A stretch of DNA of 37,977 nt from a virus. The stretch spans positions 1 through 37,977 of IMG/VR virus record IMGVR_UViG_3300044825_001142. One strand, given 5' to 3'. Below, piece by piece: positions 1 through 37,977 of this stretch (position 1 is its first letter; every line of letters starts with the position of its first letter). The position numbers and the translations under genes are program-made. The notes beneath the pieces were generated by a model. The model did not search any database, was not told where the DNA came from, and saw only the letters and a program-made list of their open reading frames with translations.

Positions 1-86
1 CCTGAACGGGCACCGTCACCGATGACACACCGCCAGAAGCGGTTTGACTATTGGCGATCAGTGCAGCCATGAGGGGCGTAGAGTTA
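1..86. repeat. Terminal direct repeat, left copy
   Basis: These 86 bases are identical to the last 86 bases of the window (37892-37977). The repeat falls inside the capsid reading frame, and joining the ends restores that frame. It is therefore most simply the overlap left when a circular or circularly permuted genome is written as a line. A true short terminal repeat used in packaging cannot be excluded from one sequence. Confidence 0.9.
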
Positions 87-193
87 TAAATCTGCACGAC
101 CATCTTGGGAATGAACGCACGGCGCGTAACGTAAGTTAGTTCCGTGTATTGCTGACTCCCAGAGGCCGGGATAATTCCACCGCCAATAGGCAT
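1..193 (-). CDS. Major capsid protein, N-terminal part (continues at the right end)
   Basis: This is the first part of the capsid gene. It starts with ATG at 193, preceded on the minus strand by an AGGAG ribosome site seven bases upstream, and opens MPIGGGIIPASGSQQYTE. The frame runs off the left edge at base 1 and continues at 37891 once the duplicated 86 bases are removed. The joined protein is 333 residues. Its place after a scaffold-like gene and before small beta-rich virion proteins fits a major capsid protein. The split is an artefact of where the circle was opened, not a broken gene. Confidence 0.85.
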   Translation of the reverse strand, partial: MPIGGGIIPASGSQQYTELTYVTRRAFIPKMVVQIYNSTPLMAALIANSQTASGGVSSVTVPVQ

Positions 194-230
194 TTTGATC
201 TCCTAAAAAAAAGCCCCTAAACAGTACAAA

Positions 231-764
231 TCACAGGCCGATAGGCTTGGGATTCTTCCGTAATTCCATTAATGCAGCGTGTGCATTTTCTCTTGCTGCG
301 GCCACCGGATTCTTGAAGTACCCTTTAACGTCGAATTGCGACATAACGGGACGGGGGAATTGCGAGGGCGTTGGTGCTGCTGCCTGCTTCATCCACTGAT
401 AGTATTCTGCGGCTGTCTCATGGTTACCAATTCCTTTGTCAACCATAACTTTTTCAACCTCAGAAATCTCATCTTTGGATTGCACTAAACCTTTTTCCAG
501 CAGAGTCTGCCGACGCTCTTTCAGAGTCTCAGCTTTCTCTTTTTCACGAATCTTTGCCTCAAGGCTTTGAACTTTTTTGTTCGCTTCCTCAAGGACGCGA
601 TTGGTTTTATCCTCGATTTCTACTTCAGGAATCGGTACGTCATCGCGGATTTGTTTAACCAAACGCAGAGTCGGTGTACGGGTGGCTGGATTGTCCACCA
701 TTTGCTTTAAAAGCATAGCAAGCTCTTGTTGAGCTTCTAGCGACATTCCGTTTTCTAAAGACAT
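231..764 (-). CDS. Putative capsid scaffolding protein
   Basis: This 177-residue protein lies directly upstream of the capsid gene, where phage scaffolds usually sit. Residues about 45-110 are a highly charged Lys/Glu-rich helix with coiled-coil character (KVQSLEAKIREKEKAETLKE). The C-terminal end is basic, as in scaffolds that contact the inside of the procapsid. The start at 764 has an AAGGGG site with the recurring GGGGCTA leader seen before several genes here. It would act inside the procapsid and be lost before packaging. No signature motif proves the role; the call rests on position, length and composition. Confidence 0.65.
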   Translation of the reverse strand: MSLENGMSLEAQQELAMLLKQMVDNPATRTPTLRLVKQIRDDVPIPEVEIEDKTNRVLEEANKKVQSLEAKIREKEKAETLKERRQTLLEKGLVQSKDEISEVEKVMVDKGIGNHETAAEYYQWMKQAAAPTPSQFPRPVMSQFDVKGYFKNPVAAARENAHAALMELRKNPKPIGL

Positions 765-783
765 TTTCTAGCCCCTTTCGTCG

Positions 784-969
784 TTAGATAACTTTTTTGC
801 CGTCACCCGGCTTGCTGAGATTCATCTTGTTCTTAGGCCCAATTTTTGCAGGGGTGCTAAGACCGCCAAACTCTGCCATGCGGGGTGTGTTAACGATTTG
901 GCCGTTTTGCTGGCTGTTGTCCGTAGGACGGCGCGGAGCCAAACTACCACGTGGTTTAAAAAGTTCCAT
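784..969 (-). CDS. Small hypothetical head-region protein
   Basis: This is a 61-residue basic protein, rich in Pro, Gly, Lys and Asn, with no hydrophobic segment and little predicted order. A clear GGAG site seven bases before the ATG at 969 supports the start. It lies between a Pro/Gln-rich protein (10 bases upstream) and the scaffold-like gene, so it is expressed with the head genes. It could be a minor head or assembly factor. I do not recognise a family. Confidence 0.6.
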   Translation of the reverse strand: MELFKPRGSLAPRRPTDNSQQNGQIVNTPRMAEFGGLSTPAKIGPKNKMNLSKPGDGKKVI

Positions 970-979
970 CTAATTTCTC

Positions 980-1411
980 CTATACAGGCATTACTGGTTG
1001 TTGAGTCCCGGGTACTGGTGCTTGAGCTAAAACTTTTGCAGCAGGTGAAGCACCACCAGCCTGCGGCAATGTTGAAATCAGTTGCATAACTTCGGCGGGC
1101 ATAAGCTGTCGTGTCTCGCTTTCGCGCTCGCCAAACTGTGTAGTCAGGTCGCCAACAATTTTTGCCAGTGTGTCGCCTTCTTTTGATTCGGAGCCAAAAA
1201 CCTTTAGTGCGTCTTGCAGCATATCGAGTGCCATCATCACGCTTAGTCGAGCCTGCTCCATCTCGCCGGACTTTGGTTCCGGGGTGGACATCGGGCTTGG
1301 CATGGGGGCAGTCTGGCTAGCCTGCTCGTTTGGCGGGGGAGTTGGCTGCTCTTCAGCAGGCGTTTGTTGCTGCTGGAGCATTGAAAGCATCTCTTGGTTT
1401 GAAACAGCCAT
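980..1411 (-). CDS. Hypothetical Pro/Gln-rich protein, possible head-assembly factor
   Basis: This 143-residue protein has a disordered N-terminal third rich in Gln, Pro, Thr and Ser (LQQQQTPAEEQPTPPPNEQ). A helical middle follows (residues about 52-95, METs and Leu-rich) and the C-terminal tail is Pro/Val-rich. It is the first gene after the terminator at 1473-1505, so it probably begins the head-gene transcript. I recognise no enzymatic motif. Position suggests a head morphogenesis role. Confidence 0.6.
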   Translation of the reverse strand: MAVSNQEMLSMLQQQQTPAEEQPTPPPNEQASQTAPMPSPMSTPEPKSGEMEQARLSVMMALDMLQDALKVFGSESKEGDTLAKIVGDLTTQFGERESETRQLMPAEVMQLISTLPQAGGASPAAKVLAQAPVPGTQQPVMPV

Positions 1412-1439
1412 AGTGATTCCTGTTCCCTATGATGTGCGG

Positions 1440-1469
1440 ATTTTTGATTGAAATAGACTATGGTGTCAA
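1440..1469 (-). promoter_or_regulatory. Candidate sigma70-type promoter for the head genes
   Basis: On the minus strand a perfect TTGACA (1469-1464) is followed after 18 bases by AAAAAT (1445-1440), a weak -10 match. It lies just downstream of a strong terminator and about 30 bases before the ATG at 1411, where a new promoter would be expected. The -35 match is exact. The -10 is poor, so confidence is moderate. Confidence 0.45.
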
Positions 1470-1472
1470 CAC

Positions 1473-1505
1473 AAAAAAAGTGGGGTAGTGAAAATTCCCC
1501 ACTTT
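1473..1505 (-). terminator. Rho-independent terminator after the packaging/portal genes
   Basis: On the minus strand AAAGTGGGG and CCCCACTTT form a perfect 9-bp stem (bases 1497-1505 with 1477-1485) around an 11-base loop. Seven T residues follow (complement of 1473-1479). It directly follows the stop codon of the 57-residue gene at 1507. Confidence 0.88.
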
Positions 1506-1506
1506 G

Positions 1507-1680
1507 TTAGCGTTTGGTTGATCGCCCGTAGCTCATTTTGTTGATCAATCCACGCTGCGCTTGGCGCACATAACCAATCTTTCCCATGCCTCGATCCTCA
1601 GATTTCATCTGGGCTTCGGTCATTCTGGGCTGATCGCCAGTGCGTAGGTTACCTTCAGGTGTATTAGGCAGGGCCGCCAT
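1507..1680 (-). CDS. Small hypothetical basic protein after the portal gene
   Basis: This 57-residue protein overlaps the end of the portal gene by 17 bases. It starts at the ATG at 1680 with GGGAG seven bases upstream. The C-terminal half is basic and Gly/Arg-rich, ending in MSYGRSTKR. It is the last gene before the terminator at 1473-1505. Similar short basic proteins are, in my recollection, common beside portal genes in environmental phages, but I know no function. Confidence 0.7.
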   Translation of the reverse strand: MAALPNTPEGNLRTGDQPRMTEAQMKSEDRGMGKIGYVRQAQRGLINKMSYGRSTKR

Positions 1681-3310
1681 CAATTTCTCCCGGTTGAGCT
1701 GCTACAGGTGCCGCGCCTTGAGGAATTTCAGGGCTGGACGGCGTTTGCGGAATAGTTTGAACCGATTTTTTCAAGTCTTCAAGCAATAGCTGCTTCATCG
1801 GTGGGTCGAGCATCTCGATTAGACGCTCTTTGCCGATAGTTCCAGCTTGGTAGAGGCTAAACGCTAGCTCACGCATGTCTTCCATGAAGATCGGACTATT
1901 GCTGTGAGCATCGACTTTTACCGTGAAGTCTTCGGTAAACTGTGAAGCAATAAACTTATTTCCATCATCATCGGTATATACAGTGTCGTCATATACCATC
2001 ATCATCTTTAAATACAGTGTTGCGAGCTTTTCAAGCGCACTTTCGATGACTAAAGCACGTTTTTTGGCCCGTGATGAGCCGAGTCGAGCCAGTTGCGAGG
2101 CATGTCCAGCGCTACGAACACCACTTTCACCCCGGCCTTGCAGAACGGAAACGATACCGGAAGCCTCCGCAAACATGGCATCAATCTCAGCAATCTCACG
2201 GAATATGTCGTTTGGAATGTCAGGCATAAACTGCTCGACCTTGGCATTGGGCATATCGGTAGCTAAAAGACCGGCGGCTCTTTGCAAGGCAAAGTTTTTC
2301 TCGTCCAAAATGCCGCTAAAGCCCATTAAAGCGGTAGGCGGCTTGACCTGTTTGTCCAAAAGCTCAAGGATTTGGTTAGTTCGCTTGTTCCGCATGTCTT
2401 GCAAGAAGATCAAGCGCTGCACTTCTGACTGACCCCAGTAGTAGTCGTACTGCGGGTTGGGAGATACCTGCACAAACGGCATCTCGCCCTGTAAGAACAT
2501 AGACTTGCTGGCGCGGTCATAGATCACCACCCCCGGGTCAGCGATAGTCACGCACATGTAGTCATCGTCTTCGTCGCTATAGACCCAAAGCTCAGTCATT
2601 TTGACTGTCTCTTCAGCAACCATAGGCACGTAACGGTTCATGCCGGTCAAATTAAGATTGATGTTGCCGTAGATTGTGGGATTGGTAGCAGAAGTGATAA
2701 CTCTGTCGATTCCCTGCGCCTCTTTGCGAGTTTCTTGCTCAGAAAACGTAATTCTTTGGATTAGTTCGTCGCGCCGTGGGTGCGAATACAGCCGAGAGTA
2801 CAGTTCGCTCTTGGTCATGTAATACGTCTGGATAAGCGCTTCTTGCCGATCTGTATATGGCGTGTCTTCGCGCAAAACACCTATAGCAGAAGGCTCAACC
2901 ATGTATGGATGTATGCCTTTTCGCCATATTGGTTTGACAAAAGTGCTGTTGTAGCAAAACGCCCAGTTAAGCGCTTGGCCAAAAACCTGATCTGCGTTGC
3001 TGTTAAGCCAGTAGTCATAGAGCCCTTTGGTCAGTGACGGCACCATTTTGTGAAAGGCTGCAGGCTGACTAGCACCTATGTTGATCGAAAAGCGAGTTGA
3101 ATCAGCCGCATACATGAAGGCTGATAGCTGGTCGATGTGCGGGTAAATCTTGTTGTATAGCGCCGGAGCCTCTTCGGGGCCGGAACCAAACAAATAATAG
3201 GATCGTAGCGAGTCGTATTCAGTGCGTCTGTTTTCCACCGACACCATGCACTTGTTCATAATGTCGAGGTAGAACATTTCGCGTTCTACTGGATCGGTAG
3301 GTATTCTCAT
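1664..3310 (-). CDS. Portal protein
   Basis: This 548-residue protein would form the dodecameric ring at the capsid vertex through which DNA enters and leaves. The call rests on length, on its place in the terminase - portal - scaffold - capsid order, and on portal-like sequence features. The N-terminal region is rich in aromatic residues. A long central segment around QSEVQRLIFLQDMRNKRTNQ is followed by a helical domain, and the C-terminal tail is Pro/Ala-rich. It overlaps the upstream zinc-ribbon gene by 4 bases (ATGA). Size and neighbours fit a short-tailed phage portal. Confidence 0.88.
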   Translation of the reverse strand: MRIPTDPVEREMFYLDIMNKCMVSVENRRTEYDSLRSYYLFGSGPEEAPALYNKIYPHIDQLSAFMYAADSTRFSINIGASQPAAFHKMVPSLTKGLYDYWLNSNADQVFGQALNWAFCYNSTFVKPIWRKGIHPYMVEPSAIGVLREDTPYTDRQEALIQTYYMTKSELYSRLYSHPRRDELIQRITFSEQETRKEAQGIDRVITSATNPTIYGNINLNLTGMNRYVPMVAEETVKMTELWVYSDEDDDYMCVTIADPGVVIYDRASKSMFLQGEMPFVQVSPNPQYDYYWGQSEVQRLIFLQDMRNKRTNQILELLDKQVKPPTALMGFSGILDEKNFALQRAAGLLATDMPNAKVEQFMPDIPNDIFREIAEIDAMFAEASGIVSVLQGRGESGVRSAGHASQLARLGSSRAKKRALVIESALEKLATLYLKMMMVYDDTVYTDDDGNKFIASQFTEDFTVKVDAHSNSPIFMEDMRELAFSLYQAGTIGKERLIEMLDPPMKQLLLEDLKKSVQTIPQTPSSPEIPQGAAPVAAQPGEIDGGPA

Positions 3311-3720
3311 TTGTCAATCTTTAGGTTTTGATGGTCGGCAACGTAGCTGCCGATTTTTGGCCCCGTGAGTCTTGATTCGCCTTTGACGGCTTGGATACCA
3401 CTGACTTGCTCGCCAGCTACTGAACGCAGATTAAAGCCAGACAAGTCGCCGGGGCTACCCCAGCGCGGAGCAAAGGGATTGTTCTGTTTGGCAAACCTTG
3501 GCGGTTGTGCCTCCCCGTCCTTCACTGACTTTACGTCGCTCATGTTGAAATCCAGTGCAAGTTGTTTCAGGGTTTTGTCGCTGCCCTTAGTGCGATCACT
3601 GGTCACACCCACAGGCTGCAAGAAAACCACCTGTACGTCTGTGCATCCGTGAGGACACACAGGCTCTTTGGCTTCAAAATATCCATGTGCCGGACACTTG
3701 TAGTCATTAAGTACGCCCAT
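3307..3720 (-). CDS. Zinc-ribbon protein of unknown role next to portal
   Basis: This is a 137-residue protein. Its N-terminus carries a short metal-binding knuckle: C9-x2-H12, then C22-P-H24-G-C26, spaced as in rubredoxin-like zinc ribbons. The remainder is polar, Gly/Ser/Lys-rich and probably extended. The start at 3720 has the AAAGGGGCTAGT leader. It lies between an HTH-like protein and the portal with overlap or near-overlap on both sides. A minor head protein or DNA-contacting packaging accessory is possible; the metal site is visible but the role is not. Confidence 0.65.
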   Translation of the reverse strand: MGVLNDYKCPAHGYFEAKEPVCPHGCTDVQVVFLQPVGVTSDRTKGSDKTLKQLALDFNMSDVKSVKDGEAQPPRFAKQNNPFAPRWGSPGDLSGFNLRSVAGEQVSGIQAVKGESRLTGPKIGSYVADHQNLKIDK

Positions 3721-3721
3721 A

Positions 3722-4120
3722 CTAGCCCCTTTTCTTTGCTAAGTCATCAAGTCGTGGTTTAGAAAAATCGTATTTGTTGGCTAGCCCTACCTGCAGCTTG
3801 AAACCATCGCTGCTTGCTGTCAGGCCAACCGAGCGCCGCATTACCGGCTTGGCTTTTTGGTGATAACCAATAAATTTCTTGCCCAGAATGTCCATCCTTG
3901 GGCCTGCCTCTCCGCGCTCTAAAGCCATCAGCGCCTTGGATAGCTTTCGCTGGGTGAGTTCGGTAAAGGTGTCGGATTGATTGCGGGTGACAGACTCCAT
4001 GTGCCGGTAGTCGATGGAGGCAAAGTCGGCAAACATCTTCATGGTGAACCCACGCTTGCGGTTTGACCGCATGGTGGCCAGCCGCCGCATGATCTCGACT
4101 TTGCTAAGTACCGTATCCAT
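3722..4120 (-). CDS. Hypothetical protein with possible HTH fold, downstream of terminase
   Basis: This 132-residue basic protein starts two bases after the large terminase ends. Residues about 24-70 (TMKMFADFASIDYRHME onward, then TQRKLSKALMALERGE) have the helix pattern of a lambda-repressor-like helix-turn-helix. The C-terminal half is Lys/Arg-rich. A DNA-binding role in packaging (a small-terminase analogue on the unusual side of TerL) or in regulation is possible. I see no diagnostic motif. Confidence 0.55.
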   Translation of the reverse strand: MDTVLSKVEIMRRLATMRSNRKRGFTMKMFADFASIDYRHMESVTRNQSDTFTELTQRKLSKALMALERGEAGPRMDILGKKFIGYHQKAKPVMRRSVGLTASSDGFKLQVGLANKYDFSKPRLDDLAKKRG

Positions 4121-4122
4121 AC

Positions 4123-5883
4123 CTAAAACCCGAGCGCCTTAAGGTAGTTTCCCACCTGTCGCTGTACTTGAGCAGCTTCGGGGTTGACGCCGGATTGGTC
4201 TTGCGCCTCCTTTTGGACACGGGTGACTCTTTCGGCAAGGAGTCTTGGCTGGAGTTGTTCGGCAAAGGCTGCACAGGCCAAGGCTGAAGCAATAACGCGA
4301 TCATCTTTCCCCCTCCCATACGCTGCGATAGTTCCTTGGTCACGTACTATACCTTTCATCTCATCTAACAGGTCTACACTTTTTACAGTCAACATACCGC
4401 GCTCAAAGTAGTCTTTGAAGTAATTGAGCATCCGTTCTTTGCTCGAATGGGTGGTCACCCAGCCGATGCTATTGGATATGCCGCCCATCGAGTCGTTTCG
4501 CCGCCAAAGGTAGTGCTGCATGTTGGCCAAAACGCTGTAGAGATTGCGGGCCTCTTGGCCTCCCATGCTGGTAGCCTGCCTTTTCAGGTTACGCATCTCG
4601 TTAATGACCGCCTGACCGGGGCCGTTGACTTCGAGGTTTAGCGTCGAATTGGTGTACGCCCCGGCTAGGTAGCAAATCACCCATGCAAACTGGTAAGTAT
4701 TAATTTCTGCAGTGCAAAATTCTGCCACCTGATCTAGCCCATCGGCATAGCAGCGGTAGACCTGCACACAAAAACGGTCTGCCCAATCAGATGAGCCGTA
4801 GGCTGGGTCAGCACCAATGACGTAGTAGGCAGCAGGCACTGGCTCTTCCCAGATGGTGAGCGTAGCCAAGCGAGCAGAGCTTTGGATTAGCTCCGTGTCT
4901 TGGAAGTTGGCACCCATAGAAAAGCGGTAATAGCTTGCGTCTATCCGCTTTGCTTCTTTCATAGCGTCTGTGCATCGAGCAGTAGAAAAGAAGCTGGAGC
5001 CCGTCATCACAAAGGCGTAGTCCTCTGTGGGCGGGAACTCTTGGTACATCAGACCTTCGTCTTTTAGCCCTTCGTGCAGTTTCCATCGCCACCACGCCAT
5101 CTGCCTGCTGTTGATGTCGTAGTTGTAGATTTTCTTAATCTCGCGTGTCCACTCTTTTTCCTCTGCCGAGAGCTTTCCGTCCCAATATATTTTATATATG
5201 TCAGAAGCTGGGTCAGCAGAGTAAAGTTGGTTGCGCCACCAGCCACAAAAAATGGCCTTTTGGGTTCTAGCCCGTTTGGCCGTAGTCCACATGTCGTGGA
5301 ACATGTTGAACCCCCGGGCTGTACTTTCGAACATGTAGTAGCGCAGCGGGTTAGTTTCAGCCAGTGAGGCAAGTAAGGAGGCTAGCCCTTCTTCGTCACC
5401 CCATGAACTTGTCTCCGTGCCGTGCAAAAAGGTAATACCTTTGCCTCGACCAAGGGAGCCTTTGGCCCTAAGTCCCGCCACTTGGTAGAACATTCGTGAC
5501 CTGTTTTTGAGCACCATTTGGTTCCGGTTATGGGACATGAGAGGAATCTTGTATTCCTTTGGGAGCCCGTCCATATACATTTGAAGGGTAGATCGAAACT
5601 GCTCACGGTTTTCCTCCGTGTCGGTAGTTAGCGTTCCCTGCATACCGGGGTTTAAAAAGTGCCAGTACAAGTCCATCGCTAGGCTGATAGTGGTAATCCC
5701 TAGCTGACGGCCTTTGAGCACGATAAAGAAATGGATGTCGTCCTTTAGGCCCTTGGCCACCTCATCCATCACATAGGTCTGGGTGCCCAGCAGGGTTTCA
5801 CCCAAAGTAATCATGCCGCGCTCTTTGGACTCAATCCGCAGGTAGCGGCAAAACTGGTAAAACTTATTGGTGTCGAAATTCAT
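4123..5883 (-). CDS. terL: Terminase large subunit
   Basis: This 586-residue packaging motor combines an N-terminal ATPase with a C-terminal RNase H-like nuclease. The Walker A-type loop is KGRQLGITT (57-65). The Walker B and catalytic region is ITFLHGTETSSWGDEE (150-165), and FESTARGF (185-192) is a typical coupling motif. The nuclease acids are visible as IGADPAYG (D359), LNLEVNG (E418) and GKDDRVIA (D527/D528). Length is normal. It would dock on the portal and cut concatemers or circles. It overlaps the upstream methyltransferase by ATGA. A clear small terminase is not seen. Confidence 0.95.
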   Translation of the reverse strand: MNFDTNKFYQFCRYLRIESKERGMITLGETLLGTQTYVMDEVAKGLKDDIHFFIVLKGRQLGITTISLAMDLYWHFLNPGMQGTLTTDTEENREQFRSTLQMYMDGLPKEYKIPLMSHNRNQMVLKNRSRMFYQVAGLRAKGSLGRGKGITFLHGTETSSWGDEEGLASLLASLAETNPLRYYMFESTARGFNMFHDMWTTAKRARTQKAIFCGWWRNQLYSADPASDIYKIYWDGKLSAEEKEWTREIKKIYNYDINSRQMAWWRWKLHEGLKDEGLMYQEFPPTEDYAFVMTGSSFFSTARCTDAMKEAKRIDASYYRFSMGANFQDTELIQSSARLATLTIWEEPVPAAYYVIGADPAYGSSDWADRFCVQVYRCYADGLDQVAEFCTAEINTYQFAWVICYLAGAYTNSTLNLEVNGPGQAVINEMRNLKRQATSMGGQEARNLYSVLANMQHYLWRRNDSMGGISNSIGWVTTHSSKERMLNYFKDYFERGMLTVKSVDLLDEMKGIVRDQGTIAAYGRGKDDRVIASALACAAFAEQLQPRLLAERVTRVQKEAQDQSGVNPEAAQVQRQVGNYLKALGF

Positions 5884-6446
5884 TTGCGGGCAAGCACCGT
5901 AAGCCCGTGGCAGTTACGGTAGCGCACCAGTAGCCGCCACTCGTCCTTATGGTCGGCTAAGAACTCTTGTATGGCTGGCCACAGACCTTTGTCCGGGGAG
6001 CCATCATCAGTCTCATTTTTCATCCCCCAAGGGGCATCGGTGTCGTGGCAGACAATGTATTTTTTGGCTTTGTTGTTATGTAGCTCAAGCTCAGTCTTTA
6101 GCTGCCCATAGGTGTGCAGGGTGTCGATAAAGAGCAGGTCACACTCAGGCAAGTCAATGTAGCGGCTATCGGCTAAGTGAAACTCAATGGCAATCTTTGC
6201 CTCTTTGCAGAGCTTTTCTAGCTCCTCGTTTTGGCAAGGATGGATGTCTACGTAGACCATCCACTTCTCATGGGCGTTAGACTTTTCTAAGCCAGCAGCC
6301 AAGGCGTAGGCAGAGCAGCCGCCTCTAACCCCTAACTCGACCACAGACTCGCACTCAGCCGCTAACTCCCGCAGGGTTGGAAAGTGCTCCCACATGTCGG
6401 TGCATAGCGGCGCTATTTTAGGAAGGATGCTGTTTAATTTGCTCAA
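5880..6446 (-). CDS. SAM-dependent methyltransferase-like protein
   Basis: This 188-residue Rossmann-type protein has SAM motif I as VVELGVRGGCSA (35-46), an acidic strand end in VYVDIHP (64-70), and FIDTLHTYGQLKTEL (106-120). A HDTDAPW segment follows. The ID-x-LH-x-Y pattern resembles the Methyltransf_24 group and cephalosporin hydroxylase-like O-methyltransferases more than DNA methylases, and no (D/N)PPY motif is present. It overlaps terL by 4 bases and the upstream gene by 29 bases. The substrate is unknown; a sugar or small molecule is plausible given the two glycosyltransferase-like proteins elsewhere. Confidence 0.75.
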   Translation of the reverse strand: MSKLNSILPKIAPLCTDMWEHFPTLRELAAECESVVELGVRGGCSAYALAAGLEKSNAHEKWMVYVDIHPCQNEELEKLCKEAKIAIEFHLADSRYIDLPECDLLFIDTLHTYGQLKTELELHNNKAKKYIVCHDTDAPWGMKNETDDGSPDKGLWPAIQEFLADHKDEWRLLVRYRNCHGLTVLARK

Positions 6447-6648
6447 TTTTCAAATACTCCTGTCCCCACGGGTGCTGGGACATTAACTTGTAGGTTTCGG
6501 CATGTACCCCAGAGTAGGTGCCACCCTTAGCCATCTCTTCCCTGTGAGACTTTAGCGAGCGAATGAAATACTCCTTGCCGACATTCTGAGCTTGCTTTAG
6601 CCAAGTCTCAGCAGTTTTCTTAACATCTACCGCCCCCCGCACAGACAT
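6418..6648 (-). CDS. Small hypothetical protein upstream of methyltransferase and terL
   Basis: This is a 76-residue, helical, basic protein (KKTAETWLKQAQNVGKEYF). It starts at 6648 by a TAATG overlap with the upstream gene and overlaps the methyltransferase gene by 29 bases. It is small, helical and two genes ahead of TerL, so a reduced small terminase is conceivable. I see no HTH signature, so it is left as hypothetical. Confidence 0.6.
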   Translation of the reverse strand: MSVRGAVDVKKTAETWLKQAQNVGKEYFIRSLKSHREEMAKGGTYSGVHAETYKLMSQHPWGQEYLKIEQIKQHPS

Positions 6649-6896
6649 TAGGATCGTCCTCTAGCCCTGATTGCTTCTGCGTATTGACTGCCACAATAAA
6701 CGTCATCATCAGGCACTTCTTCAAACATTTTGGCGCATGCCTCACGCTCATCTTTAACCGCCTGCTCCACTAACCGATTAGCCTCGGTATGCACCCGCAT
6801 GAGTTCGGCAAAGAGTTCGGCATGGCTCATCTTGTAGACACGGGCTATGTAGTCATGCCTAGCCTGATCTGGGGCTACTTGGGTTGGCGCTGTCAT
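6648..6896 (-). CDS. Small hypothetical protein with REACAK-type helix
   Basis: This 82-residue protein has a long amphipathic helix at residues about 15-60, then a short tail. The segment KDEREACAKMFEE is a pattern I have seen repeatedly in small uncharacterised phage proteins. It starts by ATGA overlap with a 31-residue membrane peptide and ends by TAATG overlap with the next gene, so it is translated as part of the coupled leader operon. Function unknown. Confidence 0.65.
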   Translation of the reverse strand: MTAPTQVAPDQARHDYIARVYKMSHAELFAELMRVHTEANRLVEQAVKDEREACAKMFEEVPDDDVYCGSQYAEAIRARGRS

Positions 6897-6988
6897 TCGT
6901 CAAAAAACCACAAAAGGAGCAGCATGCCCAAGGCAGGGCCGGTAAATAAACCCACCACAACCAAAAGCGTCACAAGGATTGCTTCCAT
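6893..6988 (-). CDS. 31-residue single-pass membrane micropeptide
   Basis: This very short frame opens with MEAILVTLLVVVGLF and ends LLLLWFFDE. It is almost entirely one hydrophobic helix with an acidic C-terminus. It is coupled on both sides: TGATG with the preceding 23-residue peptide and ATGA with the next gene. Its reality rests on this unbroken chain of overlapping starts and stops rather than on homology. Possible roles include a holin-like or lysis-inhibition peptide, or a modulator of a host membrane protein. Confidence 0.55.
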   Translation of the reverse strand: MEAILVTLLVVVGLFTGPALGMLLLLWFFDE

Positions 6989-7059
6989 CAGAACACCCAC
7001 GTAAAAAGGTTGGCCAAAAGGAATATGGCAATCACTACCGCAATCCAAAGGTAGTCCAT
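6988..7059 (-). CDS. 23-residue single-pass membrane micropeptide
   Basis: The frame MDYLWIAVVIAIFLLANLF ends four residues later (TWVF). It is one transmembrane helix with no soluble domain. Its start overlaps the stop of the 54-residue gene (TGATG) and its stop overlaps the start of the 31-residue peptide (TGATG). Two adjacent membrane micropeptides in an overlapping chain is more than expected by chance, but homology would be needed for certainty. Confidence 0.5.
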   Translation of the reverse strand: MDYLWIAVVIAIFLLANLFTWVF

Positions 7060-7223
7060 CACTCTTCCTCTACCTGCACATCCCGCCACTCGCCACGGAT
7101 CATCTGCACAGGCCCCATCCTGACATTCATGGCATTACTCCACCATTGCTGGAGCACCTTCTCCTTACCCCTTTTAACCCAACGCAGTTGGGCAGTAGGC
7201 TCCATCTGGTCGGTGACACTCAT
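7059..7223 (-). CDS. Small hypothetical protein, 54 residues
   Basis: It starts at 7223 by an ATGA overlap with the upstream 73-residue gene and ends by TGATG overlap with a membrane micropeptide. The sequence is Trp/Met/Gln-rich (LQQWWSNAMNVRMGPVQMIR) with an acidic end (VEEE). There is no recognised domain. Coupling on both sides supports translation. Confidence 0.6.
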   Translation of the reverse strand: MSVTDQMEPTAQLRWVKRGKEKVLQQWWSNAMNVRMGPVQMIRGEWRDVQVEEE

Positions 7224-7441
7224 GCCACCCTCCAGACCCTAACTCCCTCTCCTTCTTTCCTGCAGACAAATTTCCTAGAGAACCTTTTGCCCTGACGACG
7301 GTTGCAATTACAAAGGGTAGACATGGGCGTATTTGCCACCCAAAAGCTCTCTCCCACTTGTAGCTGCTCATAGGGGTAGTTGTGGCGCTTAATAGGTGCC
7401 GGTATAGGCACATCTTTATCTATCTCATACATCTGTTGCAT
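7220..7441 (-). CDS. Conserved small phage protein, first gene of the late block
   Basis: This 73-residue protein has an excellent AAGGAGG site before the ATG at 7441. It has the pattern YPYEQLQVGESF, then a basic cluster (RRQGKRFSRKFVCRKE), then GVRVWRVA at the end. I recognise this arrangement from a small uncharacterised family in many phages that looks like a compact nucleic-acid-binding or regulatory fold. As the first gene after the divergent control region it may be a late regulator. Function is not established. Confidence 0.75.
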   Translation of the reverse strand: MQQMYEIDKDVPIPAPIKRHNYPYEQLQVGESFWVANTPMSTLCNCNRRQGKRFSRKFVCRKEGEGVRVWRVA

Positions 7442-8086
7442 ACGTCCTCCTTAAACGATATAGGCGAATACTACACGAAATCTACGCATCGTAGAAAACA
7501 CGATTTTTCTTTGGGGCGGGGTTTTGTAGGAAAGAAAAAGGAAGGTGGGATGGGCTAACCGCCGCCAACGGGAGCGAGGGCTTAAATGACGCTTATAGGC
7601 CCCCATCCAGCCTATACACGCCCAATGAGACTTGACCTGTGGACTGCCATTGGGGGAAGTGCCCCACAAGCCTTACTTCGAAACAGCAAGCACAGTGTAA
7701 CAAAAATGGAAATTCCTTTGGGGCGGGGAGCGTAAAAGGTCGCGCTCCCGAGAGGGTCGTGGCCCATTCAATCGGGCAACAAAGCGGGACAGAATCGAAT
7801 CGAATCACGCAATGCGTAAACGTTTACGTTTCAGCGTAAACGCATTTATTCAATAGAGCCGTGTCCCAATTGGCCAGATATCCAATAAACGGTGGCGCGG
7901 GATTTAGGATCAATCCCCCGATCTCTCCGCATTGCACAATATCTACCCTTATATATATACCACTATATATAGTAAGAATCTATCCTATATGTAATAACGA
8001 TTAAAAAATAAAATGGCATATATGGTTCACGCTATAGACTTGTATACGTTAAACTTAGTATTCCTATTCACTAAAAGGGGGTTTCA
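7442..8086. promoter_or_regulatory. Divergent control region between late (-) and early (+) blocks
   Basis: There is no convincing gene in these 645 bases. The content is structured. TCTACG-CAT-CGTAGA is a dyad at 7481-7495, just upstream of the late ribosome site. TTTTTCTTT and AAAGAAAAA are inverted arms at 7504-7512 and 7531-7539. A 13-bp direct repeat CTTTGGGGCGGGG occurs at 7509-7521 and 7716-7728. A perfect 14-bp palindrome CGTAAACGTTTACG occurs at 7815-7828, with a further GCGTAAACG at 7834-7842. An AT-rich TATATA stretch lies at about 7948-8035. I could not fix a confident promoter in either direction. Confidence 0.55.
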
Positions 8087-8266
8087 ATGAAAGATCGATC
8101 AATCACTATCGTATTTGCATCAATGCTAGGTTTTTGCATGCTAGCCGTAATGGCATGCACTGTATGGATTCTTTTCACGGGTAGCGCTATAGAGCTAGCG
8201 TTAGGGATACTAGGTAGCGCTGTTAGCGTTTATATGTTTATTGATGTATCACGCGAAATCAAATAA
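8087..8266 (+). CDS. Small two-helix membrane protein, first early gene
   Basis: This is a 59-residue protein with hydrophobic segments at about residues 6-30 and 36-53 and a charged C-terminus (DVSREIK). The ATG at 8087 has AAAAGGGGG about eight bases upstream. It precedes the ArdC-like gene by 10 bases and lies in the same CTAG-rich segment. I do not recognise the family; it may alter the host membrane early in infection. Confidence 0.65.
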   Translation: MKDRSITIVFASMLGFCMLAVMACTVWILFTGSAIELALGILGSAVSVYMFIDVSREIK

Positions 8267-8276
8267 GGGGCTAATC

Positions 8277-9173
8277 ATGGATATTGCACAAGTCATTACA
8301 GATCGCATCATCACTGAGCTAGAAAAGGGCTCCGCGCCTTGGGTAAAGCCGTGGCGTGATGTTAAAAGCCGGAAACATAACGGACAGCCTTGGAACCCTG
8401 CTAGCGGGACGGTTTATCGTGGCGCTAATTGGACGTTTCTAACCCTTGTCGGCTCTACGTTTTCCAGTAACGCATGGATCACGTTTAAGCAAGCGCAAGC
8501 GCTAGGCGGTAACGTGAAAACAGGCGAAAAGGGGACGCCTATTGTTTTCTGGAAACCCCTAGCGATCAAGGATAAGACTAACCCGGATCAAGTAACGCAT
8601 GTGCCAATGCTAAAGCACTACTACGTTTTCAATCTGGATCAATGCGAAGACGTGACGCTACCCGGGCCTAAAGCTAATGAACCCGACTATAGCGCTGTAG
8701 ATTGGAACCCGTGCGACAAGGCCGAATCACTGATCGCCACGTTAAAGCTAGCAGGCGGCCTACATCATGGCGGCAATGAGGCATTTTTCCGGCCTAGCAC
8801 TGATGCAATCCAAATGCCCGAAAAGGGACAATTTGCTAGCAGGGAGAATTATTACGCGACTCTCTTGCATGAGGGAATCCATGCCACGGGCCATAAGTCT
8901 AGGCTAGACCGTGAAAAGGGTAAGCGCTTTGGGGATCATGCCTATGCTTACGAGGAATTGATCGCGGAGTTAGGCGCGGCAATGCTATGCGCTCATTGCG
9001 GCCTTGATGGGGACTTGCGCCATGCGGCCTATATTGAGTCATGGCTCAAGGCGCTGAAAGATGATAAGAAATTTATCATCAGCGCGGCCGGTAAAGCTCA
9101 AGCCGGTATGGATTGGCTCATCAATGGCGGTAAAAAGGCCGAATCCATCGAAGAGCTACCCCTAGCGGCCTAG
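8277..9173 (+). CDS. ArdC-like antirestriction protein (ssDNA-binding domain plus zincin-like metalloprotease)
   Basis: This 298-residue protein has the two domains of the ArdC family. The N-terminal ssDNA-binding domain shows ELEKGSAPWVKPW (14-26), NPASGTVYRGANW (40-52) and WITFKQAQALGG (67-78). The C-terminal metallopeptidase-like domain has HEGIH at 198-202 in a LLHEGIHATGH context and downstream acids E227 and E231. The start at 8277 is chosen over an ATG at 8241 because AATAAGGGG lies at ribosome distance and the domain begins here. ArdC proteins shield incoming DNA from restriction. An early role on entering DNA fits its place. Leu codons are often CTA, unlike later genes. Confidence 0.9.
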   Translation: MDIAQVITDRIITELEKGSAPWVKPWRDVKSRKHNGQPWNPASGTVYRGANWTFLTLVGSTFSSNAWITFKQAQALGGNVKTGEKGTPIVFWKPLAIKDKTNPDQVTHVPMLKHYYVFNLDQCEDVTLPGPKANEPDYSAVDWNPCDKAESLIATLKLAGGLHHGGNEAFFRPSTDAIQMPEKGQFASRENYYATLLHEGIHATGHKSRLDREKGKRFGDHAYAYEELIAELGAAMLCAHCGLDGDLRHAAYIESWLKALKDDKKFIISAAGKAQAGMDWLINGGKKAESIEELPLAA

Positions 9174-9180
9174 CGCCTAG

Positions 9181-9234
9181 CGTGTAAGCGCTTTTCATAG
9201 GCGCTTACGCGATAGCCGTTAAACGCTATCGTTT
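9181..9234. promoter_or_regulatory. Two adjacent hairpins after the ArdC-like gene
   Basis: The first arms are CGTGTAAGCGC (9181-9191) and GCGCTTACGCG (9201-9211), pairing 10 of 11. The second arms are CGATAGC (9210-9216) and GCTATCG (9225-9231), perfect, around CGTTAAAC and followed only by TTT. They may be a weak terminator, an RNA-stability element or protein-binding dyads. The T run is too short for a confident intrinsic terminator. Confidence 0.5.
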
Positions 9235-9265
9235 CCTAATCAATACATCATATGGGGGTTACACC

Positions 9266-9508
9266 ATGAGCGAGTTCGATCACGTGAGAGTTTTAAGCGC
9301 TTATCTAATGAGACTACCGCCGATAGTCTTTAAGCGTTTGAATGAGGCTAATTTGAAAGCATGGAATGAGCAATTAAACGGAAACAAGGCTAGCCAAATG
9401 GAGTCTTATGAGCACGAATTACAGGTTATCCGGGCCGCTGTAGAGTGTATGACCGATCACGATAAGCAAACGTGCGCCCGAATCGTGCGCGAGTCTATCG
9501 CGGCCTAG
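9266..9508 (+). CDS. Hypothetical protein in the CTAG-rich island
   Basis: This is an 80-residue, mostly helical, soluble protein with an acidic His-rich end (CMTDHDKQTCARIVRESIAA). A purine stretch (ATGGGGGTT) precedes the ATG. It lies between the ArdC-like gene and a 64-residue gene and shares their base composition. I recognise no family. Association with antirestriction or origin function is only positional. Confidence 0.55.
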   Translation: MSEFDHVRVLSAYLMRLPPIVFKRLNEANLKAWNEQLNGNKASQMESYEHELQVIRAAVECMTDHDKQTCARIVRESIAA

Positions 9509-9569
9509 TTTCCGGCCTTTTATCCCTTGGCCTAGCGCTAGGGGATAACGGGCCGGGAATTGTCCCGGC
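9509..9569 (+). promoter_or_regulatory. Attenuator-like leader with two mutually exclusive hairpins
   Basis: Hairpin A pairs 9509-9517 with 9551-9559 (one G-U pair) and 9520-9526 with 9542-9548, enclosing the palindrome CTAGCGCTAG (9532-9541). Hairpin B pairs GCCGGGA (9552-9558) with TCCCGGC (9563-9569) around a four-base loop. Both need 9552-9558, so they cannot form together. The element ends about 23 bases before the ATG at 9593. This resembles an attenuator or RNA switch, but no U-rich terminator tail is present. Confidence 0.5.
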
Positions 9570-9592
9570 ATATCCTAAAAAGGGGTTTTATT

Positions 9593-9787
9593 ATGCTTTC
9601 TGGAGTCAATACTTACGTGGCCTTTTATCGCGGCCGTGAGCTGGTAGTGCAGGGCCTTACTTCCTATGATGCACAATGGGAAGCGGCTAAAAAGTTTAAG
9701 GCTAGAAAAGCCTATGAAGTAACGGTAATCCTAGCCGAAAAGCCTAACGGTGATCCAGTAATCCATGATCCAGCAATCCTAGACTGA
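9593..9787 (+). CDS. Small hypothetical protein upstream of the putative origin
   Basis: This is a 64-residue protein with an alternating beta/alpha pattern (NTYVAFYRGRELVVQG, then a helix around YDAQWEAAKKFKARK, then VTVILAEK). The start at 9593 has AAAAAGGGG nine bases upstream; an in-frame ATG at 9560 lies inside the hairpin element and lacks such a site. A rho-independent terminator follows within five bases of the stop. I recall similar small AYEVTVILAEK-type proteins in phages and plasmids, of unknown role. Confidence 0.65.
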   Translation: MLSGVNTYVAFYRGRELVVQGLTSYDAQWEAAKKFKARKAYEVTVILAEKPNGDPVIHDPAILD

Positions 9788-9791
9788 AAAT

Positions 9792-9816
9792 AAGGCCCGT
9801 AAGGGCCTTTTTCTTT
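9792..9816 (+). terminator. Rho-independent terminator
   Basis: AAGGCCC (9792-9798) and GGGCCTT (9803-9809) form a perfect 7-bp stem with a GTAA loop, followed by TTTTTCTTT. It lies immediately after the stop codon at 9787. It closes the ArdC-containing transcript before the putative origin. Confidence 0.92.
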
Positions 9817-9949
9817 ATCGCCTAGGGTTAGGGCTAGGGCATGGGCTAGCGGCCCGTCTACGGCCTTATATGGCCCGTCCCCGTATATACCCGCCTGCTG
9901 TTGTGCAGCAGGGTTGCTGCTGGTCTGATTCTGGCCCGACTTCCAAAAA

Positions 9950-10055
9950 TAAAAGTGCATTTGCAAAAGCTCAGAAATTTAGGTTTTGAGTTTTTAGGCT
10001 CATAAGATTGCATTTGCCGTTTCAAAAAAATTTAGGTTTTAGCCTTTGATCGACA
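9950..10055. repeat. Imperfect 53-bp tandem direct repeat, two copies
   Basis: TGCATTTGC (9956-9964 and 10009-10017) and AAATTTAGGTTTT (9975-9987 and 10028-10040) recur in the same order. Both are offset by exactly 53 bases. The intervening bases are only partly conserved. The conserved blocks could be binding sites for an initiator or partition protein, like plasmid iterons. Confidence 0.75.
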
Positions 10056-10242
10056 CTCCGCAGGCTCATCCGTTGAGCTAGCCGACTGCGAGGCCCAAAG
10101 TTATCCACGGCCCAATCCGAACCTATAGGCTATATGTTTTGTAATCTAGGTAAAGGGCGTATATTAGACGTTCTATATTTACAATATATGTCATATAGTA
10201 TACGCCCGTAATAAGACGTATATAGGCTATATCCGGCCAGAG

Positions 10243-10274
10243 TTATCCACAAGTTATCCACAGAGTTATCCACA
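10243..10274 (+). promoter_or_regulatory. Three tandem DnaA boxes
   Basis: TTATCCACA occurs at 10243-10251, 10254-10262 and 10266-10274, all in the same orientation. The spacing is 11 and 12 bases, about one helical turn. Each matches the strong E. coli-type DnaA box exactly. A fourth copy with one change lies at 10101-10109. They could load host DnaA for phage replication, or titrate it away from the host origin. Confidence 0.9.
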
Positions 10275-10318
10275 GGGCTCCCACGTTCGGGAGGGGTAAA
10301 AATAATTCATACCCCCTC

Positions 10319-10348
10319 TTGACAATCCTAAAAATGTAGGAGTAAGGT
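10319..10348 (+). promoter_or_regulatory. Candidate sigma70 promoter for the second early transcript
   Basis: TTGACA at 10319-10324 is a perfect -35 element. TAAGGT (10343-10348) is a poor -10 at 18 bases. It lies between the DnaA boxes and the first gene at 10397. A dyad GTGTA-TACGTT-TACAC (10356-10371) sits immediately downstream, where an operator would block initiation or clearance. Confidence 0.5.
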
Positions 10349-10355
10349 TCATAGC

Positions 10356-10371
10356 GTGTATACGTTTACAC
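10356..10371. promoter_or_regulatory. Candidate operator dyad
   Basis: GTGTA and TACAC form perfect 5-bp inverted arms around TACGTT. The 8-mer ACGTTTAC inside it also occurs in the 14-bp palindrome at 7815-7828 in the divergent control region. One early regulator might act at both sites. The regulator is not identified. Confidence 0.4.
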
Positions 10372-10396
10372 ATCCTAATGTGAAAGGGGAAACACC

Positions 10397-10582
10397 ATGA
10401 ATGTACAGCGTGAATACAGTATCCAAGAGGCGATGGACATAGCACTGCAAAGCCTTGTAGTGGAGCGTCAGTTAGTTGATCGGCTCTATCGCATTAGGCA
10501 AGAGGCCAAGGAGGTAGCAGACCTACTTACCAAGGCCAAGGAGCGCAGGCTGCAGCTAGATCAAGAAGCACGTTTAGACTAA
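10397..10582 (+). CDS. Small coiled-coil-like hypothetical protein
   Basis: This 61-residue protein is almost wholly helical and charged, with heptad-like spacing (VVERQLVDRLYRIRQEAKEV). GAAAGGGG lies about eight bases before the ATG. It is the first gene after the putative origin and promoter. It could be a small dimeric regulator or adaptor; no motif is recognised. Confidence 0.65.
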   Translation: MNVQREYSIQEAMDIALQSLVVERQLVDRLYRIRQEAKEVADLLTKAKERRLQLDQEARLD

Positions 10583-10599
10583 TCAATCAGGGGGCTGAT

Positions 10600-10812
10600 A
10601 TGTGGACAAAGTTTGAGTTTGCGAAACTCAGCAGCAAGAATTTGGCTGACGTTTCGGAGTATGTGGTCGAGATCAATCGACTCACCAGCGAGTTAAATAG
10701 GCTAGTGCGTAGCAGTGAGCCGCAGTGGTCAGACGTAGATGCAGTGGTCACAAATCTACGCAGCCAATGCACCATGATTCAGCGTCTTGTCGATCAGGCG
10801 TATGAATCATGA
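10600..10812 (+). CDS. Small helical hypothetical protein
   Basis: This is a 70-residue soluble helical protein with Val/Leu heptad character (YVVEINRLTSELNRLVRSSE). It has the AGGGGGCTGATATG start context shared with the exonuclease gene at 12210. It overlaps the next gene by 4 bases (ATGA). Function unknown. Confidence 0.6.
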   Translation: MWTKFEFAKLSSKNLADVSEYVVEINRLTSELNRLVRSSEPQWSDVDAVVTNLRSQCTMIQRLVDQAYES

Positions 10813-11012
10813 AAGAGCTACTTGATATCAAGTCTATATGGCAAACACTGAAAACTAAGTGGGCAACATCCTTTGGATGTGTCGTACTGGCCATTGTTGC
10901 CTTTGCCTTTGGCTACTTTTGGGCGGTCAAAGAGATCACTGAAGACTGCCGCTTCATGGGTAGCTTTCGGGATGGCACACAGGCGTTTAGTTGCTCAGTG
11001 AGGGTGAGATGA
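10809..11012 (+). CDS. Small single-pass membrane protein
   Basis: This is a 67-residue protein with one transmembrane helix at about residues 23-41 (VLAIVAFAFGYFWAV). Two cysteines in the C-terminal tail (EDCRFMGSF and FSCSVRV) are probably periplasmic and could form a disulfide. It is coupled to both neighbours by ATGA overlaps. It may modify the envelope or exclude superinfecting phage; nothing specific is recognised. Confidence 0.6.
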   Translation: MKELLDIKSIWQTLKTKWATSFGCVVLAIVAFAFGYFWAVKEITEDCRFMGSFRDGTQAFSCSVRVR

Positions 11013-11203
11013 GACTAATCATTAACTTTGTTTTCTTGATTGCCTGCATTTCGATCAGCGCGGCCATTGGCGAGCACCACGGCTACCTGAAGGCAGAGGC
11101 CAAGATGCTCAAGACCAATCCACCCTCCGAGGCGTTAGAGATGGCCTGCCTCGGGCTCTGGATTGGCGAACAAAACAAACGATATGCGGAGAAAAGCAAA
11201 TGA
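11009..11203 (+). CDS. Small membrane-anchored or exported protein
   Basis: It is 64 residues from the ATG at 11009, chosen because of the ATGA overlap with the previous gene; an upstream ATG at 10991 lies inside that gene. The N-terminus MRLIINFVFLIACISISAAIG looks like a signal anchor. The remainder is a soluble helix with one Cys in MACLGLWIG. It overlaps the next gene by ATGA. Function unknown. Confidence 0.6.
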   Translation: MRLIINFVFLIACISISAAIGEHHGYLKAEAKMLKTNPPSEALEMACLGLWIGEQNKRYAEKSK

Positions 11204-11391
11204 AGAAAGTTTGCTGGGCAATCGAGCATCGAGGCACCTTTGTCACAGACCGCCGGGATTTTAGTCAGCCTGTTCCTACTGCCTTATTCCGTACACGTAA
11301 ACATGCCTTGATCTGGCTGGAAGATAACCCATATTGGTCGCGCCTCAAGGCACAGCCGGTGCGGGTCAAGGTAACCATTACGGAGGTTTAA
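11200..11391 (+). CDS. Small hypothetical protein
   Basis: This is a 63-residue basic protein with mixed beta/alpha pattern (KKVCWAIEHRGTFVTDRRDF, then VRVKVTITEV at the end). It is joined by ATGA to the previous gene and followed directly by a 25-residue membrane peptide. I recognise no family. Confidence 0.55.
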   Translation: MKKVCWAIEHRGTFVTDRRDFSQPVPTALFRTRKHALIWLEDNPYWSRLKAQPVRVKVTITEV

Positions 11392-11469
11392 ATGGGCGAT
11401 TTACTGCACTTTCTGGTTTTCATAGCAGTTATCGTGGCTATCGGCATTTACATAGGCTACAAGGAATGA
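11392..11469 (+). CDS. 25-residue single-pass membrane micropeptide
   Basis: The frame opens MGDLLHFLVFIAVIVAIGIY and ends IGYKE. The ATG starts directly after the previous stop and has an excellent ACGGAGG site five bases upstream. One transmembrane helix makes up nearly the whole product. The strong ribosome site supports real translation. It parallels the two membrane micropeptides on the other strand at 6893-7059. Confidence 0.6.
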   Translation: MGDLLHFLVFIAVIVAIGIYIGYKE

Positions 11470-11474
11470 ACGAC

Positions 11475-12173
11475 ATGACACCAATCGTAATTTGCACCAA
11501 GGGCAGCAAGGCAATAAATGTGCTGCTTGCTAGCATTGAGCAGTATGTACCCCGGGAGGTTCAGGTCTATGTCTACGGAAACTTTGACAACCTGATGTCT
11601 TGGGAGTTTATAAAGTGGCTTGGCGATAACGACAAAAAGACCTTTGGCGAGAGCTTTAATTACGCCACCAACCAAGTCTGGCTGGATGGCCACGAAACTC
11701 TAATCATGGCCAATGATGACATTGTGCTAAACCCTGACAGCTATTGGCTGCTCACCCATGATCGGGTGCTGCTACGTCAGCAGGGGCACAAGGTGGGCTT
11801 TGTCTCAGCCCGTAGCAACATGGCCAGCTTGCCTCAGAACGTGCGCCATAAACAAGAAAACGACACGTGGAATGGCATGAAGTGGGCCAGTGAAGACACG
11901 CTCATGCAGGTGGAATGGACTGCGCCACTCTTTGCTAGTGTCGATAAAGAGGGTTACCCGGGCTTTCCTCCGACTAATTTTTTTAGCGATAACGTGGCCT
12001 GTCACGATATGAGTTGTGAAGGATTCAAACACTTTTTATCAAGAAGTTACGTTTCTCACGTTGGCAGTAGCACTATAGGTAGAGGCATGGGTGCAGATAG
12101 CAAAAACTACATGGAGGCAGAGGATTGGATTAAAACAAATAGGCCACTGTTGCATAAACGATATTTTCAGTAG
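11475..12173 (+). CDS. Glycosyltransferase-like protein (GT-A type)
   Basis: The 232-residue protein begins MTPIVICTKGSKAINVLLAS, a typical first strand and helix of a GT-A nucleotide-sugar domain. Acidic NDD at 80-82 (LIMANDDIVLNPDSY) sits where the metal-binding DxD lies. The start at 11475 is preferred because AAGGA lies nine bases upstream; 11466 is an alternative, and the frame stays open farther up but without support. It probably transfers a sugar to DNA, a virion protein or host surface sugar. The acceptor is unknown. Confidence 0.7.
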   Translation: MTPIVICTKGSKAINVLLASIEQYVPREVQVYVYGNFDNLMSWEFIKWLGDNDKKTFGESFNYATNQVWLDGHETLIMANDDIVLNPDSYWLLTHDRVLLRQQGHKVGFVSARSNMASLPQNVRHKQENDTWNGMKWASEDTLMQVEWTAPLFASVDKEGYPGFPPTNFFSDNVACHDMSCEGFKHFLSRSYVSHVGSSTIGRGMGADSKNYMEAEDWIKTNRPLLHKRYFQ

Positions 12174-12209
12174 TACACTTTAACTTCGCTAATCTATGAG
12201 GGGGCTGAT

Positions 12210-13112
12210 ATGGCACTAAGCGAGCATGACGTAGCAATACGCGATCAACACATCTGGTCATCAGATGCGGGCATGATCGCTGAAGGTAAGGCGGGTGAAG
12301 TCTACCTGCAGAAAACTGGGCAGAAACCAAAGCCCAATCTCGACGATGTGGAAGCGGTGCAGATGGGTTTGGCAATGCAAGAGCCCATTATGCGAATAGC
12401 TGCAGGCCGATGGGGATGGGAGTTCAAGGATGCTGATTACACCTTGCACCATCCAAAGCACAACTGGTTGGCTAGCCATTTTGACTACATCTCTGCCGAT
12501 GGCAAGACTCTCTATGAGGTCAAAAACCTTGGCGTTCATCAGCGCAAGAAGTACGGCGAGGATGGCACAGAGATGATCTCTGAGAAGTATCGGGCCCAAT
12601 GCCTGCATGAGCAGATAGTCCATGAAGGTGTGCAAAACATCATCCTCGTGGTGCTCTTTGGCGGGCAAGAGCTTTGTCACTACCCGCAAAACTTTACCGC
12701 GCTTGAGGCTGAAGCCCACATCCGGGCGATGGCTGAGTTTTGGGCGCAGGTGCAGACCAAAAGCTACAACCCACAAACGATGGCCGATGTCGTTGGCGAT
12801 GTCTATAAGGTGGACGATGGCGAAAGCATGGTGGCCAATGCAGCGCTAGAGACTGCCTGCAATCAGTTGGCCATGATTAAAGCAAAGATGAAGGAGTACG
12901 AAGAGGCCGAGGAAGGGCTAAAGCAGATGATCCAATCGGCTATGGGCCCGAAAGCACAGCTTAAAGCCTTTGACGGCTCAGTGCTTTGCACTTGGAAGAC
13001 CAGCAAGCCAAGTAAGAGATTCTCTGCTGATCTGTTAAAACAAGCCCTGCCCGACACCTATGAAAAGTTTGTTGTCGAGCAGCCGGGAAGTCGTAGATTC
13101 TTAATTAAATAA
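12210..13112 (+). CDS. YqaJ-type (lambda Exo-like) recombination exonuclease
   Basis: This is a 300-residue PD-(D/E)XK nuclease. Visible family residues are E58 in GLAMQEPIMRIAA, D92 in WLASHFDYISADG, and E103-x-K105 in LYEVKNLG. A C-terminal helical extension (about 215-250) is Lys/Glu-rich. Such enzymes resect duplex ends 5' to 3' and hand single strands to an annealing protein. The next gene, 10 bases away, is a likely partner. The start has the AGGGGGCTGATATG leader. Confidence 0.88.
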   Translation: MALSEHDVAIRDQHIWSSDAGMIAEGKAGEVYLQKTGQKPKPNLDDVEAVQMGLAMQEPIMRIAAGRWGWEFKDADYTLHHPKHNWLASHFDYISADGKTLYEVKNLGVHQRKKYGEDGTEMISEKYRAQCLHEQIVHEGVQNIILVVLFGGQELCHYPQNFTALEAEAHIRAMAEFWAQVQTKSYNPQTMADVVGDVYKVDDGESMVANAALETACNQLAMIKAKMKEYEEAEEGLKQMIQSAMGPKAQLKAFDGSVLCTWKTSKPSKRFSADLLKQALPDTYEKFVVEQPGSRRFLIK

Positions 13113-13122
13113 GGGGCTAAAT

Positions 13123-13959
13123 ATGAGTAATGTAGTGAATCTACCTAAGAGTGATGTCGCTGTTATCGATCCAGCGATCATTGAATCAATCGTAACCAAA
13201 GGGGACTTGTCGGGGCTAAACCAAGTTCAGAAGGTGCAGTATTACAACTACCGCTGCAAGCAGATTGGCCTAGACCCTAGCGCCAAACCGTTTGACCTGC
13301 TGAACCTTAGCGGAAAGCAGGTGCTATATGCCAATGCGGGAGCCACGCAACAACTCTGTAACCTCCACAAATTGTCAACTCAAATTACGAATAAAGAACG
13401 GGTCGATGATATTTACGTTGTCTCAGTCAGAGTTACCGGGGCTGATGGACGCTCTAGTGAAAATCAAGGGGCTGTTAGCATCGGAAACCTTAGAGGGGAT
13501 GCCCTTGCTAACGCAGTGCTCAAATGCACTACCAAAGCAATACGCCGATCAGTGCTTGCTCATTGTGGACTTGGCATGCTCGACGAAACCGAAGTCGAAA
13601 CAATCCCAAATGCCCATAAGGAAAGTATCGTAATTCCTACCGATGAACCCATGCCCACATTAGTCGATGAACCGGCTGGTGATTGGCCATTGATGGTGCC
13701 CGGGACTGATGATCCGTATTCGTTTCATGCAGACGCAGATAAGTGGACTGACGCTTTCCTGACGATGGTGGACAGAATTAGAGATAGCGGCAAGCTACCG
13801 GCTGATGAGAAGTCGTATAAGCTGGGCGAGCTTGAAAAGTGTAACCGTGGAATGTTTACAAAGGTGCGTGATTCTTCATCTGGGCTCTACGAAATCCTTA
13901 CCAATGGCATAGGATCAGCCAGAGGCGAGATCAACAAGGCGATAGCTGGAAAAAAGTAA
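13123..13959 (+). CDS. Putative single-strand annealing protein, partner of the exonuclease
   Basis: This is a 278-residue protein. The conserved-looking core runs from YNYRCKQIGLDPSAKPFDLL (about 43-62) to LKCTTKAIRRSVLAHCGLGM (about 153-172). The KAxRRxxLxxCGLGxLDExE pattern recalls RecT/Erf-type phage annealing proteins. The C-terminal part is variable and acidic. Its place directly after the YqaJ-type nuclease and before an SSB-tailed protein supports a recombination role: annealing strands to make concatemers or repair ends. I could not assign one superfamily by eye. Confidence 0.72.
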   Translation: MSNVVNLPKSDVAVIDPAIIESIVTKGDLSGLNQVQKVQYYNYRCKQIGLDPSAKPFDLLNLSGKQVLYANAGATQQLCNLHKLSTQITNKERVDDIYVVSVRVTGADGRSSENQGAVSIGNLRGDALANAVLKCTTKAIRRSVLAHCGLGMLDETEVETIPNAHKESIVIPTDEPMPTLVDEPAGDWPLMVPGTDDPYSFHADADKWTDAFLTMVDRIRDSGKLPADEKSYKLGELEKCNRGMFTKVRDSSSGLYEILTNGIGSARGEINKAIAGKK

Positions 13960-13997
13960 TTGAGCCGGTACGGTCAGGCAAACTTACGCAAAACGAA

Positions 13998-14183
13998 ATG
14001 GTGCTGAAGTACATGGAATCTGGAAATGGAATTACGCACATGGACGCTCTGACCTTGTTTGGCTGTGCTCGGCTAGCAGCCCGCATTGACGATCTACGCA
14101 AGATGGGACACAACATAATTACGGAAGACGTAAATAAAAACGGGAAAGTGTTTGCCCGTTATCATTTAGTGAAAGGAAAGTAA
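13998..14183 (+). CDS. Small helix-turn-helix protein
   Basis: This is 61 residues from the ATG at 13998. The core THMDALTLFGCARLAARIDD followed by LRKMGHNIITE and a basic wing (YHLVKGK) matches a short winged-HTH family seen in phages (HTH_39-like in my recollection). The frame is open upstream to the stop of the previous gene. Residues KLTQNEMVLKYM look like the first helix of the fold, so the true start may be an unusual ATT at 13959. It is a candidate early regulator. Confidence 0.7.
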   Translation: MVLKYMESGNGITHMDALTLFGCARLAARIDDLRKMGHNIITEDVNKNGKVFARYHLVKGK

Positions 14184-14462
14184 ATGGCTTATCAAGAACG
14201 ACAGGCAGGCACCGGGGTATTGTTTACTAATACAAAAAAGGCCGAAGGCACAGCAGGCCCGGATTGGAAGGGTGAATTAAAACTTGAACGTGATTACGCT
14301 GCCGGTGAGATCATCAAGTTAGCAGCGTGGACTAAGCAATCTGCCAAGGGGCCGCTTATCAGCCTCAAGGAAGATAACTGGAAGCCCGATCCGAATTACA
14401 AGCAGAACGTGCAGCCAGTTCCTAGCAAGTCGCTCGATGGCGACGATGATGTGCCTTTTTAA
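14184..14462 (+). CDS. Small SSB-like protein with acidic DDDVPF tail
   Basis: This is a 92-residue protein with a compact beta-rich N-terminal region (GVLFTNTKK, WKGELKL, PLISLKEDNW) that could be an OB-like fold. A flexible linker leads to the end GDDDVPF. That end is the hallmark tip of bacterial single-stranded DNA-binding proteins, through which SSB recruits replication and repair enzymes. It is shorter than cellular SSB (about 170). It follows the exonuclease, annealing and HTH genes. It likely binds ssDNA and recruits host proteins. Confidence 0.75.
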   Translation: MAYQERQAGTGVLFTNTKKAEGTAGPDWKGELKLERDYAAGEIIKLAAWTKQSAKGPLISLKEDNWKPDPNYKQNVQPVPSKSLDGDDDVPF

Positions 14463-14473
14463 AGGGGAAAACT

Positions 14474-14626
14474 ATGAAAAAGATCGTAGCTGCAGTTTTT
14501 GGTTTGACGTTTGCAACAGCAGTTTATGCACAGTGCCGGACACACACAATTACGACTAGCGATGGTCGAATGGTGATTTGTACGACATGTTGTTATGGCG
14601 GTAACTGCACGACAAACTGCTTTTAA
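14474..14626 (+). CDS. Secreted small cysteine-rich peptide
   Basis: The 50-residue precursor has a classical Sec signal (MKKIVAAVFGLTFATAVYA, then cleavage before QC). The mature peptide of about 31 residues has six cysteines (C21, C36, C39, C40, C45, C49), including CTTCC and NCTTNCF. AAAGGGG precedes the ATG. The stop overlaps the next start by TAATG. I recall similar CRTHT / TTCC peptides in other environmental phage genomes, without known function. Export to the periplasm and three disulfides are likely. Confidence 0.75.
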   Translation: MKKIVAAVFGLTFATAVYAQCRTHTITTSDGRMVICTTCCYGGNCTTNCF

Positions 14627-14988
14627 TGGGTAAGCTACAGCGTCAGCGCGGTGCTCAGTATGAGCGCGATATAGTCAATGATCTGTACATGATTCTTGGC
14701 TATAAGACACGCAGAAACCTAGTGCAGTATCAGGAAAGCGGAGAAGGCGACATTATCCTTGATCGTTTCATTATCGAGTGTAAGCGCCGACGCAAGATAG
14801 CTGTCTATGAGTTTATGGAGCAGGCAGAGGCATCATGTAAGGAAGGGCAGACTCCAATCGTAGTAATGCGGGCTGATGGCGAGAAATCGCTAGCATTAGT
14901 GCGATGGGAAGACATGTTGAAGTTTTTGGGTAACGAATTACCCCCCGCACAGCCAGAAGTGCATCCATCCCCCAAGGATGGTGATTAG
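14626..14988 (+). CDS. PD-(D/E)XK nuclease, Holliday-junction-resolvase-like
   Basis: This 120-residue protein has a minimal PD-(D/E)XK core: E13 in GAQYERDIVNDL, D42 in SGEGDIILD, and E51-x-K53 in FIIECKRRR, followed by a helix with EFMEQAEA. Size and order match archaeal Hjc-type or small phage resolvases and nickases. The C-terminus is Pro-rich. With the exonuclease and annealing protein it would complete a recombination set, resolving branched DNA before packaging. Confidence 0.78.
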   Translation: MGKLQRQRGAQYERDIVNDLYMILGYKTRRNLVQYQESGEGDIILDRFIIECKRRRKIAVYEFMEQAEASCKEGQTPIVVMRADGEKSLALVRWEDMLKFLGNELPPAQPEVHPSPKDGD

Positions 14989-15041
14989 GACGTTGCCGAG
15001 GGGCAGCGGTTCTGGCACCCCTCACTTACACGGAGATAACG

Positions 15042-15962
15042 ATGGCAAAGAAGAAAAATGCTGCACCACAACAAACCAAGATTTTTTTGGCGGTGCCGAT
15101 GTACGGTGGCCAATGTACAGGGGTTTTCGTTCAGTCTTTGCTCGCTTTGTCGGGCATGTTTTCGGCAAACGGGGTCATTCTGCAATGCGCTTTCATGTTC
15201 AATGAAAGTCTGATTACCCGGGCCCGGAACAACCTGACGCATCAGTTTTTAGAGACAGACTGCACCCACCTTCTGTTTATCGATGCAGACATGAAGTTTT
15301 TTGCCGAGGATATTTTCCGCATGCTGGTTTGCGACAAGGATGTGATGGTCGCCATCTGCCCGAAAAAAGAGATTAACTGGGGCACGGTGCATGAGGCTGC
15401 AATGCGTGGCGAGCGCGAGCTTCATAGGTTTACAGGGTCATTCGTGGTCAATCTGCTGCAAAACACAGCCAGTATCACGGTGCCACAGGATCAGCCATTC
15501 CCTGTAGCTGCAGGCGGCACGGGCATCATGCTGGTCAAGCGCGAAGTCTTTAAGAAGCTGCAAAAGACTACGCCAATTTTCAGAAATGACATGAGCCACA
15601 TGACTGCTGGCAAGCCTGTTTATCAATACTTTACGGAAAGCATAGACCCTGAAAGCGGCAGGCTTCTGAGCGAAGATTATCATTTTTGCCACGCATGGCG
15701 CAGGGCTGGCGGTACGGTATGGGCAGCACCGTGGTGCCGTATCGGACACTTTGGAACCTATCTATTTGAGGGTCAGCTAGTGCAGACAGCGGCTCCAGCA
15801 GCGCCTGTAAACTGGCCAAAGGTGCTAAAAGCAGCAGGCAGCAAACCAGCAGTCGTAACTAAAATTGCACCACCAGTTAAGAAAGGAACCAAGAGTGGAT
15901 CAGCCAATGGAAATGGAAGACGATCAACAGCGGTGGAAAGAGGAAAAGGGGCGAGAGCCTGA
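15042..15962 (+). CDS. Glycosyltransferase-like protein (GT-A fold, DAD motif)
   Basis: This is a 306-residue protein. The GT-A core has KIFLAVPMYGG (13-23), ITRARNNL (58-65) and the metal-binding DAD (81-83) in LLFIDADMKF. A late acidic segment LLSEDYHFCHAWRRAGG fits the catalytic-base region. The C-terminal 60 residues are basic, Ala/Pro/Lys-rich and probably disordered, which could bind DNA or a partner. The acceptor is unknown; DNA bases, capsid, or host LPS are possible. Confidence 0.78.
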   Translation: MAKKKNAAPQQTKIFLAVPMYGGQCTGVFVQSLLALSGMFSANGVILQCAFMFNESLITRARNNLTHQFLETDCTHLLFIDADMKFFAEDIFRMLVCDKDVMVAICPKKEINWGTVHEAAMRGERELHRFTGSFVVNLLQNTASITVPQDQPFPVAAGGTGIMLVKREVFKKLQKTTPIFRNDMSHMTAGKPVYQYFTESIDPESGRLLSEDYHFCHAWRRAGGTVWAAPWCRIGHFGTYLFEGQLVQTAAPAAPVNWPKVLKAAGSKPAVVTKIAPPVKKGTKSGSANGNGRRSTAVERGKGARA

Positions 15963-16131
15963 GTGGGTGCGCGACATCTGCAACCTGCCTTGGGTTGTCA
16001 TGGTGCGTAAGGATGGCAGCATTGAGATTGTCTCTAACGACAATCGGGTGATCTGCAAGATGGTAGATGGCAGCGCAGAGGAGCGAGCCCTAGTAGCTGG
16101 GGTGATCTGCGACGCAGTAGACAAGATATAA
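15895..16131 (+). CDS. Small hypothetical acidic protein, last early gene
   Basis: This is 78 residues with a GTG start at 15895, preferred because AGGA lies eight bases upstream. ATG codons at 15907 and 15913 are alternatives and an upstream ATG at 15865 lacks a site. It overlaps the glycosyltransferase gene by 68 bases in another frame. The N-terminus is charged; the rest is beta-rich (WVVMVRKDGSIEIVSNDNRV). The stop codon abuts the terminator A-tract. Function unknown. Confidence 0.6.
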   Translation: MDQPMEMEDDQQRWKEEKGREPEWVRDICNLPWVVMVRKDGSIEIVSNDNRVICKMVDGSAEERALVAGVICDAVDKI

Positions 16132-16156
16132 AAAAGACCCCCGGACGAACCGGGGG
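16130..16156 (-). terminator. Strong terminator at the end of the late block (convergent junction)
   Basis: CCCCCGG (16138-16144) and CCGGGGG (16150-16156) form a perfect 7-bp GC stem with a five-base loop. On the minus strand it is followed by TCTTTTTT, so it ends the long late transcript. On the plus strand there is no T run, so it works mainly in one direction. A second hairpin CTGGCC/GGCCAG lies at about 16165-16184. Confidence 0.9.
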
Positions 16157-16190
16157 CGTTCAAGCTGGCCGGAAGGGTGGCCAGAAGGAG

Positions 16191-16340
16191 CTAGCGTTTC
16201 GATTGCCTTTTCGGTGGCTTGGCTGTCTTGGCAGATCGAACAAATGCTTCCCGGGTGGGGTATCCCTTTTGCCCGGGTTTTTTTGGCGGGAGGCCCTTCT
16301 CCCGTCGTTTGTTTATGTTGTAGTAAAGACCTTTTTTCAT
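16191..16340 (-). CDS. Small basic protein, last late gene
   Basis: This is 49 residues from the ATG at 16340, which has GGAGGT ten bases upstream and an ATGA overlap with the previous gene. A longer frame starting at 16424 has no such support. The sequence is Lys/Arg/Gly/Pro-rich (KKGLYYNINKRREKGLPPKK). Short KGLY-NIN-K/R proteins of this kind are familiar to me from environmental phages. It may be a virion-associated DNA-binding protein; function unproven. Confidence 0.7.
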   Translation of the reverse strand: MKKGLYYNINKRREKGLPPKKPGQKGYPTREAFVRSAKTAKPPKRQSKR

Positions 16341-16600
16341 CTGCAGTTCCACCTCCGTAGAGAAGCCTTGGCCCGTGTAGCAGGCCCTTTGGCGTTTCGC
16401 ACTACACCCCGCATCCTCGCACAAAACGAAGCCTTGCGGCCCTTGTCAGCCTTTGTCTTTGGGTTGGGCGCTGGTGCCTTCAGCTTGCTGCCAGTGGCCC
16501 TGTTGTACTTTGCCCTGCCTTTGGCTGTAAGTCCAGCACCTTTACTGACCGGCAACTTTTCGCCCCGGCCTATGGATAAGCTGACACCCTTTTTAGGCAT
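16337..16600 (-). CDS. Small basic conserved phage protein (DUF6321-like)
   Basis: This is an 87-residue, strongly basic protein. The block GAGLTAKGRAKYNRATGS, then a KAPAPNPKT segment, then SFCARMRGV and ATRAKASLRRWNC matches a conserved small family I recall as DUF6321 in phages. It overlaps the endolysin end by 8 bases and couples to the next gene by ATGA. The charge and repeated Arg/Lys suggest nucleic-acid binding, possibly in the head. Family number is from memory. Confidence 0.75.
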   Translation of the reverse strand: MPKKGVSLSIGRGEKLPVSKGAGLTAKGRAKYNRATGSKLKAPAPNPKTKADKGRKASFCARMRGVVRNAKGPATRAKASLRRWNCR

Positions 16601-17030
16601 AGTTCCGTGTGCCTTCTTTGTCGATAATTAGCGCTTGACGGCGCGGTTCCTCACCCGTGGCTGGGATCGCAAAATGTACCCACCGATCAAATTCTCTAAT
16701 GACCTGCTTGTACGATATTGAAGAACCCATAATTGCCCTGACAATCTCGTCCGGGGAACCAAAAGACGGGCAAATGAAATCAGCCGCCAAGCCCTTGCAA
16801 TGGTCAGAAGTCGGCTTGCTACCCAATTTGGCGTTGACTTCAGGACTGCGATAGCCAGAGTTAATACTGATTGGTTTGTTGCCAAGGAGCGTCCTTACTT
16901 CTTGAAGCGCTGCCGCAAGCTGTTTAAGATTTTCGATAATCTCTGGCGTAGGCGTGTTATCAATTCCATGTCTCTCTGCCGTTTCTGAGGCTGTTAGTTC
17001 CTTGAGCGAAAAGTTAGGACTTAGCTGCAT
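16593..17030 (-). CDS. Endolysin, peptidase M15 family
   Basis: This is a 145-residue single-domain zinc peptidase that would cut the peptidoglycan stem peptide at the end of infection. The family signature is ISINSGYRSPEVNAKLG (54-70), then SDHCKGLAADF with H77 and D84, and WVHFAI with H119 as the third ligand. There is no signal peptide, so release needs a holin. It overlaps the upstream holin-type gene by 17 bases. Length and fold match small M15A phage lysins. Confidence 0.9.
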   Translation of the reverse strand: MQLSPNFSLKELTASETAERHGIDNTPTPEIIENLKQLAAALQEVRTLLGNKPISINSGYRSPEVNAKLGSKPTSDHCKGLAADFICPSFGSPDEIVRAIMGSSISYKQVIREFDRWVHFAIPATGEEPRRQALIIDKEGTRNYA

Positions 17031-17427
17031 CTTTCTTGCCTTTCATGTCCATGATCTTTTCTAAGGTTCTGCCTCCAAAGTAAAAGCTCATAATGAGCAT
17101 ACCCCATTGACCAAGCAACTCTACATAATTGTTGTTTACCTCGACATCCACAGCCGACATAGCCGCAAAGGTTGTGTAAACAGCCAGTATGAAGATTAGA
17201 GTCATGGGCCGTATATTTTTTGATAGCCAAGAGTCTGACTTCATGTCGGCTTCAGCCCGTTTAGTCAGGTTGTCTTGCTCGTTCATGTCTGCCTGTAGCT
17301 GCGCTAGCTCACCTTTTTGCTGCATCTCCATAAGAGCAGCTTGAGCTTTGGCTTTGGCTTCTGGATCAGGTATGACCTTATCCAGCACCTTCATTCCTAC
17401 ATCTAAGAGCGCAGCCAAGGGAATCAT
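17014..17427 (-). CDS. Holin_3TMs-type membrane protein
   Basis: This is a 137-residue protein with an N-terminal helix, a conserved-looking PDPEAKAKAQAALMEMQQKG (21-40) helix, then DSWLSKNIRPMTLIFILAVY and a second hydrophobic stretch (GMLIMSFYFGG). A basic C-terminus follows. This matches the 3TM holin group found beside phage and gene-transfer-agent lysins. It is next to the M15 endolysin and would permeabilise the inner membrane to release it. Confidence 0.82.
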   Translation of the reverse strand: MIPLAALLDVGMKVLDKVIPDPEAKAKAQAALMEMQQKGELAQLQADMNEQDNLTKRAEADMKSDSWLSKNIRPMTLIFILAVYTTFAAMSAVDVEVNNNYVELLGQWGMLIMSFYFGGRTLEKIMDMKGKKDAAKS

Positions 17428-17777
17428 TTTGCGTCCTTCATCGTCACAATGTCATGGCCTTTAGCCACGGTCACCTTGCCATCTACAACGTCAACACGCA
17501 TTGGCGGTTCTTTTTGATCAAGGCGTTGGATTAGATCAGAGATGACTTTGAACTCCGGCTTCTCTTCTTTAACAGCAGTGCCAGCTATGCCATTCATCAT
17601 GTTAATGAGGGCAACTAAAGCACCGCCTACCATTGTCATCACGGCAGTAATCGCTGCCTCCGACAAAAAGTAGCTAGAGCCAACGCCAATCAAAACAATC
17701 AAAGTGATGTAGAAAAGGCCGAACCGTCCTATGGACTTTCCGGCTACTTCTTTAGCTGTCTCATGCTGTTCCATCAC
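17424..17777 (-). CDS. Two-helix membrane protein, possible second holin or antiholin
   Basis: This is a 117-residue protein with transmembrane helices at about 20-40 (FGLFYITLIVLIGVGSSYF) and 46-67, and a soluble C-terminal half of mixed charge. It is coupled by ATGA overlaps to the gene before and to the holin gene after. Its place in the lysis module suggests a holin partner or antiholin. No family signature is certain. Confidence 0.6.
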   Translation of the reverse strand: MMEQHETAKEVAGKSIGRFGLFYITLIVLIGVGSSYFLSEAAITAVMTMVGGALVALINMMNGIAGTAVKEEKPEFKVISDLIQRLDQKEPPMRVDVVDGKVTVAKGHDIVTMKDAK

Positions 17778-18115
17778 GACATTCCTTCACCCGGAGTAAC
17801 GTACACAGCGCCATTGGCATCGAGCGATATGACAGATACATAGACCGTTTTATCAACGCTCGTCTGCTGGGCGGTAATGACTGCGCTTTCCCCATTGGCC
17901 AACCATATTCCCGGTTGGCTTGTGGTCGCGGTTGGCAACACAGCATTTGCATTGGACTCAGACATACGCACGAAGACCGTGGTATTGGCCGCAGTAATCT
18001 TGTACTGATTAGACGGCGTGACTCCAGTGACTGCCTTGTTTACTGCCGTGTTTGCTGTGCTGGTGACGATTACAAACGTGTTGCCGGTAGCCTGAAATGC
18101 TATGTTGTTAGCCAT
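17774..18115 (-). CDS. Small beta-rich virion-type protein, paralogue of 30121-30465
   Basis: This is 113 residues, Thr/Ala/Val-rich, with alternating beta strands, ending AVYVTPGEGMS. The end closely matches DLYITPGDGL of the protein at 30121-30465, and lengths agree (113 and 114). These resemble small decoration or fibre-head proteins. It lies inside the lysis module, away from other structural genes, coupled by ATGA to the next gene. Confidence 0.6.
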   Translation of the reverse strand: MANNIAFQATGNTFVIVTSTANTAVNKAVTGVTPSNQYKITAANTTVFVRMSESNANAVLPTATTSQPGIWLANGESAVITAQQTSVDKTVYVSVISLDANGAVYVTPGEGMS

Positions 18116-18361
18116 TTAGATAATCCTTTTGCCCCCGGCGTTCCCGGGTTTAGAGGTCGGTGACTTCTTGGTGTCACCGGAGCCGGAATAGTCCCATACA
18201 CCGACAAAGCCGCCCGGGTTACGACGGGTAGGCTGCATGTGGCCGCAGGCATCAGAGATGATGGCAGGGCGATAAGCCTCACCTGCTGGCCCTTTTTCGT
18301 ACTCAGAGCCATTGCCGTTGCCATTCATGTAAACGCTAGTCTTGCTTATTTTTAGTTTCAT
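18116..18361 (-). CDS. Small Gly/Asn-rich hypothetical protein
   Basis: This is an 81-residue polar protein with a basic N-terminus, an NGNGNGSEYEKGPAGE segment and a basic Gly-rich end (KSPTSKPGNAGGKRII). It overlaps the upstream membrane-protein gene by 26 bases and adjoins the next gene. Low hydrophobicity and high Gly suggest disorder. I do not recognise it. Confidence 0.55.
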   Translation of the reverse strand: MKLKISKTSVYMNGNGNGSEYEKGPAGEAYRPAIISDACGHMQPTRRNPGGFVGVWDYSGSGDTKKSPTSKPGNAGGKRII

Positions 18362-18563
18362 TTTTCATCCTCTCAAAGCTAATGCAAGGTAAATACACGC
18401 ACACGGCAAAAAACGCACTCGTCGCCATACGCTCCCAAGACGGATCGGACATAGTCCAGATTGCCAGAAAAAAGCTCATCACCATAGATAAGATGGTCAA
18501 CAACCGCATAGAGATGATCTCCAGCGCCATCCGCACTACTTTGAGCATCACTGCCCCTTCCAT
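18336..18563 (-). CDS. Small two-helix membrane protein, holin-like
   Basis: This is a 75-residue protein, Met-rich at the N-terminus, with hydrophobic segments at about 20-38 (LLTILSMVMSFFLAIW) and 47-61 (ATSAFFAVCVYLPCI) and a charged tail (KNETKNKQD). A GGAG site eight bases before the ATG at 18563 supports it. It lies upstream of the lysis genes and could be a holin, antiholin or other membrane effector. Confidence 0.6.
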   Translation of the reverse strand: MEGAVMLKVVRMALEIISMRLLTILSMVMSFFLAIWTMSDPSWERMATSAFFAVCVYLPCISFERMKNETKNKQD

Positions 18564-18565
18564 AA

Positions 18566-18769
18566 TTACTCTCCTTCATCATCGTTATAAAATCCTTTGC
18601 CCCACTCATCATCTGAAATCTTTTGTTTGATCTGTTCCAGTTTCAATGCGCGGTCAAGTACCTTTGTTTTGTCGGTCAGGCTAGCCGTTGGATCATTCAT
18701 TACCTGCCTTAGAAGAGTATTGACTGCCTCTTCCAGTTCAGGGTTCAACCCCTTGATCTTCTTACTCAT
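18566..18769 (-). CDS. Small acidic helical hypothetical protein
   Basis: This is a 67-residue, helical protein (ELEEAVNTLLRQVMNDPTA) with an acidic end (FYNDDEGE). It is coupled to the upstream gene by ATGA and followed two bases later by a membrane-protein gene. The pattern KVLDRALKLEQIKQKISDDEWG is familiar from small phage proteins of unknown role next to lysis genes. Confidence 0.6.
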   Translation of the reverse strand: MSKKIKGLNPELEEAVNTLLRQVMNDPTASLTDKTKVLDRALKLEQIKQKISDDEWGKGFYNDDEGE

Positions 18770-18939
18770 CTTTCCATTCGCTTACCGCTATTGCGCTTAT
18801 CCATTTTTTTCTGGGCTGGGCGCAGGCCACGGGCTTTCATGGCATCCTCGGAGCCACGTGCTTCATTCTCGCCACCCATACGGGTCATGCGATCTGCCTC
18901 ACGTTTTTCGGCTGGTGTCATCATGTCATAAGATTTCAT
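18766..18939 (-). CDS. Small basic Met/Arg-rich hypothetical protein
   Basis: This is 57 residues, ATGA-coupled on both sides. The sequence is charged and disordered (KREADRMTRMGGENEARG, ending NSGKRMER). There is no hydrophobic segment. Tight coupling between two real-looking genes supports translation. It may be a virion-associated nucleic-acid-binding peptide. Confidence 0.55.
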   Translation of the reverse strand: MKSYDMMTPAEKREADRMTRMGGENEARGSEDAMKARGLRPAQKKMDKRNSGKRMER

Positions 18940-19112
18940 TTGCGTTTGCTCCTACGGGCGGTTGAGTAAGCGATAGCTGCAGCCTGCTTAACGGCTGCAC
19001 GTTTAGAACCGGGACGGCTGGTGCCAATCTTTCCGGTATCTTTAAATTTTCTGACCATCTCGCCAATGTTGCCTGAGATAGTTTTCTGGCTGCTGCCTTT
19101 CTTCAATGGCAT
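18936..19112 (-). CDS. Small basic conserved protein (DUF6496-like)
   Basis: This is 58 residues beginning MPLKKGSSQKTISGNIGEMV, with a following basic segment and AVKQAAAIAYSTARRSKRK. The PLKKGSS-KTIS-NI start and the KQAxAIAxSxAR end are the signature of a small family I recall as DUF6496, widespread in phages. It is coupled by TAATG to the 782-residue ejection protein and by ATGA to the next gene. Function is not known. Confidence 0.8.
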   Translation of the reverse strand: MPLKKGSSQKTISGNIGEMVRKFKDTGKIGTSRPGSKRAAVKQAAAIAYSTARRSKRK

Positions 19113-21460
19113 TACATACCTCCTAGGAATGGTTGTGTGAACGATAAGCCAAGAGCTTCCATGCCGCGAGATGCGCCAGCGCCTGCCGTACCCGTCACCA
19201 CGTTGCGAATAGCGCTAGCAATAGCTTGTCCACGGCGGTCTGGGGTTACGGTTAGCTCGACTAATCGAACCTGATCTGCTATTTGTTTTGCCTGCCTAGC
19301 GTCCAAAAGGCCAACGTCAAGCAATGCTGGTTGGATTAAACGGCGGTAGTTATCGGCCATCTCTCTTGGGTCAACACGGCTAAGACTTATCCGCACACCT
19401 TCCAAAAACTGTCTACGCAGGTCAGGGTCACGGTTAATTACCGGGGCTGCAGCCCGTAGCCGGTCAGTATTACCCTTGCGAATTAGCTCATCAAAAGCCA
19501 CTACAGGGTCTTTTCCTAAACTAGATAACAGTCTGGCTTTGGCGTTGGCAGCAGCTTCTGTTTCTCTAGCTGTTGCTCTAGCCTCGCCCAACAAGGTTGC
19601 TCCCGGGCGCTCTAATGCTGCGGCCTCTCGCTCGCCTGCTTTTACCACCTCGCCAGCACGTTTCTGAGCTAGCTCTGGGAATCGGGTAATCTCAGTTTTC
19701 AGCGCTTTAGCCACTTCTCCGGTACGGCTTACCCTGCGCTCCGCAAAACCTAGGGCTTGCAGGTAACGATTGACAGCACCTTGCAGCCCGGGAAACTCGA
19801 CTAGCCAATCCCGGTTAGCCATCTCCCAGTTTGCAGCAGCCTGTGGTGTGCGTACACCTTCAAGCTGCCTAGCAACATAAGATGCGGCCTGCTGCTCGAC
19901 AAACCGTTTATCTCCACCTGTCAGTTCAATAAGGTCGCGCACAGACTCCCGGTTGGCAAAATAGTTAGCAGGCAGTTCTGAGGCATAGGTTTTGTAAGAC
20001 TCAGGATCAAAACGCTCTACAGCCGTTGCTTTTTGACCGGCTCCTGTCTTAAAAATATCTAACTCTTTAGACAGGGTTTCGTAGTTAGAAATTAGTTTTT
20101 TCTTTGGTTCTGAGTATTTACCAAGGATTTCGCTCAAGCGCTTGTAATAGTCACGGGCATAGCCTTGCCCAATAGCGCCATATCCCTCAGCCGTTGGGTT
20201 ACGGAAAGCCTCTCCCAAACGACGACGTACATTGTCGATAGCGTCAAACCCAATAGGCAGTTCATCAGCTTTTCCTTCGGGAGTTTCAAAGTCTCTCTTT
20301 TTCAATGCGTTATAAAGGCTGCTTAACGCACTTTTTATACCCGGATCAGTTTCAGCCTTAAACGGAGATTCTGCTCCAGCCCTGCCCAAACCAAGACGCT
20401 CTTGCAAATCACGCAACAATGCTTGGTACTCAGGAAGGTTTGCAACATATTGGCCTGCAGCTTGTTTGGCATTTACATCGGCTAAGACTGCAGCTTTATC
20501 TGCCTCGACTTGCGCCGTCCGGGCGGCTAATCTTTCACCTTGGATTTGGGTAATACGATCACGGAGCGCCGTGCCAACTTCAGTAGCCTCCCGTGGTTCC
20601 CCGATAAGCTGTCTAGCTCCACCCGGGATGCGCTCTGCAGTAGCGCCTCTTTCCCGGGCGCGGCTCATGGCTGCGCGACGGAAAGCAATTTGACGGTCAA
20701 CGTCGGCAAGGATATTGCTAGCCTGCGTTCTGGCAGCTTGCCTAATTTCTGCTGCTCTTTGAGCGTTTGTTGGTGCTAAGGCAGCGGCCTGCTGTTCAGC
20801 AGACTGCATGATTTGATTGGCTTGCGCCTGACCTTGAGATCGTAAAGCAGCAGCTTCTTGTTCGAGGGCGGCTATTACATTCTGTTGGGCCTGCCGTGCC
20901 TCTGTAGCTGCTGGGCCACGTATCCGTGCCGCAAGACGCTCACCAGCTTCTTTGTAGCCACCTTCTGTAATGTCTCTGAGAAACGCACGGGTAAACGGCA
21001 AGTTTCTGCCAGCAGCCACAACACCGGCTGGTGCTAAAACTTCTGTACCAAACCTAGCCGATTCTTGTAATACTGGGCCACCACCTAGAGCCTTAACGGC
21101 CTGTGCAGCGGTTTCTCCTGTACCGGCAGCAAACCCACCAGCTACGGCTCCAGCGCCCCTACGGCCTCTAGCAGCCTCGCCAGCTACCTCAAGCATTGGG
21201 CCAAGCGGTCTTGTAGCCGGAAACACTCCAGCTACTTTTCCAGCGCCTTTCAAAATCTCAGGCGTAAAAAAGCCTGCAACGCCGCCATAAGCGGCAGACT
21301 CTGGAATCTTGCCTACATCAAAAGTGTCGGTAGGTGCAGCAGGCAATCCCTCTTGTGGGCTTACTGTCGGTATTTCTGCCTCAGTAGGAGAATACCTTGA
21401 CCAAGGCCCAGTATCTTGCTTGGGCTCTTTAGTTTGATACTTGTCCCAAGGGCCAGCCAT
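19112..21460 (-). CDS. Large internal virion (ejection) protein
   Basis: This 782-residue protein is the last and largest of four consecutive large proteins following the fibre module. The N-terminus is Pro/Trp-rich (MAGPWDKYQTKEPKQDTGPW). A Gly/Ala-rich hydrophobic stretch follows (about 57-130), then long Ala/Arg/Gln/Glu coiled-coil-like helices through about 180-330 and beyond. Such proteins are carried inside the head and ejected to build a channel across the envelope. No lytic transglycosylase motif is evident. Identification rests on position, size and composition. Confidence 0.7.
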   Translation of the reverse strand: MAGPWDKYQTKEPKQDTGPWSRYSPTEAEIPTVSPQEGLPAAPTDTFDVGKIPESAAYGGVAGFFTPEILKGAGKVAGVFPATRPLGPMLEVAGEAARGRRGAGAVAGGFAAGTGETAAQAVKALGGGPVLQESARFGTEVLAPAGVVAAGRNLPFTRAFLRDITEGGYKEAGERLAARIRGPAATEARQAQQNVIAALEQEAAALRSQGQAQANQIMQSAEQQAAALAPTNAQRAAEIRQAARTQASNILADVDRQIAFRRAAMSRARERGATAERIPGGARQLIGEPREATEVGTALRDRITQIQGERLAARTAQVEADKAAVLADVNAKQAAGQYVANLPEYQALLRDLQERLGLGRAGAESPFKAETDPGIKSALSSLYNALKKRDFETPEGKADELPIGFDAIDNVRRRLGEAFRNPTAEGYGAIGQGYARDYYKRLSEILGKYSEPKKKLISNYETLSKELDIFKTGAGQKATAVERFDPESYKTYASELPANYFANRESVRDLIELTGGDKRFVEQQAASYVARQLEGVRTPQAAANWEMANRDWLVEFPGLQGAVNRYLQALGFAERRVSRTGEVAKALKTEITRFPELAQKRAGEVVKAGEREAAALERPGATLLGEARATARETEAAANAKARLLSSLGKDPVVAFDELIRKGNTDRLRAAAPVINRDPDLRRQFLEGVRISLSRVDPREMADNYRRLIQPALLDVGLLDARQAKQIADQVRLVELTVTPDRRGQAIASAIRNVVTGTAGAGASRGMEALGLSFTQPFLGGM

Positions 21461-22734
21461 TATTCAACCCTTTCCCAATTGTTTCGATCTGCAGGGTCGC
21501 CGCCTTTGAAACGGTATCCCTGTACCACTTCTCCGGCTTTTGGCGCAGCGACAGTAGGTCTTGCCGCTACCGGAGGAACAGGAATCAATCCCTGCCGTTG
21601 GCCAGCTTCAGCCAGTGCCGGAAAGATACGCTGCTCATTAGATATATCATCTTTCATGCCGCGCTCAAGAGTTTGCAACTTTGTGACTAAAGCTCTTGCG
21701 CTATCTCCCGGTTGTGGCACCGCACCATACTGTCGTAATTGCTCATAAGCTGTAACAGCCAAGCCTGACTCAGTACGGTAAACCTCATTTCTGAATCGTT
21801 TTGCAAGTATTAAAAATGCACGGATGTCTTCAGGAATGTTTTTCTGCAGAATTTGGTCTGCAATTGGGCTTTGTTCTTGAGCAAAAGCCAGCGCACGGTA
21901 TTCATCAACTTTCTTTGCAAACTCAGGGTCTTTAAGCTGATCTTGCATTTGTCTGGCATAAGTAGACAAGCGCATCTTCATTAGATGTTTGTTTACAAGG
22001 TCAACGCCGGGCTTCAAATCGCTGCTTTTGCCTGCAGCTTTTGACAATGCAATATCTAACTGGTCGCCAGCTTTCATTGCATTTTTAATAACTTCTAAAG
22101 CACCGTTGAAATCTTGCTGTCGCACCTTAGATAGAGCTACGCCGTCTTGCAGTAACGGGTCTAACTCTTTGGCTTTTGCCAAAGCAGCGCCTTTATCGGT
22201 AGAAAGCAGGTCTATAACTTGGGTTAATTTTTCCCTAGCCAAACCAAGATTGTCTTTCCACGCTTGAATATCGCGCTCAAATTGTTTTACTTCCCGGTCA
22301 TAAAGCTGTTGCCGACCCTCTCTGGCACCCTTGCTAAAGCTAGAAATGCTCCGCAAACCTGCTCTAGCCCTGCCACCTCCAGCAATAGCGCCAACAAGGG
22401 CGGTCAAAGTAGCAAGCTCACCAGCCGACTTAGCGTCAAATTCTGTTGGGTTAAATATCGGGCGAGCTTCTAAACCAGCCTGATACTCTTCTGTTGCCCT
22501 ACGCCGTCCGGTTGCAAAATCTTGTTCGGCGGCAGTTTCTGCCTGTGCTTTTCTGCGTCTGAAGCCTGTTTCTGTTGCAGCGCCAATTTCTCGCTCGGTA
22601 GACAAGCCGCGCATAACCGGCTCAAGCTCCTTAGAAGCTATATCAGCCCTTGATTGCACATCTTGGGCTGAGCCAATTCTGCTTATAGAAGCAAACGGAT
22701 CAATTGGTTCGTTTAAGGTTTGACTAAGAGCCAT
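21460..22734 (-). CDS. Internal virion protein, helical
   Basis: This is a 424-residue, largely alpha-helical Ala/Glu/Lys/Gln-rich protein with a short Gly/Ala hydrophobic stretch (ATLTALVGAIAGGGRARAG at about 108-126) and long helices at about 130-330. The C-terminus is Pro/Ala-rich, ending NNWERVE. It is joined by TAATG overlap to the next gene. It is probably an ejection protein acting with its neighbours. No homology is recognised by eye. Confidence 0.65.
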   Translation of the reverse strand: MALSQTLNEPIDPFASISRIGSAQDVQSRADIASKELEPVMRGLSTEREIGAATETGFRRRKAQAETAAEQDFATGRRRATEEYQAGLEARPIFNPTEFDAKSAGELATLTALVGAIAGGGRARAGLRSISSFSKGAREGRQQLYDREVKQFERDIQAWKDNLGLAREKLTQVIDLLSTDKGAALAKAKELDPLLQDGVALSKVRQQDFNGALEVIKNAMKAGDQLDIALSKAAGKSSDLKPGVDLVNKHLMKMRLSTYARQMQDQLKDPEFAKKVDEYRALAFAQEQSPIADQILQKNIPEDIRAFLILAKRFRNEVYRTESGLAVTAYEQLRQYGAVPQPGDSARALVTKLQTLERGMKDDISNEQRIFPALAEAGQRQGLIPVPPVAARPTVAAPKAGEVVQGYRFKGGDPADRNNWERVE

Positions 22735-22736
22735 TC

Positions 22737-23849
22737 TTAACCCCTTGGTAATTCAGGACGGCGGGTAATTTCTTGATCTGCTGGCCTAGCCTGTGGTTGT
22801 GGCCTTGGCTGGGTGGGCGCTTGTTGCCTCTGTCCTCCGGCAGAAACGTCCATTGCAATGTTGCCAAAGATGTCAGCCAGAAGATCGTCAGCCTCTCGGT
22901 CTGCGGCCAATTGAGCTTTGATTGCTGCCTCATCGTAGGCATTGGCAAGGTTCAAGAGCTTAAGCGAGTTAGCCAAATTAGTCTGTAATAGGTCAGCTTT
23001 GGTACGCTGTGCAACATTCGACAGCATGGCTTCTTGTGTCCCTGTGGTTACTCCACGGCCAGCAGCAGCTTGACGGCTGCGGGCAATGCTAGCCTCTAAC
23101 TGCCTTGCCTGCTGCGGGGTCAAGTTTCCAGCCAAAGCCTGTTGCCTTAAATTCTCACCTTCAGCCCTCATTGGCGCTCCAAGCGCTCTTAGTCTTTCTG
23201 CGTCCCGTGCCGTTTGACGGCGCATACGGGAGGCTTGCAGCGCCCCAATCAAACCTTGAGCGCCATAACCAACCAGCCTTGGGTTTTCTCTGGCAAACTG
23301 AGCTAGCCGATCTGCTGTTGTTGGGCCAGCACCAGTGAATCTTTCCACATCCGCAGCGGGAGCACCTCTTACATCCTCTGGGCGCACTTCTGGAGCAAAC
23401 CGTCCGGGGCCAAAGCCAATGTCATAAGGGCTAATCTCTTGCCGAGTTTCGACATTAGCAGTCGGCATAAACCGTTCTTGTATGTCTACTTGGGTTGGCT
23501 CTGTATATGTGTATGTCCGGGTGGCTGGGTCATAAACCGAACCTTCACGGATTGGTTCCATTGTGTAAAAACCGCCTTCAGGATCAAAATAAGACCCCTC
23601 TGGAGCGCCATAAAAACCTCCAACCTGACGGTCTGCATCAGCGCTAGTCTGATCGCCATAGATGTCTAAAAACTCCGGCAGTCCGGTCATCGGATTAGTG
23701 GTTCCAGCGCCACCTTGCTCAAGAAGCATTTGCGCTTCCTCTGGCGTAATGTGAGCTAGCACGGTATCCCGGCCACGGCCCATCTGACGCAACATCTCTG
23801 CTAGGTCAGCAGCAGAGCCAATACCACCCATTCCGGTTATTGATTTCAT
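22737..23849 (-). CDS. Internal virion protein, Arg/Gln/Ala-rich
   Basis: This is a 370-residue protein. The first half is Gly/Pro/Tyr-rich (GGFYGAPEGSYFDPEGGFYT), the second half is an Ala/Arg/Gln helix (about 190-320), and the end is Pro/Gln-rich. An RQLEASIARSRQAAAGRGV-type helix is typical of ejection proteins in environmental short-tailed phages, as I recall. It overlaps the 716-residue gene by ATGA. It would be packaged in the head and released with DNA. Confidence 0.65.
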   Translation of the reverse strand: MKSITGMGGIGSAADLAEMLRQMGRGRDTVLAHITPEEAQMLLEQGGAGTTNPMTGLPEFLDIYGDQTSADADRQVGGFYGAPEGSYFDPEGGFYTMEPIREGSVYDPATRTYTYTEPTQVDIQERFMPTANVETRQEISPYDIGFGPGRFAPEVRPEDVRGAPAADVERFTGAGPTTADRLAQFARENPRLVGYGAQGLIGALQASRMRRQTARDAERLRALGAPMRAEGENLRQQALAGNLTPQQARQLEASIARSRQAAAGRGVTTGTQEAMLSNVAQRTKADLLQTNLANSLKLLNLANAYDEAAIKAQLAADREADDLLADIFGNIAMDVSAGGQRQQAPTQPRPQPQARPADQEITRRPELPRG

Positions 23850-25996
23850 AATCCTAGCGCCCTTCTCAGACGTAGTGAACGGCGGTTCCAGATCGCTCTT
23901 TGCTGATCTTCGTCACCACCAAATAACGGTTTCTTGGCTCCCAAGATACCGGCCAATGCTTCTCCTGTAACGCGAGGCGATACAGTACTTACAAACCTTT
24001 GCTCTGGTGTACGCAGCGTAACAGTAGTAGAAATCCCGCCTCCGGGCGTTGTAGTGGTTTCTTCCCTAACCCCGCCGCCTTCTCCAACGCCACCTCCGGT
24101 TCCACCGCCCGTACCGCCGCCAGTGCCGTCACCCATGCCCGGGCCTTGGCCGCTACCGATACCTTCTCCTTCTCCAGTTCCGGCACCACCGCCTGTCCCG
24201 GTTCCAGTGCCTGCGCCTGTTCCGGTTCCACCACCAGTTCCAGTTCCGGTGCTAGTACCGCCACCTGTACCTCCAGTGCCGCCCGTTCCTCCGGTGCCTG
24301 TTGTCCTATCAACATCACCGATGATGCCGGTCAGTTCTTCTTCTTTAATTCTTTCTACAGAGCCACGGCCACGTTCAGCCACTTCTTTAGCTCTTTCGTA
24401 CTGGCTAATTAAAGCTGAAATCTCAGCGTCAATACGCGACATGGTTTCGCCGCTAATGCGGCCAGCCAAGCGCTCTTGCTGTGACTTAATAAATTGCTCA
24501 CGGGCTCTAGCAGCTTGAGCGTCAGACTCAGCCTGTTCAATTTCGTCAAGAAATTTTTGTACTTGATCGCTAACTTCCCGGTCTGATCCGGGCGTTCCAC
24601 CTCCACCACCTCCACCACCGCCACCTCCGCGCTCTCCTGTGAGTTTTGATGGGTCAAATTTGCCGCTAGAAATGTCAGCTTGTGTGGTTTCAGTGAGCTT
24701 TAGATCGCCAGTGGATGTAATTGTTGGGTAAAAAACTTGGTCTGTAGTATCAGACTTGAGGGCGATATTTCCGTTAGGCAAAACAACAGCCGTGTAAACC
24801 TTGTCAAAAATAAAGTATTTTTGATCTCCAGTAGCCGCATCGCTGCCAAAAAATGAAAAAGGCAGCACTCCACCTTCGCTTTGTGCATAGCCACCGCCAC
24901 CCACAACAGCTTCATACGGCCCTGCTTCACCACCTCCGAATTGTCTTAGGTCAGCTATACGTGTAAATGATGTTTCTCTTGGTTGGCCATCTACAGAAAT
25001 AACACGCGACTCTATATCTTCAGGTCTTAGTGCTGTGTAATCTCGACGATTTTCAGGAACCTGACCTACAACCTCTCCGGTTTCTTTGTCAACAATGTTG
25101 AAATTTTCATCTACACGGAAAAACTCAAGCTCTTGACCGACTTGGAATGTTTCTACTGGTGGGCCTTCAGAAACAGCGTCAGTACGTATGCCTGTATCAA
25201 CACCGGCAACTTGTGTGCCACCACCTGACGGCACTCCACCGCCGTCGTAGGTGAACCCACCACCACCGCCAGTATCTGCTACAGCACCACCACCACCTGT
25301 TGTTACTACGTTATAACCTTCTGGGTCGCCATATCCATAATCGGGGTCTAACCAGAATCTATCGCGGCTCCCGCCGCTAGCTACGATTTCGTTTCTAATA
25401 TCGGTTCTAATATCTCCACCAGTAGCAGCATAATTATTAGCTAAACTGTTTGCTGCTGTATATCCAGCGTTTATTAAAATATCTACACCATTTCGCTCCA
25501 GTAATACATCTCTTGTAACACTAGCAGCTATAGAACCAGCAGTATTCCCATACTGGTTAGCCACTGTGCCACCGACTGTAGAGGCAACACCACCAACTAC
25601 GCCAGCTTTTAAAATGTCCTCACCGCTGCCGCCAGCAGCAGCAGTAGACACAACGGAGGCTGCAGCAGCGCCAGCAGCAGCAGACCCAGTGGCTGCAGTT
25701 ACTCCAGCATTGACTTGTCCAGCAACATATACAGTGGCAGCAGATTTAAGAGCGTCTTCGACGCTTCCACCGTTGGCAAGTGTATTGGCTCCAGCAGCTA
25801 CCGGGGGAGGAACTCCAGCAGCAATAAGGACGATAGCTACGCCATAGTCTTCAACAACTGTCTCAACTACATTGCCAATATCTTCAGCGACCTCGACAAC
25901 AGCATCACCAATATCTTCAACGGCATCGCCAACTGATTCAACTACATCAACTACAGCCTCGCCAACATCTTCAACAAAATCTGCTGCTGCACCCAT
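23846..25996 (-). CDS. Membrane-active ejection-type virion protein with Gly/Thr low-complexity tract
   Basis: This is a 716-residue protein. Residues about 6-50 are short acidic amphipathic repeats (DFVEDVGEAVVDVVESVGDA) leading to a hydrophobic stretch (GVAIVLIAAGVPPPVAAGA). An Ala/Gly-rich membrane-like domain and a globular middle follow, then an 11-glycine run, a charged helix (about 480-560), and a long Gly/Thr-only region. The C-terminus is basic (RSLRLRRALGL). The design suggests insertion into host membranes during DNA entry. It is coupled at both ends (TAATG, ATGA). Confidence 0.7.
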   Translation of the reverse strand: MGAAADFVEDVGEAVVDVVESVGDAVEDIGDAVVEVAEDIGNVVETVVEDYGVAIVLIAAGVPPPVAAGANTLANGGSVEDALKSAATVYVAGQVNAGVTAATGSAAAGAAAASVVSTAAAGGSGEDILKAGVVGGVASTVGGTVANQYGNTAGSIAASVTRDVLLERNGVDILINAGYTAANSLANNYAATGGDIRTDIRNEIVASGGSRDRFWLDPDYGYGDPEGYNVVTTGGGGAVADTGGGGGFTYDGGGVPSGGGTQVAGVDTGIRTDAVSEGPPVETFQVGQELEFFRVDENFNIVDKETGEVVGQVPENRRDYTALRPEDIESRVISVDGQPRETSFTRIADLRQFGGGEAGPYEAVVGGGGYAQSEGGVLPFSFFGSDAATGDQKYFIFDKVYTAVVLPNGNIALKSDTTDQVFYPTITSTGDLKLTETTQADISSGKFDPSKLTGERGGGGGGGGGGGTPGSDREVSDQVQKFLDEIEQAESDAQAARAREQFIKSQQERLAGRISGETMSRIDAEISALISQYERAKEVAERGRGSVERIKEEELTGIIGDVDRTTGTGGTGGTGGTGGGTSTGTGTGGGTGTGAGTGTGTGGGAGTGEGEGIGSGQGPGMGDGTGGGTGGGTGGGVGEGGGVREETTTTPGGGISTTVTLRTPEQRFVSTVSPRVTGEALAGILGAKKPLFGGDEDQQRAIWNRRSLRLRRALGL

Positions 25997-26448
25997 TATG
26001 CGCTCCCCTCTCTGCGCGGCCCCAGAGCAAAAGTGACTTGATATTTGCCATTTCGTGTTTCTTGCACCTTGTAGCCCATGTTTGGTCTAGGAGGATTCTT
26101 GGCTATTTCACGGAATATCTGTAAAAATGATGGTTGACTAAACTGAGTTACTAAAACATCAAACCCAAGAGCATAGGCAACCTCAGTAAATCTCTTGCTG
26201 CTTTCAAGAAAGTTTTGGGCAGTATCGGCGTTGAGCGCTCGCATGTACCCATTACGGCCTCTTCCCTTGTCAATAATAAATAAGGTGTTCCCATAGACCA
26301 TGTGCGTCACTCGCGGGTCAGACATTTCCGCAGTCAAACGCACTGTAAGTTCTTTGGTGTCGTAGGGTGAGTCAGTTTGGAAGCCAGCAATACGGATAAT
26401 GTCTCCGATTTTTAATTGCTGCTCCTTGCTATCGACTGCCTGCATCAC
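25996..26448 (-). CDS. GNAT-like protein preceding the ejection proteins
   Basis: This is a 150-residue protein with the beta-alpha order of a GNAT fold: HMVYGNTLFIIDKG strands, a helix through AQNFLESSKRFTEVAYALGF, DVLVTQF, then FLQIFREIAKN and a final beta pair (GYKVQET, YQVTFALG). The canonical acetyl-CoA R/Q-x-x-G-x-G/A loop is not obvious. A GNAT-like protein in front of the ejection genes also occurs in T7 (gp13), so a virion-assembly role is the conservative reading. ATGA coupling to a ketosynthase and ACP raises the alternative of an acyltransferase. Confidence 0.55.
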   Translation of the reverse strand: MMQAVDSKEQQLKIGDIIRIAGFQTDSPYDTKELTVRLTAEMSDPRVTHMVYGNTLFIIDKGRGRNGYMRALNADTAQNFLESSKRFTEVAYALGFDVLVTQFSQPSFLQIFREIAKNPPRPNMGYKVQETRNGKYQVTFALGPRREGSA

Positions 26449-27545
26449 GCCCCCATAGGCTTAAAGACAGCGGCTGAGTAGATATTGCCCATGCCCGCTG
26501 CCAAACTCAAAACTAGCCCCTTGGGTGCCTCAACCGGGGCCGACAGAAATTGATGGTCAGTCTCGGTGCGATTGGGTATTTCAGGCACAAACCCATTTAC
26601 CATATTTTCCATCAGTAATAGCGTTTCTAGCAACCCCGACGCACCCATTGTGTGCCCTATTTTTGGTTTAAAACTGGTGGCTACAAACCGATCATTTAGG
26701 CCAGCCAGCGCGGCCCTCTCAGCCTCATTATTTGACCTTGTGCCGGTGCCATGAGTCTTGACTACGGCTATGTCATCCGGGTCGATTTGACCGTTTTTAA
26801 GGCATCCGGCCATAGCTTTCTTAAATCCCTCGCCTGCGGCGTTTTGGCCAATGGCATTGGTTGAAACCTCTGAGCTATTCCATGCTTGTTGCAGCGCACC
26901 AATCGTGTTTTCTTGGGGAGCGTCCTCAAACACCGCCAAAACGGCACCCTGTCCAACATGAAAACCGTAGTTTTTGCTGTCAAAAGCGCTTGGCAGCACC
27001 CCGTTTTCCTCTTCTTGAGGACTCAAAATAGCCTTGGCCTCGCCAAAAAACTCTAAAACAGAGTTAGAAACAGCGTCTTCAACTCCCAAAACCACCACTC
27101 GATCAAAACCGTAGTGGGTCATCAGAGTCTGTACGTCGAACATGACCTTGAGGCTAGAGGCGCAGGCAGAAGCGTCCGTTTGCACTAGGTCAGTAATACC
27201 CATCTGCTGCGCTATGCGACCTGCATACACCTGAGTCAACGTAAATGGCAGAAACTTGTAAACGTATGAAAGTTGGTTGTTTTTAATCTTGCGCGGATTG
27301 ATACCGGCAAAGTGTTGATTGCCTCCAGCTAGGACAAACGCCTGCTTAGTCTTAGGGTTTTCCCTAATATAAGAAATTATTTGGGGGGTGAGCACCATTT
27401 CCGCTAGCTTGTGAGGCGCATAGGCCAGCCCGGAGTCTTTTCTGGCGTATGTAGCGGGGAAAAAATGGCATTTTTGAGGGAAAAGTAGGTCATTAAATAG
27501 CGTTTTCTCCTCGGTAAACGCTACTTTGTAATGGTTGATAAACAT
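26445..27545 (-). CDS. Beta-ketoacyl-ACP synthase (KAS I/II, FabF-like)
   Basis: This is a 366-residue thiolase-fold enzyme with all catalytic residues of KAS I/II. Cys128 is in TDASACASSLKVM, His265 in VVKTHGTGTRSNNEAE, and Lys293 and His298 in SFKPKIGHTMGASG. The usual reaction condenses an acyl chain with malonyl-ACP. It is shorter than FabF (about 410), mainly at the N-terminus, which is atypical (MFINHYKVAFTEEKTLF). It follows the ACP gene by TAATG and overlaps the GNAT-like gene by ATGA. No reductase or dehydratase is present, so it must use host intermediates. Clearly a ketosynthase; substrate unknown. Confidence 0.93.
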   Translation of the reverse strand: MFINHYKVAFTEEKTLFNDLLFPQKCHFFPATYARKDSGLAYAPHKLAEMVLTPQIISYIRENPKTKQAFVLAGGNQHFAGINPRKIKNNQLSYVYKFLPFTLTQVYAGRIAQQMGITDLVQTDASACASSLKVMFDVQTLMTHYGFDRVVVLGVEDAVSNSVLEFFGEAKAILSPQEEENGVLPSAFDSKNYGFHVGQGAVLAVFEDAPQENTIGALQQAWNSSEVSTNAIGQNAAGEGFKKAMAGCLKNGQIDPDDIAVVKTHGTGTRSNNEAERAALAGLNDRFVATSFKPKIGHTMGASGLLETLLLMENMVNGFVPEIPNRTETDHQFLSAPVEAPKGLVLSLAAGMGNIYSAAVFKPMGA

Positions 27546-27826
27546 TATTTGACGCTGGCTAAAGCGGTTTCAACCGATTCAGGCTCTTTGGTCTTGTGTT
27601 GATCGACAAAAGCCTTTAATTCAGCCGGAGTCTTGACCTGCATAGTCTTGCCAATCTCCTCCGGTATGCCGTAGATGTCGCACATGTACAAAGCAATGAT
27701 TAGCAGGTCTAGGCTGTCCACGTTCATCTCTTCAAACGTGCCATCCCACGTTGGCGGCGCAAGCGCCTCTGAGTGCAAAGGCTTGGCCAGCTTGCCAACC
27801 TCATGCAGCAACTCTAAAAAGTCCAT
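27545..27826 (-). CDS. Acyl carrier protein
   Basis: This is a 93-residue acidic helical protein with the phosphopantetheine attachment site NVDSLDLL (Ser38). Helix II follows (DLLIIALYMCDIYGI) and then an EEIGKTMQVKTPAELKAFVDQ segment matching ACP helices III and IV. The start at 27826 has the ATAAGGGGCTAAAT leader. The protein ends with a 15-residue extension. It directly precedes and is coupled to the ketosynthase, the likely partner. A host phosphopantetheinyl transferase would be needed; none is seen here. Confidence 0.9.
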   Translation of the reverse strand: MDFLELLHEVGKLAKPLHSEALAPPTWDGTFEEMNVDSLDLLIIALYMCDIYGIPEEIGKTMQVKTPAELKAFVDQHKTKEPESVETALASVK

Positions 27827-27836
27827 ATTTAGCCCC

Positions 27837-28178
27837 TTATGTCACACCTAAACTACGTGCTATCTGCTCATGGATCAATAGGTGTGTGTTAATCCAATCA
27901 TAAAAGTCATCCTCTTGGTTCCAATCCGTATCCAGCAAGTTAAACGGGTTGTCCAAGTCTAGAATGGTAGCAAACGCCTGATGCTCAATTTGGTGGATTT
28001 GGAGCCAATCGTCAAGGTCTTCAACGTCTGCGTCGATCAACGGGTAGCGCGGAACGATGAACCCAAGGTCGATCAATCGCTCGGCAAAAGCCTGATGCTG
28101 CACCCCGTTTTCAAACAAAAACTCTTTAAGACTGTCCGGGTCACCAAACCGCACTTGCGCTAGTGACTCAAAGTTCAT
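27837..28178 (-). CDS. Protein with three tandem W-x3-H-x3-H repeats, beside the ACP gene
   Basis: This 113-residue protein contains three aligned 19-residue repeats at 17-35, 55-73 and 92-110. Each has an aromatic at position 4 (F20, W58, W95) and a His at position 12 (H28, H66, H103), mostly with A-F/I-A following (HQAFA, HQAFA, HEQIA). A second His at position 8 occurs in the last two. The period is about 38 residues. It lies 10 bases before the ACP gene and overlaps the previous gene by ATGA. I recall similar W..H..H proteins in environmental phages, without function; metal or heme binding is conceivable. Confidence 0.65.
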   Translation of the reverse strand: MNFESLAQVRFGDPDSLKEFLFENGVQHQAFAERLIDLGFIVPRYPLIDADVEDLDDWLQIHQIEHQAFATILDLDNPFNLLDTDWNQEDDFYDWINTHLLIHEQIARSLGVT

Positions 28179-28396
28179 TTATCTACTTTAGAGTCCAGCT
28201 TGTCAAAGATACGGCCAAGCATGCCTTTGATTTCGGCTATGTCAGTCTTGTAGTCGTCCTTGGTAACGTACTGCAACGGCATGTCAGCAATCCGGTCTTC
28301 GATCTTAATGATTGATCGAGACAGGCTATTGAGAATCCATCCCCCAAAACCACCTGCCAGCGCTATAGCGACATTGATAATCGTTTGCGTTTCCAT
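28175..28396 (-). CDS. Small membrane-anchored coiled-coil protein
   Basis: This is a 73-residue protein with one N-terminal hydrophobic helix (IINVAIALAGGFGGWILNSL) and a charged, helical remainder (DDYKTDIAEIKGMLGRIFDK). The METQTIINVAI-GG-GGW pattern recurs in small phage proteins that I have seen called holin- or spanin-like, though it lies far from the endolysin here. It is ATGA-coupled to the histidine-repeat gene. Role uncertain. Confidence 0.6.
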   Translation of the reverse strand: METQTIINVAIALAGGFGGWILNSLSRSIIKIEDRIADMPLQYVTKDDYKTDIAEIKGMLGRIFDKLDSKVDK

Positions 28397-28398
28397 GA

Positions 28399-30111
28399 CT
28401 ACGATGCTTCTGCAATTACCCAGTAATTTGACCCGTCGGATTGTACCCCAGCAGCCATGTATTGAGCCGACAAAACGTATGTGTTGGCGTTGTCAATCTT
28501 TTGGGATGATGTGGTTGTAATTGTAGCTGCGTTCGCGCTGCTATCAATTTTCTTAACAATAAATTGTTGACCGGAAACGCTAGCTGCGGCTGGTAGCTGA
28601 ACTGACAATGTATCGACAGCGCAATTTACAAGAATTGTTGCGTTATTAGCTGTCACTGAATAAATGTTGTTTAGCCAATCTATAACCTGTGCGCTGTTGT
28701 TCGTCCAAGAAAGAACAACAGAGGTAGCATTTGTCCAACCAATTGCAGCGCCATTGGTAATAGTTACTAAATTTGTAACAATTGTGTTTGCGCCACCACC
28801 GCCAGATATAGCTACGTTGCTAGCAGATGTAATCCGGCCCTGAGCGTCGATAGTGATAGCTGCTGAATTGCTTGCCCCGCCATACGTACCCGGAGTTACA
28901 GCGGTATTAGCTAGCGCAACACTTACGTTTGTGTTGGCTATTACCGCACCACCGCCGGTCAATCCTGTGCCAGCCACTACGTTTGCAGCGGTCTGATTGA
29001 CCCACAAATTAGATGTGCCGTTATAGACTAAATACTGGTTGGCAGCTACGTTAGTAATACGAACATTATGTAATTCGTCTAATTCCCAACCATTATTAAT
29101 TGTTACGAATATTTGTCCATCTGTGCTAGATGGGGTATTGGACACACGAACAATCCATCCAAGCGACACAATGTTGTCTGGCGCTTGGGGCTGTGTTGAT
29201 GTAAATTGACCGGCAACATTTGAAAGGTAAATTGGCTCGCCAGCGGTAGTGCCGTAAGTATTAATACTGGTAACGATACCAAATGTACATACAAAACCAG
29301 TATCAGCATCAGGTATGTTTTCTTGAGCTATACCAAGAGTGTCTCTAGAAAGCGCTTCAGAAGAAGCATCAGATAAACCAACCGTAGGAGTTTGGCCTTG
29401 GCCTCCGGTAATAGAAACTACCTGCCCTTTTGTGATTGCTGTGCCAGTATTGTTGTAAACACGTACTAAATTTTCCGTGCCAATACTTAATGGCAATCCA
29501 CCATCTACACCAAAAACCAATGTTCCTTTACCAGCATCCCAAGTTAATAGAGACTCTGTAACGGCAATGTTTGCAGCCGTATTGAAATCTATGGAATCAA
29601 CGGTAATGTTGCCTAATGACGATGGAAAAGCAATAGCTACGTTAGAGGCGTTTGTAACCCGACCTTGTGCGTCGATTGTGACAACAGACACATTGGAGTT
29701 GCCGCCATAAGTTCCAGCAGTAACGGCTGTGTTGGCTAGGCTAATAGTGGTATTTGACGCAAGTGTGCCGCCACCCGTTAAACCCGTGCCAGCGGTAATT
29801 GTTGCCGTGCTAGGCACAGCATTGACGTTAGCTGCGGTCAGTACGACAACACCAGTTTGGCCGTTGACCGAAATTACCGACTCCGTATTGTCAACCTTTT
29901 GCCAAACTACGCCATTGAAAATAGCCCAATCGCCAGCCACCCAATCAGTAATGCCATCAAGATTGGTGTTGCCAGAAACCGATACAACGTAATAATCGCC
30001 TTTGGTTCCTACACCAGAGGCGAGCGCAGGGTCATTGGTGTTGGCGTTCCAAGTGCCTCTATAGACTACGCCGCCCGATACTCCACCACCACCACCTGCT
30101 ACTTTAAGCAT
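28399..30111 (-). CDS. Putative tail fibre / receptor-binding protein
   Basis: This is a 570-residue, Asn/Thr/Ala/Val-rich beta-structured protein. It starts MLKVAGGGGGVSGGVVYRGTW. It has two copies of a GTGLTGGG...TAVTxGTYGG...ITIDAQGRxT module (about 105-155 and 385-435), and a central segment with NTGTAITKGQVVSITGG. The C-terminus (TTTSSQKIDNANTYVLSAQY) is typical of fibre tips. Such trimeric fibres bind host surface sugars. It is two bases from the next gene. No enzymatic site is visible. Confidence 0.75.
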   Translation of the reverse strand: MLKVAGGGGGVSGGVVYRGTWNANTNDPALASGVGTKGDYYVVSVSGNTNLDGITDWVAGDWAIFNGVVWQKVDNTESVISVNGQTGVVVLTAANVNAVPSTATITAGTGLTGGGTLASNTTISLANTAVTAGTYGGNSNVSVVTIDAQGRVTNASNVAIAFPSSLGNITVDSIDFNTAANIAVTESLLTWDAGKGTLVFGVDGGLPLSIGTENLVRVYNNTGTAITKGQVVSITGGQGQTPTVGLSDASSEALSRDTLGIAQENIPDADTGFVCTFGIVTSINTYGTTAGEPIYLSNVAGQFTSTQPQAPDNIVSLGWIVRVSNTPSSTDGQIFVTINNGWELDELHNVRITNVAANQYLVYNGTSNLWVNQTAANVVAGTGLTGGGAVIANTNVSVALANTAVTPGTYGGASNSAAITIDAQGRITSASNVAISGGGGANTIVTNLVTITNGAAIGWTNATSVVLSWTNNSAQVIDWLNNIYSVTANNATILVNCAVDTLSVQLPAAASVSGQQFIVKKIDSSANAATITTTSSQKIDNANTYVLSAQYMAAGVQSDGSNYWVIAEAS

Positions 30112-30120
30112 GATTTACTC

Positions 30121-30465
30121 CTACAGTCCGTCACCGGGAGTTATGTAAAGGTCAGCCGTGCTTGCAGTCGTAATCGCTGTAAAATACGCATTTGGCACGA
30201 AAGACAAAATCTCGTCTGTGTTTGGCAATACCGGGATACACAGTTTGCTGTTAGCCCCGTCACCCGTCGGAATAACGCAGTTTGTAATCGCGTCAGCCGA
30301 AGTTTGGGCAAAAGCCAAAAACGCAGTCACGGTGCTTGACAGGTTAATAATCCGGTACTGGTTGCCGCCAATCGTGGTAGACGGCACCTGAACCGGAGTA
30401 GGCGCAGTAGTAGCAGCTACTAACTTAACGGTTTTGCCAAGTACCGTAAATGCGTTGATTCCCAT
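30121..30465 (-). CDS. Small beta-rich virion-type protein, paralogue of 17774-18115
   Basis: This is 114 residues, rich in Thr, Val and Ala, with several beta strands and the end DLYITPGDGL. It lies between a fibre gene and the fibre chaperone and is probably a structural protein. The end and length match the protein at 17774-18115, so the phage likely carries two copies of one fold. The exact virion location is unknown. Confidence 0.6.
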   Translation of the reverse strand: MGINAFTVLGKTVKLVAATTAPTPVQVPSTTIGGNQYRIINLSSTVTAFLAFAQTSADAITNCVIPTGDGANSKLCIPVLPNTDEILSFVPNAYFTAITTASTADLYITPGDGL

Positions 30466-30468
30466 AAT

Positions 30469-30960
30469 TTACTCCGGTTTAGCAGGCCACTGCACGTTCC
30501 AAGGAAATCCAGATTGAGCAGGCACATCACGCAATGCCTGTCGATATGTAGCCCATGCTGTTTTATCAACAGGAGAATCAGATAGTTGCGTCCAATCACA
30601 TTCTGCAAGCATGGTATTCCGTGCTGTTCTTACATTAGCTGCTTGTTCTTTGTCTTTAGATGCTTTGTACGCAGTTTCTTGTTCAGCAGCAGTTCCAGCA
30701 TCGTTGTCAACAAAAATTGGCCCCAAAATATACTTGGTATACCATTTTCCATCAGACTGTTGTTCTACCCCTTGTCGCATAGAGTATTGATAAACAGTTC
30801 CTCCGCTTGCTTGCGGCCCTTCAAATACAGGGTCGGAATCGAACATTTGCAAAACTTCATCAGAAATTGGGCCAACAGACTTTTGATAAGTCTGGGCAAC
30901 CCATTTTCTCCATTCATTTTCAAACATTACCTGACCAGTTGATTTGATTCTGATTTCCAT
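30469..30960 (-). CDS. Tail-fibre assembly chaperone-like protein (Phage_tail_APC type)
   Basis: This is a 163-residue protein. The C-terminal part has RTARNTMLAECDWTQL, then SPVDKTAWATYRQALRD and GFPWNVQWPAKPE, the recognisable signature of the phage tail assembly chaperone family. The N-terminal half is unrelated beta/alpha sequence. It sits between fibre genes and probably helps a neighbouring fibre fold or attach. Confidence 0.85.
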   Translation of the reverse strand: MEIRIKSTGQVMFENEWRKWVAQTYQKSVGPISDEVLQMFDSDPVFEGPQASGGTVYQYSMRQGVEQQSDGKWYTKYILGPIFVDNDAGTAAEQETAYKASKDKEQAANVRTARNTMLAECDWTQLSDSPVDKTAWATYRQALRDVPAQSGFPWNVQWPAKPE

Positions 30961-30968
30961 AGTGACCT

Positions 30969-32921
30969 CTAGGCTATAGCCAAAAAGATAAATGTTCCAC
31001 CGTTAGCATTGATCGCTGCTGGTGCTGTGCTACTAATTTCAAAACCTGCACTGTAGGTATCTACATAGTCAGTGTTAGTAACTTCTGCGGCAGAGCTGTT
31101 CAGTAACAAATAGGGGTCGTTACCAGCCACGATGCCACGGGCTGAATCCCATACATACCAGTCGCCTGTAGAGTCGGTACGCTTAATCAAAACAAAGCGA
31201 GAACCGTTTGTGAACCCACAATTAACCTGAAGGGTTGTGCCTGTGCCGGTGTAGCTGCCTACCTTGCTGACACCAGTTACTGAGGCGAAAAGATAGGCAA
31301 CGTAAGTTACGCTAGATCCCGTACTTGAATAATATCCAGCAGTAAATTGTGTGCTTGTTGGGCTAGTATTATTCCAATAATTAGAACTTGCAGACGTTGC
31401 TGCGCCTGTGTCATTTAATATTAACGCTTTTGTATTTCCTATTGTTGCACTATATGTCCACCAGTTTGCCCCACCAGCACTATTTCTATCTTTAACAATC
31501 ATAAGTTCAGGCACAACACCTAAATTGTGACTAATTGTTGTAGCAGAACCAGTGCCTGTATAGCAGACCACATCAAAGAAGCCAGGGGCGCGGCGAAAGA
31601 AATGATTAACATAATTAACACCGCTACCATTTATTCCATTATTTGTGGTTCCTAAAGTAACTCCAGTTTGAGCAGAATTACTATTAGTAAAACTCATTTC
31701 TACTGTTGCAGTTGTAAATTCTGCCGCAGTAGATGCAGAAAATAATATTTTATCGTTTCCACGAAGTCTATCAAAGTATATTGGAACTTCTCCTGCCATA
31801 TCTCTAATGCCGTTCCATACCATATCAACAGGAAATCCAGCAGTTACAATAGTATTGCTTGTTGCATTTCCAGCCCTTGTAACAGGACTAAACACACTAG
31901 TCCCACTCGTAGGCGTCTTCATCGGCCCACGGCGAACGGCGATGTATATCATTGTGTTGCCATTACCGTTTACTTCACTAGAGTCAGAAACAAGAGTGAA
32001 CCCTGTTGCGGTAGGGCTTAGATAGTTATTAGATAGTTCAGCACTTGAACTGTTTGCGATTAAACGCTGGTCATTACCGCTTACAACCATGCCACGCATA
32101 TTATCAATTATTTGCCAGCTTCCTGTGGTGCTAGCATTTTTAATCATTATCCACTGAGGCTCATAATTGAGCGTTACAGTTGGACCAGATGTTGACCCAT
32201 TACCTGTATAACTTCCGCAAGTAATCACATTATCGGAGCCAGCATCACCAAAGCCACCTGCGTCATGGGCGAAGAGGTAGGCAACGTAGGTTCTTCCGTT
32301 AGTGTTATACAACGAAGAATCATCATTTAATGTAAAACTTGTGCTACCAACAGATGAGATCCAAGAGTATGTTTGTTCAGCATCTGTTGTATTTAAATAT
32401 AAAAACTTAGATGTTCCTGTTGATCGGTGATAAACGATCCATGAATCTGCGTTGCTAGTGCATTTAATAATAATGCAGCCAGGCGTACTACCAAGGTTAT
32501 GAGATACAGATCTTGCACTACCTGTACCAGTATAAGTAACTACATCAAAAAACTTGGCCTGTTCACGAAATGTCCATGTAGCATAAGTAGTGTTATTAAC
32601 AGATAAACTTGTTCCAACATCAAATCCTGTAGTGCTTACTGAAGTTACATAAGTTGTTTCGGTTGTTTCAGCACCTGTATCATTACTTCTTATAACTTTT
32701 GTAATTCCCCTTACTGTATCTTGAAACAAATTTGAACTAACACCTGATCTAGCTTTCCACCATATCAATCCATCTTTTCCAGACAAATTTATATTGTTAG
32801 TAATTGTTTGATTCGAGCCGTTACCTGTGTATAAATATGTACTAAAAACATCTTCAACATAAACAGAGGTATCAACAGCCGCTTGGGTTCCACCCAATAC
32901 AAGTAAATTTGCGCCACTCAT
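30969..32921 (-). CDS. Large repetitive fibre-type protein (DUF7483-like repeats)
   Basis: This is a 650-residue protein built from about six repeats of roughly 90-100 residues. The unit reads YTGTGS...SHNLGxxPxxIIxK...W...LNTT...GRTYVAYLFA; good examples are near residues 105-215 and 445-560. The N-terminus (MSGANLLVLGGTQAAVDTS) is short and probably attaches to the particle. The repeat resembles a family I recall as DUF7483 in tail fibres. Repetition suggests a long beta-rich adhesin whose units could recombine to change host range. Confidence 0.75.
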   Translation of the reverse strand: MSGANLLVLGGTQAAVDTSVYVEDVFSTYLYTGNGSNQTITNNINLSGKDGLIWWKARSGVSSNLFQDTVRGITKVIRSNDTGAETTETTYVTSVSTTGFDVGTSLSVNNTTYATWTFREQAKFFDVVTYTGTGSARSVSHNLGSTPGCIIIKCTSNADSWIVYHRSTGTSKFLYLNTTDAEQTYSWISSVGSTSFTLNDDSSLYNTNGRTYVAYLFAHDAGGFGDAGSDNVITCGSYTGNGSTSGPTVTLNYEPQWIMIKNASTTGSWQIIDNMRGMVVSGNDQRLIANSSSAELSNNYLSPTATGFTLVSDSSEVNGNGNTMIYIAVRRGPMKTPTSGTSVFSPVTRAGNATSNTIVTAGFPVDMVWNGIRDMAGEVPIYFDRLRGNDKILFSASTAAEFTTATVEMSFTNSNSAQTGVTLGTTNNGINGSGVNYVNHFFRRAPGFFDVVCYTGTGSATTISHNLGVVPELMIVKDRNSAGGANWWTYSATIGNTKALILNDTGAATSASSNYWNNTSPTSTQFTAGYYSSTGSSVTYVAYLFASVTGVSKVGSYTGTGTTLQVNCGFTNGSRFVLIKRTDSTGDWYVWDSARGIVAGNDPYLLLNSSAAEVTNTDYVDTYSAGFEISSTAPAAINANGGTFIFLAIA

Positions 32922-33602
32922 TTATGACACGTTCCCTGTAATAACGCATACGTTAGCGTTGGAAAATAATATGGTTGCAACACCTCTTGTAGCAAGGTTT
33001 GCGCTTGCTTTATCTGAATCTGTACCTGCAATATATGCAGTTGAAATTGAACATGTAATAGTTACGTTTGCGTTGCTATTATTGAAAAGCGATACAACGT
33101 CACCATTAGAGAATGTTCCATCTGGAATCGTAATTGACCCGCCAGAAGTGATTTGTACATATTTGCCAACATCGCCAGTAGCTAATGTGTAAGATGTATT
33201 TTTTGGGCCTCCGTCTGGAATGTTTCGGTAACCCACCCGATAGCCAGCACCGCCTTCACTAAACGACACTGCATTAGCGCCAGAGTTATAAAAGCCGGTG
33301 TCTGTGTCATCTGTAAATCGTAGCGACGGGCTAGCAGCATTACCATTTGCAAGTGAAGCAAACGTAATTGTTACGTTACCGCTGCTGATATTTGCTCCGG
33401 CAATGTTTGCTGCTGTGATTCCGGTCAGCGTACCGCCAGTAATTGTGACGTTGCTTGACTTCAAATTTGCTAGCGTTTCACTTCCGCTGTTAATACCGTT
33501 TATAGCGTTAGATAGCGTCGTAAAGTTAGTATCTAGCTGCGATAACGGGATTGATGCCGTCGCGTTAGCAAACGTATTGGGTATACTTACTGGGAGTGCC
33601 AT
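32922..33602 (-). CDS. Tail fibre protein with conserved N-terminal anchor
   Basis: This is a 226-residue protein. The N-terminal 38 residues (ALPVSIPNTFANATASIPLS, then LDTNFTTLSNAINGIN) are a common fibre attachment segment of short-tailed phages. Beta-helical Asn/Ser/Gly repeats follow (SNVTITGGTLTGITAANIAG), then a small C-terminal domain. It starts two bases from the nozzle gene, the usual location for the fibre that binds the tail hub. The stop TAA abuts the next gene. Confidence 0.75.
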   Translation of the reverse strand: MALPVSIPNTFANATASIPLSQLDTNFTTLSNAINGINSGSETLANLKSSNVTITGGTLTGITAANIAGANISSGNVTITFASLANGNAASPSLRFTDDTDTGFYNSGANAVSFSEGGAGYRVGYRNIPDGGPKNTSYTLATGDVGKYVQITSGGSITIPDGTFSNGDVVSLFNNSNANVTITCSISTAYIAGTDSDKASANLATRGVATILFSNANVCVITGNVS

Positions 33603-33604
33603 AG

Positions 33605-35338
33605 TTAGAACCTCGCTCTTAATTCGTGCTCAAGTTGGAAACCGTTGATCGTAAACGGTACGGTAGTTCCGGTCAGGGTTAATCCTAGATACTTACCATA
33701 CATCTTAGCGTCTGACCTGTAAAGATAGTAGCCAGACGTTGCGCTAACACCGCCCACCCAGCCAATCTGAAGCGAGCTATTGTTAGTCCACGGGATAACA
33801 GCATCGACGTTGTTTGTCCAAAAAATCGTGTTTGAAAAGTCGATAGCTGGTGATACCTGATTCTCGGAATCTATAAAAGCGGCCATAATGACCGAAGCAT
33901 TGCCAAGGGTGGCTTCAATACCCACCTTGAGCGCCTGTTTGTCCCTGATTGGGTCGCCCATCGGCCACAAAGCGCTTTGCACCTCCCAATCAATACCGGC
34001 AGTCGAGTTGTCGTAAAACTTAATTAAGTTTTGGCCGGTAGTGCCGTACATAATAAGGTTGCCATCTAGTATTGCAGAAGCAGTCCGAGTGATTGTTGGG
34101 CCCTGTTCGGTAAAAAACCACTTGCGGTCAAAAAAGATAGCTTGTACTTTTTTGCTTGTGCCGTTATCGTTATAGGTAAACGTCCAGCAAGCGCACAGAA
34201 TATTGTTCAATAAAACCTGACCGGCTGTAATTGGTTTGGTAAAGTCAATATCAGGAAAAATTGTGTCAATATCGTCGCTGATTTTGGATGTTGTAGCTCC
34301 TACCAGCGCATAGACTCCGTATCGGTTCATAAACAGCATTGACCTAAAATACGGAAAAATTGCGTACTTAAAGTTTGAACCTATAGACGCACTTACGTTA
34401 GTGTTTGTAAATATCGTTTCTCCGGTAGTGCTGTTAATACGTACATCCGAGAACACGTTAATACTATCTTCACCAAAAACGTACAAAAAGTTGTTGGCTG
34501 CAATAATGGTTGCAATGTCGGTTCTTAGCGTTGAATCAGTAAGCGTAATAAAGCCAGAAGCCACCGATTCAAAGTCATTAAAAGTGTCAGGAGCAGAGTA
34601 ATAAACCGTCCTAGCATCTGAAATCCAAGCACGACCACTAAAAGTAGCGACAGAGCTACCATTTTGGGAAAAAAGAGTACAAGTGACGTTAGCACCCGAC
34701 CCATTCCCACCTGTGTCGGTGATCGTGACTGTAGGTGCAGATGTGTACCCATAACCCGCCTCCGTCAAAACTATTTCAGCTATTGAGTTGGCAAGAACGA
34801 TAGCCTCGCCTGTAGCTGTAACGCCGCCGGTTTCGCCGGGAGCGCTAAATGTAACGGTTGGGGCAACATAGTTGGCCCCGCCGTTATTGATAGTGACTGA
34901 CCCAACCGATCCAATACTATTGAGATTGGTGCCGTTCCAAGTCTTGTAACCCTTGGCCGGATCAATAATTAAAATACGGTCATTTTTCCACTGCACGATT
35001 TGCACATCGGCGTTGGAAAAAGTGTTTGCTGCAGCTAGGTTTCCAAGGGTATTGTTTTCGATGTTTACATACTGAGCCGACCCGTCTTGCTGAAAAGCAA
35101 AAACGTACTCAGTATTGTTGATGTTTGCCGATGCCATGTACGTAACCGTATTTGAAAACGATACGTTAGACAGCGTGTTTGGCCCATTTATGATCTTAAT
35201 GTTGCCATAGCCGATTGGCTGGGCGTTTTGCATCCATGCAAACTCACCCTCACCAATTGCGGTGCGGTTGTTTTTGACGTTTACGCCTTTGAAGTCCTTG
35301 CTTACAAAGTATGACTTCTTTTGCTCGACTGCCGCCAT
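33605..35338 (-). CDS. Tail nozzle / hub protein (tail tubular B or P22 gp10-like)
   Basis: This 577-residue beta-rich protein follows the adaptor gene, as tail nozzle genes do. N-terminal YFVSKDFKGVNVKNNRTAI, then repeated blade-like segments (NDRILIIDPAKGYKTW, ARTVYYSAPDTFNDFE, NFLYVFGEDSINVFSD) suggest a beta-propeller like P22 gp10 or T7 gp12. An inserted pair of VTINNGGANYVAPTVTF / IVLTEAGYGYTSAPTVTITD modules (about 148-222) looks like an added adhesion domain. It would form the tail tube end to which fibres attach. Confidence 0.75.
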   Translation of the reverse strand: MAAVEQKKSYFVSKDFKGVNVKNNRTAIGEGEFAWMQNAQPIGYGNIKIINGPNTLSNVSFSNTVTYMASANINNTEYVFAFQQDGSAQYVNIENNTLGNLAAANTFSNADVQIVQWKNDRILIIDPAKGYKTWNGTNLNSIGSVGSVTINNGGANYVAPTVTFSAPGETGGVTATGEAIVLANSIAEIVLTEAGYGYTSAPTVTITDTGGNGSGANVTCTLFSQNGSSVATFSGRAWISDARTVYYSAPDTFNDFESVASGFITLTDSTLRTDIATIIAANNFLYVFGEDSINVFSDVRINSTTGETIFTNTNVSASIGSNFKYAIFPYFRSMLFMNRYGVYALVGATTSKISDDIDTIFPDIDFTKPITAGQVLLNNILCACWTFTYNDNGTSKKVQAIFFDRKWFFTEQGPTITRTASAILDGNLIMYGTTGQNLIKFYDNSTAGIDWEVQSALWPMGDPIRDKQALKVGIEATLGNASVIMAAFIDSENQVSPAIDFSNTIFWTNNVDAVIPWTNNSSLQIGWVGGVSATSGYYLYRSDAKMYGKYLGLTLTGTTVPFTINGFQLEHELRARF

Positions 35339-35977
35339 CTAAAACCCCGACGAATAAGGGGACGGGATGCGGCGTGTAAATGTCGAGTTCAGAGCACCAA
35401 TTACTTGCTTCGTGTACTCTTGTTTGAAGATTTCCGATTCGCCGTAGCTTTGTTCTTGGTATTTCGCTTTGTGTGCTGCGTAGTAGGCGACTGCTTCAAA
35501 GAACGGGCTGGGGATTTGGGTGTCTTCCTCCGAACCCGTAACCAAAGGGTCTGGAAGAACGACAGTATCCAGTTCAATTTCATAGGCTTGATCCGGTTTC
35601 GGCCCTATGTAAATCGTTTTTGGCCCATACATAGAAAAGCCAATAGGCCGTCCATTGTAGTTTTGCCAAAAACGTAGTTGAGCGTTGAAGTCAGTCCAAG
35701 CCATGTAGTACATTGGCCAGCGACTATCGCCCCAGTACAGATTGATATTCAATATATCAATTGTGTTGGAGCCTTCATCAAGGTCAGCAAAATTTATTGT
35801 TTCTACGCCAACAGTTAGCGTATAGGTTTGCAGCACTCGTCTGCAACCAGAATCTTGCACCGTGTGACCACGGGCATCATTTATGTAATCCGTTAACTCA
35901 GCAGTAGTCCAAAAGTTCCCGTTAACGTCATGTAGTAACCGCCGAGTTTCGGTGATGTAATTGTCTAGCGTTGGCAT
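35339..35977 (-). CDS. Head-tail adaptor protein (SU10/T7 gp11-like)
   Basis: This is a 212-residue protein. N-terminal LDNYITETRRLLHDVNGNFW and LTDYINDARGHTVQDSG helices, a beta middle, and a C-terminal helix pair (AVAYYAAHKAKYQEQSYGE, IFKQEYTKQVIGAL) match the phage adaptor family that docks under the portal ring. It directly precedes the nozzle gene. Length is typical (about 200). It would connect portal to nozzle. Confidence 0.82.
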   Translation of the reverse strand: MPTLDNYITETRRLLHDVNGNFWTTAELTDYINDARGHTVQDSGCRRVLQTYTLTVGVETINFADLDEGSNTIDILNINLYWGDSRWPMYYMAWTDFNAQLRFWQNYNGRPIGFSMYGPKTIYIGPKPDQAYEIELDTVVLPDPLVTGSEEDTQIPSPFFEAVAYYAAHKAKYQEQSYGESEIFKQEYTKQVIGALNSTFTRRIPSPYSSGF

Positions 35978-35986
35978 ACATGCTCA

Positions 35987-36337
35987 TTATTGAAGCTGTT
36001 GGACTTTTGCTACGCCCTTGCTTACACCTCGCGGCGCAGGCATTGGCGTAGCTACTCGTTCCACCACCGGGGCTGACAAGTGGACTTTCTTGCTTGGCTC
36101 AGATGCAAATGTAAACTCACCGAGTCGGCTCAATGCCTTCTCGTAGTCCGTATTCATTTTCATCCAACCGAGCCTTACAAAATACGGCTCTTTGTTGTCT
36201 TCTCCATAACCGAACAAGTGTTTTGCCACTTCATCAGTGATTTCGACTTCTTCATTGCTTGGAAACTTAATGTCTGCATTAGAGTACCGAGCAGTAAAAG
36301 TCATTCCACGATTGGTGACATACACTGGCTTTGTCAT
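35987..36337 (-). CDS. Hypothetical structural-region protein
   Basis: This is a 116-residue protein with an N-terminal compact beta region (VYVTNRGMTFTARYSN, FPSNEEVEITDEVAKHLFGYG) and a basic, Pro/Ala/Val-rich disordered C-terminus. It is ATGA-coupled to the previous virion gene and lies before the adaptor. Position suggests a head completion or neck protein; I recognise no family. Confidence 0.6.
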   Translation of the reverse strand: MTKPVYVTNRGMTFTARYSNADIKFPSNEEVEITDEVAKHLFGYGEDNKEPYFVRLGWMKMNTDYEKALSRLGEFTFASEPSKKVHLSAPVVERVATPMPAPRGVSKGVAKVQQLQ

Positions 36338-36732
36338 AAAGAAACAATATCCCCATAGAGATTTACGTCACAAGTTACGCTCGCAGTATTTGCTACGTTG
36401 AAATATAGCGCCTGCGTTGTAACTACGTTGGCGTTAGCTGCAGCAGATAAAGTCATGTCTACCCAAGCAGAAGTGCTGTCTGCTCCGGTGTACTGCTTTA
36501 CCGCAGCAATCGCGGTGCCGCCACGGGTTGCAGCCGTGTAGACACCGACGTTTGCCGCTGCAGCGTTGCCGCTGAAGTTGGTAAGCGTAATGCGACGCAC
36601 AATGTACTTAGATGCTTCCATCACAACAAGATTGGTGTCGCCTGCCGTAGCAAGCGACTGTCCCGGCAGACTAGCTAACCGGAAGTTACCAAACTCGTTG
36701 GGATAGTTACTACCTACGTGATTTGCGTCCAT
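36334..36732 (-). CDS. Putative small virion or decoration protein
   Basis: This is a 132-residue, Ala/Thr/Asn-rich beta protein (KYIVRRITLTNFSGNAAAAN, VDMTLSAAANANVVTTQALY). It sits one gene after capsid and ends DVNLYGDIVSL. Composition matches jelly-roll decoration or head-fibre proteins. It is coupled by ATGA to the next gene. The role is inferred from place and composition. Confidence 0.6.
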   Translation of the reverse strand: MDANHVGSNYPNEFGNFRLASLPGQSLATAGDTNLVVMEASKYIVRRITLTNFSGNAAAANVGVYTAATRGGTAIAAVKQYTGADSTSAWVDMTLSAAANANVVTTQALYFNVANTASVTCDVNLYGDIVSL

Positions 36733-36742
36733 TATCTACTCC

Positions 36743-37069
36743 TTACACCGCATAAGTTTCAGAAGCAGCCTGACCTTCGTTAATACCAATCATGGTAACG
36801 GTTGCGTTACCACTTGAGTTCTTAACAAAGACGTTAATGCCGTCAGAAATCACAACACCGCCTGTGTTAGCAGCCATAATTGTGCTGTTGGCAGCGCCAG
36901 TATTAGCAATCACGGTTACGTTTGTGGACGGAACCATAATGTAAATACCTGCGGGCACAACAGTTCCGTTGCCGGAATCAATAGCCGTAACCGTAGTGGT
37001 TTGGAAATATGCACCAGCAGTGTTTGAAGCTGCTGCGGCAAGGATGATTTTGTTTGTCGTCAGTGACAT
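36743..37069 (-). CDS. Putative capsid decoration-type protein
   Basis: This is a 108-residue beta-rich Ala/Thr/Val/Asn protein, first gene after the capsid gene (13 bases). Strands alternate throughout (GIYIMVPSTNVTVIANTG, GGVVISDGINVFVKNSSG). AGGAG lies upstream of the ATG at 37069. It is probably a decoration or head-stabilising protein. No motif is decisive. Confidence 0.6.
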   Translation of the reverse strand: MSLTTNKIILAAAASNTAGAYFQTTTVTAIDSGNGTVVPAGIYIMVPSTNVTVIANTGAANSTIMAANTGGVVISDGINVFVKNSSGNATVTMIGINEGQAASETYAV

Positions 37070-37082
37070 GTCTAGTTCTCCT

Positions 37083-37977
37083 TTACAGTGACAGAGAGTT
37101 GTAGCCAGTCACCTTTGTCATCGACTTAGGCTTGGTGCTTACCATCTCAGCGATCATCAGCACAGCGCCGACGTAACCGATTTGGAAGTTGGGCAGGGTC
37201 GATTCAAAGCCGGTAAACGCAAACGATGCCTGCTCATGGATGTAGAGCGAGAGATAGTTTGTGTTCAGGAGGTACAGAGTACCCTCTGGGCAATAGGGAT
37301 CAGGATAGATCGGCACACCAGCAACCATCAGGGCGCGGAAAGCAGCCTGCGGGCCGTTGGGGTCGCTATCAAAGCCAGAACCCGGGGTAATCATGTACTG
37401 CTCTTGGCCAACATAGTCTTGAGCCAACAGAGTCCAAGTACCAAAGCCGCAGACACCAAAGGTGGGCACTTCAGCGCAGTTCTTCACTGTGCCGGAGATG
37501 TACTGAAGTACGTTTTGACGGGTCGGGTTGACCGATCCGGCTGCGTACTCTTTGGACTGCCACCAAGAATAGGCTGAACGGCTGATGTTTCCGTAGGTTC
37601 CAGCAGAGTCAACCGCAAGCGGCAGACCTGTGAATTGTTGTGTGTCGGAGGTGTTGTTGTACAGCGAGGTCGCCATAGCATCCATCATCACGTTGGTCGC
37701 ATCGTTCATGCGAGCTTCGATCAGGGGGATGATTGCGTAGTCTTGCTGAACCGCACCTTCCATGCCGAGGAACGGCACCGGAGATACCAGCAGCTTGAGG
37801 TTAAACTCAGCGTTATAAGCGCCTTGCTGAACCGAGGGCTGGGCAAAAGAGCCGGAATAATCCGACCACTGTGCGTTGACAAACTGCGACCCCTGAACGG
37901 GCACCGTCACCGATGACACACCGCCAGAAGCGGTTTGACTATTGGCGATCAGTGCAGCCATGAGGGGCGTAGAGTTA
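37083..37977 (-). CDS. Major capsid protein, remaining part (joins 1-193)
   Basis: This carries the bulk of the 333-residue capsid protein. The N-terminal codons lie at 1-193; bases 37892-37977 duplicate 1-86 and must be counted once. Segments such as QGSQFVNAQWSDYSGSFAQP, MNDATNVMMDAMATSLYNN and QIGYVGAVLMIAEM suggest an HK97-fold capsid from environmental short-tailed phages, with a distinct E-loop region near the N-terminus. A scaffold-like gene precedes it and two small decoration-type genes follow. Expected to be the most abundant virion protein. Confidence 0.85.
   Translation of the reverse strand, partial: NSTPLMAALIANSQTASGGVSSVTVPVQGSQFVNAQWSDYSGSFAQPSVQQGAYNAEFNLKLLVSPVPFLGMEGAVQQDYAIIPLIEARMNDATNVMMDAMATSLYNNTSDTQQFTGLPLAVDSAGTYGNISRSAYSWWQSKEYAAGSVNPTRQNVLQYISGTVKNCAEVPTFGVCGFGTWTLLAQDYVGQEQYMITPGSGFDSDPNGPQAAFRALMVAGVPIYPDPYCPEGTLYLLNTNYLSLYIHEQASFAFTGFESTLPNFQIGYVGAVLMIAEMVSTKPKSMTKVTGYNSLSL
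37892..37977. repeat. Terminal direct repeat, right copy
   Basis: This is identical over all 86 bases to 1-86. It carries capsid codons that are continued correctly at base 87. This supports a circular or circularly permuted genome, with unique length about 37,891 bases. Confidence 0.9.

Follow-up and report, generated by a model that had tools for sequence, protein, structure and literature searches.

A conserved DnaA-box cassette as a candidate replication origin in a family of tailed phages without recognisable replisome genes

The window, the whole 37,977-base virus record that was analysed, has ends sharing an exact 86-bp overlap, indicating that the record closes as a circle. On its plus strand, an early operon runs from 10397 to approximately 16.1 kb, and a non-coding cassette of DnaA boxes and an AT-rich core lies directly 5′ of the early promoter. 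The features of this region are as follows.

8274–9173, plus strand: ArdC-type antirestriction protein, 5′ of the cassette
10101–10109, plus strand: lone DnaA box TTATCCACG, one mismatch, 5′ of the array
10125–10235, no strand: AT-rich non-coding core of type A, a probable unwinding region judged by conservation and low stability
10155–10207: imperfect inverted repeat within the core, arms 10155–10179 and 10183–10207
10243–10251, plus strand: DnaA box 1 of the array, perfect TTATCCACA
10254–10262, plus strand: DnaA box 2 of the array, perfect TTATCCACA
10266–10274, plus strand: DnaA box 3 of the array, perfect TTATCCACA
10319–10348, plus strand: early promoter, TTGACA, 18-nt spacer, weak −10 TAAGGT
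10397–10582, plus strand: first early gene, 61-aa coiled-coil protein, predicted single helix
12210–13112, plus strand: YqaJ/RecE-type exonuclease
13123–13959, plus strand: Rad52-type single-strand annealing protein, by a weak Pfam match and predicted fold
14184–14462, plus strand: single-strand DNA-binding protein (SSB), by a weak PHROG match
14626–14988, plus strand: PDDEXK/Holliday-junction-resolvase-like nuclease

The early operon thus holds a recombination module in which a YqaJ/RecE exonuclease, an annealing protein and an SSB are adjacent, the SSB match being weak. The Pfam match behind the Rad52 assignment (E 0.0021) falls below the cut-off, and a Rad52-type structure predicted with moderate confidence had human RAD52 as its best PDB matches. 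Other early-operon products are small proteins, two glycosyltransferase-like proteins and a winged-helix protein. Elsewhere, amid the virion genes, the minus strand encodes a beta-ketoacyl-synthase-like protein (26445–27545; both Pfam halves above the cut-off), adjoined by a protein of 93 aa whose DSLD motif is acyl-carrier-like (27545–27826, minus strand), a pair that is unusual for a phage.

The three boxes of the array start at 10243, 10254 and 10266, giving start-to-start distances of 11 and 12 bp, and no other perfect box occurs in the whole 38-kb record. First-order shuffling of the window yielded 0.27 perfect boxes per genome and a triple in 0 of 300 shuffles, and a rough analytic estimate put the chance expectation of a triple perfect array at about 6e-9. 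One-mismatch boxes were near chance across the window (15 in total versus 8.4 expected); at the position of the lone TTATCCACG box, close relatives carry perfect TTATCCACA. Clusters of multiple high-affinity DnaA boxes, as expected of an oriC-like origin, were found both in the window and in its relatives. The DnaA-trio (BUS) signature was absent from the window, with at most one trio adjoining any box, and the window cassette had no IHF consensus site. Given that 15% of bacterial genomes also have no trio by the published definition (PMC8287927), the missing trio lowers the case for an oriC-like class without excluding it.

Between the lone box and the array lies the AT-rich core. Within it, positions 10132–10231 rank second among the 100-bp sites of the window genome for low stability, so that a conserved AT-rich region predicted to open easily sits beside the boxes. 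The arms of its inverted repeat are 25 nt long, 76% complementary and separated by 3 nt. Three perfect boxes one helical turn apart, a fourth near-perfect box and an AT-rich region with inverted arms had all been claimed in a preliminary description of this DNA, and each is borne out here. As a single strand, the core folded unremarkably (z −1.5); no Rfam match in the cassette pointed to an origin RNA, and no consensus promoter reading into the core was found. Stability is lowest at 7948, where the 100-bp minimum of the window falls in another non-coding region of about 650 bp, 7441–8087, between the divergent late and early genes, and many relatives have comparable stability minima approximately 2–3 kb 5′ of the cassette. 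This second region may be a promoter hub, a packaging site or a second origin candidate.

No polymerase, helicase, primase, helicase loader or Rep protein was detected among the window proteins scanned against PHROGs and Pfam, and a six-frame search of the window and 12 long relatives gave no match to DnaB_C, PolA, IstB, the DnaG zinc ribbon, Rep_3 or Phage_rep_O. The earlier statement that the genome has no recognisable replisome gene thus holds for the scanned proteins and for these six replication families; the searches addressed named families, which a divergent initiator could escape. Accordingly, the window encodes neither the nearby Rep initiator of an iteron origin nor the O-like initiator and P/DnaC-like loader of a lambda-type origin. 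A hidden initiator among the small early genes was considered and rejected. The first early protein, which is uncharacterised and present in nearly all relatives, is predicted to be a plain single helix; a 237-aa early protein (11460–12173) is missing from some box-bearing relatives; and no early gene among the relatives compared co-varied with core type. GC skew, which had been proposed as a check, gave a divided answer: the raw profile of the window follows gene direction, and skew at four-fold sites looked supportive in the window alone but localised no origin across 11 genomes.

To place the cassette in its family, which is known mainly from metagenomes, more than 100 loci were gathered from viral contigs via yqaJ and rad52, of which 46 that were non-redundant and extended 2.7 kb or more 5′ of yqaJ were retained. 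Perfect boxes occurred 5′ of yqaJ in 39 of these 46 relatives, in clusters of 2 to 6 in 29 loci. Across the set, 109 boxes lay on the early-operon strand versus 1 on the other, and neighbouring boxes were spaced by 11–12 bp in 42 of 50 pairs and by 20–22 bp in the other 8. Furthermore, a perfect lone box stood 133–279 bp 5′ of the next box in 18 relatives, the box flanks extended the consensus to A(G/C)TTATCCACAG, and 10 of 12 long relatives had almost all the perfect boxes of their genomes at the cassette position. A further scan added more relatives that agree, several with terminases 82–90% identical to that of the window, and three additional relatives without boxes. A search of genome contigs for the host returned a single match, a phage-sized contig in a Balneolaceae MAG, which is not proof of the host.

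The core is itself under selection. Among relatives with a type-A core, this non-coding DNA is 84–91% identical versus 76% for yqaJ DNA, ArdC is 67–73% identical where present, and the flank 5′ of the cassette is mostly unalignable. In type-B relatives at equal yqaJ distance, the core is unrelated to type A, and the flanking boxes are kept on both sides.

In most relatives the array stands just 5′ of a TTGACA promoter, which in several of them reads TTGACA-N16-TATAAT; the window's own promoter was omitted by a strict scan because its −10 element is weak. DnaA stimulates the lambda pR promoter, and the boxes could likewise place the early promoter under DnaA control, or serve to titrate DnaA and so stop host initiation, in place of forming an origin, with replication starting elsewhere. 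The promoter-proximal position speaks for such a role. However, the distance from array to −35 varies from 6 to 77 bp among relatives with no single helical phase. Both regulation and titration would also leave unexplained the conservation of the core that the lone box and array flank, and the means by which a phage lacking replisome genes copies its DNA. We consider this account quite unlikely.

Relatives that lack the boxes or carry other DNA in place of the cassette bear on its function from both directions. In one contig (L126/L251; G013), which has the yqaJ, rad52 and SSB of the window's family and no DnaA box, the DNA 5′ of yqaJ encodes an O-like initiator (phrog_678, E 3.4e-14), a DnaG-type zinc finger below the cut-off and a DnaB helicase (E 6.6e-21). 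These replication genes belong to another phage lineage, where box clusters occurred in 0 of 80 loci and where 12 long records were without the window's terminase. A close relative of this contig, L124, has three boxes and no O-like, primase or DnaB gene. The pattern fits a natural replacement of an initiation cassette by an O-like/primase/DnaB module; since this is a single metagenomic contig carrying two annealing proteins, misassembly has to be excluded.

On the other side, 7 of the 46 lineages had no perfect box, and most of these also had no known replisome gene. G011 and G012 are without a perfect box anywhere in the record, and the L049 record (G011) gave no DnaB, PolA, IstB, DnaG, Rep_3 or O match. 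L026 and L049 carry a different cassette without boxes; at its position (3060–3180 in L026, the same coordinates in L049) there is a strong inverted repeat, GGGTTTAAGT...ACTTAAGCCC, with a run of eight T's after it, for which L026 gave no Rfam match. In L028, the 37-bp array is cleanly missing, while the core and promoter are kept as in L022. That retention, the range of box number from 0 to 6, the box-less alternative cassette and the existence of RNA-based phage origins (PMC7157519) would all suit a core that is itself the actual origin, fired by a phage factor that escaped recognition or by a ColE1-like RNA primer of the kind proposed for RepA-less mycobacterial prophages, with the boxes as an optional aid to DnaB loading. 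Such an origin is nevertheless unlikely, given the cassette's unremarkable fold, its want of an Rfam match and of a promoter into the core, and the finding that no gene tracks core type and that unrelated cores share only the DnaA boxes.

Box arrays also occur outside the family. Triple perfect arrays were present in at least 118 viral contigs (L128–L245), 98 of them outside long ORFs, and most of these contigs were not of the window's family; the neighbours of the unrelated arrays were mostly terminases, with few known replication families. Two microvirus records of approximately 5.6 kb (PQ006781 and MZ089785) have DnaA-box arrays that lie under the gene annotated as the replication initiator, near 3.8 kb. 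Berlinvirus (T7-like) and T5-like records likewise carry, in their terminal non-coding DNA, tandem TTATCCACA-type boxes spaced by 11–12 bp, as listed here.

PV245933 (L246): Berlinvirus or T5-like record, tandem terminal boxes
MK685668 (L332): Berlinvirus or T5-like record, tandem terminal boxes
MZ079855 (L331): Berlinvirus or T5-like record, tandem terminal boxes

T5-like and T7-like phages replicate with their own proteins, and replisome genes were present in the nasanit record. Because self-replicating phages of these groups carry box arrays, an array alone is no proof of an origin. The injection stop region of T5 has been described with repeats, inverted repeats, palindromes and DnaA boxes (PMC13250531), and boxes and repeats of the cassette might similarly make DNA entry pause once the first (antirestriction) genes are inside. 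The terminal arrays are in keeping with such a signal, as is the position of the cassette, with ArdC and small genes on one side and the early operon on the other. A fixed stop would, however, fail if the ends are permuted, and the window record closes as a circle; moreover, two-step entry is not known for short-tailed-type phages such as this one, and a stop signal does not explain replacement by DnaB genes. This makes an injection stop very unlikely.

Docking sites for DnaA at a fixed place, in phages without DNA-copying genes, indicate that these phages probably borrow the host initiator. With moderate confidence, we therefore propose that segment 10101–10274 acts as a DnaA-recruiting replication origin that feeds recombination-dependent replication. 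DnaA would bind the lone box and the phased array flanking the core, and the core would open, perhaps with help from transcription starting at the neighbouring early promoter. The host's DnaB, primase and DNA polymerase III would then load and run the first (theta) rounds, whose products the phage exonuclease, Rad52-type protein, SSB and nuclease may convert to concatemers for packaging. Recruitment of host DnaA had been suggested in the preliminary description, which missed that the element occurs across the family, immediately precedes the early promoter and comes with a complete annealing-recombination module. The suggestion is strengthened because the boxes are conserved across the family, strand-biased and phased, the core is selected and the cassette was apparently swapped once. 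It is weakened by the box-less lineages without a replisome, by L028, by the missing DnaA-trio, by the skew results, by the boxes of self-replicating phages and by the dependence of the swap on a single contig.

A broader proposal, which we put forward tentatively and at somewhat less than even chance, is that the members of this widespread tailed-phage family encode neither an initiator nor a loader, helicase, primase or polymerase and start replication only through a DnaA-capturing cis element, whose core is exchanged between fixed boxes and was once exchanged for an O-like/primase/DnaB module. To our knowledge, well-studied tailed phages supply at least an initiator or a helicase loader to divert the host replisome, and in the open-access literature we found no described phage origin dependent on host DnaA alone. 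Elements of this class have precedents; what would be new is that one serves as the apparent sole determinant of initiation in a tailed-phage family. If true, a DnaA-only family would reveal how little a virus needs, tie phage replication to the host's own initiation control, offer natural minimal DnaA origins with several core types and 0–6 boxes for testing origin features, and hint at how other polymerase-less metagenomic phages replicate.

Several known systems share parts of this arrangement. P1 oriR has DnaA-box arrays on both sides and RK2 has four orientation-dependent boxes, both needing Rep (PMC4980987). The cassette resembles P1 oriR, RK2 oriV and other iteron origins in its fixed-orientation boxes beside an AT-rich region, whereas iteron plasmids need Rep and iterons, and the window gave neither Rep_3 nor any other initiator. 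It resembles a lambda-type O/P origin in lying near an early promoter and, under the proposed model, in using a host replisome together with recombination proteins; unlike lambda, the window has no detected O- or P-like gene, such genes occurring only in the recombinant L251. With the T5 stop region and the terminal repeats of T5-like phages and Berlinvirus it shares tandem TTATCCACA-type boxes in non-coding DNA, although those phages encode their own replisome. RepA-less mycobacteriophage prophages, which have RNA-based origins, are similar in having a phage replication region without Rep, but their origins need a non-coding RNA and the text of that paper reports no DnaA boxes (PMC7157519). 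In the staphylococcal phage 80alpha, an annealing protein (Sak) and SSB support replication and concatemers (PMC5499656); 80alpha, unlike the window, has genes for an initiator and a helicase loader as well, and the annealing protein and SSB are common to both. Compared with E. coli-type oriC, the cassette differs in being on a phage, in its tandem same-strand array at 11–12 bp with one lone box, and in having no detected DnaA-trio or IHF consensus site. It is like oriC in that perfect boxes of the R type, their flanks also matching (A[G/C]TTATCCACAG), surround an AT-rich region of low stability and, in the model proposed here, in needing host DnaA to start.
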